A stretch of 64,000 bases of DNA, taken from NCBI RefSeq assembly GCF_000425305.1, contig NZ_AUDE01000017.1:62001-126000 (forward strand), in the 5' to 3' direction. Of the stretch, positions 1 through 64,000 are shown in pieces. The stretch comes from Psychroserpens burtonensis DSM 12212. Lineage in GTDB: Bacteria > Bacteroidota > Bacteroidia > Flavobacteriales > Flavobacteriaceae. A program made the position numbers and the translations under genes. Position 1 is the stretch's first letter; each line of letters opens with the position of its first letter. The notes under the pieces were generated by a model. That model ran no database searches. It was not told the DNA's origin and saw only the letters and a program-made list of their open reading frames with translations.

Positions 1-98
1 ATTGCTCTAAAGCTTGCTGTACAGATAAAGCAAAAGACGCTAAAAAAATGGCTTGTGCAGACGATTGTAAAAAAGACTGTTGCGCTAAGAAAATCTAG
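1..98 (+). CDS. 3' end of a Cys/Lys-rich protein (partial)
   Basis: The frame with codons starting at base 3 is open from the window edge to a TAG at 96-98. Its 31 residues contain seven Cys (including two CC pairs) and nine Lys, so it looks like a metal-binding or disulfide-rich tail. The start and the body of the protein lie outside the window, and I do not recognise the family. The composition is unusual for AT-rich non-coding DNA, which supports it being coding. A terminator-like hairpin follows at once. Confidence 0.5.
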   Translation, partial: CSKACCTDKAKDAKKMACADDCKKDCCAKKI

Positions 99-116
99 TA
101 AGTCTTCAAAATAATT

Positions 117-172
117 AAAAACTACTCTTTGTACATTACGCTAGTCGAAATGATAAATAGAGTGGTTTTTTA
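117..172. terminator. Hairpin between convergent genes, probable terminator
   Basis: The arm AAAAACTACTCT (117-128) pairs with AGAGTGGTTTTT (159-170) with one G-U pair, and the loop is about 30 nt. The A-run before and T-run after let it act in both directions. It lies between the Cys-rich gene on plus and the CYTH gene on minus. The long loop lowers confidence. Confidence 0.4.
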
Positions 173-640
173 TACCCAATTTTTGAAAGGGTGCCGACTT
201 AATTGAGAATTATAATAGCGTTTGTCACCTGTGACTTCTTGTCCGAGCCAATTTGGTTTCTCAAAAGTTTCTTCTTCGTGACTTAATTCAACTTCAGCAA
301 TTATTAAACCTTGATTTTCTTCAGAAAACACATCCACTTCAAACACATGTTGTCTAATTTTAACCTCGTATCTGATTTTATCAATAAGACCTTTTTCACA
401 CAATTTAAAAAGTGCTTCAGCATCTAATTTAGAGATTTCTTTCTCCCACTCAAAACGAGATAAACCATCGTTAGTTGATTTTCCTTTAACAGTTAGATAC
501 CCTTTATCTCCTTTCAATCTCACTCTAACTGTTCGTTCAGGATTCGTATTTAAAAACCCCTGAATAATTCGTGTGTGTTTATGAGATTCTGTTTTAAAAT
601 CTTCTGATTTGACTAAAAATTTACGTTCTATTTCTATCAT
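170..640 (-). CDS. CYTH-domain protein (triphosphate-processing family)
   Basis: This 156-residue protein opens with MIEIERKFLV. The ExExK signature (E3, E5, K7) defines the CYTH / triphosphate tunnel metalloenzyme fold. Charged residues alternate along the strands (for example VRVRLKGDKGYLTVKG near 38-53), as expected for a tunnel lined with Arg, Lys and Glu. Short bacterial members usually hydrolyse inorganic tripolyphosphate or other triphosphates with Mg or Mn; the substrate here cannot be told. It is a single-domain protein of normal length. The start follows a TTCCC/GGGAA hairpin at 645-664. The downstream neighbour is a convergent Cys-rich gene, so context does not help. Confidence 0.85.
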   Translation of the reverse strand: MIEIERKFLVKSEDFKTESHKHTRIIQGFLNTNPERTVRVRLKGDKGYLTVKGKSTNDGLSRFEWEKEISKLDAEALFKLCEKGLIDKIRYEVKIRQHVFEVDVFSEENQGLIIAEVELSHEEETFEKPNWLGQEVTGDKRYYNSQLSRHPFKNWV

Positions 641-644
641 CTTT

Positions 645-664
645 AGTTCCCCTAAAAACGGGAA
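645..664. repeat. Small extragenic palindrome just upstream of a start codon
   Basis: TTCCCC-TAAAAAC-GGGAA, followed on plus by TCTCTT. It ends a few bases before the CYTH start codon on minus. It resembles the palindromes at 58136-58153 and 59612-59631, which also sit directly before minus-strand start codons. Function unknown; probably a REP-like element. Confidence 0.45.
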
Positions 665-671
665 TCTCTTA

Positions 672-1277
672 TTAATTTAACTCGTGTTTGTTTATTTGTC
701 TGATATGATATTTTCCGAAGAAAATCAAAGCTAAAATTGCACCAATCGTTGCATAAAACATATCAGATTGCGTATCCCAAATATACCCTTGAGTTCCTAA
801 AAAAGAATCTCCCCCTTCACCTGTTAAAAGCGACACTACCCATTCTATAAACTCATAGGTCACACTTATTGCCATGGCAATACATACGACAACGAAATTG
901 AGCCAACTATTAGACTGCACAACTTTTTTGCGAAATAATAATTCTCTTGTAATCATTGCCGGCACAAAACCTTGCGCAAAGTGACCTATCTTATCATAAT
1001 TATTTCTGGATTGATTAAAAGCCTCTTGAATCCAATCAAATAATGGGACTTCTGCATAAGTATAGTGACCACCTATAATAAGAATTGTACAATGGAGAAA
1101 AATAAGTACATATACAAAATTTGTAAATCTAAATTTTTTAAAGGTAATGACAAGAACCACGACACCGATTATAGCTGGTAAAACCTCTAAAAACCATGTA
1201 AAATAGTCGTAAGGATTTATAGCAGACCATACTAATAATAAAAAAGTAAATCCTAAAAGTGTTTGTATAAGTTTCAT
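672..1277 (-). CDS. YjdF-like (DUF2238) integral membrane protein
   Basis: 201 residues with about five or six hydrophobic segments, including ones near 7-23, 33-46, 54-70, 126-142 and 175-190. The conserved block GGHYTYAEVPLFDW (69-82) and the YDKIGHFAQGFVPA stretch (about 94-107) with a buried His are typical of the DUF2238/YjdF family of inner-membrane proteins. The molecular function of the family is not known. The acidic EFIEW motif in a membrane segment and the GGDSFLGTQGYIWDTQSDM loop (156-174) are also family features. It lies 31 bases upstream of the CYTH gene on the same strand, so the two may be co-transcribed, but no functional link is evident. Confidence 0.85.
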   Translation of the reverse strand: MKLIQTLLGFTFLLLVWSAINPYDYFTWFLEVLPAIIGVVVLVITFKKFRFTNFVYVLIFLHCTILIIGGHYTYAEVPLFDWIQEAFNQSRNNYDKIGHFAQGFVPAMITRELLFRKKVVQSNSWLNFVVVCIAMAISVTYEFIEWVVSLLTGEGGDSFLGTQGYIWDTQSDMFYATIGAILALIFFGKYHIRQINKHELN

Positions 1278-1308
1278 AAATGAAGCGTCAATTAAATCAA
1301 AGATATTA

Positions 1309-1316
1309 TAAATTTG
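1309..1316 (+). promoter_or_regulatory. -7 promoter box of dinB (TAAATTTG)
   Basis: Exact match to the Bacteroidota -7 box TAnnTTTG. The dinB ATG begins five bases after the box, so the transcript should start at or very near the ATG. This implies a leaderless or nearly leaderless mRNA. No good -33 TTG at 17-23 bases upstream. Confidence 0.45.
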
Positions 1317-1320
1317 CTTT

Positions 1321-2430
1321 ATGCTAAATGATTTACCAATTAGAAAGATTATTCATGTGGATATGGACGCGTTTTACGCCTCTGTAGCGCAGCTTGACAA
1401 TCCAGAACTTAGAGGTAAGGCCATTGCAGTTGGTGGCGGTGGTGCAAGGGGTGTCATTAGCGCTGCAAGTTATGAAGCACGAAAATTTGGTGTAAAAAGC
1501 GCAATGTCTGGACGATTAGCGATAAAGCTATGTCCAGAACTCATATTTGTAAAGACAAATTTTGATCGCTATAATGAGATTTCTAAAAAAGTACGACACA
1601 TATTTCATGACTACACAGATCTTGTTGAACCCTTATCCCTTGACGAAGCTTATCTTGATGTTACTGCGAATAAAAAAGGCAACCCAAGTGCTTCATTATT
1701 AGCTCAAGAGATTAGAAACCGGATTTCTACTGAGGTAGGCTTAACAGCCTCTGCGGGAATTTCTATTAACAAGTTTATTGCTAAAGTAGCTAGCGATTAT
1801 AACAAACCCAACGGACAAAAAACAGTTAATCCAGAGGAAGTACTTCAGTTCTTAGAAGATTTAGACATCAGGAAATTTTATGGTGTTGGTAAAGTGACGG
1901 CCGAAAAAATGTACCAAAAAGGGATTTTTACTGGTCAAGATTTAAAAGGAAAATCATTAGAATATCTAGAGGACCACTTCGGAAAGTCAGGTAGCTACTA
2001 TTATCATGTTGTAAGAGGTATCCACAATAGTGACGTGAAACCCAACCGAATTAGAAAATCTCTTGCTGCCGAACGAACGTTTAGTGAGAATTTATCTTCG
2101 GAAATTTTCATGCTAGAAAAGCTAGATCATATTACGGAAGAAGTTGTCAAGAGGCTTAAAAAAAGTAAAGTCTCAGGAAAAACAATCACTTTAAAAATCA
2201 AGTATAGCGATTTCACGTTGCAAACTCGAAGCAAGACGTTACCCTATTTTGTTAGTGAAAAAAGTATCATTCTCGAAACTGCAAAAGATTTATTATTTCA
2301 GGAAAAGATGAGTAACTCCGTGCGATTATTAGGGATTTCGTTATCTAATTTAAATACGGAGACATCTAAAATTAAAGTTTTAGAAGCCAAAGAAAAAGCT
2401 GTTAGTGTACAGTTAAAGTTTGAATTTTAA
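1321..2430 (+). CDS. dinB: DNA polymerase IV (Y-family)
   Basis: This 369-residue protein copies damaged templates in translesion synthesis. The N-terminal RKIIHVDMDAFYASV carries the first metal-binding Asp (D14, with D16). The second catalytic pair is SLDEAYLD with D108 and E109. The steric-gate region, the thumb/HhH motif FYGVGKVTAEKM (about 186-197) and a little-finger domain (about 245-350) follow in normal order. The C-terminus ends KLKFEF; I see no convincing beta-clamp motif. The start at 1321 places seven residues before RKII, as in the family. Nothing in the promoter looks like a LexA box. It converges with the regulator gene at 2441. Confidence 0.95.
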   Translation: MLNDLPIRKIIHVDMDAFYASVAQLDNPELRGKAIAVGGGGARGVISAASYEARKFGVKSAMSGRLAIKLCPELIFVKTNFDRYNEISKKVRHIFHDYTDLVEPLSLDEAYLDVTANKKGNPSASLLAQEIRNRISTEVGLTASAGISINKFIAKVASDYNKPNGQKTVNPEEVLQFLEDLDIRKFYGVGKVTAEKMYQKGIFTGQDLKGKSLEYLEDHFGKSGSYYYHVVRGIHNSDVKPNRIRKSLAAERTFSENLSSEIFMLEKLDHITEEVVKRLKKSKVSGKTITLKIKYSDFTLQTRSKTLPYFVSEKSIILETAKDLLFQEKMSNSVRLLGISLSNLNTETSKIKVLEAKEKAVSVQLKFEF

Positions 2431-2440
2431 AACTTATTTA

Positions 2441-3916
2441 TTACTCGAATTGTTGATTTAACACTTCGACAATCTTTTCAATTTTTTTGTTTTTAGTACT
2501 TTGATTCAAAACTAATGCTGGTGCTTGCCTCACCTTACAATCTTTTATAGAACAACGCTCACAGGTTACACCAACGTCTTGTCTTCTAATTGTTTTATCT
2601 TTTAAAAATTTTAGTTTGCGTTCTAATTGTTTATTAATCAATAACCCAATACTTATACTTCTATATTGATTGTCTTTAAAGGGATCTTTAGTGGCAGATG
2701 ATAGTACTAAATACTTTGTATTCTCACCTTCATAATTAGAGATTTGAATATCAAATTCGTGAGTCTTTTTATTTTTGCTAATATCATTTAAAACATTTAC
2801 AGATACCCAACGTCTGCAATAATGCTCGTTGGCTTCATTAGCGCGAGGTGAATGCTGGTGTGATAAATGAAGCTCCTTTTTTAAATCAAATTTTTCACTA
2901 TCTGCCTTGTGTGTAAACCTTAAAAAGAATAAATTTTGAATATTATATGCTTTAGGAAGAATATTGGTTAAGCGTTGATAGAATGATTCTGGTGACGCAT
3001 TGAAAGCTTCCAACGTTTTAATAAATAAGGCTTCATCAAAAGATTCTTTTTGAAAAATAGTCTCTAGTTGCAATGTCAATTCATCTTTAGGAATCATTAA
3101 CGCTCCAGCAAAATATGAGGCATAAAAATTATTAAGTACTTGATCAAAATTTTTAAATTTTATCCAAGGAAAAGTATATAATCGATCCTTAATATCTAAA
3201 AAATTATAAGCGATCTCTTTAGCATAAATGAAAGAACGTTGTGCCTCGTCTATCCCCTTAGCAAGTAATAGTGTTTTAGATTTAGGGACAAAAACAGAAC
3301 GTAAACTCTCTAAAGATTCATATTTAATTAATTCAGAATTGTTAATACTATACCCATACTCTTCTATTAAAATCTCTTCCAAGTAATTTGAGGAAATAAG
3401 TGTAGTTAAATCAACATGATAGGCTTTTGAGAACATTAAAACTTGCTGTTCTAAATCATCAAAATAATTATTATTTGCTTCTTGAAAAGAACGTACCGAA
3501 GCTAAGAAAAAACGTTCTCTACTAAAGTTATAGTGCTGTGCAATTTCAATTATAGTACTAATAAATGCATTCACTTTTGCAGGCGCACTGGCTACAATAT
3601 CTATTAAATTGGTCTCTTTAATACCAAACAAATCTAAAGGAATTTCCTTTAAAATTTTTGACTGTAATAGTGCTCCTATTGGCGCTAAATTTTTATCCAA
3701 CTTTAAAGATACCATTTGATCATAAGGAACGTCAAGTTTATCCGAAAGCATTGCGATTTTATCAGGTTTAGGATATTTCTTCCCTTTTTCAATTTCGTTT
3801 AAATATGATTTTGATAAACCAGAAAGTTTTGACAAACCAAATAAAGATAACTTCTTTTCAGTCCTTATCTGCTTTAACTTTAACCCAAATATAAGTTTAA
3901 TATACTCTTCTTCCAT
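2441..3916 (-). CDS. XRE-family regulator of the RamB/ScfR type, likely glyoxylate-shunt regulator
   Basis: This 491-residue protein has an N-terminal XRE helix-turn-helix (about 9-65; LSKLSGLSKSYLNEIEKGKK). A long middle region and a C-terminal domain follow, with a Cys cluster CERCSIKDC (about 455-463). This is the layout of RamB/PccR/ScfR regulators, which sense short-chain acyl-CoA or the acetate/propionate state. The middle region corresponds to the IrrE/M78-like part, but here AKEIAYNFL replaces the HExxH zinc motif, so no peptidase activity is expected. The gene diverges from aceB, and a phased array of GCGAA half-sites fills the gap. Control of aceBA and of itself is therefore likely (inference). 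The start at 3916 gives a full helix-turn-helix. Confidence 0.85.
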   Translation of the reverse strand: MEEEYIKLIFGLKLKQIRTEKKLSLFGLSKLSGLSKSYLNEIEKGKKYPKPDKIAMLSDKLDVPYDQMVSLKLDKNLAPIGALLQSKILKEIPLDLFGIKETNLIDIVASAPAKVNAFISTIIEIAQHYNFSRERFFLASVRSFQEANNNYFDDLEQQVLMFSKAYHVDLTTLISSNYLEEILIEEYGYSINNSELIKYESLESLRSVFVPKSKTLLLAKGIDEAQRSFIYAKEIAYNFLDIKDRLYTFPWIKFKNFDQVLNNFYASYFAGALMIPKDELTLQLETIFQKESFDEALFIKTLEAFNASPESFYQRLTNILPKAYNIQNLFFLRFTHKADSEKFDLKKELHLSHQHSPRANEANEHYCRRWVSVNVLNDISKNKKTHEFDIQISNYEGENTKYLVLSSATKDPFKDNQYRSISIGLLINKQLERKLKFLKDKTIRRQDVGVTCERCSIKDCKVRQAPALVLNQSTKNKKIEKIVEVLNQQFE

Positions 3917-3918
3917 AT

Positions 3919-3986
3919 TAGCAAATATAGGATATTTTGCGAAAACACACTTTTAGCGAATATATATTTTTAGCGAACGTTCGCTA
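3919..3986. promoter_or_regulatory. Operator array between the regulator gene and aceB
   Basis: GC(G/A)AA half-sites start at 3921, 3939, 3956 and 3973, with spacings of 18, 17 and 17 bases. The last is one arm of a perfect 16-base palindrome TAGCGAACGTTCGCTA (3971-3986). The half-sites TTTGCGAA and TTAGCGAA resemble the TTTGCAAA sites bound by RamB and PccR. The array begins 2 bases upstream of the regulator start codon. It ends about 10 bases before a weak -7 box (AATGTTTG, 3997-4004) for aceB. The palindrome would thus overlap the aceB -33 region. Confidence 0.6.
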
Positions 3987-4035
3987 GGTTTTTTAAAATG
4001 TTTGTTTTATCATTGTAGAGTAAAATGATAACCCT

Positions 4036-5634
4036 ATGGAAAACACACTATTAAAACTACCGAAAACACAATTCTCTAAAGAAGTTAAAAATTACTACCC
4101 AGAAATATTAACAGACAGCGCTTTAGCCTTTATAACTGCATTGCATGAAAAGTTTAATGCAAAAAGGCTACAGTTAATTGATAGACGAGAACAAGAACAA
4201 TTAGTTTTCGATGCTGGAAAATTCCCTGAATTCCCAAAAGAAACAAAACATATTAGAGATGGTAATTGGACCGCAGGAGACATTCCAAAAGACCTCCAAG
4301 ATAGACGTGTAGAAATCACTGGACCTGTTAACAGAAAAATGATTATCAACGCTCTAAATTCTGGAGCTAAAACCTTTATGGCAGATTTAGAAGATAGTAA
4401 TGCACCAACTTGGTCAAACGCTATAGGGGGTCAACAAAATTTATTAGATGCTAACAAGCAAACTATTTCATTATACGATTCTAAAAAGGATAAGTCGTAT
4501 AAATTAAATACTAAAACAGCAGTTTTATTAGTGAGACCAAGAGGTTTGCATTTAAATGAAAAGCATATTATTATTAATAATGAAAACGCTTCAGGAAGTC
4601 TAATAGATTTTGGTTTATATGTGTTTCATAATACCAAAACTATGATAGCACAAGGTACAGCTCCGTATTTTTATCTTCCAAAGTTAGAACATTACCTAGA
4701 AGCTCGTTGGTGGAACGCCGTTTTTACCTTTGCGCAAGACTATTTAAACGTGCCACAAGGAACTTTTAAAGCAACCGTTCTAATAGAAACCATTACTGCA
4801 AGCTTTCAATTAGACGAAATAATTTATGAGCTCAAAAATCATATTACTGGTTTGAACTGTGGACGTTGGGATTACATTTTCTCTTACATTAAAAAGTTTA
4901 GAAACCATCCAAACTTTGTAGTTCCTAATCGTGATCAAGTAACGATGACAACTCCTTTTATGGATGCCTACTCTAAGTTAGTTATTCAACGTTGCCACAA
5001 AAGAGGTATTCTAGCCATTGGCGGTATGGCTGCTCAAATTCCTATTAAAAATGACAATGCGGCAAATGCAATTGCATTAGAAAAAGTTCGAAAAGACAAA
5101 GAGCGAGAAGTAAAAAACGGTCATGATGGTACTTGGGTTGCACATCCAGATTTAGTAGCAGTTGCTATGAACGAATTTGACAAACACATGCCTACATCAA
5201 ACCAATTACATGTCTTACGAGAAGATGTGAAAATAACAGAACAAGACTTAGTTGAAAGACCTTTAGGTACAGTAACAGAAGCTGGGATTAGAAAAAATAT
5301 TAATGTTGGTGTTTTATATACCGAAGCGTGGTTAAGAGGTCATGGAGCTGTAGCGCTTTATAATTTAATGGAAGATGCTGCCACTGCCGAAATTTCAAGA
5401 ACACAAGTCTGGCAATGGTTAAAAAATGAAGTCAAGCTGGAAGATGGTAGACTATTTACACAGGCTTTGTTTAATGATATTTTTGATAATGAAGTTGAAA
5501 AAATCATTACAGAAGTTGGTCAAGACCACATTGTAAATACCAAATTTAAGTTAGCAATAGAATTGTTTAATAAACTAGTAACTGCAGAAGATTTTGAAGA
5601 ATTTTTAACGCTTCCAGCATACCAATACATATAA
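4036..5634 (+). CDS. aceB: Malate synthase A
   Basis: 532 residues, the usual length of form A. It condenses glyoxylate with acetyl-CoA to malate, the second step of the glyoxylate shunt. Family blocks are all present in order: GPVNRKMIINALNSGAKTFMADLEDS around 96-121, the active-site loop LVRPRGLHLNEKH near 165-177 (Arg and Glu), GLNCGRWDYIFSYIKKF near 272-288, and NVGVLYTEAWLRGHGAVAL near 424-442, followed by MEDAATAEISR. It is a TIM-barrel cytosolic enzyme. It leads a two-gene unit with aceA, separated by 84 bases that contain a hairpin. The divergent RamB-type regulator and the GCGAA array suggest acetate/fatty-acid control. Confidence 0.97.
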   Translation: MENTLLKLPKTQFSKEVKNYYPEILTDSALAFITALHEKFNAKRLQLIDRREQEQLVFDAGKFPEFPKETKHIRDGNWTAGDIPKDLQDRRVEITGPVNRKMIINALNSGAKTFMADLEDSNAPTWSNAIGGQQNLLDANKQTISLYDSKKDKSYKLNTKTAVLLVRPRGLHLNEKHIIINNENASGSLIDFGLYVFHNTKTMIAQGTAPYFYLPKLEHYLEARWWNAVFTFAQDYLNVPQGTFKATVLIETITASFQLDEIIYELKNHITGLNCGRWDYIFSYIKKFRNHPNFVVPNRDQVTMTTPFMDAYSKLVIQRCHKRGILAIGGMAAQIPIKNDNAANAIALEKVRKDKEREVKNGHDGTWVAHPDLVAVAMNEFDKHMPTSNQLHVLREDVKITEQDLVERPLGTVTEAGIRKNINVGVLYTEAWLRGHGAVALYNLMEDAATAEISRTQVWQWLKNEVKLEDGRLFTQALFNDIFDNEVEKIITEVGQDHIVNTKFKLAIELFNKLVTAEDFEEFLTLPAYQYI

Positions 5635-5641
5635 AAAAAAT

Positions 5642-5672
5642 GTCTCGCAACTACTGGAATAGTTTGCGAGAC
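5642..5672 (+). other. Hairpin in the aceB-aceA intergenic space
   Basis: GTCTCGCAA (5642-5650) pairs perfectly with TTGCGAGAC (5664-5672) around a 13-base loop. An A-run precedes the stem on plus but no T-run follows, so it is a poor plus-strand terminator. It could be an attenuator, an RNase stop or a stabiliser that sets the aceB:aceA ratio. Confidence 0.5.
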
Positions 5673-5718
5673 TAACATATCAAAATCTCGAAAAATCTTA
5701 ATAAGTAAATACAAAATT

Positions 5719-7350
5719 ATGAAAAATATAGCACAAAGCAATTATAGTTCTGCTTTAGAAACAGTAAGAAATCTTAAAGCAAAGTATGGACACACTTGGA
5801 ATGCAATACAACCGGAGAGTGCGGCAAGAATGATTACTCAAAATCGTTTTAAAACAGGTTTAGATATCGCCAAATATACAGCTGCCATCATGAGAGAGGA
5901 TATGGTAGCTTACGATGCAGACTCGTCAAACTATACCCAATCACTAGGTTGCTGGCACGGATTTGTGGCACAACAAAAAATGATTGCTGTAAAAAAACAT
6001 CATAAAACGACAAATAAAAGATACTTATATCTTTCGGGTTGGATGGTTGCTGCATTACGCTCAGAATTTGGACCATTACCCGATCAATCTATGCACGAAA
6101 AAACGGCAGTACCCAATCTTATAGCAGAAATCTACGCCTTTTTACGTCAAGCAGATGCTATAGAACTGAATGATTTATTCAAAAGATTAGAAAATGGCGA
6201 AGATATACAAGATCAGATTGATAATTATGAAACACACATCGTTCCTATTATAGCAGATATTGATGCCGGTTTTGGTAATGAAGAAGCGACCTATTTACTT
6301 ACTAAAAAAATGATCGAAGCTGGCGCATGCGCAATCCAAATTGAAAATCAAGTCTCTGATGCGAAGCAATGTGGTCATCAAGACGGAAAAGTAACAGTTC
6401 CACACGAAGATTTTATAGCAAAACTAAATGCTATTCGATATGCCTTTTTAGAATTAGGAGTAGATGATGGAATTATAGTTGCTAGAACAGATTCTGAAGG
6501 TGCAGGTTTAACGCAAAAATTACCTGTTAGCACAGAGCCTGGAGATTTAGCATCTCAATATTTAGCTTTTGTTGAAGCAGAGGAAATTGCTATTTGTGAT
6601 GCTAGGGAAGATGATGTGCTTTTAAAAAGAGACGGAAGATTAGTTCGTCCTGTAAGATTACCAAACGGTTTATATAAATTTAAAGAAGGTTCAAACATAG
6701 ATCGTGTGGTGTTAGATTGTATTACTAGTCTTCAAAATGGTGCAGATTTATTATGGATCGAAACACCAACACCAAATGTGAAACAAATTGCACACATGGT
6801 AAATAGAGTAAGAGAAGTGGAGCCAAAAGCCAAATTAGTTTACAATAATTCGCCCTCTTTTAATTGGACATTAAACTTTAGAAATCAAGTATTTGAAGAC
6901 ATGCTTGCAGAAGGAAAAAACATGACAGCCTATGACAGAAACAATTTAATGGATGCCCAATATGATGGTTCAGAACTATGCTTTCGCGCAGACGACAAAA
7001 TTAGAACATTTCAAAAAGATGGCGCCAAAGAAGCTGGAATTTTTCATCACTTAATTACGTTGCCAACCTATCATACATCAGCTCTTCACATGGATGATTT
7101 GACTAAAGGCTATTTTGGAGAAGACGGCATGTTGGCTTATGTAAAAGATGTGCAAAGACAAGAAATACGAAAAAACGTTTCCTGTGTAAAACACCAAAGA
7201 ATGGCTGGTTCAGATCTTGGTGATGATCATAAAACATTTTTTGCAGGAGAAAAAGCTTTAAAAGCTGGAGGGGAGAATAATACAAGCAATCAATTTGAAG
7301 CGAAGTTAAACAGGGTTGAAACTAAAAAGACATTAAGTATTGTTGCCTAG
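5719..7350 (+). CDS. aceA: Isocitrate lyase (Pseudomonas-type, long form)
   Basis: 543 residues. It cleaves isocitrate to glyoxylate and succinate. The active-site motif reads AKQCGH (215-220, Cys218) instead of the KKCGH of the E. coli-type enzyme. Together with the length and the block TQSLGCWHGF (73-82), this places it in the roughly 530-residue Pseudomonas-type subgroup rather than the 430-residue E. coli type. Other blocks are ADIDAGFGN (179-187) for metal/substrate binding and a C-terminal region rich in conserved His. It is transcribed with aceB and followed by a strong bidirectional terminator. Confidence 0.97.
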   Translation: MKNIAQSNYSSALETVRNLKAKYGHTWNAIQPESAARMITQNRFKTGLDIAKYTAAIMREDMVAYDADSSNYTQSLGCWHGFVAQQKMIAVKKHHKTTNKRYLYLSGWMVAALRSEFGPLPDQSMHEKTAVPNLIAEIYAFLRQADAIELNDLFKRLENGEDIQDQIDNYETHIVPIIADIDAGFGNEEATYLLTKKMIEAGACAIQIENQVSDAKQCGHQDGKVTVPHEDFIAKLNAIRYAFLELGVDDGIIVARTDSEGAGLTQKLPVSTEPGDLASQYLAFVEAEEIAICDAREDDVLLKRDGRLVRPVRLPNGLYKFKEGSNIDRVVLDCITSLQNGADLLWIETPTPNVKQIAHMVNRVREVEPKAKLVYNNSPSFNWTLNFRNQVFEDMLAEGKNMTAYDRNNLMDAQYDGSELCFRADDKIRTFQKDGAKEAGIFHHLITLPTYHTSALHMDDLTKGYFGEDGMLAYVKDVQRQEIRKNVSCVKHQRMAGSDLGDDHKTFFAGEKALKAGGENNTSNQFEAKLNRVETKKTLSIVA

Positions 7351-7372
7351 ATCATGTAAACTAAAAAGTCAT

Positions 7373-7412
7373 AAAAAAATGCGTTACACAAAATAGCTAA
7401 CGCATTTTTTAT
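7373..7412. terminator. Bidirectional terminator between aceA and pyk
   Basis: AAAAATGCGTTA (ending 7386) pairs with TAACGCATTTTT (7398-7409), flanked by an A-run and a T-run. It serves convergent aceA (plus) and pyk (minus). Confidence 0.85.
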
Positions 7413-7442
7413 TTCTATTAAGATATCGAATAACTTAAGATA

Positions 7443-8885
7443 TTAAAAACTACAACTCGTAATCTCTGTAACTCTTAGCGTATTTACCATTCCTTTTTCT
7501 TGAATAGGCATTGCTGCTAAACTAATTAACATATCACCTACTTCTAGGTAGCCTTTTTTACAGGCAATGGCATTTACATCTTCTAAAGTTTCGTCTGTAC
7601 TTACAAATTTATCATAGTAAAAAGCTTCAACACCCCAAAGCAAACTCAACTGTGTTAAGATTCGTTTATTAGAGGTGAACACTAAGATATGAGCGCTTGG
7701 TCTCCAAGCCGATATTTGAAAGGCTGTATATCCTGAGTTTGTTAATGTAGAAATTGCCTTTGCCTTAATATCATTAGCCATATGTGCTGCGTGATAACAA
7801 ATAGACTTTGTGATGTAACGCTTAGTTTTAATATGCGGTGGTGATTGTGGTACCTTAATCAAATCTGAGTCTTCAACACTTCTAATAATATTAGCCATTT
7901 GTGTGATCACTTGTACTGGATAGTTTCCAACTGATGTTTCTCCTGACAACATTACTGCATCTGCTCCATCCATTACCGAGTTAGCAACATCATTCACCTC
8001 TGCACGCGTTGGTGTCAAACTTGTAATCATTGTTTCCATCATTTGGGTTGCAATAATCACAGGAATTCTAGCCCGCTTAGCACGTAATACTAATTGCTTT
8101 TGTACTAAAGGCACTTCTTCTGCCGGAATCTCAACTCCTAAATCACCACGAGCAACCATTAATCCATCGCAGTAAGCAACAATCTTATCAATATTGGCTA
8201 CCGCTTCTGGCTTTTCAATTTTTGCTATGATTGGGATTTTATGATCGCTATGTTTTTTAATCAATTCTTCTAATTGCATTAAATCTTCTGCATGACGCAC
8301 AAATGATAATGCCATCCAATCTACTTTTAGGCTACATGCAAAAATGGCATCTTCAATATCTTTCTCTGTTAATGCTGGTTGTGAGATATTCGTATTTGGA
8401 AGGTTGACTCCTTTTTTAGAACGTAGCGGTCCACCTTGAATAACACGTGTTTTAACCTCAGATATGCCATCTGTAGAAACCACTTCAAAAATTAATTTAC
8501 CATCATCTAAAAGGATACGTTCTCCAGGATTTGCATCTTGTGGGAATTTATCATACGTCATATAGACACGTTCCTTCGTGCCTTCAAAACGTTCTCCTGT
8601 GGCGAATATAATTTCATCACCTTCATTTACGATAACTTCACCTTTCATGACACCAACTCTCAATTTTGGACCTTGAAGATCTGCAAGTATAGACGCATTG
8701 AAACCAAACTCTTCGTTTAATTCTCTAATCATTTTTACACGCTCTTCTACATCTTTATAATCTGCATGAGAAAAGTTAATTCTAAATACATTTACACCTT
8801 CTTCTAGCATCGCTTTAAGTACTTTTTTAGTACTCGTTGCTGGTCCTAGTGTAGCTACTATTTTTGTTTTTTTTCTTCTTTGCAT
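7443..8885 (-). CDS. pyk: Pyruvate kinase
   Basis: 480 residues. It converts phosphoenolpyruvate and ADP to pyruvate and ATP in the last step of glycolysis. The N-terminus KTKIVATLGPATS and NVFRINFSH form the start of the A domain. The signature IPIIAKIEKPEAVANI contains the catalytic Lys and metal-binding Glu, and GLMVARGDLGVEIP follows. ATQMMETMI and DGADAVMLSGETS complete the barrel; a C domain spans about 355-480. Its ATG shares one base with the stop of the upstream IPExxxVDY gene (TAATG), so translation is probably coupled. This pairing is typical of the lineage. Confidence 0.97.
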   Translation of the reverse strand: MQRRKKTKIVATLGPATSTKKVLKAMLEEGVNVFRINFSHADYKDVEERVKMIRELNEEFGFNASILADLQGPKLRVGVMKGEVIVNEGDEIIFATGERFEGTKERVYMTYDKFPQDANPGERILLDDGKLIFEVVSTDGISEVKTRVIQGGPLRSKKGVNLPNTNISQPALTEKDIEDAIFACSLKVDWMALSFVRHAEDLMQLEELIKKHSDHKIPIIAKIEKPEAVANIDKIVAYCDGLMVARGDLGVEIPAEEVPLVQKQLVLRAKRARIPVIIATQMMETMITSLTPTRAEVNDVANSVMDGADAVMLSGETSVGNYPVQVITQMANIIRSVEDSDLIKVPQSPPHIKTKRYITKSICYHAAHMANDIKAKAISTLTNSGYTAFQISAWRPSAHILVFTSNKRILTQLSLLWGVEAFYYDKFVSTDETLEDVNAIACKKGYLEVGDMLISLAAMPIQEKGMVNTLRVTEITSCSF

Positions 8886-9367
8886 TAGTCAAAAATTAAG
8901 TGTTCCTTAGATTTTAATTTCTCAATATCAACGCTGTATGTCGTTATGACTTGAGGTATTGTTTGTATTTTATTTAAAATGAGTTTCTCATTAAAATGAC
9001 GATCCTCAGTGGATACTTTTATGAGATAGTCTACTGTTTTTAATTCTGGTAGTAAATTAACAGTTCTTGTTACTGTAGTTTGGTTATCAAATAAAAATCC
9101 TGAGCTTTGTAATGCTGCTTCTTCTTTCTTGCATACGTTTGACACGAGATTCCAGACACTATCTATTTTTTCATTTTCCCACTCAAAAATCGAAAAAGAA
9201 GCATCAAAATAATTATAGTCTAAATCGTGCGCTTTACGTCGCAAATTAAGTCCTAAATACTTATTAAGAAGATAAGCTAAACGATAATCTTCAAGCTTGC
9301 AATGAATTGCTATAAGCGAGAAGGACGCATCATAAAAATCGTCAACGAGTAACTTGTGTAATGCCAT
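8885..9367 (-). CDS. IPExxxVDY family protein
   Basis: This 160-residue protein has the family motif in the form LPELKTVDYL near residues 106-115 (Leu replacing the usual Ile). The function is unknown. The gene is found in Bacteroidota between rnc and pyk, exactly as here. It has no signal peptide or membrane segment and is probably cytosolic. Recurrent DASFSLIAIHCKLEDYRLAY and DASFSIFEWENEK segments hint at an internal repeat of a short beta unit. It overlaps pyk by one base and is separated from rnc by 133 bases. Confidence 0.85.
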   Translation of the reverse strand: MALHKLLVDDFYDASFSLIAIHCKLEDYRLAYLLNKYLGLNLRRKAHDLDYNYFDASFSIFEWENEKIDSVWNLVSNVCKKEEAALQSSGFLFDNQTTVTRTVNLLPELKTVDYLIKVSTEDRHFNEKLILNKIQTIPQVITTYSVDIEKLKSKEHLIFD

Positions 9368-9500
9368 AATGAATCAACTACATAATGTAAATATAGTATA
9401 TTATAGGTATTAAAACATGAAGTTTTGGTTAATCTTAACGACGGGACATAGCGAAAACGTTGTAGTTGCGCAAGAATTAGTTAAAGCACCAATAAGTCAT

Positions 9501-10244
9501 TTAAAACACTTTACTTATTTCATTCTGAAATGCGAAAAAAGCACGCTTTGAGGCCTTTTCTTCCGCTTTCTTTTTGGAAGTTGCTCTAGCTTTTGCAACG
9601 ACTTTATCATCTATTGAGAGCTTTACAGAGAAATGCTTTAATTCATCATTTCCTGTATCTTCATAAACATTGTAATCAAAAGTTTTCTTTTCTTTTTGAC
9701 ACCATTCTATCAATAAACTCTTATAACTGATAACACGACCTTCTAAGGTTTCAATATCCACATGTGGTTTAATAACACGCTTATGAATAAATTTTTCACA
9801 AAAATGATAGCCTTTATCTAAATAAATGGCACCAACTAAAGACTCAAATAGATTTCCATGAATATTATTACCAAAATTAGATTTAGGAATTTTACTTTCT
9901 ACCAAATCAATAAGTTTTAAGTCCTTCCCTAATTCATTAAGATGTTCTCTACTCACCACTTTAGATCTCATTTTGGTTAAATACCCTTCATCACCATGTG
10001 GTACTTCTTCAAATAAGTAAGCAGCAATTACAGCACTTAACATAGCGTCGCCAACAAACTCTAACCGCTCATAATTTAATGCATTCCCTTTTTCGTCTCT
10101 GATATTCATAGAACGATGAGTAAAGGCCTTAAAGTACAGTGATTTGTTTTTGACCTTATAACCGAGAATATCGTTGAGTAATAAAAAAAAATTCCCGTCT
10201 TTAGTAGAGCGGGAATTTTTAAATATGTTACGAATGAAGCTCAT
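9501..10244 (-). CDS. rnc: Ribonuclease III
   Basis: 247 residues. It cuts double-stranded RNA in rRNA maturation and RNA turnover. The catalytic signature NYERLEFVGDAMLSAV (about 57-72) carries the metal-binding Glu/Asp. A second acidic patch is NLFESLVGAIYLDKG (about 131-145). A double-stranded-RNA-binding domain follows (about 170-240), ending in ARATSKKKAEEKASKRAF. The length is normal for Bacteroidota. The gene begins 7 bases after fabF ends, so acpP-fabF-rnc are almost certainly co-transcribed. Confidence 0.96.
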   Translation of the reverse strand: MSFIRNIFKNSRSTKDGNFFLLLNDILGYKVKNKSLYFKAFTHRSMNIRDEKGNALNYERLEFVGDAMLSAVIAAYLFEEVPHGDEGYLTKMRSKVVSREHLNELGKDLKLIDLVESKIPKSNFGNNIHGNLFESLVGAIYLDKGYHFCEKFIHKRVIKPHVDIETLEGRVISYKSLLIEWCQKEKKTFDYNVYEDTGNDELKHFSVKLSIDDKVVAKARATSKKKAEEKASKRAFFAFQNEISKVF

Positions 10245-10251
10245 TCGGGAT

Positions 10252-11502
10252 TTAGTCTAATTTTTTGAATAATACACAGGCGTTGTGACCGCCAAATCCA
10301 AACGTATTACTCATAGCAACTTTAACGTCTCTTTTTTGTGCTTTGTTTAATGTTAAATTAAGTTTAGGATCAATATTCTCGTCAACTACTTCGTGATTTA
10401 TTGTTGGAGGCACTAAACTATGTTCCATTGCTAAAATTGACGCAATAGCTTCTATAGCTCCAGCTGCTCCTAATAAATGTCCAGTCATAGACTTAGTAGA
10501 ATTGATGTTAATATTTTTAGCATGGTCTCCAAACACTTCAGAAATCGCTTTAAGTTCAGCAACATCTCCAAGAGGTGTTGATGTTCCATGCGTGTTGATA
10601 TGATCAACTTCTTCAGGTTTTATACCCGCATTTTCTAAACAATTTTTCATTACCGCAATAACACCTATACCATCAGGATGTGGCGCTGTCATGTGATATG
10701 CATCAGACGATAATCCGCCTCCTAACAATTCAGCATAAATTTTAGCTCCTCTTGCTTTTGCGTGCTCATACTCCTCAAGAACAATAGCTCCAGCACCTTC
10801 ACCCAAAACGAAACCATCTCTGGTCGCATCAAAAGGCCTAGAGGCTGTTTCTGGACTTTCATTTCTTGTAGATAGCGCATGCATAGCATTAAAACCACCC
10901 ATCCCAGCAATAGTTACTGCTGCCTCACTCCCACCTGTTACAATCACATCGCAATGACCCAAACGAATCATATTTAATGAATCAAACATGGCGTTAGCCG
11001 AAGAGGCACATGCAGATACTGTTGTGTAATTAGGTCCCATAAACCCATGTTTAATAGATATGTTTCCTGGTGCAATGTCTGCAATCATTTTAGGAATAAA
11101 GAACGGATTAAATCTTGGTGTACCATCTCCAGCTGCAAAGTTTAAAACTTCTTGCTGAAATGTTTCCAAGCCTCCAATTCCTGCTCCCCAAATAACACCT
11201 ACTCGTAATTTATCTATTTTATCTAGATCTAGCTTAGAATCTACAATAGCTTCATCTGAAGCTACCATGGCATACTGTGCAAATCTATCCATTTTACGAG
11301 CCTCTTTTCTATCAAAAAAGTCGGTAGCATTAAAGTTTTTTAATTCGCAAGCGAATTTTGTTTTGAACTTTTCAGTATCAAAATATGTTATAGGTGCAGC
11401 ACCACTTTTACCACTTATAAGCGCATCCCAAAATTCATCTTTGGTATTACCAATGGGTGTAAGTGCTCCTAAACCAGTAACTACAACTCGCTTTAATTCC
11501 AT
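10252..11502 (-). CDS. fabF: Beta-ketoacyl-ACP synthase II
   Basis: 416 residues. It elongates acyl-ACP with malonyl-ACP in housekeeping fatty acid synthesis. The catalytic triad is complete: Cys165 in TTVSACASSAN, His in INTHGTSTPLGD (near 303) and His in KSMTGHLLGAAGA (near 340). It starts 14 bases downstream of acpP. It differs clearly from the second ketosynthase at 58335, where the first His motif is altered, so this copy is the general enzyme. Confidence 0.97.
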   Translation of the reverse strand: MELKRVVVTGLGALTPIGNTKDEFWDALISGKSGAAPITYFDTEKFKTKFACELKNFNATDFFDRKEARKMDRFAQYAMVASDEAIVDSKLDLDKIDKLRVGVIWGAGIGGLETFQQEVLNFAAGDGTPRFNPFFIPKMIADIAPGNISIKHGFMGPNYTTVSACASSANAMFDSLNMIRLGHCDVIVTGGSEAAVTIAGMGGFNAMHALSTRNESPETASRPFDATRDGFVLGEGAGAIVLEEYEHAKARGAKIYAELLGGGLSSDAYHMTAPHPDGIGVIAVMKNCLENAGIKPEEVDHINTHGTSTPLGDVAELKAISEVFGDHAKNININSTKSMTGHLLGAAGAIEAIASILAMEHSLVPPTINHEVVDENIDPKLNLTLNKAQKRDVKVAMSNTFGFGGHNACVLFKKLD

Positions 11503-11516
11503 AAATATTTATTGAA

Positions 11517-11750
11517 TTATTTTGCTGCTTCTATATAAGAGACCGCTTGACCAACTGTTGCAATATTTTCAGCTTGGTCGTCTGGGATTTGAATATCAAA
11601 TTCTTTTTCAAATTCCATGATTAACTCGACAGTGTCTAATGAATCTGCTCCTAAATCGTTTGTGAAGCTCGCTTCAGTTACAACTTCGTTTTCATCAACT
11701 CCCAATTTGTCTACGATAATCGCTTTTACTCTTGATGCAATGTCTGACAT
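11517..11750 (-). CDS. acpP: Acyl carrier protein
   Basis: This 77-residue acidic protein carries growing acyl chains on a 4'-phosphopantetheine arm. The attachment serine is S37 in [15 protein letters not shown]. The length and charge are typical of the housekeeping carrier. It is first in the acpP-fabF-rnc operon and divergent from purN. The second carrier at 57875 has NSANLVD at this site and is much less standard. Confidence 0.97.
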
Positions 11751-11781
11751 AATTTTTTAATTTTAAATTTTAATTAGTTCG

Positions 11782-11789
11782 CAAAAATA
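11782..11789 (-). promoter_or_regulatory. -7 promoter box of acpP (TATTTTTG on minus)
   Basis: CAAAAATA on plus reads TATTTTTG on minus, an exact TAnnTTTG match about 32 bases upstream of the acpP start. A TTG lies 14 bases further upstream, slightly closer than usual. This is the only good box in the gap to purN. Confidence 0.45.
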
Positions 11790-12018
11790 AAAAAACTTTA
11801 TTTCAATACACACCTTTAATTTAAAAATGTGATGGTAATTTAGTAAAATTACTTTGAAGAATTTATGTTTTACGTTCTATTTGTTAATTATTATTCTTTT
11901 TTTTGTTTTGAATAACACTAACTGATTGTCTGAAATGAAATGAGCTTGAGAAATTTTGCTGAATATTTAATAAATTCAATTTGCGAATTTCACCTGATAA
12001 CCCTATAAAAATATAAAC

Positions 12019-12591
12019 GTGCAGATAAAACGTATTGTAATTTTTGCGTCCGGAAGTGGCACTAATGCTGAAAATTTAATTAGGTTTTTTCACAACAGAG
12101 AAAATGCTTCTGTTAGTCTTGTACTTACTAACAATCCTCATGCCAAAGTTTTGGATCGCGCAAAAAAACTAAAAGTTAGTGCGCTATCATTCAACAAAAT
12201 AGCATTTACTGAGACTGATGACGTTTTAAATATTCTTCAGAATTCAAAACCTGACCTCATAGTCCTAGCTGGTTTTTTATGGATGTTTCCAAAGAAAATT
12301 TTAAACATGTTTCCTAATAAAGTGATTAATGTGCATCCTGCACTGTTACCAAAATATGGCGGAAAAGGAATGTATGGAATGAATGTCCATGAAGCCATTG
12401 TTGCTAACAAAGAAACCGAAACTGGAATCACCATTCATTATGTGAACGAGCATTATGATGAAGGTGCTATCATTTTTCAGTCGAAATGTGCTGTACTCAA
12501 AACTGATTCTGCTCAAGATGTTGCAGATAAGATTCATGGTTTGGAGATGGAGTGGTTTCCGAAGGTGGTGGAGGAATTGTTAAAATCATAA
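12019..12591 (+). CDS. purN: Phosphoribosylglycinamide formyltransferase
   Basis: 190 residues with a GTG start (GTG CAG ATA AAA). It formylates GAR to FGAR in purine synthesis, using 10-formyl-THF. The N-terminal IVIFASGSGTNAENLI is the phosphate-binding loop. The catalytic Asn and His lie in VINVHPALLPKYGGKGMYG, and the Asp in YDEGAII. The length is normal. It is divergent from acpP and lies upstream of an RNase H gene. A long imperfect repeat follows immediately after the stop. Confidence 0.95.
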   Translation: MQIKRIVIFASGSGTNAENLIRFFHNRENASVSLVLTNNPHAKVLDRAKKLKVSALSFNKIAFTETDDVLNILQNSKPDLIVLAGFLWMFPKKILNMFPNKVINVHPALLPKYGGKGMYGMNVHEAIVANKETETGITIHYVNEHYDEGAIIFQSKCAVLKTDSAQDVADKIHGLEMEWFPKVVEELLKS

Positions 12592-12592
12592 A

Positions 12593-12667
12593 TGTCATTC
12601 AGAGCGTAGCGAAGAATCTCACCTTTAAATAAATAGATTCTTCAGTCGTACCTCCTTCTGAATGACA
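12593..12667. repeat. Long imperfect extragenic inverted repeat
   Basis: TGTCATTCAGA (12593-12603) pairs with TCTGAATGACA (12657-12667). An inner AAGAATCT / AGATTCTT pair (about 12612-12619 and 12645-12652) gives a second stem. This is the extragenic-repeat type common in Flavobacteriaceae genomes (family statement from memory). It separates purN from the RNase H gene and overlaps an upstream ATG at 12662 that is therefore unlikely to be used. Confidence 0.7.
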
Positions 12668-12697
12668 AAAAAACTCCCGTTTTTACGGAAACTAAAG

Positions 12698-13339
12698 ATG
12701 AGTAAAAAGAAAAAAAAATATTACACCGTTTGGAAAGGACATCACGCAGGTGTTTTTGAATCCTGGAATGATTGTAAAGCACAAATCAAAAATTTTGAAG
12801 GTGCTCAATACAAATCTTTTGAAACGTTTGATACTGCAAAAGAAGCCTTAAAAGGTAATTATTTTGATTATATAGGCAAAAACAAGTCATTTGCTGGTGA
12901 GCTCACTAAAGAACAACTCAAAAAGATTGGGAAACCTAATTTTAATTCTATTGCTGTTGATGCAGCATCTTCAGGTAATCCCGGTATTATGGAGTATCGT
13001 GGTGTAGATACTAAAACAAAAAAACAGCTTTTTATTCAAGGCCCTTTTGCTCAAGGAACAAATAATTTAGGAGAATTTCTGGCATTAGTTCACGGATTAG
13101 GTTTTCTAAAAAAACACAATAGCGACCGCATCTTATATACAGATTCTAGGACGGCCATGAGTTGGGTGCGAAAAAAACACTGTAACTCTAAGCTAGAACG
13201 CAGTACAAAAAATAAACCCGTTTATGACCTCGTAGACCGCGCAGTACAATGGTTAAAAGAGAATGAGTACAAGACGACTATTGTAAAATGGGAAACTAAA
13301 GCTTGGGGTGAAATTCCTGCGGATTTTGGACGAAAATAA
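12698..13339 (+). CDS. Viroplasmin / RNase H1-type ribonuclease H
   Basis: 213 residues from the chosen ATG. The N-terminal 50 residues (YYTVWKGHHAGVFESW, then FEGAQYKSFETFDTAKEAL) form the small RNA:DNA hybrid-binding domain shared by eukaryotic RNase H1 and caulimovirus viroplasmin. The C-terminal RNase H fold shows Asp in SIAVDAASSGNPG, Glu in NLGEFLALVHGL and Asp in ILYTDSRTAMSW, matching the D-E-D core. It likely removes RNA from hybrids. An ATG 36 bases upstream lies inside the extragenic repeat, and the 12 residues it would add do not fit the family, so I chose 12698. Confidence 0.88.
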   Translation: MSKKKKKYYTVWKGHHAGVFESWNDCKAQIKNFEGAQYKSFETFDTAKEALKGNYFDYIGKNKSFAGELTKEQLKKIGKPNFNSIAVDAASSGNPGIMEYRGVDTKTKKQLFIQGPFAQGTNNLGEFLALVHGLGFLKKHNSDRILYTDSRTAMSWVRKKHCNSKLERSTKNKPVYDLVDRAVQWLKENEYKTTIVKWETKAWGEIPADFGRK

Positions 13340-13365
13340 ATTCGCCCTTTAGTTCTTAAAAACTG

Positions 13366-13373
13366 TATATTTG
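13366..13373 (+). promoter_or_regulatory. -7 promoter box of the PfkB kinase gene (TATATTTG)
   Basis: Exact TAnnTTTG match 21 bases before the chosen ATG at 13395. The box overlaps an in-frame ATG at 13371, which argues that 13395 is the true start. Confidence 0.5.
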
Positions 13374-13394
13374 CAGCAAATTTTAAAACGCTTT

Positions 13395-14321
13395 ATGAGC
13401 AAATTAGTTATAGTTGGTACAGTCGCTTTTGACGCTATTGAAACACCCTTTGGAAAAACAGACAAAATTCTTGGAGGAGCAGCAACCTATATAGGTTTAT
13501 CTGCTTCAAATTTTGATGTTGACTCAGCAGCAGTATCTGTCGTTGGTGGCGATTTTCCGCAGAAATATTTAGATCTTTTATCTAATAGAAACGTCAATAC
13601 TGATGGTATTGAGATCGTAAAAGAGGGTAAAACATTCTTCTGGAGTGGTAAATATCATAATGATATGAACTCTCGTGATACGTTAGCGACTGAATTAAAT
13701 GTTTTAGAGCATTTTAATCCTGTTGTGCCTGATGCTTATAAAGATGCAGATGTTGTAATGCTTGGAAATTTACATCCAATGGTACAACAAGGGGTATTAG
13801 ACCAGATGAATAAAAAGCCAAAGTTGGCTATTTTAGATACTATGAATTTTTGGATGGATATCGCTTTAGACGATTTACATGCAGTCATAAAAAATGTCGA
13901 TGTTATTACCATTAATGACGAAGAGGCGAGACAATTAACTGGAGAATACTCATTGGTTGTTGCGGCAAGAAAGATTCATGAAATGGGTCCTAAATATGTA
14001 GTCATTAAAAAAGGAGAACATGGTGCGTTATTATTCAATAATGGGCATATGTTCTATGCCCCTGCTTTACCACTAGAGGAAGTTTTTGATCCTACAGGAG
14101 CAGGAGATACATTTGCTGGAGGATTTGCTGGTTATTTAGCAAAAACAGAAGATTATAGTTTTGAGAATATGAAAAACGCTGTCATCTATGGATCTACTTT
14201 AGCATCCTTTTGTGTTGAAAAATTTGGTACAGAACGAATGCAGAACTTGAGCAAAGGTGAAATTGACCATCGATTAAAAGACTTTAAAAGGCTAACACAA
14301 TTCAATATTGAATTATCATAA
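13395..14321 (+). CDS. PfkB-family sugar/nucleoside kinase
   Basis: 308 residues from the chosen ATG (MSKLVIVGTVAFDAI). The fold is the ribokinase/PfkB type: GGAATYIGLSASNF near 28-41 is signature 1, and DPTGAGDTFAGGFAGYLA near 235-252 is signature 2, with catalytic Asp in GAGD. The substrate cannot be told from sequence; ribokinase, adenosine kinase and fructokinase relatives share these motifs. Its place directly upstream of a PurF-type gene would fit a nucleoside or ribose role (inference). A strong terminator follows. Confidence 0.85.
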   Translation: MSKLVIVGTVAFDAIETPFGKTDKILGGAATYIGLSASNFDVDSAAVSVVGGDFPQKYLDLLSNRNVNTDGIEIVKEGKTFFWSGKYHNDMNSRDTLATELNVLEHFNPVVPDAYKDADVVMLGNLHPMVQQGVLDQMNKKPKLAILDTMNFWMDIALDDLHAVIKNVDVITINDEEARQLTGEYSLVVAARKIHEMGPKYVVIKKGEHGALLFNNGHMFYAPALPLEEVFDPTGAGDTFAGGFAGYLAKTEDYSFENMKNAVIYGSTLASFCVEKFGTERMQNLSKGEIDHRLKDFKRLTQFNIELS

Positions 14322-14324
14322 ACT

Positions 14325-14354
14325 AACGCGCTCAAAATTGAGTGCGTTTTTTTT
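14325..14354 (+). terminator. Rho-independent terminator after the PfkB kinase gene
   Basis: AACGCGCTCAA (14325-14335) pairs with TTGAGTGCGTT (14338-14348) with one G-U pair, followed by a run of eight T. Confidence 0.85.
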
Positions 14355-14412
14355 ATGCTAAATTTAGTTCATAATCTTTAATTTTAAAATACATTAAAAC
14401 AACAACACACCA

Positions 14413-16311
14413 ATGAGCGATGCTTTAAAACATGAATGCGGAATTGCACTCATAAGACTCAAAAAACCATTAGAATTCTACAAAGAAAAATATGGAAGTG
14501 CATTTTACGGAGTAAACAAAATGTACCTCTTAATGGAAAAGCAACATAATCGTGGACAGGATGGTGCAGGTTTTGCAAGTATTAAATTAGACACAAAACC
14601 AGGAGATCGTTATATTAGTCGTGTACGCTCAATCGCTCAACAACCTATTCAAGATATTTTTGCTCAAATCAATGAGCGTATTAATGAGGAGCTCACAGAG
14701 CATCCAGAATATCAAGACGATGTTGCGCTACAAAAACAACACATTCCCTATATTGGTGAACTTTTTTTAGGTCATGTTCGCTATGGCACCTTCGGTAAAA
14801 ACAGTGTAGAAAGTGTTCATCCATTTTTAAGACAAAATAATTGGATGCACAGAAACCTCATCGTTGCAGGTAACTTTAATATGACTAATGTTAATCACTT
14901 ATTTGATGGTTTAGTAAAGTTGGGTCAGCATCCAAAAGAAAAGGCAGACACCGTTACTATTATGGAGAAGATTGGTCATTTCTTGGATGATGCAGTGTCT
15001 AAAATTTATAAAAAATTAAAGAAAGAAGGTTATAACAAAAATGAATGTTCTCCACTAATTGCAGAGCGTTTGAATGTTGCTAAGATTTTAAGAAAAGCTG
15101 CTAAAAATTGGGATGGTGGTTATGCTATGGCTGGCTTATTAGGTCACGGTGATTCGTTTGTTTTACGTGATCCATCTGGTATACGTCCAGCTTACTATTA
15201 TGAAGATGATGAAGTTGTTGTGGTTGCCTCAGAGCGCCCAGTAATACAGACTGTTTTTAACGTTGATTTTGAAGATGTCAAAGAGTTAGCTCCAGGTCAC
15301 GCTATAATTACAAAAAAATCTGGTGAGGTTTCTATAGAACAAATATTGGAGCCCCTAGAGCGTAAAGCATGTTCTTTTGAGCGCATTTATTTTTCCCGTG
15401 GAAGTGATGCTGAAATCTATCAGGAGCGAAAAACATTAGGGAAATTGTTAATGCCTAAAGTTTTGGAAGCCATTGATGGTGATACAAAAAACTCTGTGTT
15501 TTCATATATTCCGAATACTGCGGAAACGTCTTTCTTTGGAATGATTGAAACCGTAGAACAACATCTGAATGAGCGCAAAACGAGAGCTATTTTGAATGGT
15601 GGCGGAAAACTTTCCGCAGAAAAAGTTACAGAGATCCTATCTGAAAGACCTCGAATTGAAAAAATTGCTATTAAAGATGTTAAACTTAGAACCTTTATTA
15701 CAGAAGATAGTAGTCGTGATGATTTAGTAGCTCATGTATATGATGTGACCTACGGCGTCATTAAACCAACAGATAATCTTGTCATTATTGATGATAGTAT
15801 TGTGAGAGGTACAACACTCAAAATGAGTATTATCAAGATGATGGATCGCTTAAATCCAAAACAAATTGTGGTCGTATCCTCTGCTCCTCAAATTCGTTAT
15901 CCAGATTGTTATGGTATTGATATGGCAAATCTAGAGAGTTTAATTGCGTTTAGAGCAATGTTGGCGTTATTAAAAGAGACTAATAACTATTATTTAATTG
16001 AAGAAGTATATCATAAATGTAAAGCACAATTAGCCCTAAAAGATAAAGAAGTAAAAAATTATGTGAAGGACTTATATCGTCAATTTACAACAGAAGAAAT
16101 ATCAAGTAAGATTTCTGAGTTAATTTCAGATCCATCAATAAAAGCAAAAGTAAAAACTATTTTTCAACCTATTGAAAATTTACATAAGGCGTGTCCAAAA
16201 AATCTAGGGGACTGGTATTTTACCGGCAATTACCCTACTGCTGGTGGTAACCGCGTGGTTAATAGAGCTTTTATTAATTTTTATGAAGGAAATAAAGAGA
16301 GAGCTTACTAG
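14413..16311 (+). CDS. purF: Amidophosphoribosyltransferase, long Bacteroidota form
   Basis: 632 residues. The N-terminus MSDALKHECGIALIRL places nucleophilic Cys9 after a short propeptide, as in class II glutamine amidotransferases. Glutaminase features follow: QHNRGQDGAGFAS, LGHVRYGTFG and AGNFNMTN. The PRPP-binding loop is NLVIIDDSIVRGTTLKMSI (about 458-476). Classic PurF is about 470-510 residues. The extra length comes from a linker near 75-100, a segment after the glutaminase domain, and about 100 C-terminal residues. Bacteroidota often hold such a long paralogue besides a classical PurF, so this may be the second copy; the reaction is still expected to be PRPP plus Gln to phosphoribosylamine. 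Confidence 0.85.
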   Translation: MSDALKHECGIALIRLKKPLEFYKEKYGSAFYGVNKMYLLMEKQHNRGQDGAGFASIKLDTKPGDRYISRVRSIAQQPIQDIFAQINERINEELTEHPEYQDDVALQKQHIPYIGELFLGHVRYGTFGKNSVESVHPFLRQNNWMHRNLIVAGNFNMTNVNHLFDGLVKLGQHPKEKADTVTIMEKIGHFLDDAVSKIYKKLKKEGYNKNECSPLIAERLNVAKILRKAAKNWDGGYAMAGLLGHGDSFVLRDPSGIRPAYYYEDDEVVVVASERPVIQTVFNVDFEDVKELAPGHAIITKKSGEVSIEQILEPLERKACSFERIYFSRGSDAEIYQERKTLGKLLMPKVLEAIDGDTKNSVFSYIPNTAETSFFGMIETVEQHLNERKTRAILNGGGKLSAEKVTEILSERPRIEKIAIKDVKLRTFITEDSSRDDLVAHVYDVTYGVIKPTDNLVIIDDSIVRGTTLKMSIIKMMDRLNPKQIVVVSSAPQIRYPDCYGIDMANLESLIAFRAMLALLKETNNYYLIEEVYHKCKAQLALKDKEVKNYVKDLYRQFTTEEISSKISELISDPSIKAKVKTIFQPIENLHKACPKNLGDWYFTGNYPTAGGNRVVNRAFINFYEGNKERAY

Positions 16312-16412
16312 ATAAAAAACATAAAATTGTCACTTTATCTAAGATATTATCATTTTTATCGGATAAAAGTGCATTTAGTCTAATATTTAGTAACGAATCT
16401 CTAAATAACACA

Positions 16413-16420
16413 TACATTGG
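16413..16420 (+). promoter_or_regulatory. -7-like box of small-RNA copy 1 (TACATTGG)
   Basis: Seven of eight bases match TAnnTTTG. The box starts exactly 12 bases before the conserved element of copy 1, the same offset as the perfect box of copy 2. Confidence 0.4.
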
Positions 16421-16424
16421 TCTC

Positions 16425-16497
16425 ACCATAACATAAGTAGGTTAAGTTCATGGTAGATTTGGGGCAAAAAAAGGTGAACATCTGTTCACCTTTTTTT
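16425..16497 (+). ncRNA. Candidate small RNA, copy 1
   Basis: A 73-base module. ACCAT...ATGGT ends can close a first hairpin (16425-16454). A conserved TAGATTTGGGGC segment follows. Then comes a textbook terminator: seven A, GGTGAAC, loop ATCT, GTTCACC, seven T (16466-16497). It has no open reading frame. Copy 2 at 16749 matches it over the whole length. The differences lie in one base of the first hairpin, the A/T-run lengths and the terminator loop, so structure is kept while the loop changes. The -7-like box upstream supports plus-strand transcription. I do not recognise a known RNA family. Confidence 0.5.
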
Positions 16498-16570
16498 ATG
16501 GATATATACGAACAACTCACGAGTTGTCCCTCCACTTTTTCTGCAAAATATTTTTAGATTATTCTACTTA

Positions 16571-16616
16571 ACAGATAACTCACAAATAGTCATACAGATA
16601 ACTCACAAATAGTCAT
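16571..16616. repeat. Perfect tandem 23-base direct repeat
   Basis: The unit starts ACAGATAACTCACAAATAGT and occurs twice without spacer (16571-16593 and 16594-16616). It lies between the two small-RNA-like copies. Two units only; function unknown. Confidence 0.85.
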
Positions 16617-16736
16617 AACGGTATCGATATGTATTCTTTTAACGCATATTACCCCAAAGAAAACGCTCATTTTCTCGTTTAAGCCAATTTATTCGTCGTT
16701 GGTCTAAAAAATTAAACTATTAATTAAAAGTCCACT

Positions 16737-16744
16737 TATATTTG
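16737..16744 (+). promoter_or_regulatory. -7 promoter box of small-RNA copy 2 (TATATTTG)
   Basis: Exact TAnnTTTG match starting 12 bases before the conserved element. Transcription would start about at 16750, the first bases of the module. No clear -33 TTG at the expected distance. Confidence 0.5.
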
Positions 16745-16748
16745 TTAA

Positions 16749-16819
16749 ACCATAACATAAGTAGGTTAAGTTTATGGTAGATTTGGGGCAAAAAAGGTGA
16801 ACTCTCGTTCACCTTTTTT
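16749..16819 (+). ncRNA. Candidate small RNA, copy 2
   Basis: A 71-base module nearly identical to copy 1. The first hairpin is better here: ACCATAA pairs with TTATGGT. TAGATTTGGGGC is unchanged. The terminator is six A, GGTGAAC, loop TCTC, GTTCACC, six T. The GGTGAAC/GTTCACC stem is identical in both copies while the tetraloop differs, which fits selection on structure. A perfect -7 box lies directly upstream. It sits about 95 bases before the convergent sodA 3' end. Confidence 0.5.
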
Positions 16820-16861
16820 CATTTTTAATTCACACCTAAATCTTTTCTATTTCCGAAGCAT

Positions 16862-16894
16862 AAAAAAAGCAAACCCAAATGAGTTTGCTTTCTT
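16862..16894 (-). terminator. Rho-independent terminator of sodA
   Basis: On minus, AAAGCAAAC pairs with GTTTGCTTT around an 8-base loop, followed by a T-run (16862-16868 on plus is A-rich). It lies 20 bases beyond the sodA stop. Confidence 0.8.
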
Positions 16895-16913
16895 AATGTT
16901 TATGTTATTGCGA

Positions 16914-17522
16914 CTATTTAGCTTCTGCGTAACGTCTTTCAATTTCATTCCAATTGATTACTTTAAAGAACGCATCAATATAATCTGGTCTTCTATTTTG
17001 ATAGTTTAAGTAGTAAGCGTGCTCCCAAACATCTAATCCTAAAATTGGTGTTCCTCCGCATGTTACTCCTGGCATTAATGGGTTATCTTGATTTGGTGTT
17101 GAACACACATCAACTTTTCCTCCTTTATGAACACATAACCAAGCCCATCCAGATCCAAATTGTGTTGCTGCAGCTTTACTAAAAGCCTCCATAAAAGCTT
17201 CTTTAGACCCAAAAGCAGCATCAATTGCATATTTTAAATCGCCAGAAAGATAGCCTCTATCTTCTGGATTCATGACGTCCCAGAATAAAGAATGGTTATA
17301 AAAACCACCTCCATTATTTCTAACTGCTTTATTGTCCATATCAAGATTATCTAAGATATTCTCAATACTCTTCCCTTCATGAGCCGTCCCTTTGATAGCG
17401 TCATTTAGTTTATTTGTATAACCTTGGTGATGTTTGGTATGATGTATTTCCATTGTACGAGCATCGATATTTGGTTCTAATGCGTCGTATGCATATTTTA
17501 ATTTCGGTAATTCGAAAGCCAT
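16914..17522 (-). CDS. sodA: Superoxide dismutase, Mn-type of the Fe/Mn family
   Basis: 202 residues, cytosolic, with no signal peptide. It dismutates superoxide to oxygen and hydrogen peroxide. Metal ligands are His27 (HHTKHH block), His77 ([10 protein letters not shown]), Asp164 and His168 (DVWEHAYY). The NNGGGFYNH block has Gly where iron enzymes carry the active-site Gln. PNQDNPLM supplies a Gln (Q145) at the manganese-type position, so manganese or cambialistic use is favoured. Single-gene unit with its own terminator. Confidence 0.95.
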
Positions 17523-17558
17523 AATAGTATAGATTTTTAATTTAATTGTTCATTCTCT

Positions 17559-17566
17559 CAAACTTA
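17559..17566 (-). promoter_or_regulatory. -7 promoter box of sodA (TAAGTTTG on minus)
   Basis: CAAACTTA on plus is TAAGTTTG on minus, an exact TAnnTTTG match about 37 bases upstream of the start codon. No clear -33 element. Confidence 0.45.
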
Positions 17567-17733
17567 AGCAAAAAACAGCGAATTCTAAAATTATAAAGCT
17601 TACATAAACCATTACTTATGAAAATTTTAACGTTATTAAAAGACTGATTTGGTTCTGATAATTACTTACTAAATACTATCGAGAAAATGACGGTAAAAGA
17701 AATGGGTTTTTTATCTTGTATAAAAATTTAGCT

Positions 17734-20700
17734 GTGAGCCAACTTTCTAGTTTTACAATTTACAATGCGTCCGCAGGAAGCGGGAAAACCTACGCACTTG
17801 TAAAAGATTACCTCCGACTTTTATTTCAATCTAAAAGCAAATTAACGTTTAGAAATATTTTAGCACTAACGTTCACCAATAAAGCTGTTGGTGAAATGAA
17901 AGAGCGCATCATTGATATGCTTAAAACGTTTTCCGAAGAAAAAATAATTGATAATCCCAACGACATGTTTAGGGATTTAGCAAATGAACTTGCTATCTCT
18001 CCAAAAGATCTTCATTATAAATCAAAAAAATTACTAGAAACTATTGTGCATAATTATGCAGCTTTTGATATTTCTACAATAGATAAGTTTAATCATAAAC
18101 TCATTAGGACTTTTGCTTTTGATCTTAAGCTACCCGTAAATTTTGAGGTTGAATTAGACACCTCTTCAATTTTAAGCAAAGCAGTTGACAAACTTATTGA
18201 CAAAGCAGGAAGTGATGACGAGCTTACCAAAGTATTGGTGGATTTTGCTATTGAAAAAACTGATGACAATAAAAGCTGGGATATTTCTTATGATTTTAAT
18301 GCCATAGCGCAGCTCTTGGTTAAAGAAAATGATCTTAAGTATCTAAATGATCTTAAGGATAAGTCTTTAATTGATTTTAAAGGTTTAAAAAGCATTCTAC
18401 AAAAGCAAAATAAGGATATTGAAAGTCAAATTGTAAGTCTAGCAGAAACTTCATTGTCTTTAATAGATACCAATGGATTAGAGGTAGAAGATTTTAGTAG
18501 AAAAACTCTGCCTAACCATTTCATAAAAGCCAATAGCTTAAATTTCTTGGGACTTTATGATAATAAATTACAAGAAAATTTAGCTAATAAAACCTCTATT
18601 TATAACAAAACCTTAGATGCTGATAAAGCACTAATAATAGATGGTCTGTTACCAGAAATTGAAACCAACTACCTAACGATTAAAAAATTCGTTTTCACCT
18701 CTAAATTTTTAAAAAATGCTTTAAAAAACATAACGCCTTTATCTGTTCTAAGCGCTATAAGTAGAACACTTCAAGACATAAAAGATGAGGATGATATTTT
18801 ATTAATATCTGAGTTTAATGCCATTATCAATACTGAAATAAAAGAGCAACCTGCACCTTATATATACGAACGTATTGGAGAAAAATTTAAACATTATTTT
18901 ATTGATGAGTTTCAGGATACCTCTGAGTTGCAATGGGAAAATCTAATTCCGTTAATAAATAATATTGTCTCTGGAGAAAATTTAAAAGGAGAAACTGGCA
19001 CTGCGATGTTGGTTGGTGATGCAAAACAAGCTATTTACAGATGGCGTGGTGGACGTGCAGAACAGTTTATAAATCTCTATAATGAAGACACAAAACCACT
19101 TGCGATAGAACAAATTATTAAAAACCTTCCTGATAATTATCGAAGTCATAAAACCATTGTGGAGTTTAACAACACCTTTTTTAATCATATTGCTGATGTG
19201 TCATTTACGAACCCAAAGCATCAACATATATTTAAAAATGCATCACAAAATGTAATCATTAATAAAACAGGCTATGTAGAATTATCCTTTTTAAACACCA
19301 AAGATGAAGATAAAAACGATTTACAATGTGAAGCTGTTTTAAAAACCATAAAAAAAGCAGAAAGCACAGGTTTTAAAAGAAAAGACATTTGCATCATTGT
19401 TAGAAAAAAGAAAGAAGGCTTTGCAATTGCAGAATTTTTAAGTGATTTAAATATTGATATTATTTCTTCGGAAAGTTTACTCATTAAGAATTCTCCAGAA
19501 GTACAATTTATAAGTCAGCTTATCACATTGAGTTTGCAACCTCAAAACGATGCTATAAAAGCTGACCTTTTAAATTATATAGCCGAAAACCAATTGCAAC
19601 TTGAGGATGCACACAACTTTTATGAAGGTCTTGTGCATTTAAACACTAATTCTTTTTTTGAAAAACTAAACGGTTTTGGATTTGATTTTAACTACCATGA
19701 GTTTTTACAGCTCCCAATTTATGAAGCCACAGAAAGTATCATTAGAGGATTTCAATTAAATAAAACATCAAACGCATATCTACAGTTCTACTTAGATGAA
19801 GTTTTTGATTACTCCCAAAAATACAATGCTAGTTTTCAAGGATTATTGGACTATTGGGAACGTAAAAAAGACCAATTGAGTATTGTATCGCCTTCTGGAA
19901 AAGATGCCATACAGATTATGACCATTCACAAATCTAAGGGGTTGGAGTTCCCCGTAGTTATCTTCCCTTATGCTAATCAAGATATCTACTTTGATATGAA
20001 TCCTAAAATATGGTTTCCTGTAGATCAGGAAAAATTTAATGGGTTCTCTAACTTATATATCAACATGAATAAAGATCTGGAGTCCTTTAATGACTTAGGA
20101 GCTGAAATGTACACCAATTATCGCTCGCAATTAGAACTAGATAGTTTAAACCTTCTATATGTTGTTTTGACAAGGGCTGTAGAGCAATTGTACATCATTT
20201 CAGAATATGATGTAGATAAAAAGACGAGTGACGAAAAACTAACTCATTATTCTGGGCTGTTCATTAATTACCTCAAAGCCATTAGTAAGTGGAATGATAG
20301 CGAATTAGAATATAGCTTTGGTGAAAACAGAAAAACTTCCGAAGAAAAAGTAAAAGAAGAACAGAGTATTACAATTGAACAAGGCCAATTGATTTCAACT
20401 AGAAAAGAAGATCATAATCTGAATATTATTACAAATTCTGCCTACTTATGGGACACTGCTCAAGAAAAAGCAATTGAGCGTGGAGATCTTGTACATCATA
20501 TTATGGCTCTTATTAAAACACCACTTGATGTGGTATTTGCACTAGAGCATTTTCTAAGTTCAGGGGTTATTAATTCGGCTCAATATGACGAGCTTCAAGA
20601 TATTATAAATCGTATTGTAAACCACAAACAACTGGAGTCTTACTTTGATGATCAAAATATTATATATAATGAACAGGATATCATTTCTAAAAACGGAAAA

Positions 20701-20895
20701 CTATTCAGACCTGACCGAGTTGTCGTTAATGCTAAAAAACAAGCGACAATAATAGATTACAAAACAGGGTTACAAGATTCAAATCATAAAGAACAACTAT
20801 TTGATTATCAATATATATTAGAAGAAATGAATTTTGAAGTTATAAATAAAGTCCTTATTTACATTAACGACGATATTGTGATAAAAGAATTTTAA
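17734..20895 (+). CDS. AddA-like UvrD-family helicase-nuclease
   Basis: 1053 residues from the GTG chosen here; a TTG at 17716 would add six. It is the helicase-nuclease subunit of an AddAB-type system for double-strand-break repair. Motifs in order: Walker A NASAGSGKTYAL at the N-terminus, DEFQDTSELQWE (motif II), VGDAKQAIYRWRGG (motif III), LPDNYRSHKTIVEF, MTIHKSKGLEFPVVIFP (motif V) and NLLYVVLTRAVEQLYI (motif VI). The C-terminus has a PD-(D/E)XK nuclease: RGDLVHHIM, then RPDRV and ATIIDYKTG. The partner AddB-like gene is at 23669, separated by kbl and an ompA-type gene. The start puts NASAGSGKT near residue 11, as in relatives. Confidence 0.9.
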   Translation: MSQLSSFTIYNASAGSGKTYALVKDYLRLLFQSKSKLTFRNILALTFTNKAVGEMKERIIDMLKTFSEEKIIDNPNDMFRDLANELAISPKDLHYKSKKLLETIVHNYAAFDISTIDKFNHKLIRTFAFDLKLPVNFEVELDTSSILSKAVDKLIDKAGSDDELTKVLVDFAIEKTDDNKSWDISYDFNAIAQLLVKENDLKYLNDLKDKSLIDFKGLKSILQKQNKDIESQIVSLAETSLSLIDTNGLEVEDFSRKTLPNHFIKANSLNFLGLYDNKLQENLANKTSIYNKTLDADKALIIDGLLPEIETNYLTIKKFVFTSKFLKNALKNITPLSVLSAISRTLQDIKDEDDILLISEFNAIINTEIKEQPAPYIYERIGEKFKHYFIDEFQDTSELQWENLIPLINNIVSGENLKGETGTAMLVGDAKQAIYRWRGGRAEQFINLYNEDTKPLAIEQIIKNLPDNYRSHKTIVEFNNTFFNHIADVSFTNPKHQHIFKNASQNVIINKTGYVELSFLNTKDEDKNDLQCEAVLKTIKKAESTGFKRKDICIIVRKKKEGFAIAEFLSDLNIDIISSESLLIKNSPEVQFISQLITLSLQPQNDAIKADLLNYIAENQLQLEDAHNFYEGLVHLNTNSFFEKLNGFGFDFNYHEFLQLPIYEATESIIRGFQLNKTSNAYLQFYLDEVFDYSQKYNASFQGLLDYWERKKDQLSIVSPSGKDAIQIMTIHKSKGLEFPVVIFPYANQDIYFDMNPKIWFPVDQEKFNGFSNLYINMNKDLESFNDLGAEMYTNYRSQLELDSLNLLYVVLTRAVEQLYIISEYDVDKKTSDEKLTHYSGLFINYLKAISKWNDSELEYSFGENRKTSEEKVKEEQSITIEQGQLISTRKEDHNLNIITNSAYLWDTAQEKAIERGDLVHHIMALIKTPLDVVFALEHFLSSGVINSAQYDELQDIINRIVNHKQLESYFDDQNIIYNEQDIISKNGKLFRPDRVVVNAKKQATIIDYKTGLQDSNHKEQLFDYQYILEEMNFEVINKVLIYINDDIVIKEF

Positions 20896-20918
20896 ATTTG
20901 TAAAAAATTAAATTAACT

Positions 20919-22112
20919 ATGTACGGAAAAATCCAACAGCACTTAGAAAACGAGATAGAATCTATAAAAAATGACGGTCTATTTAAAGAAGAGCGAATAA
21001 TTACGTCTCCTCAAGGTGCAGAGATAAGTTTGTCTACAGGACAAACAGTTTTAAACTTTTGCTCAAACAATTACCTAGGCTTATCTTCTCACCCAGAAGT
21101 TATTCAAGCAGCCAAAGATGCTATGGATACACATGGGTTTGGAATGTCATCTGTTCGTTTTATCTGCGGAACACAAGATATCCATAAAGAACTAGAACAA
21201 AAAATTGCAGATTTCTACGGAACGGAAGACACCATATTATATGCCGCAGCTTTTGATGCTAATGGAGGCGTTTTTGAACCTTTATTAGGAAAGGAAGATG
21301 CCATAATCTCAGATTCTTTAAATCATGCATCAATTATTGATGGTGTACGCTTATGTAAAGCAGCTCGTTATCGCTATGCTAATAATAACATGCAAGATTT
21401 AGAGCAGCAACTTATAGCTGCTAATGACAATGGTGCAAGATTTAAGATTATTGTAACCGATGGTGTATTTTCTATGGATGGATCACTTGCGCCATTAGAT
21501 GATATATGTGACTTAGCCGATAAGTACGATGCACTCGTCATGATAGATGAATGTCACGCTACAGGTTTTATAGGAAAGACAGGTCGAGGTACCCTTGAAG
21601 AAAAAGGTGTTTTAGGTCGTATTGATATCATTACTGGTACTCTTGGTAAAGCAATGGGTGGCGCAATGGGTGGCTACACAACTGCTAAAAAAGAAGTTAT
21701 TGAAGTCTTACGTCAAAGATCTAGACCTTATTTATTTTCAAATTCGTTAGCCCCTGCTCTTGTAGGTGCTTCCATAAAAGTTTTTGAAATGCTTGCTAAT
21801 GATACCTCCTTAAGAGATATCTTAGAAAGCAACACAAACTATTTCAAAAAAGGACTGATGGCTGCTGGTTTTGATATTATAGACGGTGATTCTGCTATTG
21901 TACCTGTTATGTTATATGACGCAAAACTGTCTCAAACTATGGCTAAAATGTTATTGGAAGAAGGAATATATGTTATTGGTTTCTTTTTTCCTGTTGTACC
22001 GAGAGATAAAGCGAGAATACGAGTACAGCTATCTGCTGCACATACAACATCTCATTTAGACAAGGCAATTACAGCATTTATTAAAGTAGGGAAAGCACTA
22101 AAGGTTATTTAA
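20919..22112 (+). CDS. kbl: Glycine C-acetyltransferase (2-amino-3-ketobutyrate CoA ligase)
   Basis: This 397-residue PLP enzyme of the alpha-oxoamine synthase family joins threonine catabolism with glycine and acetyl-CoA. The PLP-binding Lys is K244 in [29 protein letters not shown] (210-224) and [10 protein letters not shown] (133-142) are the cofactor-stacking and phosphate regions. The close relatives KBL, BioF, SPT and ALAS share the fold. [14 protein letters not shown] matches KBL best. It lies 23 bases after addA, on the same strand. Confidence 0.93.
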
Positions 22113-22170
22113 AATTATTCCAAACTCCCTATTTTTAGTGCTAATAATCAATATTTTTATATATTTGTCT

Positions 22171-22200
22171 TTGTTAATAAAGTTTAACAACTTACTTTTG
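22171..22200 (+). promoter_or_regulatory. Promoter of the ompA-family gene (TTG-N19-TACTTTTG)
   Basis: A -33 TTG (22171-22173), 19 bases, then TACTTTTG (22193-22200). This is the best full match to the Bacteroidota consensus in the window. A second -7 box, TATATTTG, lies at 22160-22167. The transcript leader would be about 30 bases. Confidence 0.6.
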
Positions 22201-22236
22201 TGATTAATTAACACTTAAAATTAAATTATTTTGAAT

Positions 22237-23598
22237 ATGAAAAATCTTAGCAGATTATTTTTTGTTTTGTTGCTAGTACTTAGCTTCAATGCAAATGCAC
22301 AAGATAGTAACAACCCTTGGAAGTTTACTCTTGGTGCTAATGCAGTTGATCTTTATCCTGTCGGAGAAGATGCTCCTCGTGGTGAGTTATTTGATGAATT
22401 CTTCAATGCTACAGATCACTGGAATATGTTACCTTCATTGTCATCTCTTTCTGTATCGAGATACATAGAAAGTGGGTTTACATTTACTGCAGCAGGATCT
22501 ATCAACGAAATTAGCAAGATTGGAGATTCTAGCGCTGATGATTTATCTTACTACGCTTTAGATGGTAATGTTTCTTACAGTTTCCAAGATGCTATCAAGA
22601 AAAATGGCTGGCTAGATCCTTATTTAGGAGTTGGTGGTGGTTACACTTGGATTGATGATATTGGTGCTGGTACTTTAAATGGTACGTTCGGTATTAATTT
22701 CTGGTTTTCTGACAACATAGGTCTTACGGCTCAAACTTCATACAAACATGCTTTTGAAGATTATCTTCCTACGCACTGGCAACATACACTTGGTGTAGCT
22801 ATCAAATTTGGTGGTAAAGATACAGATGGTGATGGAATATATGACAAAAATGATGCTTGTCCAGATGTTCCTGGTTTAGAAGCTTTCAACGGTTGTCCTG
22901 ATTCTGATAACGATGGCATCGAAGATTCTAAAGATGATTGTCCTAACGAAGCTGGTTTAGCTGAGTTTAATGGTTGTCCTGATGGAGATAGTGACGGTAT
23001 TGCTGATAAAGATGATGCTTGTCCTACTGTAGCTGGTTTAAAAGCTTTAGCTGGATGTCCTGATGCTGACGCTGATGGGGTAGCTGATAAAGATGATTCA
23101 TGTCCTAACGAAAAAGGTCCTTCTGCTAACAAAGGATGTCCTTGGCCTGATACAGATGGTGATGGAATCTTAGACAAAGATGATAAATGTCCTAACGAAG
23201 CTGGTACTGTTGCTAACAATGGTTGTCCAGAAGTTAAGCCTACTCCAGAAGTAGTAAAGGCACTAAATACATATGCAAGATCTATTTTGTTTGATACGGG
23301 TAAAGCTTCTTTCCAAAAAGAAACTGATAACGTGTTACAAGCTATGGTTGTAATCTTTAAAGAATATCCTCAAGCAGATTTCGCAATAGAAGGTCATACT
23401 GATAGTGTAGGTTCTAAATCTACTAATCAAGCTTTATCTGGTAGAAGAGCAAATGCTGTTAGAGATTATTTAATCGCTAACGGAATTAGCGCAGCAAGAT
23501 TAACTGCAAATGGTTTCGGTGAAGAATTCCCTATCGCTTCTAACAAAACTAGAAACGGCAGAAAAGAAAACAGACGTGTTGAAGTAAAACTTAAATAA
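22237..23598 (+). CDS. OmpA-family outer membrane protein with TSP3 repeats
   Basis: 453 residues from the ATG; a TTG six bases upstream is less likely. A signal peptide ([21 protein letters not shown]) precedes a beta-barrel domain (about 22-190). It then has five calcium-binding thrombospondin-3 repeats of the form [15 protein letters not shown]...NGCP (about 194-335). The C-terminal OmpA peptidoglycan-binding domain (about 345-453) includes [25 protein letters not shown]. It anchors the outer membrane to the cell wall and is probably abundant, given the strong promoter and terminator around a single gene. It interrupts the addA...addB region. Confidence 0.95.
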
Positions 23599-23624
23599 GT
23601 TTCACATTCACAACATAAATAAAT

Positions 23625-23657
23625 AAAAAAAACGCTCCGATATTCGGAGCGTTTTTT
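23625..23657 (+). terminator. Rho-independent terminator after the ompA-family gene
   Basis: AACGCTCCGA (23631-23640) pairs perfectly with TCGGAGCGTT (23644-23653) around a 3-base loop, flanked by A-run and T-run. It lies 12 bases before the addB-like start, so addB transcription may depend on readthrough or a promoter inside this gap. Confidence 0.9.
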
Positions 23658-23668
23658 ATTTTTATACT

Positions 23669-26428
23669 ATGAGAACATTCATAGATGACGTAATTACAGA
23701 TTTAATAGAAAGAGAACATGATCTATCTCAATTAACATTTGTATTGCCTAGCAAACGTGCTGGCACATTTTTAAAACAGGCTATTTCCAAGCATATTAAA
23801 AAGACTATATTTTCTCCTAAAATAGTCTCTATTGAAGAATTTGTTAAGACGCTTTCAGGTTATCAATATGCGACCAATGCTGAGTTGCTTTTTGAATTCT
23901 ACGATGTTTATACTAAATGCACACCTAAAGAACATATAGAATCTTTTGATAAGTTTTCTAAATGGGCGCAAATACTACTCCAAGACTTCAATGAATTAGA
24001 TCGTTATTTAATTGAATCCAATAAAGTATTTGATTATTTGACAGCCATAAAAGAAATTGAAAATTACCATTGGTCACTAGAAGAAGAACCTACACAATAC
24101 ATAAAAAATTATCTTCAGTTCTGGAATCGCTTAAAAAACTACTACGCTAATTTTCAAAAACAGCTTCGCGATAAGAGAAAAGGATATCAAGGTTTAATAT
24201 ATAAGGAAGCCGTTAATAATATTAAACACTACATCACCTTAAATAAGAATGAAACATTTGTTTTTGTTGGTTTTAATGCACTCAATAAAGCAGAGGAGAT
24301 TATCATACAGGCCTTATTAGAACAAGATCTCGCGCTTATATATTGGGATATAGATGAAACCTTTATTGAAAACCCCGTTCATGACGCAGGCTTGTTTACA
24401 AGGGCTCATAAAAAGGACTGGTCTTATTTTAATACCCACGAATTTAATTGGATTACAAAACATTATTCCAAAGAAAAAAACATTAAAATTATTGGTGCTC
24501 CCAAAAATATAAGTCAAATCAAATATGTAGGAGAACTTTTAGAAAAGATTCATGATGAAAAACAAAACCTCCAAGATACCGCAGTTATACTAGGGGATGA
24601 AACCTTACTTATACCGTTACTTAACTCTATTCCTACATCTATAAAAACAATTAATATTACAATGGGGTTACCGCTAAAAGTAATTCCGTTAGCCTCTTTA
24701 TTTGAAAGCCTGTTTACTCTTCACAAATCACCTACTCAAAATCTATATTATAAAGATATTATCAATTTATTATCCAATTCGTTTGTGAAGCCTTTATTTG
24801 AAAATCAAACATCTAATGGAGCAGAAGACTTAATTAACCATATTCAACTCAACAATAAAGTCTATCTGAGCATCGAGAGCATTAAAGAGGTAATAAGCGA
24901 CCACAATGACCTTATTGACATACTTTTTAGTAATTGGCAAGACCAGCCTGAAAAAGCTCTAAAAAACTGCTCTCATCTGATCCATGAGATTAAAATAAAT
25001 TTAGAACAAAACAAAACCGATAATCTTTTACCTCTAGAATATTTATTTCGTTTCAATCAGATATTTAATACGCTTGACACACTAAATAAGTCATTCTCTC
25101 ATATTGGATCCATTGCAACATTATTTAGCCTGTATAGAGAAGTTATAAAGGGAGAAACACTAGACTTTAAAGGAGAACCACTCAAAGGATTACAAATTAT
25201 GGGTATGCTAGAATCTAGAGTACTGGATTTCGAAACCGTAATAATAACCTCTGTAAATGAAGGTGTTTTACCAGCAGGAAAAAGTAATAATTCGTTTATT
25301 CCTTTTGATGTGAAAATCGAAAACAAGTTACCTACGTACAAAGAAAAAGATGCCGTATACACCTATCATTTCTATCGATTACTACAACGTGCCAAAAACG
25401 TCTATATACTTTATAATACAGAACCAGACGTACTTAATGGCGGTGAAAAAAGCAGGTTTATAACACAGCTTGAAATAGAAAAGAAACATGATATAACACA
25501 TCATGTGGTTTCTGCTCACGTCCCTTCGATTGAAAAAAAATTAAAACAAGTACAAAAGACCTTAACAGTTATTGATAAACTCAACAAGGTCGCTTTAAAC
25601 GGTTTTTCACCATCTTCTTTAACGAGCTACATGAGAAACCCAATAGATTTTTATTATGAAAAAGTCCTAGGGATTAAAAGGTATGAAGAAGTAGAAGAAA
25701 GTGTTGCTTTCAATACCTTGGGAACAGTAATACACAATACATTAGAAGACTTCTACAAACCGCTAGTTGGCCAGATTCTTAAGACGGATCACATTAAACA
25801 AATGAAATCAAAAATAAATACTACTGTTGCATATCACTTTAAAGAAGAGTTTAAAGAAGGGGATATTACTAGTGGCAAAAATCTTATCATATTTGAAATT
25901 TCAAAACGGTATATATCAAATTTTTTAGACATTGAAATGGACGATATTAAAAAAGGAAATACGATAAAAATAATAGCAATTGAAACTAATAATAAGATAC
26001 CAATCTATATCGAAGACCTTTCAAAAACGGTGAATCTAACAGGAAAAGTAGATCGTGTTGATGAATATAATGGTACCACTAGAATAATAGATTATAAAAC
26101 AGGAAAAGTAGAACCAGGAAAAATACAAATTGTAGACTGGGAAGAGATCACAACAGATTATGAAAAATACAGTAAAAGCTTTCAAGTGCTTATGTATGCC
26201 TATATGATGCATAAGGATAATAAGATAAAACTACCTGTTGAAGCAGGCATAATCTCCTTCAAAAGTTTAAATTCTGGAGTATTAAAATTTGCTAAAAAAC
26301 CACCAAATAGCAGAGCAAATGATTATTCTATTACTACAGAAACGTTAGATTCATTTGAAGTTGAGCTCAAAAAACTAATTACAGAAATCTATAATCAGGA
26401 CATAAATTTTATAGAAAAAGAAGTATGA
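23669..26428 (+). CDS. AddB-like PD-(D/E)XK nuclease, partner of the AddA-like helicase
   Basis: This 919-residue protein opens with FVLPSKRAGTFLKQAI, the remnant helicase P-loop region of AddB. The middle part contains GLQIMGMLESRVLDFETVII and SVNEGVLPAGKSN, like UvrD-family motifs V-VI in inactive form. The C-terminal nuclease has FSPSSLTSYMRNP, GTVIHNTLEDFY, TGKVDRVDE and TRIIDYKTGKVEP, the last bearing the catalytic Asp and Lys. It processes broken DNA ends together with AddA. Its stop overlaps the next gene's start (ATGA). Confidence 0.88.
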   Translation: MRTFIDDVITDLIEREHDLSQLTFVLPSKRAGTFLKQAISKHIKKTIFSPKIVSIEEFVKTLSGYQYATNAELLFEFYDVYTKCTPKEHIESFDKFSKWAQILLQDFNELDRYLIESNKVFDYLTAIKEIENYHWSLEEEPTQYIKNYLQFWNRLKNYYANFQKQLRDKRKGYQGLIYKEAVNNIKHYITLNKNETFVFVGFNALNKAEEIIIQALLEQDLALIYWDIDETFIENPVHDAGLFTRAHKKDWSYFNTHEFNWITKHYSKEKNIKIIGAPKNISQIKYVGELLEKIHDEKQNLQDTAVILGDETLLIPLLNSIPTSIKTINITMGLPLKVIPLASLFESLFTLHKSPTQNLYYKDIINLLSNSFVKPLFENQTSNGAEDLINHIQLNNKVYLSIESIKEVISDHNDLIDILFSNWQDQPEKALKNCSHLIHEIKINLEQNKTDNLLPLEYLFRFNQIFNTLDTLNKSFSHIGSIATLFSLYREVIKGETLDFKGEPLKGLQIMGMLESRVLDFETVIITSVNEGVLPAGKSNNSFIPFDVKIENKLPTYKEKDAVYTYHFYRLLQRAKNVYILYNTEPDVLNGGEKSRFITQLEIEKKHDITHHVVSAHVPSIEKKLKQVQKTLTVIDKLNKVALNGFSPSSLTSYMRNPIDFYYEKVLGIKRYEEVEESVAFNTLGTVIHNTLEDFYKPLVGQILKTDHIKQMKSKINTTVAYHFKEEFKEGDITSGKNLIIFEISKRYISNFLDIEMDDIKKGNTIKIIAIETNNKIPIYIEDLSKTVNLTGKVDRVDEYNGTTRIIDYKTGKVEPGKIQIVDWEEITTDYEKYSKSFQVLMYAYMMHKDNKIKLPVEAGIISFKSLNSGVLKFAKKPPNSRANDYSITTETLDSFEVELKKLITEIYNQDINFIEKEV

Positions 26429-27267
26429 TTTTCAAAAATAAAATTTTATATAGAACTGAAAAAAAACCGATCGTTTGGGATGCTTTTTTCAATTCAAACG
26501 GAAAACGAAAACCGATCGTTATTTTTTGTCATGGATACAAAGGTTTTAAAGATTGGGGAAGCTGGAATTTGGTTGCAAAACGTTTTAGTAAAGACCAGTT
26601 GTTTTTTGTTAAGTTCAATTTCTCTCATAATGGTGGCACTACAGAAAATCCAATAGATTTTCCAGACCTAGAAGCCTTTGCTGAAAATAACTACAGCAAA
26701 GAAATTGAAGATTTAGACGCCCTATTAAACCACCTACTTTCTCAAGAATTTGAATATAAAAATGAAATCGACATAACAGATATCACTTTAATTGGACACT
26801 CTAGAGGTGGCGGCATTTCAATCATTAAAACACGTGAAGACAAGCGCATTACTAAACTTATAACCTGGGCTAGTATCTGCGATTTCGGCAAAAGGACAGT
26901 TACAATTAGTGACTTAGAACAATGGCGAGAAGAGGGTGTGAAATATGTGTTAAACGGGAGAACCAAACAGCAAATGCCTCATAATTTTCAATTTTATGAG
27001 GATTTTAGAGCCAATGAACAACGCTTACATATTGAAACCGCTATAAAACAGATTGACACTTCTATTTTAATTATTCATTCAAAAAACGACCCTTCAGTAC
27101 CATTCGAAGAAGCCACAACATTACACTCTTGGAATAGTAAAAGCAAACTATTAGTCATTGATAATTCTAACCATGTCTTCGATGCCAGTCATCCTTGGGA
27201 GCATAAAATTCTACCTCCAGCATTAAAAACTGTAGCCGAAAAAAGTATAGCTTTTATAAAAAACTAA
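26425..27267 (+). CDS. Alpha/beta hydrolase
   Basis: 280 residues with no signal peptide. The N-terminus IVIFCHGYKGFKDWGSWN holds the HG oxyanion segment. The nucleophile elbow is LIGHSRGGGIS, with Ser in GHSRGG. A late acidic residue (HSKNDPSVPFEEA) and His (NSNHVFDASHPW) complete the triad. The substrate is unknown; close relatives are called dienelactone-hydrolase-like or acyl-peptidase-like. It overlaps addB by four bases, so translation is coupled, although a role in DNA repair is not implied. Confidence 0.85.
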   Translation: MIFKNKILYRTEKKPIVWDAFFNSNGKRKPIVIFCHGYKGFKDWGSWNLVAKRFSKDQLFFVKFNFSHNGGTTENPIDFPDLEAFAENNYSKEIEDLDALLNHLLSQEFEYKNEIDITDITLIGHSRGGGISIIKTREDKRITKLITWASICDFGKRTVTISDLEQWREEGVKYVLNGRTKQQMPHNFQFYEDFRANEQRLHIETAIKQIDTSILIIHSKNDPSVPFEEATTLHSWNSKSKLLVIDNSNHVFDASHPWEHKILPPALKTVAEKSIAFIKN

Positions 27268-27300
27268 TCCATTTTAAACAAAATCTCAATATTTTGGTAA

Positions 27301-28098
27301 TTATTTGACTCCGCTTAAGACCAAAACTGGCAAGCTAGAACTATGAAAGTCTTTCTTTAAAATCGTATTGCTTTCCCATAATTTCGTGAAAAAACCACGT
27401 TTACGTCTCACAACACATAATAAATCTGGTTTATTAGCTTGATGATGTTCTAACACACCTTGAAAAGTAGTTGCATTTTCAGAATAGGTGGTTTTTGTAA
27501 TCATAGAAGCTAAATCCTCATTAACATTAAAATCACCCTCATTATAAAACGTTGTTTTCACTAATAATAAATTAAGAATAGATTTAAATTGATTCTTAAT
27601 GTCTTTTAAAGGTTGTAACGCTTCTTGTTTTTTAATTACTGCAGATTTTAAAGCAATTAAAATATAAATAATAGGTCTATATGTATAACCTTCTGGTACA
27701 ATTAAAGCAGGAATATTAGTTTGCTTTACTATTTTTCCTGAGGTTTTTCCTAAATACACTTCATCCTGAATAGAATTAGTTCTAGGCTCTAATAAAATTA
27801 AATCGATGTCCAAAGCTTTACAAGCTAACTCAAGAGTATCTATTAATTTTCCTTTAAAAGTTTTTACAACAACCTCAACACCTTTAGTGTCTATTTTAGC
27901 GACATGACTATTTAAGAAGGATAAACTTTCACGCTCCAAAATATGATCTACCTTAATCATTGTACCTGCTTTTGTATACACATTATAGATTTGTACAACA
28001 TACACTTTAGCCCCAAAAACTCGAGCAAAATCTATTGCATATTGCAAATGACTTTCTGCATTTTTAGAGGATCCAACGGGAACAAGAATAGACTTCAT
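27301..28098 (-). CDS. Universal stress protein, two tandem domains
   Basis: 265 residues from MKSILVPVGSSKNAESH. An in-frame ATG 42 bases upstream would add an atypical 14-residue extension, so I chose 28098. The first Usp domain (1-140) ends in LGKTSGKIVKQTNIPALIVPEG, a variant of the ATP-binding G-x2-G-x9-G motif. The second (about 145-265) is more divergent and ends SLPVLVLSGVK. Such tandem proteins respond to growth arrest and energy stress. It is divergent from the GNAT gene with a 57-base gap. Confidence 0.88.
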   Translation of the reverse strand: MKSILVPVGSSKNAESHLQYAIDFARVFGAKVYVVQIYNVYTKAGTMIKVDHILERESLSFLNSHVAKIDTKGVEVVVKTFKGKLIDTLELACKALDIDLILLEPRTNSIQDEVYLGKTSGKIVKQTNIPALIVPEGYTYRPIIYILIALKSAVIKKQEALQPLKDIKNQFKSILNLLLVKTTFYNEGDFNVNEDLASMITKTTYSENATTFQGVLEHHQANKPDLLCVVRRKRGFFTKLWESNTILKKDFHSSSLPVLVLSGVK

Positions 28099-28155
28099 AA
28101 TCAAATATTTTAAAAGTAACTTTGTGCTACTATCCGCCAAAGGTAATTATTAAAA

Positions 28156-28656
28156 ATGATACGTAAAGCAACAGCAACAGATATTGATGCTATTCTAGAC
28201 ATTACTAAAGCCTGTGCAAAGCATATGATAACGCATAATATTTTTCAATGGAATGACCATTACCCAAACCGAGAAGCGTTTGAAAACGATGTTGATAGAC
28301 AGGAATTATATGTGCTTGAGATCAAAAATAGTATTGTGGGTTGTATTGTAATCTCAATAAATATGGATAAAGAATACAAACCGATTAAATGGCTAACATC
28401 CAATACGAGTCATAGTTATATTCACCGATTAGCAATCCATCCTGAACATCAAGGAAAAGGTTTTGCGCAAAAGCTCATGGATTATGCAGAGCAGCATACA
28501 AGGAAAAATAAATATGCGTCAATAAGATTAGACACCTTTTCGCAAAATCAAAGAAATCAGAAGTTTTACGAACTTCGCGGTTATCAAAAATTAGGAAATA
28601 TCTATTTCCAAAAACAAAGTAAGCATCCTTTTTATTGTTACGAACTCGTATTTTGA
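28156..28656 (+). CDS. GNAT-family N-acetyltransferase
   Basis: 166 residues. The acetyl-CoA loop is HRLAIHPEHQGKGFAQKLM (motif A, about 91-109), and SIRLDTFSQNQRNQKFYELRGY gives motif B. The substrate is unknown; it could be a protein N-terminus, an amine or an antibiotic. It is followed by a MATE pump whose start overlaps the stop (TTGA), so the two are one transcription unit. A modification-plus-export pairing is possible but speculative. Confidence 0.88.
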   Translation: MIRKATATDIDAILDITKACAKHMITHNIFQWNDHYPNREAFENDVDRQELYVLEIKNSIVGCIVISINMDKEYKPIKWLTSNTSHSYIHRLAIHPEHQGKGFAQKLMDYAEQHTRKNKYASIRLDTFSQNQRNQKFYELRGYQKLGNIYFQKQSKHPFYCYELVF

Positions 28657-29987
28657 AGACAGATATCACCTTAAAAAATATTAATAAATTAGCTGTTCCT
28701 GCTTTAATTGCGGGAGTGGCCGAGCCTATATTATCTTTAACTGATACCGCAATTATTGGTAATATAGATTACAATGCTGCCGAATCTCTAGCAGCTGTTG
28801 GCATCGTAGGTACATTTATTTCTATGCTTATTTGGGTATTAGGACAAACACGAAGTGCCATTTCATCCATAGTCTCTCAACATGTTGGTGCAAACAAATT
28901 AGAACACGTTAAAAATCTTCCTGCACAGGCAATTTTTATAATTACGTCCATAAGTATTCTGATTATTGTAACCACTTTGCCTTTTTCTTCGGAAATTTTC
29001 AAACTCTACAGTGCGTCTGGTACCATTCTAAATTATAGCGTTGAATACTATAATATTCGTGTTTTCGGTTTTCCCTTTACGCTCTTCACATTTGCAATTT
29101 TTGGAACATTTAGAGGTCTTCAAAACACCTACTACCCCATGATTATAGCAATTATTGGGACGATTGTAAATGTTGTTTTAGACTTTGCATTTGTCTACGG
29201 AGTTCACGGAATTATCGACCCAATGCACATTAAAGGTGCTGGGTATGCGAGTGTAATCGCACAAATAATAATGGCCATTTGCTCTGCCTATTATTTACTC
29301 AAAAAGACACCTATCTCATTGCGCATTACATTTCCTTTTAATAAAGAAATAAAGACGTTTAGCATCATGATTATCAATCTCTTTGTTCGCACATTAGCAC
29401 TAAATGCAACACTTTATTTCGCAACCCGTTTTGCAACGTCTTACGGCACAAACTATATTGCTGCTTACACTATAGCCATAAACCTTTGGTTTTTAGGCGC
29501 CTTTATTATTGATGGATATGCGAGTGCAGGAAATATTCTTTCAGGAAAATTATTAGGTGAAAAAAATTATAAGAAACTACTAGAGCTTAGTCGACTACTC
29601 ATTAAATGTGGTATTGGAGTCGGGTTCCTACTCAGTACTCTAGGACTCCTGTTTTATAGTTTTATAGGCCCTATTTTTACTAAAGATCAACTTGTACTAA
29701 ACGAGTTTTATAATGTATTTTGGATTGTATTAGCCATGCAACCGCTGTGCGCACTCGCTTTTATTTTTGACGGTATGTTTAAAGGTATGGGTAAAATGAA
29801 ATTTCTAAGAAATTTACTCTTGCTCTCAACTGGACTTGTTTTTATTCCATTATTATTTTTACTAGACAGCTATGGTCTTAAATTACATGCCGTTTTTATA
29901 GCATTAACGGTTTGGATTATTGCCAGAGGTTTCCCGCTAATCATAAAATTCAGACAACTATTCTTGTCCCTTTCACAAAAGATGTAA
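28653..29987 (+). CDS. MATE-family efflux transporter
   Basis: 444 residues with about 12 membrane segments in two homologous halves. LAVPALIAGVAEPILSLTDTAII is split by family positions near 10-33, and GQTRSAISSIVSQHVGA is the typical loop. It uses a Na+ or H+ gradient to export cations or drugs. No ATG fits the start: the first Met in frame is near residue 58. TTG at 28653, overlapping the GNAT stop, fits family alignments, and a TTG at 28635 would add six residues. Confidence 0.88.
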   Translation: MKTDITLKNINKLAVPALIAGVAEPILSLTDTAIIGNIDYNAAESLAAVGIVGTFISMLIWVLGQTRSAISSIVSQHVGANKLEHVKNLPAQAIFIITSISILIIVTTLPFSSEIFKLYSASGTILNYSVEYYNIRVFGFPFTLFTFAIFGTFRGLQNTYYPMIIAIIGTIVNVVLDFAFVYGVHGIIDPMHIKGAGYASVIAQIIMAICSAYYLLKKTPISLRITFPFNKEIKTFSIMIINLFVRTLALNATLYFATRFATSYGTNYIAAYTIAINLWFLGAFIIDGYASAGNILSGKLLGEKNYKKLLELSRLLIKCGIGVGFLLSTLGLLFYSFIGPIFTKDQLVLNEFYNVFWIVLAMQPLCALAFIFDGMFKGMGKMKFLRNLLLLSTGLVFIPLLFLLDSYGLKLHAVFIALTVWIIARGFPLIIKFRQLFLSLSQKM

Positions 29988-30017
29988 CTTTGAGAGAAAA
30001 GCAACTTAAATTAAGTT

Positions 30018-30167
30018 ATGATTTTAATAAATCTATTGCAAGATTCAACTGCAAACAATTCTGGATACAATATCGGTTATGTAATTGGCAAATATTTACC
30101 TTTTTTAACTCTGGCTGTTATCGCCTACTTTTTGTTCAGATATTTTAAGAATAAATCTAAACAGTAA
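30018..30167 (+). CDS. 49-residue single-pass membrane protein
   Basis: This small frame starts 31 bases after the MATE stop: MILINLLQDST, a Gly/Asn-rich stretch, then one membrane segment (YLPFLTLAVIAYFLFRYF, about 26-43) and a basic tail KNKSKQ. The clear N-out / positive-inside pattern and its lack of overlap with other genes argue that it is real. I do not recognise a family. It could be a small subunit of, or passenger with, the pump. Confidence 0.5.
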   Translation: MILINLLQDSTANNSGYNIGYVIGKYLPFLTLAVIAYFLFRYFKNKSKQ

Positions 30168-30172
30168 AACCT

Positions 30173-30271
30173 ATGGATTTCATGTCATTTATAAGTGGAA
30201 GCGGACTCTTTCTAATTCTAGGAATCGTACTAGTCATCGTTTATTTCTACAACCGTAATAAAAGACGGTAG
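30173..30271 (+). CDS. 32-residue single-pass membrane protein
   Basis: It starts 5 bases after the preceding small frame. MDFMSFISGSG is followed by one hydrophobic helix (LFLILGIVLVIVYFY, about 12-26) and a strongly basic tail NRNKRR. It ends one base before the convergent oxygenase gene. The tight spacing of three reading frames (MATE and two micro-proteins) suggests one operon. Family and role unknown. Confidence 0.45.
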   Translation: MDFMSFISGSGLFLILGIVLVIVYFYNRNKRR

Positions 30272-30928
30272 TTATCTCGTTTTTAACCAACCCGTGATAC
30301 TAAATCGCTCGATTTCTACAGGCTTCACTTCGTGTTCAATAATTTGACTTTCAAAAATCACAATCCGTCCAGGAAACGGGTAAATTATCTTTTCAGTTTC
30401 CATAGCCTTTTCACCAAGATATAAAACGAGTTCTCCTCCGTTTTCTGGATTCCAATCTTCCGTATTTAAATAGCATACAAAAGATAGTTTACGTCTATCA
30501 TCATTTTGAAATGTATCAATATGACGCTTGTAAAAAGTACCTTTAGGGTAAAGTGCATAATGAAATTCTTTTTGCAAAATCCCCATAAAACAGGTTTTAT
30601 TTAAATAAGAGACAAGGTCATTAATTTGATTAAAAAATAAGCTCTCTGCAGTATTGGCAGTCATTTCATCAATCCATAAAATATGATCACCTCTAATAGA
30701 CTTTAAGATTAACTCATTAACACGGTTGCCTATAGCCGCTTTTCTAAAATGATTTTCCTCATGTTTGTTTAGTAGAGACTGCCGTAAATGTGAGACGATT
30801 TCCGAAGAAAAAAAATCATCTATTACACTAAACTTCTTCAATCCGATATCTTGGATTATCTGCTCGTAGACTGGGTTTTCAACAAAAGAAATCTCTTCGA
30901 AAAGTTGATTTTGAATGGCTTCAATCAT
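30272..30928 (-). CDS. 2OG-Fe(II) oxygenase (prolyl-hydroxylase-like)
   Basis: 218 residues. The iron-binding facial triad is His136 and Asp138 (KRHIDTF) with His199 (IIEHEVKPV). Arg208 (EIERFSITGW) is placed to bind 2-oxoglutarate. The C-terminal half is the double-stranded beta-helix, including NGGELVLYLGEKA. Relatives (SM-20/EGL-9/PKHD type) hydroxylate prolyl or other protein residues; the target here is unknown. The N-terminal 30 residues look variable. It converges with the small membrane genes. Confidence 0.88.
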   Translation of the reverse strand: MIEAIQNQLFEEISFVENPVYEQIIQDIGLKKFSVIDDFFSSEIVSHLRQSLLNKHEENHFRKAAIGNRVNELILKSIRGDHILWIDEMTANTAESLFFNQINDLVSYLNKTCFMGILQKEFHYALYPKGTFYKRHIDTFQNDDRRKLSFVCYLNTEDWNPENGGELVLYLGEKAMETEKIIYPFPGRIVIFESQIIEHEVKPVEIERFSITGWLKTR

Positions 30929-31011
30929 ATCCTTCCTTTTTCAAAATTTAAGCTTTCTTAGTTAAAAGCGAGCAAATGTAATCTAAAAACCAATTGCTTT
31001 CACAAAATGAA

Positions 31012-31019
31012 TATCTTTG
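31012..31019 (+). promoter_or_regulatory. -7 promoter box of the queD-like gene (TATCTTTG)
   Basis: Exact TAnnTTTG match 20 bases before the start codon, with a TTG at 30994-30996, 15 bases upstream. Confidence 0.5.
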
Positions 31020-31039
31020 CACCGAAAACATATAATTAA

Positions 31040-31489
31040 ATGAGTAATATTCGCATCACAAAACAGTTTTCTTTTGAAACTGGCCATGCTTTATATGGTT
31101 ACGACGGAAAATGTAAAAACGTTCATGGACATAGCTACCGTTTAGACGTCACCGTTATTGGACAACCTATTTCAGATAATACTAATGTTAAATTTGGAAT
31201 GGTCATTGATTTCACTGATCTCAAAAAAATCGTTAAAGAAGAAATTGTAGATGTATTTGACCACGCTACAGTATTTAATAAGAACACACCACACCTAGAA
31301 TTAGCAAGAGAGCTTCAAAAGAGAGATCATAACGTTCTATTAGTAGACTATCAGCCTACAAGTGAAATGATGGTCATTGATTTTGCCGAAAAGATTAAAA
31401 GACGTCTACCAAATAATATCACGTTACATTCTTTAAAACTACAAGAAACAGCAAGCTCTTATGCACAGTGGTTTGCGAGTGATAATTAA
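31040..31489 (+). CDS. queD: 6-carboxytetrahydropterin synthase family protein
   Basis: 149 residues. Zinc ligands are His16 (FSFETGHALYG), His29 and His31 (KNVHGHSYRL), with Cys25 as the likely catalytic thiol (DGKCKN). The FGMVIDFTDLKKIV and FDHATVFN blocks are typical of the family. QueD turns 7,8-dihydroneopterin triphosphate into 6-carboxytetrahydropterin for queuosine. PTPS enzymes of tetrahydrobiopterin synthesis look very similar, so the assignment is by likelihood. No other queuosine genes are in the window. Confidence 0.85.
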   Translation: MSNIRITKQFSFETGHALYGYDGKCKNVHGHSYRLDVTVIGQPISDNTNVKFGMVIDFTDLKKIVKEEIVDVFDHATVFNKNTPHLELARELQKRDHNVLLVDYQPTSEMMVIDFAEKIKRRLPNNITLHSLKLQETASSYAQWFASDN

Positions 31490-31577
31490 AAAAGTCTTCA
31501 GTTAACAATCTTCAGTGCACCGTCTAGCTTAGGAAGCGCATTCGTGAATTCGCGGCTATTTTATTTATATTTACAAC

Positions 31578-32333
31578 ATGCAAATCCCCAAAGGAAAAAA
31601 AATATATTTCTCAAGCGATAATCATTTAGGTGCTCCAACCGATGAGGCATCACTGCCGCGTGAAAAGAAATTTGTAGCTTGGTTAGACGATGTTAAAACA
31701 GATGCTGCAGCTATTTTTCTATTAGGTGATCTATTTGATTTCTGGTTTGAATATGGTACAGTAGTTCCAAAAGGATTTGTAAGAACTCTAGGGAAATTGG
31801 CTGAAATTAGCGATTCTGGTATCCCAATCTATTTTTTTGTTGGTAACCACGACCTTTGGATGAATGGGTATTTTGAAAAAGAGCTTAATATTCCTGTGTA
31901 TCACAAACCTAAAGAATTTACCTTCAATGACAAGACGTTTTATATTGCTCATGGTGACGGTTTAGGCCCTTTTGATAAAGGTTACAAACGTATGAAAAAA
32001 GTGTTTACAAACCCTATATTTAAGTTTCTCTTCAAATGGCTACATCCTGATATTGGGATGAAAGTTGCACAATATTTATCTGTAAAAAACAAGCTCATTT
32101 CTGGAGAGCATGACGCTACATTTTTAGGAGAAGATAAAGAATGGCTTATTCAATTTAGTAAGTCAGAACTGGAGAAAAAACATAGTGACTTTTTTGTTTA
32201 TGGTCATCGACATTTACCAATGGATCTAGATATTGGACAAGGATCAAAATATGTAAATCTAGGAGACTGGATTACTTATTTTACTTATGGTGTTTTTGAT
32301 GGTGAGAATTTTGAATTAAAGACTTATAAGTAG
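31578..32333 (+). CDS. lpxH: UDP-2,3-diacylglucosamine diphosphatase
   Basis: 251 residues. This calcineurin-like metallophosphoesterase of lipid A synthesis cleaves UDP-diacylglucosamine to lipid X and UMP. Metal-binding motifs in order: SSDNHLGAP (Asp and His), LLGDLFDFWFEYG (Asp), FVGNHDLWM, IAHGDGLGP and FVYGHRHLPMD. It is a peripheral membrane enzyme with no signal peptide. In the first motif, D-N-H replaces the usual D-x-H order only in the middle residue, so the ligands are kept. Confidence 0.92.
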   Translation: MQIPKGKKIYFSSDNHLGAPTDEASLPREKKFVAWLDDVKTDAAAIFLLGDLFDFWFEYGTVVPKGFVRTLGKLAEISDSGIPIYFFVGNHDLWMNGYFEKELNIPVYHKPKEFTFNDKTFYIAHGDGLGPFDKGYKRMKKVFTNPIFKFLFKWLHPDIGMKVAQYLSVKNKLISGEHDATFLGEDKEWLIQFSKSELEKKHSDFFVYGHRHLPMDLDIGQGSKYVNLGDWITYFTYGVFDGENFELKTYK

Positions 32334-32351
32334 TTTTAAACTTTGAGAAAA

Positions 32352-32714
32352 TCACTTTATCATTTTTTCTAATTTTTCAATAAGTATATCCTTATCTCGT
32401 AAGCGAGCCTCATAGAGTTGAATGATTTTTTGATGTTGCTCTTTGTTTTCTTCATGAAAACGTTGTAATTGCTGTGAATACCGAATTGAATCCTCTTTGT
32501 TAAATTGATTTATGACATTTATTTCTAATAATTCATAAACGTTGACCTCAAATAATTCTGCAAGTCTATACAAACGTTCTACACTGAGTTTAGTTTCTTT
32601 TTTCTCTAATTTACTGTATGCTACTTGACTAATATCCAACTCATGTGCGATATATTCATGGCTATATCCTTTCTCTTTCCGAATACGCTTAATATTTTCG
32701 ATAACACTGTCCAT
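32352..32714 (-). CDS. Small XRE-family helix-turn-helix regulator
   Basis: This 120-residue protein has an N-terminal XRE helix-turn-helix (about 5-62): GYSHEYIAHELDISQVAYSK holds the recognition pair, and LAELFEVNVYELLEI follows. The tail from about 70 is a charged, Gln/Glu/Lys-rich helix (IIQLYEARLRDKDILIEKLE), probably a coiled-coil dimerisation arm. It faces away from the small exported protein at 32857 and may control it. Target unknown. Confidence 0.82.
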   Translation of the reverse strand: MDSVIENIKRIRKEKGYSHEYIAHELDISQVAYSKLEKKETKLSVERLYRLAELFEVNVYELLEINVINQFNKEDSIRYSQQLQRFHEENKEQHQKIIQLYEARLRDKDILIEKLEKMIK

Positions 32715-32856
32715 AACTAAATATTATAATTTTATTACCAAAAGTAATCATTTGCTCTAAATAGTTATAGTTATAATGGACATTTACATAGACATTTACA
32801 TAATTAAAATTTTGCAAAATTTAATAACCGAACAGTAAATTTAAAAATTTAAAATT

Positions 32857-33150
32857 ATGAAAAAAATTGTGTTTTTATTTATGATGTCTTTGACATTTTC
32901 GGCTTTCTCAAGTAATGCTATTTCAAACAAATTAGATTTTAAATTTACTAAAATAGATAATAAAACTTTTACTACTATTGAAGATTCTGGATGGGGAGTC
33001 ACCTGCTACATAACAATTGTGAATCAAGTTACGGGAGAAGAAAGAAAAGTTTTTAGTTCAGGAACTGGAGCAACACCTGGCTTAGCTCTTCTAGATTGCG
33101 AAAAAAATGCTAGAGCGAAAGCTAAAAGAGAATTTTTTATTATAGAATAA
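32857..33150 (+). CDS. Small exported protein, unknown function
   Basis: 97 residues with an apparent signal peptide (MKKIVFLFMMSLTFSAFSSNA). The mature part has two Cys (GVTCYITIV and LLDCEKNA), which may form one disulfide, and a GWGVTCYITIVNQVTGEERK strand region. There are no membrane segments. I do not recognise a family. It lies upstream of the GLPGLI gene, with a hairpin between them, and downstream of a divergent regulator. The AT-rich codon use matches its neighbours. Confidence 0.6.
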   Translation: MKKIVFLFMMSLTFSAFSSNAISNKLDFKFTKIDNKTFTTIEDSGWGVTCYITIVNQVTGEERKVFSSGTGATPGLALLDCEKNARAKAKREFFIIE

Positions 33151-33175
33151 TAGTTTTCGGTAAATAAACATATTA

Positions 33176-33210
33176 AACAGCTCAGTATTTAAAATTAATA
33201 TTGAGCTGTT
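33176..33210. other. Hairpin between the small exported protein and the GLPGLI gene
   Basis: AACAGCTCAGTATT pairs with AATATTGAGCTGTT with one G-U pair. No T-run follows, so it may be a leader structure or processing site rather than a terminator. Confidence 0.45.
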
Positions 33211-33223
33211 AATTATATAAATT

Positions 33224-34048
33224 ATGAAAAAAAACCTTTTATACTATATATTAATTTCTAGTTTTCATTTTGGAAATTCACAAAACAATGAGGTAAACAC
33301 CTATACAATTGACTATGTAAAGACGATTAATTTTGAATCTGGAGGATCTTTTTCTGCTAGTCATACATACACTAGATTTATTGAATTGAATAAATCTATA
33401 TTTAATGTCGTAACTAATCCAAAGGAGGTAAAATCATCAGAGGAAAATCAAAATTCACTAGTTGAAAGTGATGATGATGATACTGTTTTTTACTTTAAGC
33501 CTACAGGTAAAAATATTAGCTTAGTTTATAAAGATTATCTTAAGCAAGAATTGTTCTCTAAACATGAAGTATCATATAAATATTTTGTCGTTCAAGACAC
33601 TTTAGACCTTTTTAATTGGGAAATTATAGACACTCAAAAAGACATATTAGGATATAGTTGTCAACTAGCTAAAATGAATTTTAGAGGCAGAGATTATGAA
33701 GCATGGTTTGCAACAACACTTCCTACTGGTGGTCCATGGAAATATGACGGATTACCAGGGATGATCTTAGAAATTACATCGGTTGATAATTTTATTTCTT
33801 TCAAAGCCACAAGTATAAAAAATGGTTATATTGAATTAAAAAATCTTGAAAATCCGCTTTCAAAAGAAAAAGTATTGACTTGGCAAGAATTTACAGAATT
33901 ATACAAAATTAAAGCTGTTGAACTAATGAGTTATAGACCTACTGAAAACTCTTTTGGTGTTGAGACTTCAAGAGGAGGTATTGAAACTTACATAACCGAA
34001 GATGACGTTGATTATAATAATGCGCTAGAAAAAATGAAAAAGCAATAA
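33224..34048 (+). CDS. GLPGLI family protein
   Basis: 274 residues. The N-terminal hydrophobic stretch MKKNLLYYILISSFHFGNSQ is probably a signal peptide. The family hallmark reads GGPWKYDGLPGMILEI (about 169-184), preceded by YEAWFATTLPTG. GLPGLI proteins are Bacteroidota-specific, exported and of unknown function. They often sit beside a TonB-receptor-like protein with a carboxypeptidase-like plug domain, as here (34060). The C-terminus is charged and ends KMKKQ. Eleven bases separate it from the next gene. Confidence 0.85.
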   Translation: MKKNLLYYILISSFHFGNSQNNEVNTYTIDYVKTINFESGGSFSASHTYTRFIELNKSIFNVVTNPKEVKSSEENQNSLVESDDDDTVFYFKPTGKNISLVYKDYLKQELFSKHEVSYKYFVVQDTLDLFNWEIIDTQKDILGYSCQLAKMNFRGRDYEAWFATTLPTGGPWKYDGLPGMILEITSVDNFISFKATSIKNGYIELKNLENPLSKEKVLTWQEFTELYKIKAVELMSYRPTENSFGVETSRGGIETYITEDDVDYNNALEKMKKQ

Positions 34049-34059
34049 CAATTATTATT

Positions 34060-36741
34060 TTGACACTTACACAATCTCTCAAGTTTCTAACGCTATTTAG
34101 TTTTTTTGTTCTTAATATTAGCTTGGGTTTCTCACAAACACTTGAAGGTACAGTTTTAGATAGCATAGGAAAACCCTTGAATGCTAAAATATTATTTATA
34201 GCTTCTAACCAAAACGATATAGTTAGTGAGTATTGCTTAGCTTTAAATGGTAAATTTTCTTATAAGCTTAAAAAAAACTATAATAATGGTCTTATTTTAA
34301 GGGTAACTGCTGCAGGTTATTCTGATTTTGAGACAATTATAACTTCGACAAATAAAGAAGAAACTCTTGTTTATAATATTACTTTAATTAATGAAAAAAT
34401 TGAACTACTAGATGAAGTCATTGTCAAAAGTAAAACAAAGCCATTCTTAATCAAAAAAGATACTACTGTATTTCGTGTAGACGCTTATAAAGATGGAACC
34501 GAACGTAAAGTAGAAGATTTATTAAAAAACATTCCAGGTATTGAGGTAAATGAAACCACTGGTGCAATTAAATACAGAGGAAAATTAATAGAAACCGTAA
34601 CTCTAGAAGGTGATAATCTTTTTGAGTATAATTATACTATAGGCACTAAAAATATAAATATAGATTTAGTAGATGAAATTGAAGCTATTGAAAACTACTC
34701 TGAAAATAAGCTCCTAAAAGGTATTGAAAATAGCGATAAAGTAGCATTAAATCTAAAGCTTAAAAAAAACATAACAGATCTTACTGGCAGCATGGATCTA
34801 GGATTAGGCGATAAACCTGATGCAAAAGATACCCCAATTAATACATCTGTTAATCTTTTGGCTATAAATAGTTCACTTAAATCTTTTGCGGTAGGTAGTT
34901 ACAATACTATTGGTAACAATTTATCACCATTTAATTATTACGGAAATGAAGTTAGTATAGAACAAATTAGAGAAGACAATTTATACGCTCAAAGAGTAAT
35001 TCCAGAGCTTTCACTTCCTCGAGTAACAAACAATAATTTATCTAATATAAACCATCAATTTTTTGGTAATTTCAATGGTATTTTTGATCTAAATAAGAAA
35101 TTAAAAGCTAGAGTTAATTTATTTTATGTCAATGATCGAATTAACAGTAATCAGTTCTCAAAAAGCGATATTGAAATAGTTGATGAGCGGTTTACTATTT
35201 TCGACGCTGCTATTTTCACGAAAAGTCCTGTACAATATCGTGGTGATTTAGAATTAAAGTTAAATTCATCTAAGTCGTCCTTACTTGAATATAATATAAG
35301 TTTTAGAGATGAAATCATCAAAACAGACAGGACTATTTCTTCTAATCAAGCCAATAATTTTAGCTCATTTCTAGACTCAGAAAATGTATTTATTAACCAA
35401 AACTTAGAATTCACTAAAAGGTTATCACCTGAAAAAGCTTTACAATTTAATTTAAACTATGTTACCAATGACCTAGGGCAAAATTTTAATATTGAACCTT
35501 CTGTATTCAATAATCCTGAGTTTGATGACGATGTTCAGAATACAGATTCCAAAAAGCATAATTTGACTTTCAAAACCCTTTTATTAGGCAAGCATAAAAA
35601 CAGTAACTACAGTTTGATATTTGGTGGCACGCATAATACCGAAAATTTTAGTTCGGCTTTATTGAGTCAAAACAACTTTCAAACAGTTGCTAATGGTAGT
35701 AATTTGAATAATCTGGAATATACATTTAATGACATATTTACGCAAGGTTCTTATACCCGGAGACTAGGGAAATTTATCATTTCTCCAGAATATACTTTTA
35801 GAATACTTAATCAATCATTACAATTATTACAAGATAATACATCCCTAAAATCAAGCGATTTCATTTTTGAACCTTCACTGAGGCTCATATATAAAATAGA
35901 TCAATCATCTGATATAAATTTCACTTCTAGAATTTATCAAGGAACAAATTCTATTCAAAACTTTTACACCAATGGCATATTACTAGATAATAGAATCCTG
36001 CGCAACAATATTCCTGATTTAAGATTAAATAAAAGCCAAAATTATAGTTTGACATATCAAAAAAATGATCTTTTTAATCAATTAGAATTATCTCTAGGAA
36101 CTAATTATGTTAAACAACGTGATGCTTTTTTTACAAACACAGAGATTGATGAATTATCAACTACTATAACAGATTTCTTTTTGCGTGAACGTAATGAAAA
36201 TTTAAATTTTTTCTTTGATGCCACTAAATTATTACCATGGATTGACACAACTATTAAAGTAACATCTAATTATTCAATAGCTAATTTCAAGAATATTTTA
36301 AATAATTCAGAACTAAGAGACATTAAAAGCAATTTTTTTATTAATTCTATATTCTTCAAAACAGCATTTAATTCACCCATAAATTTTCAAAACAAAACCA
36401 CACATTCCTATCAAGAAAATAGAAGTGAAAATTTATTTATAAATCAATCCATAGAAAATGAATTTAAATTGGTTTTCAAACCTAACAAAGAATTAGTAGT
36501 AAGTTTGAATTACAATTATATAGTTCCTAACCTTGATACGTATTCAAATAATTTTTCATTTTTAGAATCTACTATTTCATATAAACCAAAAGATAAAAAT
36601 TGGCAAATGAACATCAATGGCGTTAATTTGCTAAATGAAAAAGTTTTTGAACAAATTAACACTACTGATAACTCGACAAACATACAACGAGTTGATTTGC
36701 TCAATAGGTACATTCTATTAAATTTTAGCTATAGTTTTTAA
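34060..36741 (+). CDS. TonB-dependent receptor-like outer membrane protein
   Basis: 893 residues with a TTG start (TTGACACTTACACAA) that lies just after the GLPGLI stop; no ATG fits. The signal peptide ends near GFSQ. A carboxypeptidase-like regulatory domain follows (TLEGTVLDSIGKPLNA, about 27-115). A plug-like part comes next (VEDLLKNIPGIEVNETTGAI), then a long beta-barrel ending in aromatic LLNFSYSF. I see no clear TonB box. The substrate is unknown. It is one of the pair formed with GLPGLI, and co-transcription is likely. Confidence 0.8.
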   Translation: MTLTQSLKFLTLFSFFVLNISLGFSQTLEGTVLDSIGKPLNAKILFIASNQNDIVSEYCLALNGKFSYKLKKNYNNGLILRVTAAGYSDFETIITSTNKEETLVYNITLINEKIELLDEVIVKSKTKPFLIKKDTTVFRVDAYKDGTERKVEDLLKNIPGIEVNETTGAIKYRGKLIETVTLEGDNLFEYNYTIGTKNINIDLVDEIEAIENYSENKLLKGIENSDKVALNLKLKKNITDLTGSMDLGLGDKPDAKDTPINTSVNLLAINSSLKSFAVGSYNTIGNNLSPFNYYGNEVSIEQIREDNLYAQRVIPELSLPRVTNNNLSNINHQFFGNFNGIFDLNKKLKARVNLFYVNDRINSNQFSKSDIEIVDERFTIFDAAIFTKSPVQYRGDLELKLNSSKSSLLEYNISFRDEIIKTDRTISSNQANNFSSFLDSENVFINQNLEFTKRLSPEKALQFNLNYVTNDLGQNFNIEPSVFNNPEFDDDVQNTDSKKHNLTFKTLLLGKHKNSNYSLIFGGTHNTENFSSALLSQNNFQTVANGSNLNNLEYTFNDIFTQGSYTRRLGKFIISPEYTFRILNQSLQLLQDNTSLKSSDFIFEPSLRLIYKIDQSSDINFTSRIYQGTNSIQNFYTNGILLDNRILRNNIPDLRLNKSQNYSLTYQKNDLFNQLELSLGTNYVKQRDAFFTNTEIDELSTTITDFFLRERNENLNFFFDATKLLPWIDTTIKVTSNYSIANFKNILNNSELRDIKSNFFINSIFFKTAFNSPINFQNKTTHSYQENRSENLFINQSIENEFKLVFKPNKELVVSLNYNYIVPNLDTYSNNFSFLESTISYKPKDKNWQMNINGVNLLNEKVFEQINTTDNSTNIQRVDLLNRYILLNFSYSF

Positions 36742-36749
36742 ATACAAAT

Positions 36750-38021
36750 TTAACCTTCCTCCCGCTCATGCGCCTCAATATCCTTAGTCAAATCTAATTT
36801 TCTAAACGTAGGAGATACTAATGCTGTAGTCACAACGGTTATCAACGTCATCGTACCGCCAAAAACAACCGCAGTTGCTGTTCCCATGAGTTTAGCTGTG
36901 AGTCCACTTTCAAGTGCACCCAATTCATTAGAAGAGCCTACAAACATAGAATTTACTGATGATACACGACCACGCATGTGGTCTGGTGTTTTAATTTGTA
37001 ATATCGTTTGCCTAATCACCATTGATACACCATCTGTCACACCACTAAAGAATAGTGCAACCACCGAAATCCAAAATACTGAGGATAATCCAAATACGAT
37101 AATACAAACGCCAAAACCAAAAATAGCCACCAACAATTTCATACCAGCATTTTTACTTATTGGGATATAAGCAGTCACCAACATCGTTAAAAAAGCACCA
37201 ACTGAAGGTGCTGCAACTAAAACCCCAAAACCTTGAGGTCCAACTTTTAAAATATCTTGAGCAAAAACTGCTGCGAGTGCTATGGCTCCTCCAAATAAAA
37301 CGGACACCATATCAAGTGTTAATGCGCCTAAAACAGCTTTGGTCTTAAAAACAAAGGATAAACCTTCAGTTAAACTCGATACTATATTCTCTCCAATTTT
37401 TGGATTGAGAATCGGTTTTTTAGGGATTTGAAACAACATAATAAACGAAAACACGACGAGTCCAAAAACGACACATAACGACCAGTGTACACCAATCCAG
37501 CTAATTGAAAATCCAGCAAAACCAACACCTAAAACACGTGCCATTTGCCATGTAGAACTATTCCATGTCGCTGCGTTAGGATATATTTTCTTCGGAACAA
37601 TAAGCGCAACTAATGAAAATATAGTGGGTCCAAAAAATGCTCTTAAAAAACCACCAAAAAACACCAAAGCATAAATGGAGTAGAGAATACTATTTTTAGA
37701 CCACGCCTCTATAACCGATTGAGACGTCAACCAAAATAATCCGAAACTTATTAAAGAAAAAGCAGCAATACATAACGCTAAAAGATTTCGTTTTTCACGC
37801 TGATCTACAATATGACCCGCAAACAAGGCCATAAGAAACGCAGGGGCAAACTCAAAAAGACCTATTAAGCCTAAACTCAAAGGGTCTTTTGTTAACGCAT
37901 AAACCTGCCACTCGATAACAATAAATTGCATAGACCAACCAAAAATTAAGGCAAAACGCACCAATAAAAATATATTGAATTCTCTGTATCGCAATGCTGC
38001 GTATGGGTCTTTTTTTTGCAA
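36750..38021 (-). CDS. MFS transporter
   Basis: 423 residues with about 12 membrane segments. The loop after segment 2 reads GHIVDQREKRNLL, a variant of the MFS G-x3-D-x3-R-K motif. IGLFEFAPAFLMALFAG precedes it. The layout resembles the enterobactin-exporter/drug-efflux type (MFS_3). Substrate unknown. It converges with the TonB-like gene with only 8 bases between stops. Confidence 0.85.
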   Translation of the reverse strand: MQKKDPYAALRYREFNIFLLVRFALIFGWSMQFIVIEWQVYALTKDPLSLGLIGLFEFAPAFLMALFAGHIVDQREKRNLLALCIAAFSLISFGLFWLTSQSVIEAWSKNSILYSIYALVFFGGFLRAFFGPTIFSLVALIVPKKIYPNAATWNSSTWQMARVLGVGFAGFSISWIGVHWSLCVVFGLVVFSFIMLFQIPKKPILNPKIGENIVSSLTEGLSFVFKTKAVLGALTLDMVSVLFGGAIALAAVFAQDILKVGPQGFGVLVAAPSVGAFLTMLVTAYIPISKNAGMKLLVAIFGFGVCIIVFGLSSVFWISVVALFFSGVTDGVSMVIRQTILQIKTPDHMRGRVSSVNSMFVGSSNELGALESGLTAKLMGTATAVVFGGTMTLITVVTTALVSPTFRKLDLTKDIEAHEREEG

Positions 38022-38164
38022 AATAATGAGATAACAGACCTTAAAGATTTTAACAATCTGATAGATCTAATTTAGTTTTATGCGCAAATGTAAAATAAGA
38101 AGTCCTCTTATTTTAGTTTTTTATTAAATACTAAAATTGTAGTGCTTCTCGGTATAGATTGAAT

Positions 38165-39850
38165 TTATCTTATATCTCGCAACTTCAATTGCAAACTCAC
38201 ATTCCCTTGCCAGTGATTTTCATCAATGGAATATACAGCGTCAAACAATTTTTTATTGGTAATCAAATTACTCTTATCACCTAAGTTAAAACCAATACAC
38301 ACTATTTTTTCTTTGCCTTGGTTCGCAGTTAAACGCAAGTGCTTATCATCCTCACCAACACACTTTCCATACCCTGTATCTTTTAAGTTCTCAGTCATAA
38401 AAATGGGTGTCATATTGCCTGGTCCAAAAGGTGCAAACTGACTAATAATACGGTGAAATTTTGGTGTAATATCTTGCAAATCAATCTGCATATCAATTTT
38501 AATTTCTGGTTTGAGTAAATTTCTATCAATAGTTTTGGTGACCTCCTCTTCAAAGGCTTGTTTAAAGGCTTCGTAATTTTCTGGATGGAGAGTTAATCCT
38601 GCTGCGTATTTATGTCCGCCAAATTGCTCAATATGTTCTGCGCAAGCTTCTAAGGCGTTATACACATCAAAGCCTTCTACTGATCGCGCTGATGCTGCTA
38701 ATTTATCACCACTTTTTGTAAAAACTAACGTTGGTCTGTAATACGTTTCAATTAATCTAGAAGCAACAATCCCAATCACACCTTTGTGCCAAGTTTCGTT
38801 ATAAACAACGGTTGTTAATCGGTCTTCTTCCTTATTTTCTTTAATTTGAATTAACGCTTCTTCAGTAATTCGTCTATCGGTTTCTCGTCTATCAAGATTA
38901 AATTCGTTGATTTCATGGGCGTACGTTTTGGCCAATTCTTCATCATTCTCTGTCAATAAAGTCACTGCATAATTACCGTGTTTCATGCGACCTGCTGCAT
39001 TTATTCTTGGAGCCACAATAAATACAACATCAGTAATTGTGAGTACCTTTTTTTCGACCTGTTCAATAATAGCTTTAATTCCTGGTCTTGGTTGTGTATT
39101 GATAATTTGTAAACCAAAATAAGCCAATGCGCGATTTTCACCAACAATAGGAACAATATCTGCACCGATTGCAGTCGCTACCAAATCGAGGTATTCGCCT
39201 AAATCTTCAACAGTTTTTCCGTCTTTTGAGGCTAAGGCTTGTATGAGTTTGAACCCGACGCCACAACCACAAAGTTCTTTAAATGGATAGTTGCAATCGT
39301 CTCGTTTAGGATCTAAAACGGCCACTGCTTTTGGTAATTCCTTGCCTGGTCTATGGTGATCACAGATAATAAAATCTACCCCTTTTTCTAAAGCATAGTT
39401 TATTTTGTCAATCGCTTTTACACCACAGTCTAATGCGATTATTAATGAAAACTCATTGTCCTGAGCAAAGTCAATCCCTTTATAAGAAATCCCATAACCT
39501 TCATCATAACGATCAGGAATATAAGTCGCAATTCTATCTGATTTTGTTTTTAAATAGGAAGACATTAAAGCAACCGAGGTTGTACCGTCCACGTCATAAT
39601 CTCCAAATACTAAGATGTTTTCATTGTTGAGCAGCGCTGCTTCAATTCTTGCCACTGCTTTATCCATATCTTTCATAAGAAACGGATCATGCAGCTCATC
39701 AAAACTGGGTCTAAAAAAACGCTTCGCTTGTTCGTAAGTATCTATCCCTCTCTGAACAAGTAACACTGCCACAGAGCGATCTACCTGAAGAGCCTTTTGC
39801 AGCTCTTCAACGGTTTTAGAATCTGGTTTTGGTTTTAGCGTCCAGCGCAT
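38165..39850 (-). CDS. recJ: Single-stranded-DNA-specific exonuclease RecJ
   Basis: 561 residues from MRWTLKPKPDS. An upstream in-frame ATG at 39904 would add 18 residues of low similarity, so I chose 39850. This DHH-family 5'-3' exonuclease works in recombination and repair. Motif I is LVFGDYDVDGTTSVALM, then IALDCGVKA and FIICDHHRPGKELP (DHH). GRMKHGNYAV and the late GGHKYAAGLTL motif belong to the DHHA1 domain, and a C-terminal OB fold follows. The length is typical for Bacteroidota. Confidence 0.93.
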   Translation of the reverse strand: MRWTLKPKPDSKTVEELQKALQVDRSVAVLLVQRGIDTYEQAKRFFRPSFDELHDPFLMKDMDKAVARIEAALLNNENILVFGDYDVDGTTSVALMSSYLKTKSDRIATYIPDRYDEGYGISYKGIDFAQDNEFSLIIALDCGVKAIDKINYALEKGVDFIICDHHRPGKELPKAVAVLDPKRDDCNYPFKELCGCGVGFKLIQALASKDGKTVEDLGEYLDLVATAIGADIVPIVGENRALAYFGLQIINTQPRPGIKAIIEQVEKKVLTITDVVFIVAPRINAAGRMKHGNYAVTLLTENDEELAKTYAHEINEFNLDRRETDRRITEEALIQIKENKEEDRLTTVVYNETWHKGVIGIVASRLIETYYRPTLVFTKSGDKLAASARSVEGFDVYNALEACAEHIEQFGGHKYAAGLTLHPENYEAFKQAFEEEVTKTIDRNLLKPEIKIDMQIDLQDITPKFHRIISQFAPFGPGNMTPIFMTENLKDTGYGKCVGEDDKHLRLTANQGKEKIVCIGFNLGDKSNLITNKKLFDAVYSIDENHWQGNVSLQLKLRDIR

Positions 39851-39868
39851 ATAACATTTACGATCTAA

Positions 39869-39901
39869 AGACCTCACAGATTTTAAAACCCTATGAGGTC
39901 T
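39869..39901. repeat. Extragenic palindrome before recJ
   Basis: AGACCTCA (39869-39876) pairs with TGAGGTCT (39894-39901); the inner part is an imperfect continuation around TTTTAAAA. It resembles a decayed flavobacterial GACCTCAC...GTGAGGTC palindrome (from memory). It lies between recJ and the OsmC gene. Confidence 0.5.
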
Positions 39902-39916
39902 CATTAAATAATTTGA

Positions 39917-40336
39917 CTAATTATGATAATGAATGGCTGTTTTTATATCTGCAAACTTTCGGAACATTTCCATCACACCACAATATGTATCTATCGACAT
40001 ATTTACTGCCTTTTCAATTTTTTTCTCGTCTAGCTCATTTCCGTAGAAATGATATTCTACTGAAACTTTATTATAATATATAGGATGCTCGTCTGTGAGT
40101 TCTCCATAGGTATCAATTCTAAAATCTGAAAAAGGCACTTTCATTTTCTTAAGAATAGACACCACATCCAATCCAGAACAACCCGCCAAAGATGACAACA
40201 TCATGGCTTTTGGCGATACACCAGAATTATAACCTCCGTTTTCAGGAGAGGCATCCATAGTGACCAAATTTCCGCTTGGATTATCAGATTCAAACTGTAA
40301 GTTTCCTTTCCAATGTGTGACTACTTTATGAGACAT
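39917..40336 (-). CDS. OsmC family peroxidase-like protein
   Basis: 139 residues. The two redox-active Cys of the family are seen in LAGCSGLDVVSIL and SIDTYCGVMEMF. N-terminal strands (HWKGNLQFESDN) and GVSPKAMMLSSLAGCSG match the YhfA/OsmC-like subgroup. OsmC/Ohr proteins reduce organic hydroperoxides; this subgroup is less well characterised. Single-gene unit, divergent from an AhpD-like gene, so the two may form a redox pair (inference). Confidence 0.88.
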   Translation of the reverse strand: MSHKVVTHWKGNLQFESDNPSGNLVTMDASPENGGYNSGVSPKAMMLSSLAGCSGLDVVSILKKMKVPFSDFRIDTYGELTDEHPIYYNKVSVEYHFYGNELDEKKIEKAVNMSIDTYCGVMEMFRKFADIKTAIHYHN

Positions 40337-40502
40337 TTTTATAAGTTTTAAATTAAGAGTTCTTGAAATATTTAGAGTTAAAGTAATTTATCTGCACCAG
40401 AAAGAGGTTACGGTTTTGAAAAATTTTTAACTTTAAATACTTATAACGTTAGACACTTTAAGTACATTTAGAATCAAAAATACCACTTAAAAAATCAAAA
40501 CT

Positions 40503-41105
40503 ATGGCATTAGTAACTCCTTTATCTGCAGAACACGATCCAGAAACGCAACAATTAGCAGAATTCTTTAATGAGACGCTTGGCTTTTGTCCAAACTCGGT
40601 GTTAACTATGCAACGTCGTCCTGCAATTTCAAAAGCATTCATTAACCTCAACAAAGCGGTTATGGCCAATGAAGGTTGCGTAACTTCTGCCTTAAAGCGC
40701 ATGATTGCTTGGGTTTCCAGTAATGCTGCAGGTTGTCGTTACTGCCAAGCACACGCTATTAGAGCGGCAGAACGTTATGGTGCAGAGCAAGAGCAATTAG
40801 ATCATATTTGGGAGTATAGAACACACAGTGCCTTTTCTGATGCTGAACGTGCTGCGCTCGATTTTAGTTTGGCTGCTTCTCAAGTGCCAAATGCGGTGAA
40901 TGCAGATATTAAAAGCCGTTTATATGAACACTGGGATGAAGGTGAAATCGTAGAAATGCTTGGCGTTATTTCTCTCTTTGGCTACCTGAACCGCTGGAAT
41001 GATTCTATGGGAACAGATATCGAAGACGATGCTGTTGACAGTGGAAATCAATATCTAGGTCAACACGGTTTTGAGGTTGGAAAGCATGATGGTTCTAAGT
41101 ATTAG
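40503..41105 (+). CDS. AhpD-like carboxymuconolactone decarboxylase family protein
   Basis: 200 residues. The AhpD-type active site reads AAGCRYCQAHAIRAAERYG (CxxC plus His, near 75-93). LAEFFNETLGFCPNSVLTM precedes it, and EGEIVEMLGVISLFGYLNRWNDS follows. Such proteins are called peroxidase-related and may reduce peroxides through their Cys pair. They are all-helical cytosolic proteins. The divergent neighbour is OsmC-like, which fits an oxidative-stress role. A repeat of the TTTACAG type follows the gene. Confidence 0.85.
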   Translation: MALVTPLSAEHDPETQQLAEFFNETLGFCPNSVLTMQRRPAISKAFINLNKAVMANEGCVTSALKRMIAWVSSNAAGCRYCQAHAIRAAERYGAEQEQLDHIWEYRTHSAFSDAERAALDFSLAASQVPNAVNADIKSRLYEHWDEGEIVEMLGVISLFGYLNRWNDSMGTDIEDDAVDSGNQYLGQHGFEVGKHDGSKY

Positions 41106-41270
41106 CCTGTTATTAGTTTACAGTTGCAGTTTACAGCGGTTTACTGTTGTGCTACATGAGTCGAAATATGATATATAAACAATTAACCTTTTTTTTTCGA
41201 TGCTTCGGAAATTGGAGGTTTTTTTATAGAGATAAGGTTATTCAATATACTTTGAACACTTCTAATTTAT

Positions 41271-41942
41271 TCACTTTTTCCCACCAACCACAATTACAAT
41301 CTCCCCTTTTGGTGGTTTATTTGTGTAATGCTCCAAAACGTCTTTCGCAGTACCTCTCACCGTTTCTTCATATAGCTTTGTCAGTTCTCTGGATACAGAA
41401 ACTGGTCTATCTTCTCCAAAATACTCACAAAAGTGAGTGAGTGTTTTTATCAATTTATGCGGACTTTCATAAAAAATAATTGTTCGCGTTTCTTCTGCTA
41501 AAAACAGTAACCTCGTTTGTCTTCCTTTTTTTACTGGTAAAAAACCTTCAAATATAAATTTATCATTTGGTAAACCAGAATTAACCAATGCTGGAACAAA
41601 AGCAGTAGCTCCTGGTAAACAATCCACTTCAATATTATGTTCTACACACGCTCTCGTTATTAAAAATCCAGGATCTGAAATAGCAGGAGTTCCTGCGTCA
41701 CTGATAAGTGCAATTGTAATTCCACTTTTTAATTTTTCAACCAAATTATCAACCATTTTATGCTCATTATGCATATGATGACTTTGCATTTGTGTGTTAA
41801 TCTCATAATGTTTCAAGAGCTTTCCAGAGGTACGAGTATCTTCTGCTAAAATTAAATCAACGTCCTTTAAAACTTCTACAGCACGAAAAGTCATGTCTTT
41901 TAAATTTCCGATAGGTGTTGGTACAATATAAAGTTTGCTCAT
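41271..41942 (-). CDS. rsmI: 16S rRNA (cytidine-1402 2'-O)-methyltransferase
   Basis: 223 residues. It uses SAM to methylate the ribose of C1402 in the decoding centre. The N-terminus KLYIVPTPIGNLKDMTFRAV, then LAEDTRTSGKLLKHY, ALISDAGTPAISDPGF and GLPNDKFIFEGFLP match RsmI (tetrapyrrole-methylase fold). It lacks the C-terminal extension of the E. coli protein, as is usual in Bacteroidota. Divergent from the broken DUF11/CHU_C gene. Confidence 0.93.
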   Translation of the reverse strand: MSKLYIVPTPIGNLKDMTFRAVEVLKDVDLILAEDTRTSGKLLKHYEINTQMQSHHMHNEHKMVDNLVEKLKSGITIALISDAGTPAISDPGFLITRACVEHNIEVDCLPGATAFVPALVNSGLPNDKFIFEGFLPVKKGRQTRLLFLAEETRTIIFYESPHKLIKTLTHFCEYFGEDRPVSVSRELTKLYEETVRGTAKDVLEHYTNKPPKGEIVIVVGGKK

Positions 41943-42036
41943 TAGTAAGAGATTTCATTTCAAATTTACAATGTTTTCATATAAATTGACGCAACCTTTA
42001 CCAATATTTAGCATCTTTATAGAAACCAAGCATTTT

Positions 42037-42643
42037 ATGATTGAAAAATTAGTCCGCTTTATATTTTTCCTCCTTTTTTGCGTCCAATTAAACGCGCAAA
42101 CAACAGATTTGTCAATTGTTACTCAAGCACTAAGTACTGATGGAACAGATATCTGCATCAACATCCGAAGAACTATTTAATAATAACACCTTTATTTGGT
42201 CAATTAATGTGTTATCAAGTAATCAATCTGAAACCTTAACAGTTGTTGCTCAAATCTTGTCAAGTACAGCACTTTTAAACACAGCGCTACTTAATTCTTT
42301 AAATGAACCAGATAGGGATGATACCAATAATAGGGATGATGCTGAAGTTACCATTGATAACTGTATTTATATAACAGATGGATTGTCACCAAATAACGAC
42401 GGCCTTAATGATACATTTCATAGTGAATGTATTGAAGAATTCCCAGATAACAATCTTAAAATATATAATAGAGATGGTGTTCAAATCTATGAAAGTAATA
42501 ATTACCAAAATAATTGGGATGGCACAGCAAATATGGGTTTAACAAAGACTTCAAACGTACTTCCTGTTGGTGTTTATTTTTACATTCTAGACTTAAAGAC
42601 TGGAGATGAACCTAGGACAGGTTGGTTGTATCTAAATTACTAG
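42037..42643 (+). pseudogene. Broken exported DUF11 / gliding-motility C-terminal (CHU_C) gene
   Basis: The first frame (42037-42180) encodes a signal peptide (MIEKLVRFIFFLLFCVQLNAQ) and the first strands of a DUF11-like repeat (TTDLSIVTQALSTDGTD), then stops. A second frame, shifted and open across 42140-42643, resumes late in the same repeat (SASTSEELFNNNTFIWSI, TLTVVAQIL) and runs into a CHU_C domain (ITDGLSPNNDGLNDTFH, LPVGVYFYILDL). The join lacks the middle of the repeat and changes frame. An out-of-frame internal deletion explains this best. A sequencing error would not explain the missing part. Confidence 0.65.
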
Positions 42644-42678
42644 GTATATTAAAATTTCCGAATAAAAACCATTTAAAC

Positions 42679-43413
42679 TTAATCAAACTTTCGCTCAACA
42701 ATATTAAAAAAACGTGATTCAAATTCCTCTTTACCTTTCCAATTATTATAATCTGGTTTAACAATATCGTTAAGAAGATGAGAAGCCTCTTGGTAAGTAC
42801 TTGTTGTATTTAATTGAGATAACACACGTTCATAATTTTGAACTTCACCATTAAAAAGGTGCTTAATAAATGCTAATTTATCATTAAGACCTATGTTTAA
42901 TCCACTGTTTTTAAGTTTATCATTTAATGATTTTCTAAGATTCTCATTAGCCTGACTAATAGGTTCAAAAACCGGTATTTCCTCAAAGCCAGCAGTGATA
43001 TCTTCTAAGTGTGTTTTAGGCGCTTCTTTTTGAGCTACAGCACTCGCAAACATATCATCTACTTGTTGTGATTCTTGTGGCATCTGGGCCACCATATCTT
43101 TTATTTTTTCCATCACTGGCTCATAGATACCGTCGTCTTCATTCTCATCAAGATTGACATAAATTTTGTCGTCGTGTTCAATATTATCACTTACTTTATT
43201 ATTAAAAGCGGTATCTAACATTCCAAAGAAAGAAGAATCGCTTCCAATTGTTGGTAAATCGCCTTCAAAATTCTCATTCGCAAATTTTAATACACTTAGT
43301 TTTTCATATAAAGCTCCCGTTTCGGCATGCAATTTCGCAATATTTTCTTTTCCTGTAAGCTTTAAAACTCTATGGGCAATGCTAATTAAATCTGCCTCAA
43401 GTTTCTTCTTCAT
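42679..43413 (-). CDS. Conserved hypothetical protein, acidic
   Basis: 244 residues. Mostly helical and acidic, with no signal peptide, membrane segment or known catalytic motif. The N-terminus (MKKKLEADLISIAHRVLKLT, then LHAETGALYEKLSVLKF) and the C-terminus (KLAFIKHLFNGEVQNYERVL, WKGKEEFESRFFNIVERKF) look like two helical blocks. They are joined by a disordered Glu/Asp/Gln-rich middle (about 85-145). I recognise it only as a flavobacterial hypothetical; it may act as a scaffold. It is divergent from tdk. Confidence 0.75.
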   Translation of the reverse strand: MKKKLEADLISIAHRVLKLTGKENIAKLHAETGALYEKLSVLKFANENFEGDLPTIGSDSSFFGMLDTAFNNKVSDNIEHDDKIYVNLDENEDDGIYEPVMEKIKDMVAQMPQESQQVDDMFASAVAQKEAPKTHLEDITAGFEEIPVFEPISQANENLRKSLNDKLKNSGLNIGLNDKLAFIKHLFNGEVQNYERVLSQLNTTSTYQEASHLLNDIVKPDYNNWKGKEEFESRFFNIVERKFD

Positions 43414-43454
43414 AACTTTTGTTTTTAATTCCTGATTAGGTTTTTAATTTTTAA

Positions 43455-43462
43455 TAAATTTG
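43455..43462 (+). promoter_or_regulatory. -7-like box upstream of tdk (TAAATTTG)
   Basis: Exact TAnnTTTG match 54 bases before the tdk ATG. No -33 TTG at the expected distance. Confidence 0.35.
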
Positions 43463-43516
43463 CTTCATCTTTATACAAAACGAACGCAAAGTTGGTTTTA
43501 GTGTTAAAATTACGAA

Positions 43517-44164
43517 ATGTTTCTCGAAAATACAGTAAATCATAAAGAACAATTTGGATGGATTGAAGTCATTTGTGGCTCAATGTTTTCTGGTAAAACC
43601 GAAGAGTTAATTCGCAGGCTCAGACGTGCTCAATTTGCAAAACAAAAGGTTGAAATTTTTAAACCTACTGTTGATGTGCGTTATGATGAAGATATGGTCG
43701 TATCTCACGATTCTAACGAAATAAGATCTACGCCTGTTCCCGCGGCTGCAAATATTCCAATTTTGGCAGATGGCTGCGATGTCGTTGGTATTGATGAAGC
43801 ACAATTTTTTGATGATGAAATTGTTAGAGTTTGTAATGATTTAGCTAACAAGGGCATTCGTGTTATTGTCGCTGGATTAGACATGGACTTTAAAGGTAAT
43901 CCTTTTGGACCTATGCCAAGTTTAATGGCAACTGCCGAGTATGTTACTAAAGTTCATGCTGTTTGCACTAGAACCGGAAATTTAGCACAATACAGCTACA
44001 GAAAGGCCTCAAGTGACGCACTCGTTTTATTGGGAGAAGTTGATGAATATGAACCCCTAAGTAGAGGCGCCTATTACAAAGCAATGTTACGTGAAAAAGT
44101 AAGTCATATGGATGTAAATGAAGCTGAGGAAATCCCTAATAAAGATGGTAAATCAAATGCCTAA
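43517..44164 (+). CDS. tdk: Thymidine kinase, lacking the usual zinc site
   Basis: 215 residues. It phosphorylates thymidine in salvage. The P-loop is [17 protein letters not shown], the catalytic block [12 protein letters not shown], and the lasso region carries GNLAQYSYR. The type II enzyme normally binds zinc through two Cys pairs. Here the first pair reads AVCTRTGN (one Cys), and the second pair is replaced by SRGAYYKAM, so the zinc site appears lost. The start is preceded by a normal gap. alr follows with overlap. Confidence 0.92.
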
Positions 44165-45266
44165 AGCTAGAGAAACTGTTTTAGAAATTGATTTAAAAGC
44201 ACTAAAACACAATTTTGAGTATCTTAAATCAAAGCTTAATAACAACACCAAAATATTAGCGGTTGTTAAGGCATTTGCTTATGGCAGTGATGCGAATGAA
44301 GTTGCCAATTATCTTCAAAGTTTAGAAGTAGATTACTTTGCTGTGGCTTATGCTAGTGAAGGTGTTGCGCTTAGGGATGCTGGTGTTGAAACACCTATTT
44401 TAGTGCTCCATCCACAAGCTATAAATTTTAAAACCGTAATTGAGCGTTGCTTAGAGCCCAGTTTGTACAGTGCTAAAATCTTTAATGAGTTTATCGCTAT
44501 TGCTTCCGAAGAAAAGCAAAGTAACTATCCGGTTCATATTAAATTTAATACAGGTTTAAATAGATTAGGGTTTTCTGAAAATGATGTAGACTATATCGTT
44601 TCTAAAGCTTTGGAAACGTCTGCCATTAAAGTGAAATCTATTTTTTCTCATTTGGCGGCAAGCGAAGATCTTAATGAAAAAACGTTTACAGAACGACAGA
44701 TAAAAACATTTAAATCTATTTCGAAAGAATTTTCTAAAGCTATCGGTTACCAACCCATGCTTCATTTAGCAAATACGTCTGGTGTATTAAACTATCCTGA
44801 AGCGCATTTAGATATGGTTAGAACTGGAATTGGATTGTATGGTTTTGGAAATTCTAAAGAAGAAAATAAAAATTTAAAACCTATCGCAACACTTAAGTCT
44901 GTGATTTCTCAGATTCATACTATAGAAAAAGGAGAAACTGTAGGCTACAACAGAGCATATAAAAGTGAGGGAGTTGAAAAAACAGCGACCATACCAATTG
45001 GTCACGCAGATGGAATAGGCAGACAATATGGAAATAAAAAAGGCTTTGTCACTGTGAATGGAAACAAAGCACCAATCATAGGTAATGTCTGCATGGATAT
45101 GATTATGATTGACATAACTAATATTAATTGTCACGAAGGGGATGAAGTTATAATCTTTGGTAATCACCCAAATGCCTCTCAATTTGCAGATGCTACAAAT
45201 ACAATTACATATGAGATAATCACTGCGATTTCTCAACGCGTTAAACGCTTACTTATAAAGGGTTAA
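44157..45266 (+). CDS. alr: Alanine racemase
   Basis: 369 residues from the ATG inside the tdk 3' end; other ATGs at 44145 and 44118 are possible. It makes D-alanine for peptidoglycan. The PLP Lys is K38 in [14 protein letters not shown] (Phe replaces the usual Asn). The second catalytic Tyr lies in VGYNRAYKS. Blocks [22 protein letters not shown] and [13 protein letters not shown] are in order. The start overlaps tdk by eight bases, so translational coupling is likely. Confidence 0.93.
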
Positions 45267-45340
45267 TATCTTTTTATTGTGTTATGTGACTTTTTAACTA
45301 AATTGGAGTCCTATAACTAACTAACAAAACATTCCAAATT

Positions 45341-45742
45341 ATGTTTAAAGAATTTAAAAAATTTATAATGACAGGAAATGTCATTGATTTAGCTGTTGCT
45401 GTAATCCTAGCAGGAGCTATGGGAATGGTAATTAACGGATTTGTAAATGACATTATGATGCCAGTAATAGGAAACTTTGCTGGAGGAGTTGATTTTGCTG
45501 ACCTAAAACACGTCCTGTCTCCTGCGACAATTGGAGCAGATGGTGAAATCATAAAACCAGAAAATGCTGTCATGTACGGTAAATGGGTAAATTCAATCAT
45601 CAATTTAATTATTGTAGGTCTTGTTTTATTTATGATTGTTAAAGCATACAATAAAACAAAAACTCCGCCAGAGCCAAAAGCTCCAGCAGGACCCTCTGAG
45701 CTCGATATTTTAAAAGAAATTAGAGACTCGTTAAAAAAATAA
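45341..45742 (+). CDS. mscL: Large-conductance mechanosensitive channel
   Basis: 133 residues, the usual length. It opens under membrane tension to release solutes. It has an N-terminal amphipathic helix (FKEFKKFIMTGNVIDLAV) and TM1 AVILAGAMGMVINGFVNDIMM with the Gly/Ala-rich pore. The periplasmic loop carries IKPENAVMYGKWVNSI, then TM2 LIIVGLVLFMIVKAY. The C-terminal helix ends ILKEIRDSLKK and is preceded by a Pro-rich linker. Single-gene unit with its own terminator. Confidence 0.95.
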   Translation: MFKEFKKFIMTGNVIDLAVAVILAGAMGMVINGFVNDIMMPVIGNFAGGVDFADLKHVLSPATIGADGEIIKPENAVMYGKWVNSIINLIIVGLVLFMIVKAYNKTKTPPEPKAPAGPSELDILKEIRDSLKK

Positions 45743-45784
45743 GGGCTTTTAGCTAACCGCTACATTACCTATTTAATTAAACTT

Positions 45785-45812
45785 AAACCGCTTCACATGT
45801 AAGCGGTTTTTT
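45785..45812 (+). terminator. Rho-independent terminator after mscL
   Basis: AACCGCTT (45786-45793) pairs with AAGCGGTT (45801-45808), followed by a T-run. Confidence 0.85.
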
Positions 45813-45952
45813 CTTGTTGAATTCTTAAAAATTAAATTTTAAAATCAAAAACACTAGTTTTAACAAAACGCTTTATTTATTAAAAATAAGTGTCTTGTTA
45901 AACTGATTTAATCTAATAAAATCTATAATTTTATAGCTTAAAATTTCATACA

Positions 45953-46942
45953 ATGAAAATAGCTATAGTTGGTGCCACTGGTTTAGTTGGCGAAGTCATG
46001 CTTAAAGTTCTTGCAGAACGTAATTTTCCTGTTTCAGAATTAATCCCAGTGGCCTCAGAGCGCTCTATTGGTAAATTAATTTCGTTTAAGGGAAACGATT
46101 ATAAAGTTGTCGGAATGCAGACAGCTATTGATATGAAGCCTAATATTGCGTTATTTTCGGCTGGAGGTGATACGTCTTTGCTATGGGCTCCAAAATTTGC
46201 TGAAGCTGGCATTACTGTTATTGACAACTCTTCGGCTTGGAGAATGGATCAATCAAAACGACTTGTTGTTCCAGAAATTAACGCGGCTCAATTAACTTCC
46301 GAAGATAAAATTATTGCAAATCCAAACTGTTCTACCATACAAATGGTTATGGCTTTAGCTCCTCTGCATAATACATACAAAATCAAGCGTATTGTTGTTT
46401 CTACTTACCAATCTATAACAGGTACTGGTGTGAAAGCGGTTAAACAATTAGAAAATGAAATGGCTGGAATAAAAGGTGAAATGGCGTACCCTTACCCAAT
46501 TCACCAAAATGCAATTCCTCATTGTGATGTATTTGAAGAGAATGGCTACACTAAAGAAGAAATGAAATTAGTGAGAGAAACTCAAAAAATATTCGATGAT
46601 CGCACAATTGCAGTAACTGCAACCGCTGTAAGAATACCAACTGCTGGAGGTCATAGTGAATCGATAAATGTAGAGTTTGAAAATGATTTCGATATAGTCG
46701 AAGTAAGACACTTATTAAATGAATCCCCAGGAATAGTCGTCCAAGATAATATTGATGTAAATACTTACCCAATGCCAATTTATGCCAATGGAAAAGATGA
46801 TGTTTTTGTCGGTAGAATTCGTCGTGATAGTTCTCAACCTAATACTCTAAATTTATGGGTGGTAAGTGACAACCTTAGAAAAGGTGCTGCCACAAATACA
46901 ATTCAAATTGCCGAATATTTAGTTGCTAATAACTTGTTGTAA
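45953..46942 (+). CDS. asd: Aspartate-semialdehyde dehydrogenase
   Basis: 329 residues. It reduces aspartyl phosphate to aspartate semialdehyde for lysine, threonine and methionine. NADP-binding loop IVGATGLVGEVML (5-17). The catalytic Cys is C126 in ANPNCSTIQM, and later blocks are PYPIHQNAIPHCD and RIPTAGGHSESIN (active-site His). The full length is intact. A diverged second copy of its last 48 codons lies beyond the next gene at 47810-47953. Confidence 0.96.
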   Translation: MKIAIVGATGLVGEVMLKVLAERNFPVSELIPVASERSIGKLISFKGNDYKVVGMQTAIDMKPNIALFSAGGDTSLLWAPKFAEAGITVIDNSSAWRMDQSKRLVVPEINAAQLTSEDKIIANPNCSTIQMVMALAPLHNTYKIKRIVVSTYQSITGTGVKAVKQLENEMAGIKGEMAYPYPIHQNAIPHCDVFEENGYTKEEMKLVRETQKIFDDRTIAVTATAVRIPTAGGHSESINVEFENDFDIVEVRHLLNESPGIVVQDNIDVNTYPMPIYANGKDDVFVGRIRRDSSQPNTLNLWVVSDNLRKGAATNTIQIAEYLVANNLL

Positions 46943-46991
46943 GTTCTTATAAAATGTAACTTGTAAAAACAAATACATTTAAAAAACAATT

Positions 46992-47747
46992 ATGATTCCA
47001 AAAATTATCCATTTTTGTTGGTTAAGTTTCGACGAATACCCAAAAGTTATTAAAAAATGTATCGAGTCTTGGCAAAATAAATTACCAGATTACGAATTTG
47101 TTTTATGGGATACAAATAAATTTGACATCAACTCAACAACATGGACTAAACAAGCTTTTGAAGCCAAACAATATGCCTTTGCAGCAGACTACATAAGATT
47201 ACATGCTCTTTACAACTATGGAGGTATTTATTTAGATAGTGATGTTGAAGTTTTAAAAACCTTTGACGAACTACTTGATTTACCGTATTTCGTTGGATTA
47301 CAGTGTGATAATAATATTGAAGCTGCTATTATTGGTGCACAAAAAGGGACTGATTGGATTAAAGGTTGTTTAGAACATTATGATAATAAATCTTTTATAA
47401 AAGAAGACGGAAGCTATAATCAAGAGATATTACCTGTTGTAATGCGTTCTCAAATTAAGAAATACAAGAAGATAATTCAACTCAAATATATTGAGGTTCA
47501 AGGTATTGAGATATTAATTGAAGATAAAAGTTCTCTGTTTTTATTTCCTTCCGAATATTTTAGCCCTAAAGATCATCAAACACGTCAAGTATTTAAAACA
47601 AAAAACACATATTGTATTCATCATTACAACCATTCATGGTTCACACTTTTAAATGTTATAAGATTGGAAGTTATAAAGGTTATTGGGCTTAAAACGACAG
47701 AAAAAATTATTGGGATTGTCAATATGAGAAAACTTATTTCAAAATAA
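46992..47747 (+). CDS. GT32-family glycosyltransferase
   Basis: 251 residues with no signal peptide. The N-terminus MIPKIIHFCWLSFDEYP and the DXD motif YLDSDVEVLKTF (D82 and D84), preceded by YAFAADYIRLHALYNYGGI, are the hallmarks of GT32 enzymes (OCH1/capsular polysaccharide type). It probably adds a hexose to a surface glycan; donor and acceptor unknown. It lies between intact asd and an asd 3'-end fragment, which suggests insertion at this locus. No other glycan genes are near. Confidence 0.9.
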   Translation: MIPKIIHFCWLSFDEYPKVIKKCIESWQNKLPDYEFVLWDTNKFDINSTTWTKQAFEAKQYAFAADYIRLHALYNYGGIYLDSDVEVLKTFDELLDLPYFVGLQCDNNIEAAIIGAQKGTDWIKGCLEHYDNKSFIKEDGSYNQEILPVVMRSQIKKYKKIIQLKYIEVQGIEILIEDKSSLFLFPSEYFSPKDHQTRQVFKTKNTYCIHHYNHSWFTLLNVIRLEVIKVIGLKTTEKIIGIVNMRKLISK

Positions 47748-47809
47748 AAAAAAACCCAAGATTAATTATTGTTTTATATCTATAACTAACACGTATTTCT
47801 TTTAAAAGC

Positions 47810-47953
47810 AAAGAAAATGTTTTTGTCTGTAGAATTCGTCGTGATCGTTCTCAACCTAATACTCTAAATTTATGGGTGGTAAATAACAATCTTAGAAAAG
47901 GTGCTGCAACAAATACAATTCAAATAACAGAGTATCTATTGAAACAAAATTGA
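47810..47953 (+). pseudogene. Truncated copy of the asd 3' end
   Basis: The frame from 47810 encodes 47 residues ending in TGA: ENVFVCRIRRDRSQPNTLNL, then WVVNNNLRKGAATNTIQI and TEYLLKQN. Against asd codons 46802-46921 the copy 47819-47938 differs at 11 of 120 bases by my count, so it is about 91% identical, with no gap. It has no start codon or upstream part. The changes are mostly silent or conservative. This is a second, diverged asd C-terminus separated from asd by the glycosyltransferase gene. Confidence 0.85.
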
Positions 47954-48160
47954 TTATAAATACTTCAAATAATTAGGTAGGGTTTTTCATATACAAGATG
48001 TTTTATAATTATGAAAACCACACTATGTATAAATAGGACAGAGTTTAATAGATTTTATAAACAAATTCACTCTTGTTGTCTGATAAAAAGTGTATTACAA
48101 CTAATTAATTATAAAGACTATTGGTTTGTATTTATATTTACTATCCAAATTGCACATTAA
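47954..48160. other. AT-rich gap before the di-heme lipoprotein gene
   Basis: Apart from the asd remnant at its left edge, nothing is supported here. No palindrome or terminator is clear, and no promoter box matches TAnnTTTG well. Confidence 0.6.
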
Positions 48161-49528
48161 ATGTTAAAAAAATACCTAAAATTCTTAAGCATATTTACGT
48201 TCGCCCTAGGTTTATTTTCCTGTAGTGACGACGATAATTATGTAGCAATAACAATTGAGGCAAATTCTGATAGTATAGAGGTTTCTCAAAACAGTTCTAT
48301 TACAATTGATGTTTTGTCCAATGATGTTAATGTTCCTAGTAGTGGGTTACTAAACACCATAACGTCTCAAAACGGAACAGCCCAAGTTTTAGATCCTAAT
48401 ACAACTCCAAACGATCCATCAGACGATGTTATTCGGTACACACCTAACAATGATTTTGTGGGAAGCGACTCATTTCAATATACAATTTGTGATGACAACA
48501 ATAACTGCGGAACAGGAACAATTAATATCACAGTGACACCTGTATCTACTGTAAACTTTAATTTAGAAGAGGTTCCATTTAATACACTTTCAGAATATAA
48601 CTTTTTTGATGGTGTAATGAAAGATTTAGACCCATCATTTGGTGTTTTCCCTTATGATTTAAATTCTAGTTTATTTTCAGATTATGCTCATAAAAAGCGA
48701 TTTGTATGGATGCCTGAGGGCTCTAAAGCAAATTACAATAGTGATTTTACGCCTTTAGATTTTCCTATTGGGTCTGTGCTAATCAAAAACTTCTATTACG
48801 ACAATGTGCTACCAAACAATACAACACGCATTATAGAAACTCGATTAATGTATTTCACTCAAGATGGTTGGGATTTTGCAGAATATGTTTGGAATGATGA
48901 ACAAACCGAAGCAACTTTTACGAATTCGGGAAGCTTTACAAATGTTGATTGGCTAGAAAACGGTGTAACGAATACTGTTACTTATAGAATTCCGTCACGA
49001 AATGAATGCTTTGCATGTCATAATAAATTTGGTACTCCTGTGCCAATAGGTCCAAAACCACAAAACTTAAATAGAGATTTAAGCTATCCAGATGGCGCTG
49101 CAAATCAATTACAAAAATGGATTGAAGTAGGTTACTTAGAAAATAATCTCCCTACTTCAATAGTCTCTACAGTTAAGTGGGATGATGAATCTCTTGATTT
49201 AGATTTAAGATTGCGGTCCTATTTAGATATTAATTGTGCGCATTGCCACTCAGAAGAAAGCTATTGTGAGTATAGACCAATACGCTTTGCTTTCCATGAG
49301 AGTGAAGATGATACTAATAAAGGTGTATGTGTAGAGCCAGATACGCAAATTGAAGGTACATCATTTATAGTTGCTCCTGGAAATCTAGAGGCTTCTGTGC
49401 TAAGGTATAGAGTAACTTCAATTGAAGAACAAAATAGAATGCCAATCATAGGTAGAACGCTTAAACATGAAGAAGGCGTTCGATTAATAGAAGAATGGAT
49501 AAACTCGCTTAATATAGACTGTCAATAA
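48161..49528 (+). CDS. Exported di-heme c-type cytochrome-like lipoprotein
   Basis: 455 residues. The signal peptide ends in a lipobox LGLFSC (Cys21), so it is a lipoprotein. An Ig-like/cadherin-type domain follows (about 38-128; VLSNDVN, DSFQYTICDD). The rest resembles the SO2930-type domain. Two CxxCH haem sites occur: CFACH at 283-287 and CAHCH at 359-363. Periplasmic or surface electron-transfer roles are possible. It lies directly upstream of two FG-GAP proteins, likely as one operon. Confidence 0.82.
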   Translation: MLKKYLKFLSIFTFALGLFSCSDDDNYVAITIEANSDSIEVSQNSSITIDVLSNDVNVPSSGLLNTITSQNGTAQVLDPNTTPNDPSDDVIRYTPNNDFVGSDSFQYTICDDNNNCGTGTINITVTPVSTVNFNLEEVPFNTLSEYNFFDGVMKDLDPSFGVFPYDLNSSLFSDYAHKKRFVWMPEGSKANYNSDFTPLDFPIGSVLIKNFYYDNVLPNNTTRIIETRLMYFTQDGWDFAEYVWNDEQTEATFTNSGSFTNVDWLENGVTNTVTYRIPSRNECFACHNKFGTPVPIGPKPQNLNRDLSYPDGAANQLQKWIEVGYLENNLPTSIVSTVKWDDESLDLDLRLRSYLDINCAHCHSEESYCEYRPIRFAFHESEDDTNKGVCVEPDTQIEGTSFIVAPGNLEASVLRYRVTSIEEQNRMPIIGRTLKHEEGVRLIEEWINSLNIDCQ

Positions 49529-49546
49529 AATAAAATTATTATAATT

Positions 49547-51547
49547 ATGAAATCAAAATTACTCATCTTAACAGTTTTAGCGATAGCACTTTGTATCCCA
49601 TCTTTTGGGCAACCTGCTAACGATAATATAAGTGGTGCAATCCCAATTACGCCTTCCCCTGAAGGTACTGGTTGTGGTACGGAAAGTTTTTATTTGCCTT
49701 TTTCAACTGACGGAACTACAGATAGTGGTGTTCAAGGGTCATGTACGAGTTCTGCCAATGATCAATTCTTTACATGGACAGCAACAAGTACTGGGTTGTT
49801 TTTTACCTCTGGAAATCCTGGAAACCCAGGAATAACAATATGGGATGCAACGGGAACAATTGAAATTTCGTGTACAGATACCTTTGTAAGTGAAAACATA
49901 TCTGGATGGGCTATTAACGATGAGTTAATCATTCAAATTTATGATTATGCGTTAAACTCTGATGTCGCTTTCTGCTTAGAAACCTCTAATTTTGTTGCTC
50001 CTCCTCCTGCACCTATTACCTTTGATTCACAATCTTCGGGAGCCTCAGGAAGCTATAGAATCGCAATAGTTGATATGAATGGTGATTTCCTTGATGACAT
50101 GGTTTCTATCTCTTCAAATAATATTAATATTAGAGAACAAAATACTGGTGGTGGTTTTACAACTAAAAACATTACAACCACCAATGCAGATTTCCCTCCA
50201 ACATGGAGCTTAGGGGCTGCAGATTACGACAGAAACGGTTATACAGATTTATTATACGGTGGTGGTAATGGAGTTACTTTCATGAAGGCAAATAGCACAG
50301 GAACTGGTTTTACAGAAATTTCTGGACCTCAAGATGTATTCTCTCAACGTTCAAATTTTGTAGATATAAATAATGATGGTAACCTCGATGCTTTTGTATG
50401 TCATGATGTTGCTCCAAATGTGTATTACTTAAATGATGGTAGTGGCAATTTAACGTTCAACCAAGGCGGGCTAGGAAATTATCCTTCTGGTGGAAATTAT
50501 GGATCTATTTGGATAGATTATGATAATGACAGAGATTTAGATTTATTTATTGCTAAATGTGGTGGAGAAGTTGCTCGTAGAGTTAACGAAATGCACACCA
50601 ATGACGGAACTGAAAATTATACCGAAAATGCTCTCGCTATAGGCCTTGCAGATCCAATGCAAACTTGGTCTGCTGCTTGGGGTGATTTTGATAGCGATGG
50701 TGATATGGATGTTTTTGTAGGAGCCAGCTCTGGACCTCATAAACTTATGAGAAATGATAATGGAATGTTCACAGATATTACACCCGGTTCAGGTATTAAT
50801 GTTCTAACTAGTACTTCTACAGAAACGGTGACTTTTGATTTTGATAATGATGGTCATTTAGATTTAGTCTCTGGTAATAATATTTTATTCGGAAAAGGTG
50901 ATATGACATTTGATGTTTATACGAATGTATTTCCGGGTTCTGGCTCTTTTGGGGATTTAAATGATGATGGTTATATTGATTCGTTTAACTCAGGAGCTAT
51001 TTATTATAATAATGCTGAAAGTAATAATAACTGGATTAAAATACATACAACAGGGACTGTTAGTAATATAAATGGTATTGGAGCTCGTGTTGAAGTTCAT
51101 ACGCCTTCTGGTATTAGAATTAGAGATGTAAAAAGTGGTGACGGGTTTAGATATATGAATTCTTTAAACACTCATATTGGTATTGGTGCAGATAATACAA
51201 TTAATAGTGTTGTTATTTATTGGCCTTCTGGTATCATTGATACCATCACAAACCCACCAATTAATGGAGCATTAGAGGTTATTGAAGGAGATACATTAAG
51301 CTTAGAAAACTCTTTAACAAATGAATTAGTTATTTATCCTAACCCAGCAAAAGATGTATTAAATATTAATTCTTTAGAATTAAATGATAATATGATTTAC
51401 ACAATTTTTGATATAACGGGTAAGAGGATAATGAATTCTAAACTTAAAGAGTCGTCCATTGATGTTTCCAAATTATCGCCTGGTAATTACGTTTTAAGAA
51501 TTGTATCAGGTTCTTCGATAAAGAGTCAAAAATTTATAAAATACTAA
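49547..51547 (+). CDS. FG-GAP/ASPIC-UnbV repeat protein with T9SS sorting tail
   Basis: 666 residues. The signal peptide (KSKLLILTVLAIALCIPSFG) precedes a domain opening PANDNISGAIPIT, typical of T9SS cargo. The middle holds FG-GAP/VCBS beta-propeller repeats (DYDRNGYTDLLYGGG, DINNDGNLDAFVC, DFDSDGDMDVFVG). The ASPIC/UnbV domain is at about 510-590 (WPSGIIDTI). The tail LVIYPNPAKDVLNINS ... GNYVLRIVSG is a type A sorting signal. The protein is exported and probably attached to the cell surface. It is a paralogue of the next gene. Confidence 0.9.
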   Translation: MKSKLLILTVLAIALCIPSFGQPANDNISGAIPITPSPEGTGCGTESFYLPFSTDGTTDSGVQGSCTSSANDQFFTWTATSTGLFFTSGNPGNPGITIWDATGTIEISCTDTFVSENISGWAINDELIIQIYDYALNSDVAFCLETSNFVAPPPAPITFDSQSSGASGSYRIAIVDMNGDFLDDMVSISSNNINIREQNTGGGFTTKNITTTNADFPPTWSLGAADYDRNGYTDLLYGGGNGVTFMKANSTGTGFTEISGPQDVFSQRSNFVDINNDGNLDAFVCHDVAPNVYYLNDGSGNLTFNQGGLGNYPSGGNYGSIWIDYDNDRDLDLFIAKCGGEVARRVNEMHTNDGTENYTENALAIGLADPMQTWSAAWGDFDSDGDMDVFVGASSGPHKLMRNDNGMFTDITPGSGINVLTSTSTETVTFDFDNDGHLDLVSGNNILFGKGDMTFDVYTNVFPGSGSFGDLNDDGYIDSFNSGAIYYNNAESNNNWIKIHTTGTVSNINGIGARVEVHTPSGIRIRDVKSGDGFRYMNSLNTHIGIGADNTINSVVIYWPSGIIDTITNPPINGALEVIEGDTLSLENSLTNELVIYPNPAKDVLNINSLELNDNMIYTIFDITGKRIMNSKLKESSIDVSKLSPGNYVLRIVSGSSIKSQKFIKY

Positions 51548-51555
51548 ATAATACA

Positions 51556-51586
51556 GCCTCTAAATTAACGATTTAGAGGCTTTTTT
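51556..51586 (+). terminator. Rho-independent terminator between the two FG-GAP genes
   Basis: GCCTCTAAAT (51556-51565) pairs with ATTTAGAGGC (51571-51580), followed by six T. Confidence 0.9.
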
Positions 51587-51617
51587 GTTACTTTTATGCA
51601 CTATACTTAATTTGACT

Positions 51618-54032
51618 ATGAAAAAAATTACTCTCGCTCTCTTATTATTTAGTGCTTTTCTTAGCTATTCCCAAACATTAAATCAACCTGCGAACTGGCC
51701 TAACTCCAATTGGAGTATTACAGGTGACTATTTAACAGATGCTAATGTATTTGAAGCCAATCCAACAGTAACGTCAAACTTTGCATATGATGATGACGAT
51801 GCTCAAAACGGTCACAATGATGATATCGCAGCAGAGTCTCCAATCATAAATTTAACAGCTGCCTTCAATGCTGACGAAAGCTGGCTTTCAGTTGGATCTA
51901 GTTATGTTTTTCATGATTTTGGTGAAACTCTAATCATTCAATATTGGGATGCAGACTCAAGTTCTTGGGTAAACTGGGGAAATGAAATATCAGGAACTCA
52001 AAACCCACCAACAGATAATTTCTGTTCTGGAACTTATGAAGGATTTAATTCCGCTCCTTTAAATATTGCATCCTTTAGTCCAAATCAATTAAGTAATTTT
52101 AGATATCGGATTTCTTATGACGATAATAACATTTGGGGATACGGTTTTTGTTTTAACTCTCCTACAATAAGTTCACAAACACCACCTGCTTGTCCTAATG
52201 TTTCTAACCTAAGTGTATCTAATATTAATACAGATACTGCAAATGTTAATTGGCAACCAGGAAGTACAGAAACAAATTGGGAAATTGTTATTCAGGATAC
52301 TGGTTCTGGAGTACCTACTAGCTCAGGAATTTCTACAACATTAAATAATCCTTACCCCGTTTCTGGATTATCTTCATCCACTTCTTACGAGGTTTTTGTT
52401 AGAGGTTTCTGTGGAGGTTCAGATTATAGCAATTGGGTTGGGCCTTTAACGTTTACTACTTTAGTTGATTCGCGTGTAAATTTCTCAACACAACCAATGT
52501 CTGCTAATGATTATGACCTAGCTGTAGTTGATATGAATGGAGATCATTTAGATGATATCATCTCTGTATCTCAAAATAGTGTTAAAGTTCATTATCAATT
52601 AAGCGCAGGAGGCTTCAATGAGGTTGATTTATCTACACCTAGTGCGGATTTCATGCCTAGTTGGAGTATGGCAGCTGCAGATTATGACAGAAATGGACAA
52701 ACAGATTTATTATATGGTTCTGGTAGTGGTGTAACCTTTATGAAATTAAATAGTGCTGGTACTAGTTTTACACAGTCCTCTACTTCAGACTACGTCTTTT
52801 CTCAGCGTTCTAACTTTGTAGATATCAATAACGATGGTCACCTCGATGCGTTTGTCTGCCATGATGTAGCGCCTAATGTTTATTATATCAATGATGGTTC
52901 TGGAAATCTAACATTTTACCAATCTAATGTTACTCCTAATGCACCTGTAAATTTAGGTGATTATCCTTCTGGAGGTAACTATGGTTCTATCTGGATAGAT
53001 TATGACAACGATAGAGATATGGATATGTTCATTGCAAAATGTGGTGGTAGTGAAGATCGAAGAAAAAACAACATGTTAACTAATAATGGTGATGGGACTT
53101 TCAGTGAAAATGCCGCAGCTTTAGGACTTGACGATATTATGCAAACATGGTCTTCGTCTTGGGGGGATTATGACAACGATGGTGATATGGACGCATTTGT
53201 AGGAGCAAGTTCAGGAACCCATAAGCTGTTAAGAAATGATGGAAACGGTGTTTTTGTTAATGTGACTCCAGGTGCAGGCGTCAGTGGTGCTCCAAATGGT
53301 CACGAAAACGTAAGCTATGATATTGATAATGATGGCTATTTAGATATCCTCTGTAATGGTACAATTCTCTACGGAAAAGGTGATTTAACATTCGAAGATG
53401 CTGATAATGGTCAACTAAACTACGCCAATGGATCTTTTGGAGATTTAAATAATGATGGTTTTGTTGATGCATATTATAATGGAAATATTTATTGGAATCT
53501 CACAACAAATAATAATTGGATTACTATAAATACTGTTGGAGTTCAGAGTAACATTGATGGTATTGGGGCAAGAATTGAAATTACAACCACTAACGGTACT
53601 CAAATTAGAGATGTAAGAAGTGGAGAAGGATTTAAATACATGAGCACCTTAAATACGCACTTCGGAATCGGAACTGAAACAGGAATTGACCATATTACTA
53701 TTTACTGGCCATCAGGTGTCATAGACATTATTAATGATCCAGCAATTAACGCACCTCTTGAAGTTGTTGAAGGTGCCACACTTACATTAGAAAATTCATT
53801 TGTAAACGATCTTGTGATATACCCTAACCCAACTAAAGACGTATTAAAAATATCTAGTACCGATAGTCTTCAAAATGCTATTTACACTATTTTTGATATC
53901 AACGGTAGACGTATTATGAACTCTAGATTAAGTCAAAACACTATTGATGTAAGCGCTCTTAATACGGGTAATTATATCTTAAGAATTGTTTCGGGAAACA
54001 GTATAAAAAGTCAAAAGTTTATCAAGCAATAA
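51618..54032 (+). CDS. FG-GAP/ASPIC-UnbV protein with FN3 and T9SS tail (paralogue)
   Basis: 804 residues from MKKITLALLLFSAFLSYSQ; an ATG 33 bases upstream lies near the terminator and is unlikely. The N-terminal domain (about 20-195) is unlike that of the preceding gene. A fibronectin type III domain (about 198-290; NVSNLSVSNINTDTANVNW) follows. The FG-GAP repeats, ASPIC/UnbV domain and T9SS tail then match the 666-residue neighbour nearly block for block (DINNDGHLDAFVC, WPSGVIDII, LVIYPNPTKDVLKIS). The two share a core and differ in the N-terminal module. Confidence 0.9.
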   Translation: MKKITLALLLFSAFLSYSQTLNQPANWPNSNWSITGDYLTDANVFEANPTVTSNFAYDDDDAQNGHNDDIAAESPIINLTAAFNADESWLSVGSSYVFHDFGETLIIQYWDADSSSWVNWGNEISGTQNPPTDNFCSGTYEGFNSAPLNIASFSPNQLSNFRYRISYDDNNIWGYGFCFNSPTISSQTPPACPNVSNLSVSNINTDTANVNWQPGSTETNWEIVIQDTGSGVPTSSGISTTLNNPYPVSGLSSSTSYEVFVRGFCGGSDYSNWVGPLTFTTLVDSRVNFSTQPMSANDYDLAVVDMNGDHLDDIISVSQNSVKVHYQLSAGGFNEVDLSTPSADFMPSWSMAAADYDRNGQTDLLYGSGSGVTFMKLNSAGTSFTQSSTSDYVFSQRSNFVDINNDGHLDAFVCHDVAPNVYYINDGSGNLTFYQSNVTPNAPVNLGDYPSGGNYGSIWIDYDNDRDMDMFIAKCGGSEDRRKNNMLTNNGDGTFSENAAALGLDDIMQTWSSSWGDYDNDGDMDAFVGASSGTHKLLRNDGNGVFVNVTPGAGVSGAPNGHENVSYDIDNDGYLDILCNGTILYGKGDLTFEDADNGQLNYANGSFGDLNNDGFVDAYYNGNIYWNLTTNNNWITINTVGVQSNIDGIGARIEITTTNGTQIRDVRSGEGFKYMSTLNTHFGIGTETGIDHITIYWPSGVIDIINDPAINAPLEVVEGATLTLENSFVNDLVIYPNPTKDVLKISSTDSLQNAIYTIFDINGRRIMNSRLSQNTIDVSALNTGNYILRIVSGNSIKSQKFIKQ

Positions 54033-54050
54033 AGAGCTTAATAATATCTT

Positions 54051-54086
54051 AAAAAAGCCTCTACATTTATTTGTAGAGGCTTTTTT
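54051..54086 (+). terminator. Rho-independent terminator after the FG-GAP genes
   Basis: GCCTCTACA (54057-54065) pairs with TGTAGAGGC (54072-54080), with A-run before and T-run after. Confidence 0.9.
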
Positions 54087-54089
54087 GTT

Positions 54090-54097
54090 TATTTTTG
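54090..54097 (+). promoter_or_regulatory. -7 promoter box of the prolyl oligopeptidase gene (TATTTTTG)
   Basis: Exact TAnnTTTG match 29 bases before the ATG, with a TTG at 54071-54073, 16 bases upstream. Confidence 0.5.
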
Positions 54098-54126
54098 ATA
54101 GAACGACTAATCAATACTTATAAATT

Positions 54127-56295
54127 ATGAAAAACATTTTATTAATAGCAATAGTGACACTAGCATTTAGCGCATGCAAGGACGACTCTAAGGAACAAAA
54201 ACGAGATATCGTGGTAAATTACCCAGAAACAAAAAAAGTAGATACGATTACTGATTACTTCGGAACACAAGTAAAAGATCCTTACCGTTGGTTAGAAGAT
54301 GATAAAAGCACAGAAACCGAAAACTGGGTAAAAGCTCAAAATGAAGCTACTTTTGGATATTTAGATAACATCCCATATCGTAAAGAATTGAAAGAACGTT
54401 TATCTAAATTATGGAATTACGAAAAAGTAGGAGCTCCCTTTAAAGAAGGGGATTACACCTATTTCTATAAAAATAATGGACTTCAAAATCAATATGTTAT
54501 CTATCGCTATAAAACAGGAGAAAATCCAAAGACTGCAGAAGTGTTCTTAGACCCAAATACCTTTACAGAAGATGGAACCATATCACTTGGAGGTGCAAGT
54601 TTTTCAAAAGACGGAAAAACCTTGGCCTATGCTATTTCCGAAGGAGGAAGCGATTGGAGAAAAGTTCTAGTCATGAATACAGAGACTAAAGACATCGTTG
54701 AAGACACTTTAGTCGATATCAAATTTAGCGGCATGTCTTGGTACAAAAATGAAGGTTTTTATTACTCTAGTTACGATAAACCTAAAGGAAGCGAATTGTC
54801 TGCAAAAACAGATCAGCACAAATTATATTACCATAAACTAGGGACATTACAAAAAGACGATGCTGTAATTTTTGGAGGGACACCAGCAGAGAAACACCGT
54901 TATGTTGGAGGTAATGTTTCAGAAGATGACAACTATCTAGTAATTACAGCAAGTGTATCCACTTCAGGAAACAAACTATTTATGAAAGACCTTTCTAAAC
55001 CAAATAGTCCTTTAATAACCGTATTAGACCATGCAGATAGCGATACATTTCCTATTGACAATGTTGGAAGCAAACTGTTTTTAGTAACCAACCTAAACGC
55101 TCCAAACAAGAAAATTGTCACAGTAGATGCTTCAAATCCAAGTCCAGAAAACTGGGTGGATTTTATACCAGAAACCAAAAATGTATTGAGCCCATCAACA
55201 GGTGGAGGTTATTTCTTTGCAGAATATATGGTTGATGCTGTTTCTAAAGTCATGCAATACGATTACAATGGGATATTAGTGAGAGATATAGAATTACCTG
55301 GTGTTGGAAGTGCTGGCGGATTTGGTGCCAAAAAAGAAAACACAGAGTTATATTACTCATTCACGAACTACGTAACGCCTGGAAATATATATAAATATGA
55401 TATTAAAACAGGAACTTCAGAAGTTTTCGTTAAACCAGACATCGATTTCAATCCAGAAGATTATGAAAGCAATCAAGTGTTCTTTACTTCAAAAGATGGC
55501 ACAAAAGTACCGATGATTATTACGCATAAAAAAGGATTAGAACTTAACGGTAAAAACCCAACAATTCTTTACGGTTATGGAGGCTTCAATATTAGTTTAA
55601 CACCATCATTTAGCATCGCAAATGCGGTATGGATGGAACAAGGTGGTATTTATGCAGTTCCTAATTTAAGGGGTGGTGGAGAATATGGCAAAGCGTGGCA
55701 TGATGCAGGAACACAACTTAAAAAGCAAAACGTTTTTGATGACTTTATTGCAGCTGCCGAATATTTAATAGCTGAAAAATATACCTCATCAGATTATTTA
55801 GCGATTAGAGGTGGCTCAAATGGCGGTTTATTAGTTGGAGCGACAATGACACAACGGCCAGACTTAATGAAAGTAGCATTACCAGCGGTTGGCGTTTTAG
55901 ACATGTTGCGTTACCATACGTTTACAGCAGGAGCTGGCTGGGCTTATGACTATGGAACAGCAGACGACAATAAAGAAATGTTTGACTACCTTAAAGGTTA
56001 TTCTCCAGTTCATAATGTAAAAGAAAGTGTGCAATACCCTGCGACAATGGTGACCACAGGAGACCACGATGATCGCGTTGTACCAGCACATAGTTTCAAA
56101 TTTGCTGCCGAGTTACAAGCCAAACAAACTGGAAATAATCCTACATTGATACGTGTCGAAACTGATGCTGGTCATGGCGCAGGAACTCCAGTAACTAAAA
56201 CTATTGAACAGTATGCAGATATTTTTGGATTTACACTTTATAATATGGGATTTGACGTCTTACCAAGTCAAACTAAAGAAAGAGTAAAAGGATAA
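54127..56295 (+). CDS. Prolyl oligopeptidase family (S9A) lipoprotein
   Basis: 722 residues. The signal peptide ends in a lipobox LAFSAC (Cys17), so it is exported and lipid-anchored. An N-terminal seven-bladed propeller region follows ([27 protein letters not shown] opens the domain). The C-terminal hydrolase has the nucleophile Ser in [13 protein letters not shown], Asp in [16 protein letters not shown] and His in DAGHGAG. It cleaves peptides after proline. Single-gene unit between two terminators. Confidence 0.92.
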
Positions 56296-56313
56296 AATTT
56301 TCTAAATATATTT

Positions 56314-56345
56314 AAAAGTCACTCCATCAAAGAGCGACTTTTTTT
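56314..56345 (+). terminator. Rho-independent terminator after the S9 gene
   Basis: AAAAGTCACTC (56314-56324) pairs with GAGCGACTTTT (56332-56342) with one mismatch, followed by a T-run. Confidence 0.75.
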
Positions 56346-56349
56346 ATAG

Positions 56350-56357
56350 TATTTTTG
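56350..56357 (+). promoter_or_regulatory. -7 promoter box of the ABC ATPase gene (TATTTTTG)
   Basis: Exact TAnnTTTG match seven bases before the ATG at 56365, implying a very short or absent leader. Confidence 0.45.
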
Positions 56358-56364
56358 TAACGCT

Positions 56365-57276
56365 ATGCTAAACGTAAAAGACCTTAACTTTTCTTATAAA
56401 AAAACACCTGTTTTAAAAGACTTATCTTTTAAAGTTGAACAAGGTGAAAACTTAGCCATTATAGGAGAAAGTGGTTCAGGTAAAAGCACACTTTTAAAAG
56501 TATTGTATGGCGAATATGATCTTAACTTCGGAAATATCCACTGGAAAGACATAGAGGTCCTTGGTCCAAAACATAACCTAGTAGTTGGTTATGAGTTTAT
56601 GAAATATGTGGCTCAAGAATTTGATTTGATGCCATTTATTTCTGTAGAAGAAAACATCGGAACCTTTCTCTCTAATTTTTTTCCGAATGAAAAGAAAGAA
56701 CGTACAGCAGAATTACTAGACGTTGTTGAACTCACCTCTTTCGCTCAAACTAAAGTCAAAACACTTTCTGGCGGACAAAAACAGCGTGTCGCATTAGCAA
56801 GAGCATTGGCAAAACAACCTGAAATCATTTTACTCGATGAGCCTTTTAGTCATATTGATAATTTTAAAAAACAATCCTTAAGACGTAATATTTATAAATA
56901 TCTAAAAGATAAAAATGTGACCTGCATTGTAGCCACTCATGATAAGGATGATGTTCTAGGATTTGCAGATCAACTGATACTACTTAATAACAATACAATA
57001 GAAGCTTACAATACACCTCAGGCTCTATACAAAAACCCTAAAACACCATTAATTGCGTCATTTTTTGGTGAGTTTAATGTCATAAATGATAAGATTATTT
57101 ATGCGCATCAACTTAAAATTGTAGACGAATCTATGCTTAAAGCAACGGTAAGAAGAAGTTATTTTAAAGGGCGTTATTATCTAGTTGAAGCAGATTTAGA
57201 TGGAGAGAATATTTTTTTTATGAATGATCAGCAGTTCAAAAAAAACGAGATTATCTATTTAAAAATTATAGAATAA
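56365..57276 (+). CDS. ABC transporter ATP-binding protein
   Basis: 303 residues. Walker A is IGESGSGKSTLLK (about 33-45), the signature KTLSGGQKQRVALARAL (about 130-146) and Walker B IILLDEPFSHID (about 153-164). A C-terminal extension of about 85 residues resembles the TOBE-type tail of import ATPases. No permease gene lies beside it, so it may pair with a transporter elsewhere; the cargo is unknown. Confidence 0.9.
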   Translation: MLNVKDLNFSYKKTPVLKDLSFKVEQGENLAIIGESGSGKSTLLKVLYGEYDLNFGNIHWKDIEVLGPKHNLVVGYEFMKYVAQEFDLMPFISVEENIGTFLSNFFPNEKKERTAELLDVVELTSFAQTKVKTLSGGQKQRVALARALAKQPEIILLDEPFSHIDNFKKQSLRRNIYKYLKDKNVTCIVATHDKDDVLGFADQLILLNNNTIEAYNTPQALYKNPKTPLIASFFGEFNVINDKIIYAHQLKIVDESMLKATVRRSYFKGRYYLVEADLDGENIFFMNDQQFKKNEIIYLKIIE

Positions 57277-57308
57277 ACGAGTAATACACAAGGAATTCAT
57301 AGTGCGCC

Positions 57309-57878
57309 TCAAGCATACGCAAAACCAGAAAACCTCCCACAATGTGTTAGTGAAATTGGTTTTGGTAATTTTACAGAATTAACGAATACTTCAGGAATTC
57401 CAAGATCCGTTTTCTTGATACTTAAGACATCGCGATCTATCTTTTCAATTTGAGAAATCGATTTTAGTAACTGTTGCTTCAATACGTTACTTTGAATCGT
57501 ATATTCTTCTTTTTTAGTTTCAAAAATAGAGGTACACACCTCCTGATTTTGATCTTGTTTAGCAACAGTATACACATAATCTTCTGTAACCGTTGATTCC
57601 GTGAAATAGCAATTATCATCTATCCTAACTAGTCCTTTCTCTTTAGAAATAAGATCACAAACCAAACGTGTCGGGTTAAAAAAACGTTCACCAAATTGCC
57701 GAACGTGAATTTTATACGCCGCCTCTTTCATACTCCAAAGCAACCACACTGTTTGGTGTTGATGTTCCGAAGAAAAAATAAGCGCTTGTTCTTTTAGCGT
57801 GAAGACTTTATCTAAAAAGCGAGGACGTACCCAACCGGTAGAACTATATTTTAAATCGACAATATCATTACCTATCAC
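57309..57878 (-). CDS. 4'-phosphopantetheinyl transferase
   Basis: 189 residues. It would load phosphopantetheine on the cluster's carrier protein. The AcpS/Sfp-like N-terminus is MIGNDIVDLKYS, and the catalytic WSMKEAAYK (W-S-x-K-E-x3-K) lies about 48-56. RFFNPTRL follows. It is the last gene of the minus-strand cluster. Its start overlaps the ACP stop by four bases. Confidence 0.9.
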   Translation of the reverse strand: MIGNDIVDLKYSSTGWVRPRFLDKVFTLKEQALIFSSEHQHQTVWLLWSMKEAAYKIHVRQFGERFFNPTRLVCDLISKEKGLVRIDDNCYFTESTVTEDYVYTVAKQDQNQEVCTSIFETKKEEYTIQSNVLKQQLLKSISQIEKIDRDVLSIKKTDLGIPEVFVNSVKLPKPISLTHCGRFSGFAYA

Positions 57879-58129
57879 TTTGCTGCTAATTTCTCATTTA
57901 CAACGTCCATAGCAGCTCTTACAGATATCATTTTTTCCATATCGTCGTTCTCGATTCTAATATCAAATTCGTCTTCAACATCTAAAATCACATCGACTAG
58001 ATTCGCCGAATTGATTTTCAAATCGTTAATAAAATCAGTCTCTTCAGATAAATTATTAAAGGCGTCTTCATCCTGAATATAGGGTTGAACAATGGTTTTT
58101 AATTTTGCGATTAGTTGGTCTTTAGTCAT
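57875..58129 (-). CDS. Dedicated acyl carrier protein of the polyketide/lipid cluster
   Basis: 84 residues. The phosphopantetheine serine is S41 in LKINSANLVDVIL, where the usual DSL is NSA. The acidic helix VEDEFDIRIENDDM and the general length fit an ACP. It differs clearly from housekeeping acpP at 11517. It overlaps the PPTase gene and follows the ketosynthase after a 205-base gap. Confidence 0.9.
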   Translation of the reverse strand: MTKDQLIAKLKTIVQPYIQDEDAFNNLSEETDFINDLKINSANLVDVILDVEDEFDIRIENDDMEKMISVRAAMDVVNEKLAAK

Positions 58130-58334
58130 ATTTGTTTCCCACGAAAGTGGGAATCTTTTTAATTAAACATTTTATTTTTTAGCACTTCGGCTGCGTTCAA
58201 GGTGACATTATATACCTTTTCATTACATCACTTCGCTCATTGATAAAATGAAAATATACTTTTATTGAAAGCACCTTGCAAAGCAAGTCGAGAGATTTCA
58301 AGTGTTCTCGACTCCGCTCGAACTGACAATGGGA
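58130..58334. repeat. Gap with extragenic repeats between ketosynthase and ACP genes
   Basis: TTCCCAC-GAAA-GTGGGAA (58136-58153), followed by TCTTTTT, sits a few bases before the ACP start codon. Further down are segments such as CTTCGGCTGCGTTCAAGGTG (58185-58204) and CGACTCCGCTCGAACTGACA (about 58309-58328), of the flavobacterial extragenic repeat style. No gene or clear promoter is seen. Confidence 0.55.
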
Positions 58335-59606
58335 TTATTTTTTATACTTTTTAAAGATAACACAACCATTCACATCGCCAAAACCAAAACTAGCTTTTGC
58401 AGCAATATTTAAGTCGGTTTTCAATGATTTAGTTATTATTTTTTCTTTAGAAATTAATTCTAAAATTTCAGGATGCACATCCTCACAATTAATATTAGGA
58501 AATACAAACTGCTCTTTAAGCTGCAATATAGTTGCCACAGATTCAATACTTCCTGATGCAGCCAAACAATGGCCAACCATAGATTTTAAAGAGTTGATAT
58601 ATGGGAAATCATCCCCTTTTCTATGTAAAGCTTTGGTCCAATTCTCAATTTCCAAACCATCTTTTGAAGTCGCTGTTAAATGACCATTTATCGTATCGAT
58701 ATCATTTGCTGAAATATTAGCATTTGTGATCGCATCTTTAATACACCGCTGCACAGCCTCAGCATTTGGAGCTGTCATTGTACCGCCATCGCGTTGTCCA
58801 CCAGAATTAATATTTCCACCTAAAACCTCAGCATAAATAGTCGCGTTTCGTTCTAGTGCACTCTCTAAAGATTCTAAAACTAAAGCACCAGCACCAGCAC
58901 CTGGAACGAATCCAGAAGCACTTTCACTCATAGGTCGAGAGCCTTTTTCTGGAGAGTCATTATGCTTATACGTCATGACACGCATGGCATCAAATCCACC
59001 CCAAATATAAGGACCATCATCGCTACAACTTCCAACGAGCATTCGTTTTGCTTGTCCGTTTTTAATCCGTTCATAACCCATTAAAATAGCTTCAGTTCCT
59101 GTGGTACACGCAGACGAATTTGTGGTTACTTGATTTCCTAATCCTAGAATTCCACCTAAAAACGCACTAATTCCGCTAGCCATAGTTTGCACCACGACAG
59201 TACTTCCTAGCCGTTTCACTTGTTTGTCATCTAGCTTATAAATAGCTTCTCTAAATTTTTCAACGCCAGAGGTTCCTGTCCCAAATATGGTTCCACTATC
59301 AACATCTAATTCACTATCTGCCTCTACTGATAACCCAGCGTCTTTCCAAGCATCAATTCCAGCGATACAGCCATACAAAATCCCAGAACTATTAAAACCT
59401 CTTAACTGTAAAGGGGTTAAATACTCTAGTTTCTTTTCTTCGGAAATTTGCGGAATACCACCAATACAACACGAAAAATTCAAGTCTGCTAGTTGTTGGT
59501 GAAATGTAATCCCGGATGTTCCATTTTTAATGGCTTTTAAAAATGCATCGAGCCCGACACCATTTGGTGCAACGACTCCTAAACCTGTGATTACGACTCT
59601 GTTCAT
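58335..59606 (-). CDS. Beta-ketoacyl synthase, secondary-metabolism type
   Basis: 423 residues. The catalytic Cys167 is in TNSSACTTGTEAI. The first His motif reads TINGHLTATSKDG (H309), unlike the THGTST of housekeeping FabF. SLKSMVGHCLAASGS holds K341 and H346. All catalytic residues are kept, so it should condense. The variant motifs resemble ketosynthases of aryl polyene/flexirubin-type and other type II systems. Only one KS is in the window, with no chain-length factor. Confidence 0.9.
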   Translation of the reverse strand: MNRVVITGLGVVAPNGVGLDAFLKAIKNGTSGITFHQQLADLNFSCCIGGIPQISEEKKLEYLTPLQLRGFNSSGILYGCIAGIDAWKDAGLSVEADSELDVDSGTIFGTGTSGVEKFREAIYKLDDKQVKRLGSTVVVQTMASGISAFLGGILGLGNQVTTNSSACTTGTEAILMGYERIKNGQAKRMLVGSCSDDGPYIWGGFDAMRVMTYKHNDSPEKGSRPMSESASGFVPGAGAGALVLESLESALERNATIYAEVLGGNINSGGQRDGGTMTAPNAEAVQRCIKDAITNANISANDIDTINGHLTATSKDGLEIENWTKALHRKGDDFPYINSLKSMVGHCLAASGSIESVATILQLKEQFVFPNINCEDVHPEILELISKEKIITKSLKTDLNIAAKASFGFGDVNGCVIFKKYKK

Positions 59607-59611
59607 TCTCT

Positions 59612-59631
59612 ATTCCTGCGCAGGCAGGAAT
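59612..59631. repeat. Perfect extragenic palindrome before the ketosynthase start
   Basis: ATTCCTGC-GCAG-GCAGGAAT, followed on plus by CTTTTTTT. It begins six bases upstream of the ketosynthase ATG (minus). Same style as 645-664 and 58136-58153. Confidence 0.6.
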
Positions 59632-59649
59632 CTTTTTTTAGTATTAATT

Positions 59650-59976
59650 CTAATCTCTAAATTTATTTAGTCCTAAATTCCAATTCATGCTCAAATCCAT
59701 CCAACTTGGATTCATATCTTCAATTAGTTTAATTTTCCAATCTCGCTTCCATTTCTTGAATTGAATCTCTCTCATAGAAGCTTCTTCTCCATCTTCAAAC
59801 TCTTCAAAATAAACTAACAAGTTACGTTTATATTTAGCAGTAAACGCTCTGGGGTATTTTATAAACTTATGCTCTTTAACTCTTTCTATAATATGATTTG
59901 TACACCCAATATATAAAACTCCTTCCTTCTTATTCGTCATTATATATACGCACCACCGTTTTGAGTTTTCACTCAT
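59650..59976 (-). CDS. GIY-YIG domain protein inside the biosynthetic cluster
   Basis: 108 residues. The GIY-YIG motif reads WCVYIMTNKKEGVLYIGCTN (about 8-27), with R in IERVKEHK, then VYFEEFEDGEEASMREIQFKKWKRDWK. Small stand-alone members of this UvrC/homing-nuclease fold are spread widely in Flavobacteriaceae and are of unknown role. It sits between the ketosynthase and the dehydratase, overlapping the dehydratase stop by eight bases, and has no obvious biosynthetic function. Confidence 0.88.
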   Translation of the reverse strand: MSENSKRWCVYIMTNKKEGVLYIGCTNHIIERVKEHKFIKYPRAFTAKYKRNLLVYFEEFEDGEEASMREIQFKKWKRDWKIKLIEDMNPSWMDLSMNWNLGLNKFRD

Positions 59977-60439
59977 GCTTTATAGAGATTTCTGCATTCG
60001 CAGGAATATGTAACATTCCTGATATTTGTCCTCTACAAACCAATTCATTTTTCTCATTCAACATCTTCACTTTACATTTCAATTTATTAAAACGAAACAC
60101 TTCTTTTTCTGAAACCACAGTTACTTTCTCACCAGGTAATACAGGTAAAAAGAAATGAACTTGACTCGACGTCAACGCAACTTGCGGTTGATTATCTTCA
60201 GATAATTGATCTTTCAGTATATAAATCCCTAAACATACGAGTCCTATTTGCGCCATACATTCGGTAAGAATTACACCTGGCGTAATTGGATTATTTTTAA
60301 AATGACCTTCGTAGAAATATGAATCTTTTCTGAAGGTGTAATGTCCTGTTATCCCTTCCGAAGACATCCTCGTTAATTCATCAACAAATAGAAATGGTTG
60401 TTGATATGGTAATAATGATATGATTTGGTTATTGTTCAA
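59969..60439 (-). CDS. FabZ-like 3-hydroxyacyl-ACP dehydratase
   Basis: 156 residues in a hot-dog fold. The active-site block is FYEGHFKNNPITPGVILTE, with His46 and Glu60 at the FabZ catalytic positions, followed by CMAQIGLVCLG. LPYQQPFLFVDEL opens the domain. It would remove water from the 3-hydroxyacyl intermediate on the cluster ACP. It lies between the enoyl reductase and the GIY-YIG gene on minus. Confidence 0.88.
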   Translation of the reverse strand: MNNNQIISLLPYQQPFLFVDELTRMSSEGITGHYTFRKDSYFYEGHFKNNPITPGVILTECMAQIGLVCLGIYILKDQLSEDNQPQVALTSSQVHFFLPVLPGEKVTVVSEKEVFRFNKLKCKVKMLNEKNELVCRGQISGMLHIPANAEISIKHE

Positions 60440-60506
60440 TTCAAATATGTTTTTTTATAAGACCTTTCGACGCCGCTCAAAGTGGCCAATTGATTTCAAT
60501 TTAATT
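60440..60506. repeat. Short repeat-bearing gap before the enoyl reductase gene
   Basis: GACCTTTCGACGCCGCTCAA (60461-60480), then AGTGGCC, matches the style of the CGACnnCGCTC repeats at 58309. No promoter is clear. Confidence 0.35.
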
Positions 60507-61301
60507 CTAGGATATATGTTCGCCTCCATCCACAGGAATCACGCATCCATTAATCCAACTCGCTTCATCTTTTGATAACAGATATACTGCATTAGCAACA
60601 TCATCAGGTCGTGTTAAGCGCTTAAATGGATTACGCATTACACTATGTTCTTTAATTTGCTCACTTCCCGGAATCATTCGTAATGATGCAGTATCAGTCA
60701 CACCTGCTTGGATACAATTAGCTCTAATTCCAAAAGGTGCAAATTCTAAGGCAATATTTCTAGTAATCGCTTCTAAAGTTACTTTTGCTGCAGATACTGC
60801 TGCGTAATTTTTCCAAGCCTTCGTATTTCCTTCACTTGTAAAACTGATAATTCGAGCATCACTCGCAAATATTTGAGCGTCAAAAACAGCTTTAGTCCAA
60901 TCGTATAGACTAATAGCCATGGCGTTAATTGTCAAATTAAAATCATCGTTTTTTAGTGTTGGTTTTTCTTCGGAAATCATCGGTTTTAAATTCCCTTTGG
61001 CGACACTATGAACGAGTGTCCTTATGTTACCTTCTGAGGTGAATAGTGCTTTCAATTCTGAAATAATTTGTTCTCGTTTTTCAGATTTAAAAGCATCAAC
61101 ATTATACGATTTAAATTGAATACCTTCAGCCTTTATAGTTGTAAATTCTGAATTGATTTCATCTTCTTGTGCTCTTGAATTTCTGTGAATGATGCAAATA
61201 TTCATGCCATGTTTAGCTAGTTTTTTTGCTGTAGCTAAACCTAATCCGCTGGAGCCTCCTAAAATGAGTGCCCAATAGTTTTTATCTTGAAAATCATTCA
61301 T
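60507..61301 (-). CDS. FabL-type enoyl-ACP reductase (SDR family)
   Basis: 264 residues. The NAD(P)-binding loop is LILGGSSGLGLATAKKLAK. The catalytic pair is Tyr166 and Lys173 (NYAAVSAAK), spaced Y-x6-K as in FabI/FabL, not the Y-x3-K of ketoreductases. LEAITRNIALEFAPFGIRAN and a late PVDGGEHIS tail follow. The GGSSGLG loop and the SDR-like C-terminus point to FabL rather than FabI. It would finish a saturated chain. No separate ketoreductase gene is visible in the cluster here. Confidence 0.8.
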   Translation of the reverse strand: MNDFQDKNYWALILGGSSGLGLATAKKLAKHGMNICIIHRNSRAQEDEINSEFTTIKAEGIQFKSYNVDAFKSEKREQIISELKALFTSEGNIRTLVHSVAKGNLKPMISEEKPTLKNDDFNLTINAMAISLYDWTKAVFDAQIFASDARIISFTSEGNTKAWKNYAAVSAAKVTLEAITRNIALEFAPFGIRANCIQAGVTDTASLRMIPGSEQIKEHSVMRNPFKRLTRPDDVANAVYLLSKDEASWINGCVIPVDGGEHIS

Positions 61302-61524
61302 ATAGACGCTTATTCCTCAAACTAAATTTATAAATTTTTTTATTCGCCCATACTATTTTTTAGGACCTCATGATGTGCTGCGCAGTTCTTGATAAAAAAA
61401 CGAAATCGAGGTACGAGATTCACGAACACAAATTTATTAAAATTAAAACGGTGTGAACTAAGCAAAAAAATCAAAACTGAACATTGTTTTACTAGTTGAT
61501 TAAAACTACGTCATAATTATTAAA
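61302..61524. other. Gap between the type III PKS and the enoyl reductase gene
   Basis: 223 bases on the minus-strand cluster. A -7-like box TAAATTTG (minus) lies at 61429-61436 with no -33 at the usual distance. It may start transcription of the enoyl reductase group. No gene or terminator is seen. Confidence 0.35.
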
Positions 61525-62577
61525 CTACCACTCTAACAATATGCGTTGTGCTGAAAACCCTGGTCCGAAACTTAGCATTAAGCCTCTATCGCCTTTAGGC
61601 AATTGTTTATCCATAAAGCGTTCTAAAACGTATAATACTGTCGCACTACTCATGTTTCCGTAAAGTTTAAGAACTTCTTTGGTATCGTCAATATTTTTCC
61701 CAAGAGAGCCAAACAAATCTTCTACGGTTTGTACAATTTTCTTACCTCCAGGATGGAAAATCAAATGATCTATATCTTCAATCGATATATTATTTCGTTC
61801 TAAAAACGGATGAACAATCCTAGGGAAATGTTCTGAAATTGTCTCAGGAACCGCTTTATCTAAAATCATTTGTAAACCTGTATTTACGAGCTTAAAACCC
61901 ATCATAGTTTCAGCATCATAAAAATGATACATGGCTTCGTCTATAATTTTAGGACCTTCTTCATTTTCATAAGACGATAAAATCACACTTGAAGCGCCAT
62001 CACCAAATATGGCAGCACTCACAATATTTACCATTGAGTAATCATCGAGTTGAAATGTTGCCGTTGGCGATTCTACAGCAATTACTGCTGCACGTTTATT
62101 GGGATTCGCTTTTAAAAAATTCTTTGCATAAATAATGCCTGAAACTCCTGCAGCACATCCCATTTCTGTCACAGGTAGTCTTACAATATCCTGTTTCATC
62201 TTTAGGTTATTAATCAAATAGGCATCTACAGACGGAATCATAATACCAGTACAACTAACGGTTATGATATAGTCGATATCTGTTGGCTTTAGCTTTGCTT
62301 TATCTAGAGCTTTTACTAAAGATTGTTCTGCCAACTTTATAACTTCACGAGAATAGATCTCATTTTTTTCTTCAAAAGACGTATTCAAAAACACGTCCTC
62401 TGCATCCATTATAGAATAGCGTCTATCCACTCCAGCATTCTCAAAAAGTTTGATTACTTTTCGTTTAAAACGATCGTCTTGATCGGCTAACCAAACATTC
62501 AAAAAGGGAATAATATCTTTAGTTTCTCTAGTATGTTTTGGTAGCTGTTTTGCTACCGACGTTATTTTTACGCTCAT
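61525..62577 (-). CDS. Type III polyketide synthase
   Basis: 350 residues, of the chalcone-synthase fold. The catalytic triad is Cys141 (TEMGCAAGVSG), His275 (LIFHPGGKKIV) and Asn308 (LYGNMSSATVLY). The C-terminal GFGPG-type loop reads LSFGPGFSAQ. It condenses a starter acyl unit with malonyl-CoA and cyclises the chain to a pyrone, resorcinol or similar ring; the product cannot be told. It starts one base after the methyltransferase stop, so the two are coupled. Confidence 0.92.
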   Translation of the reverse strand: MSVKITSVAKQLPKHTRETKDIIPFLNVWLADQDDRFKRKVIKLFENAGVDRRYSIMDAEDVFLNTSFEEKNEIYSREVIKLAEQSLVKALDKAKLKPTDIDYIITVSCTGIMIPSVDAYLINNLKMKQDIVRLPVTEMGCAAGVSGIIYAKNFLKANPNKRAAVIAVESPTATFQLDDYSMVNIVSAAIFGDGASSVILSSYENEEGPKIIDEAMYHFYDAETMMGFKLVNTGLQMILDKAVPETISEHFPRIVHPFLERNNISIEDIDHLIFHPGGKKIVQTVEDLFGSLGKNIDDTKEVLKLYGNMSSATVLYVLERFMDKQLPKGDRGLMLSFGPGFSAQRILLEW

Positions 62578-62578
62578 A

Positions 62579-63292
62579 TTATTTTTTCTTCAATATCCAC
62601 TGAAAACGGAAAGCCCATTTCCATTGCAGATTATAATTGGCATTTAATTGTTGTGATATATCTTCTAATTCTGGTCTTTTAAACCCTCTCAATACTGAGG
62701 TTAATCCATCTTCAACGATGGTCTTATTTTTAATTGTTGTACACAGTAATTTAAAAAGGTAATACGCTAATTTATGTCTATGTAAATCGTTAACCACAAT
62801 TCCTAATTTAGCCTTTTCTAAAACAGGTTTTAAAAAGGTAACCAAATCATCTTCCTTAAAATGATGCAGAAATAATGTGGTCAACACTAAATCATAATCG
62901 AGTTGCTCAAAATCTTCAGAGAAGATATCAATTGCTCTAAATTCTATATTATCGTAAGCTTGTGATAACCGATTGGCATAGTCGACTGTATTTTGATTTG
63001 CGTCAATCCCTATCAATTTAAAATTATAACCATTTCGCTTCCCAAATCGTGCTATTTCTCTCAAAATATCTCCTCCTCCACACCCCAAATCTATGAGTGT
63101 TATTACTTTGTTTTTATCATGATTTTTGAGTGCTATTTTGAGTCCGTTAATAGTGACTATATTTCCTCCTAACCATTGATTAATTTTCGCTAATTTATCC
63201 AGGGCATCGTGAAGTATTGGACCATTATAATCCAAATCGTCCATGATTTCATCTTCCTCGCTTCTGTATTTTGTACTAACTAACAAACTCAT
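62579..63292 (-). CDS. Class I SAM-dependent methyltransferase
   Basis: 237 residues. Motif I is ITLIDLGCGGGDILREIA (about 81-98), and LIGIDANQNTVDYANRL holds the acidic residue for SAM ribose. LDYDLVLTTLFLHHF follows. It would methylate an oxygen or carbon of the polyketide product. Its start overlaps the upstream oxidoreductase stop by four bases, and its stop lies next to the PKS start. Confidence 0.9.
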   Translation of the reverse strand: MSLLVSTKYRSEEDEIMDDLDYNGPILHDALDKLAKINQWLGGNIVTINGLKIALKNHDKNKVITLIDLGCGGGDILREIARFGKRNGYNFKLIGIDANQNTVDYANRLSQAYDNIEFRAIDIFSEDFEQLDYDLVLTTLFLHHFKEDDLVTFLKPVLEKAKLGIVVNDLHRHKLAYYLFKLLCTTIKNKTIVEDGLTSVLRGFKRPELEDISQQLNANYNLQWKWAFRFQWILKKK

Positions 63293-64000
63293 TTAACTTG
63301 TATTAATTTGCCATGGGTTCTCTTTATAATATGAGGTAAAATACCCGGAAACCATTTTAGGCCTTGCATCAATAGTTCAGAAATTTTAGGTTGATTAAAT
63401 AAATTAGCCACTAGATGACCTGTCTTTAAACGTAATTTAAAAGCTGTATTCCATTCTCTAAGGTACTGTTTTTCTAAAGCTTCTCTAGTAGATAGTTCCG
63501 AATTAAAAAATTTGATAATTAATACCGATGCTATTTGTGCACTTCTAATTGCCATACTCATCCCGTTACCACATAAAGGATGAATCAATGCAGCAGTATC
63601 ACCACACATAAGGATGTGATTTTCAACTGGTTTTTTATCTTCAAATGAAATTTGACTAATCGTTAATGGTTGTTCAAAAACAGGAACAGTATTATCAAAA
63701 ATAGTTTTCAAATGACTGTTTCGAGATACTACTTTCTCTTGAAACTCTCCAATATCCTTGAATTTCTTAAACGATTCAAAACTCGTTATATAACATAAAT
63801 TGATACTGTCATCCTCTACTTTAGAAACACCACAGTATCCACCTTCAAAATTATGAAGTGCCACTACGTCTTCTGGAAAATCACCTTTTACATGCGTTTT
63901 TACTGCTAAATATGGCGACTTCGTTTTTATGAATTTCCGATCCAATTTCACATCTAAATTAGCACGTTTACCATAAGCTCCAATAACTATTGCCGCTTTA
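63289..64000 (-). CDS. FAD-dependent oxidoreductase (partial, 5' end beyond the window)
   Basis: The frame runs open to the window edge: codons above 63951 read AAIVIGAYGKRANLDV, so the GTG at 63951 is not the true start. The 237 visible residues are the middle and C-terminal part of a FAD-monooxygenase/geranylgeranyl-reductase-like fold. MCGDTAALIHPLCGNGMSMA is the second FAD motif (GD...P). The N-terminal dinucleotide fold is outside the window. It is expected to oxidise or hydroxylate the polyketide product, and it overlaps the methyltransferase gene. Confidence 0.85.
   Translation of the reverse strand, partial: KAAIVIGAYGKRANLDVKLDRKFIKTKSPYLAVKTHVKGDFPEDVVALHNFEGGYCGVSKVEDDSINLCYITSFESFKKFKDIGEFQEKVVSRNSHLKTIFDNTVPVFEQPLTISQISFEDKKPVENHILMCGDTAALIHPLCGNGMSMAIRSAQIASVLIIKFFNSELSTREALEKQYLREWNTAFKLRLKTGHLVANLFNQPKISELLMQGLKWFPGILPHIIKRTHGKLIQVK

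Follow-up and report, generated by a model that had tools for sequence, protein, structure and literature searches.

In Listeria monocytogenes, the near-identical multicopy small RNAs (sRNAs) LhrC1-5 are placed under a two-component response regulator, bind surface-protein mRNA and impede its translation by means of redundant pairing sites (PMC4132741). The CiaR-dependent csRNAs of streptococci are several similar sRNAs located behind the direct-repeat operator of a response regulator, and their similar regions are complementary to ribosome-binding sites and AUG codons (PMC8186281). Among the Bacteroidota, FopS is a multicopy sRNA with an intrinsic terminator at its end, described as a Bacteroidaceae family (PMC11697453), and Rfp18 of Flavobacterium psychrophilum, an sRNA conserved among flavobacteria, has been predicted to target secreted proteases and an adhesin (PMC9723704).

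The flavobacterial RNA described here resembles each of these systems in part. Like LhrC, it is multicopy, and control by a response regulator and pairing with start regions are predicted for it; unlike LhrC, which presents CU-rich sites, it has a G-rich linker and loop, a fixed family-wide address and targets that apparently carry the operator of the sRNA itself. Kinship in sequence is claimed neither with LhrC nor with the csRNAs, which belong to another phylum and whose operator repeat is TTTAAG-N5-TTTAAG (PMC8186281). FopS consists of a single-stranded 5′ stretch followed by the terminator (PMC11697453), whereas a 5′ hairpin, with weak covariation, is predicted here; a short stretch of the 5′ domain, UUCAUGGU...AGAUUU...GG, can be aligned between the two, although FopS (Rfam RF04319), the closest Rfam family from the Bacteroidota, scores about 23 bits (22.7-23.1), below its gathering score of 56. 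Rfp18, compared by description only, is said to pair through a third stem-loop (PMC9723704), whereas our RNA folds into two hairpins. Within the literature searched (main texts, partial coverage), no title or abstract start describes this RNA.

Organization of the locus

The window, that is the whole stretch of DNA analysed, comprises 64,000 nt of Psychroserpens burtonensis DSM 12212 (NZ_AUDE01000017.1, positions 62,001 to 126,000, forward strand). A sequence-only reading had noticed in it two direct copies of an element of about 72 nt, each with a possible 5′ hairpin, a constant linker, a terminator and a −7 box exactly 12 bases ahead, and had interpreted them as a family of trans-acting sRNAs in tandem duplication that it could match to no known RNA. 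The features of the locus are the following:

14413-16311, + strand: open reading frame (ORF) upstream of the copies, which we take to be purF from its family
16350-16389, + strand: operator of copy 1, two direct repeats with a period of 20 bp (multi-copy consensus; operator-pattern match G000:C12:78350)
16413-16420, + strand: −7 box of copy 1, TACATTGG (sequence; aligned across relatives)
16425-16497, + strand: sRNA copy 1 (pair alignment, folding, covariance-model match of 100.9 bits)
16435-16446, + strand: loop of the 5′ hairpin of copy 1, AAGTAGGTTAAG
16455-16465, + strand: linker of copy 1, AGATTTGGGGC
16466-16497, + strand: terminator of copy 1, stem GGTGAAC/GTTCACC (16473-16479/16484-16490), loop ATCT
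16674-16713, + strand: operator of copy 2, two direct repeats with a period of 20 bp (sequence and consensus; missed by the stricter operator pattern)
16737-16744, + strand: −7 box of copy 2, TATATTTG (sequence; aligned across relatives)
16749-16819, + strand: sRNA copy 2 (pair alignment, folding, covariance-model match of 101.3 bits)
16779-16789, + strand: linker of copy 2, AGATTTGGGGC
16790-16819, + strand: terminator of copy 2, stem GGTGAAC/GTTCACC (16796-16802/16807-16813), loop TCTC
16914-17522, − strand: convergent ORF, presumably sod (superoxide dismutase-like)

Sequence and pair alignment place both copies, their hairpins, linkers and terminators, including the identical stems with different loops, and both −7 boxes exactly where the sequence-only reading had put them. 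The direct repeats of 20-bp period upstream are absent from that reading. ACCAT opens the copies at 16425 and 16749 and ATGGT follows at 16450-16454 and 16774-16778; the 5′ hairpin appears in the predicted fold of both copies, and none of 200 shuffles folded as well as either of them (z of −3.8 for copy 1 and −4.5 for copy 2). In a scan of the window with the covariance model everything besides the two copies remained at 33 bits or less. The core is present in the 3.98-Mb genome at these two places alone, with up to three mismatches allowed, and 79 of the 100 family genomes sampled carry close copies; the copies are therefore not a product of chance. Each copy, with its own −7 box and intrinsic terminator read from the sequence, is almost certainly an independent gene for an sRNA of about 72 nt.

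No Rfam family reaches its gathering threshold anywhere in the window, in agreement with the sequence-only reading. Inspection of the sub-threshold alignments led us to reject STnc40, MicX, STnc320 and mir-1252, which score mainly on the terminator hairpin and in some cases on the opposite strand.

Distribution and genomic address

The element was found in 79 of the 100 sampled family genomes with E values of 2.8e-9 or better; one genome (G015) is borderline (E 3.2e-4), and the other 20 gave 0.0176 or worse, or no match. With a second model, built on 45 distinct copies, 26 of the 30 family members in a sample of the order (membership counted from the listing) reached at least 63.7 bits, and outside the family there were weak matches in 31 of 166 genomes, the best of 41.1 bits. 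Four of six family members matched in a sample of the class, where the others were weak (35 of 192 genomes, at most 35.5 bits). The best candidate for a relative beyond the family (locus L059) lacks the core and was discarded. Carriers among the loci listed include Flavobacterium, Winogradskyella, Aquimarina, Formosa, Lacinutrix, Algibacter, Tamlana, Salinimicrobium, Christiangramia, Aequorivita and Ulvibacter.

An ORF of the purF type lies directly upstream on the same strand in all 56 short loci (L003-L058, one place counted twice), and a convergent sod in 48 of them within the stretch examined. Among the 80 named loci listed, purF is directly upstream in 69 and convergent sod present in 64. 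The 11 listed loci without purF comprise five pieces that extend for less than 200 bases ahead of the copy (L261, L276, L296, L306, L323), one with about 0.5 kb of upstream sequence covered (L293), and five where more than 1 kb is clear and the copies do stand away from purF (L258, L264, L291, L295, L297), L295 still adjoining sod. Each locus holds one to six tandem copies. Some genomes (G014, G024 and G518, among the matches listed) have copies at two places.

The constant position between purF and convergent sod, together with the terminator that closes each copy, is what would be expected if the copies were mere purF terminators or spacers before sod, or a mobile repeat, with no regulatory RNA involved. 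We regard this as highly improbable: a −7 box and an operator precede each copy, the 5′ domain is far more conserved than the terminator, the five loci just named lie away from purF, the plasmid and phage sequences searched contain no match to the element, and the RNA matches unlinked leaders in a sequence-specific manner, as described below.

Conservation of the RNA

The 379 copies seen, many of them counted repeatedly, share 51 distinct 5′ domains, and the commonest three account for 206. The 5′ domain is near-frozen, with a loop and linker that hardly vary. The terminator stem varies with compensation: both partners differ in 10 of its 12 pairs, in an alignment fitted to the structure. The outer stem of the 5′ hairpin is mostly invariant and lends little covariation support: one alignment (A5) holds a row from the opposite strand, and both-side changes affect six of eight pairs with that row and two of eight without it, the terminator count being 10 of 12 either way. 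The possible 5′ hairpin of the sequence-only reading is upheld by the fold of both copies and only weakly by covariation. Its wider proposal of a tandemly duplicated sRNA family is borne out by the matches across the family, and the support to be sought in relatives by covariance search was largely obtained, in 26 of 30 family genomes and with compensating terminator pairs. What would have told against it, namely restriction to one strain, terminator stems broken in relatives, or identity with a transposon end or a known RNA, was not encountered in the genomes, plasmid and phage sequences and Rfam families searched. The observation of that reading is correct and was undersold. A 5′ domain held in place by its partners fits this pattern of conservation, and the constancy of loop and linker amid a drifting terminator likely reflects pairing with mRNA start regions.

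Promoter, operator and candidate regulator

The flavobacterial −7 box is located at −12 to −5 (PMC9723704), and both −7 boxes of the locus occupy these positions. When copies are aligned on the box, two blocks of the motif KTTYRTCYAAWWWW emerge, whose T and C peaks are separated by 20 bases. Around −33 the sequence is rich in T, with TTTGG in several Flavobacterium copies and no clear TTG in others. Outside Flavobacterium, first copies mostly have a TAnnTTRG box and later copies TAnnTTTG, from which we infer that promoter strength may differ between copies. The window follows many relatives in this, the box of copy 1 (16413-16420) being of the TAnnTTRG type and that of copy 2 (16737-16744) of the TAnnTTTG type.

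LytTR regulators bind repeats of 9 bp spaced by 11-13 bp (PMC6193735). The sRNA operator agrees with this arrangement, having two direct repeats upstream of the core promoter with a period of 20 bp, within the 20-22 bp so defined. By Pfam, the operator also leads a LytTR response-regulator gene in one genome (G061, locus L409:761-1453, minus strand). That the regulator is a response regulator of the LytTR type is a prediction that we favour slightly over its negation. The L409 gene is a candidate for a self-controlled regulator of the circuit; its leader is no outlier in pairing, 53 of 200 shuffled sRNAs equalling the real one.

The same direct repeats precede several of the predicted targets. 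A first pattern for the operator, too strict, had given four matches against 10 in the control. Used blind in the own genome, the pattern finally adopted gave five matches against one for the reversed control, namely sRNA copy 1, the gene of a 42-aa protein considered below, and three genes with partial complements of the sRNA in their leaders; ten more genomes gave 67 matches against one. Pairing was then evaluated in the 68 non-sRNA operator leaders of the 11 genomes, in which orthologous leaders are non-independent: 30 out-pair every local control (for L393 the control mean is meaningless, as pieces are masked), in 22 none of 200 shuffled sRNAs pairs as well as the real one, and 37 pass the shuffled-sRNA test at the 5% level, or 28 of 57 when the 42-aa gene is excluded. 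The 31 leaders that fail include most of those of a 56-aa protein. In the own genome the three further leaders are modest by energy (5, 11 and 11 of 200 shuffled sRNAs equal the real one), L376 and L379 being marginal passes with 11 of 200 each. Pairing leaders are far more frequent among the operator matches than expected, and we hold it very likely that the operator is common to the sRNA and many of its targets, so that one regulator appears to switch on both the messages and the sRNA.

Ten operator-led genes compared with Pfam gave MAM, leucine-rich-repeat, esterase, carboxypeptidase and sorting-signal domains, besides the LytTR regulator, and no family for four of the ten. Two further kinds of element stand behind the operator. 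One is a conserved protein of 55-57 aa with one hydrophobic stretch (L377:1579-1746 in the own genome, L404, L418, L438, L440); the L377 protein has no Pfam match. Its leader in L377 passes the pairing test (5 of 200), and in the others shuffled sRNAs pair as well in 190 (L418), 174 (L440), 35 (L438) and 17 (L404) of 200 cases. The other is RNA B, a second conserved noncoding RNA of about 140 nt with its own terminator, found in seven of the ten further genomes searched with the operator:

L382:1561-1700, RNA B
L385:1286-1475, RNA B
L394:1338-1475, RNA B
L401:1286-1475, RNA B
L407:1561-1700, RNA B
L416:762-899, RNA B
L444:693-830, RNA B

RNA B carries CCCYAAAUCURC, antisense to the linker of the sRNA, and is a sponge candidate. 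It has no Rfam match at threshold in the six loci tested, and none lies within the window.

Predicted mRNA targets

The loop AAGUAGGUUAAG and the linker AGAUUUGGGGC are antisense to leaders and initial codons of mRNAs from other loci, and the pairing often falls in two blocks that straddle the start codon, CCCCAAAU...AUG...ACCUACU. A search with CCCCAAAT...ACCTACT, the complement of linker plus loop, over 149 family genomes returned among the matches listed, besides the sRNA loci, starts of genes whose AUG falls in the gap, and also a conserved site coding for the 42-aa protein; the 20 regions first opened were chosen from those matches in favour of an ATG in the gap. A less biased count comes from a looser two-block pattern in six genomes. 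The raw excess of this pattern is small, 26 non-sRNA sites against 21 in the reversed control; of the 18 examined among these 26, eight are placed at a start codon. The excess of two-block sites resides in their position at start codons.

CCCCAAATCGATGAAAAACCTACTTA is the start of a 139-aa ORF in the own genome, lipoprotein-like as read from its signal sequence. Six targets of this genome out-pair all 51 gene starts of the window, a comparison in which the start of L379 was set three bases late. Other targets are lipoproteins and secreted proteins. The targets of Flavobacterium may differ, since 17 genomes gave only a couple of two-block candidates among the matches listed: one site outside the arrays whose gap contains an ATG (G217) and a second, target-like site (G278). 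Complementarity beyond chance to unlinked mRNA start regions supports the trans-acting character suggested by the sequence-only reading, and on this computation the sRNA very probably pairs in trans with other mRNAs.

Two candidate links were rejected. A PrrF-like connection to the neighbouring sod gene was dropped, its start ranking fourth of the 51 window starts at −19.3 kcal/mol and being no outlier. The recurrent match CCCCAAATRTGACGTAAGTT...GTGACCTACT was set aside as chance: at L159, L171 and L172, the three loci inspected, it falls on the strand opposite to coding sequence, probably that of metalloprotease genes.

The message of a 42-aa protein

The best target, and the most conserved one found, is the mRNA of an unannotated 42-aa protein, whose loci had first been taken for sponges. 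The pairing sites lie both ahead of and within the ORF. In each of 30 loci the predicted duplex (−35 to −54 kcal/mol) is stronger than those of all 200 shuffles and of every local piece. The pairing search had supplied six of the members; the remaining loci were collected with a protein profile, and the coding site overlaps the first residues of that profile. The 5′ UTR alone tops all local pieces in 27 of the 30 (failing in L220, L222 and L224), and in 28 the start of the coding region (45 bases) pairs better than synonymous versions of it at the 5% level, codon weights in this test reflecting base composition only. By eye, a leader may contain up to four anti-sRNA stretches, so that the message may serve as both target and decoy. 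In L181 (genome G005) a frameshift within a T run disrupts the ORF, with the leader sites kept.

With a cut-off of E 1e-4, the profile detects the ORF in 54 of the 149 genomes. A median dN/dS of 0.33 and an excess of third-position changes (291 usable pairs, 30 ORFs, last 27 codons) indicate that it is coding; the three members tested match no Pfam or NCBIfam family, and the structure model consists of one helix, residues 13-41 (mean pLDDT 77.6). At the same cut-off the ORF is present in 37 of 79 sRNA-carrying genomes and in none of 20 non-carriers (Fisher p 4e-5, relatedness uncorrected, and G015, which has the ORF, excluded).

A small helical protein that co-occurs in this way with an RNA making very long antisense matches at several sites of its message could be the toxin of a type I toxin-antitoxin system, the array providing the antitoxin RNA in trans. 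This reading is quite improbable, given that the sRNA is kept without a detected ORF in 42 of 79 carriers, that other messages pair as well, and that the two genes are unlinked and have an operator in common. Slightly less probable still is that a protein or the ribosome binds the leader motif and the sRNA, without pairing, is a decoy or mimic of the complementary strand. Many of the transcripts behind the operator do carry CCCCAAAT at their 5′ end; yet the match is antisense, covers 18-19 unbroken bases in the leaders of L213 and L223, and exploits synonymous codon choice. Pairing of the sRNA with the messages is the reading retained.

Model for the circuit

Pairing and the shared operator rest on computation; to them we add, by inference, repression, opening of the hairpin and the identity of the regulator. 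In the model, a LytTR-type regulator would turn on surface and small-protein messages together with the multicopy sRNA, in a feed-forward loop. The 5′ hairpin would open for pairing, and loop and linker would clamp the start codon, covering it and lowering translation. Having several copies would increase the dose or differentiate it. The best explanation of the data, and in our judgement a probable one, is a multicopy sRNA, controlled by a response regulator, that blocks translation of the messages co-regulated with it.

Neither the pairing nor the shared operator fixes the sign of the regulation, and co-activation would suit a positive partner too, so the sRNA might pair with the leaders and raise output instead, e.g. 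by stabilising the message or freeing the start site. We think this unlikely, as most duplexes cover or flank the start codon. A duplex over the start codon usually blocks initiation. The csRNA review concludes likewise (PMC8186281). Repression, i.e. a lowering of target translation by pairing, is accordingly the outcome that we expect with fair confidence. A more extended version, in which one operator drives a closed RNA circuit of sRNA array, partner messages, 42-aa target or decoy and RNA B sponge throughout the family, is put forward tentatively, and we would not yet bet on it.

Concluding remarks

The analysis yields a family-wide flavobacterial sRNA at a fixed address. With it come a testable rule for pairing, CCCCAAAU...AUG...ACCUACU, a set of candidate messages, a common operator and a family of small proteins outside Pfam and NCBIfam. 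It offers a reason for the presence of 41 near-unchanged bases of noncoding RNA beside a drifting terminator, and makes post-transcriptional control of the secreted and surface proteins of flavobacteria directly testable in harmless laboratory strains.
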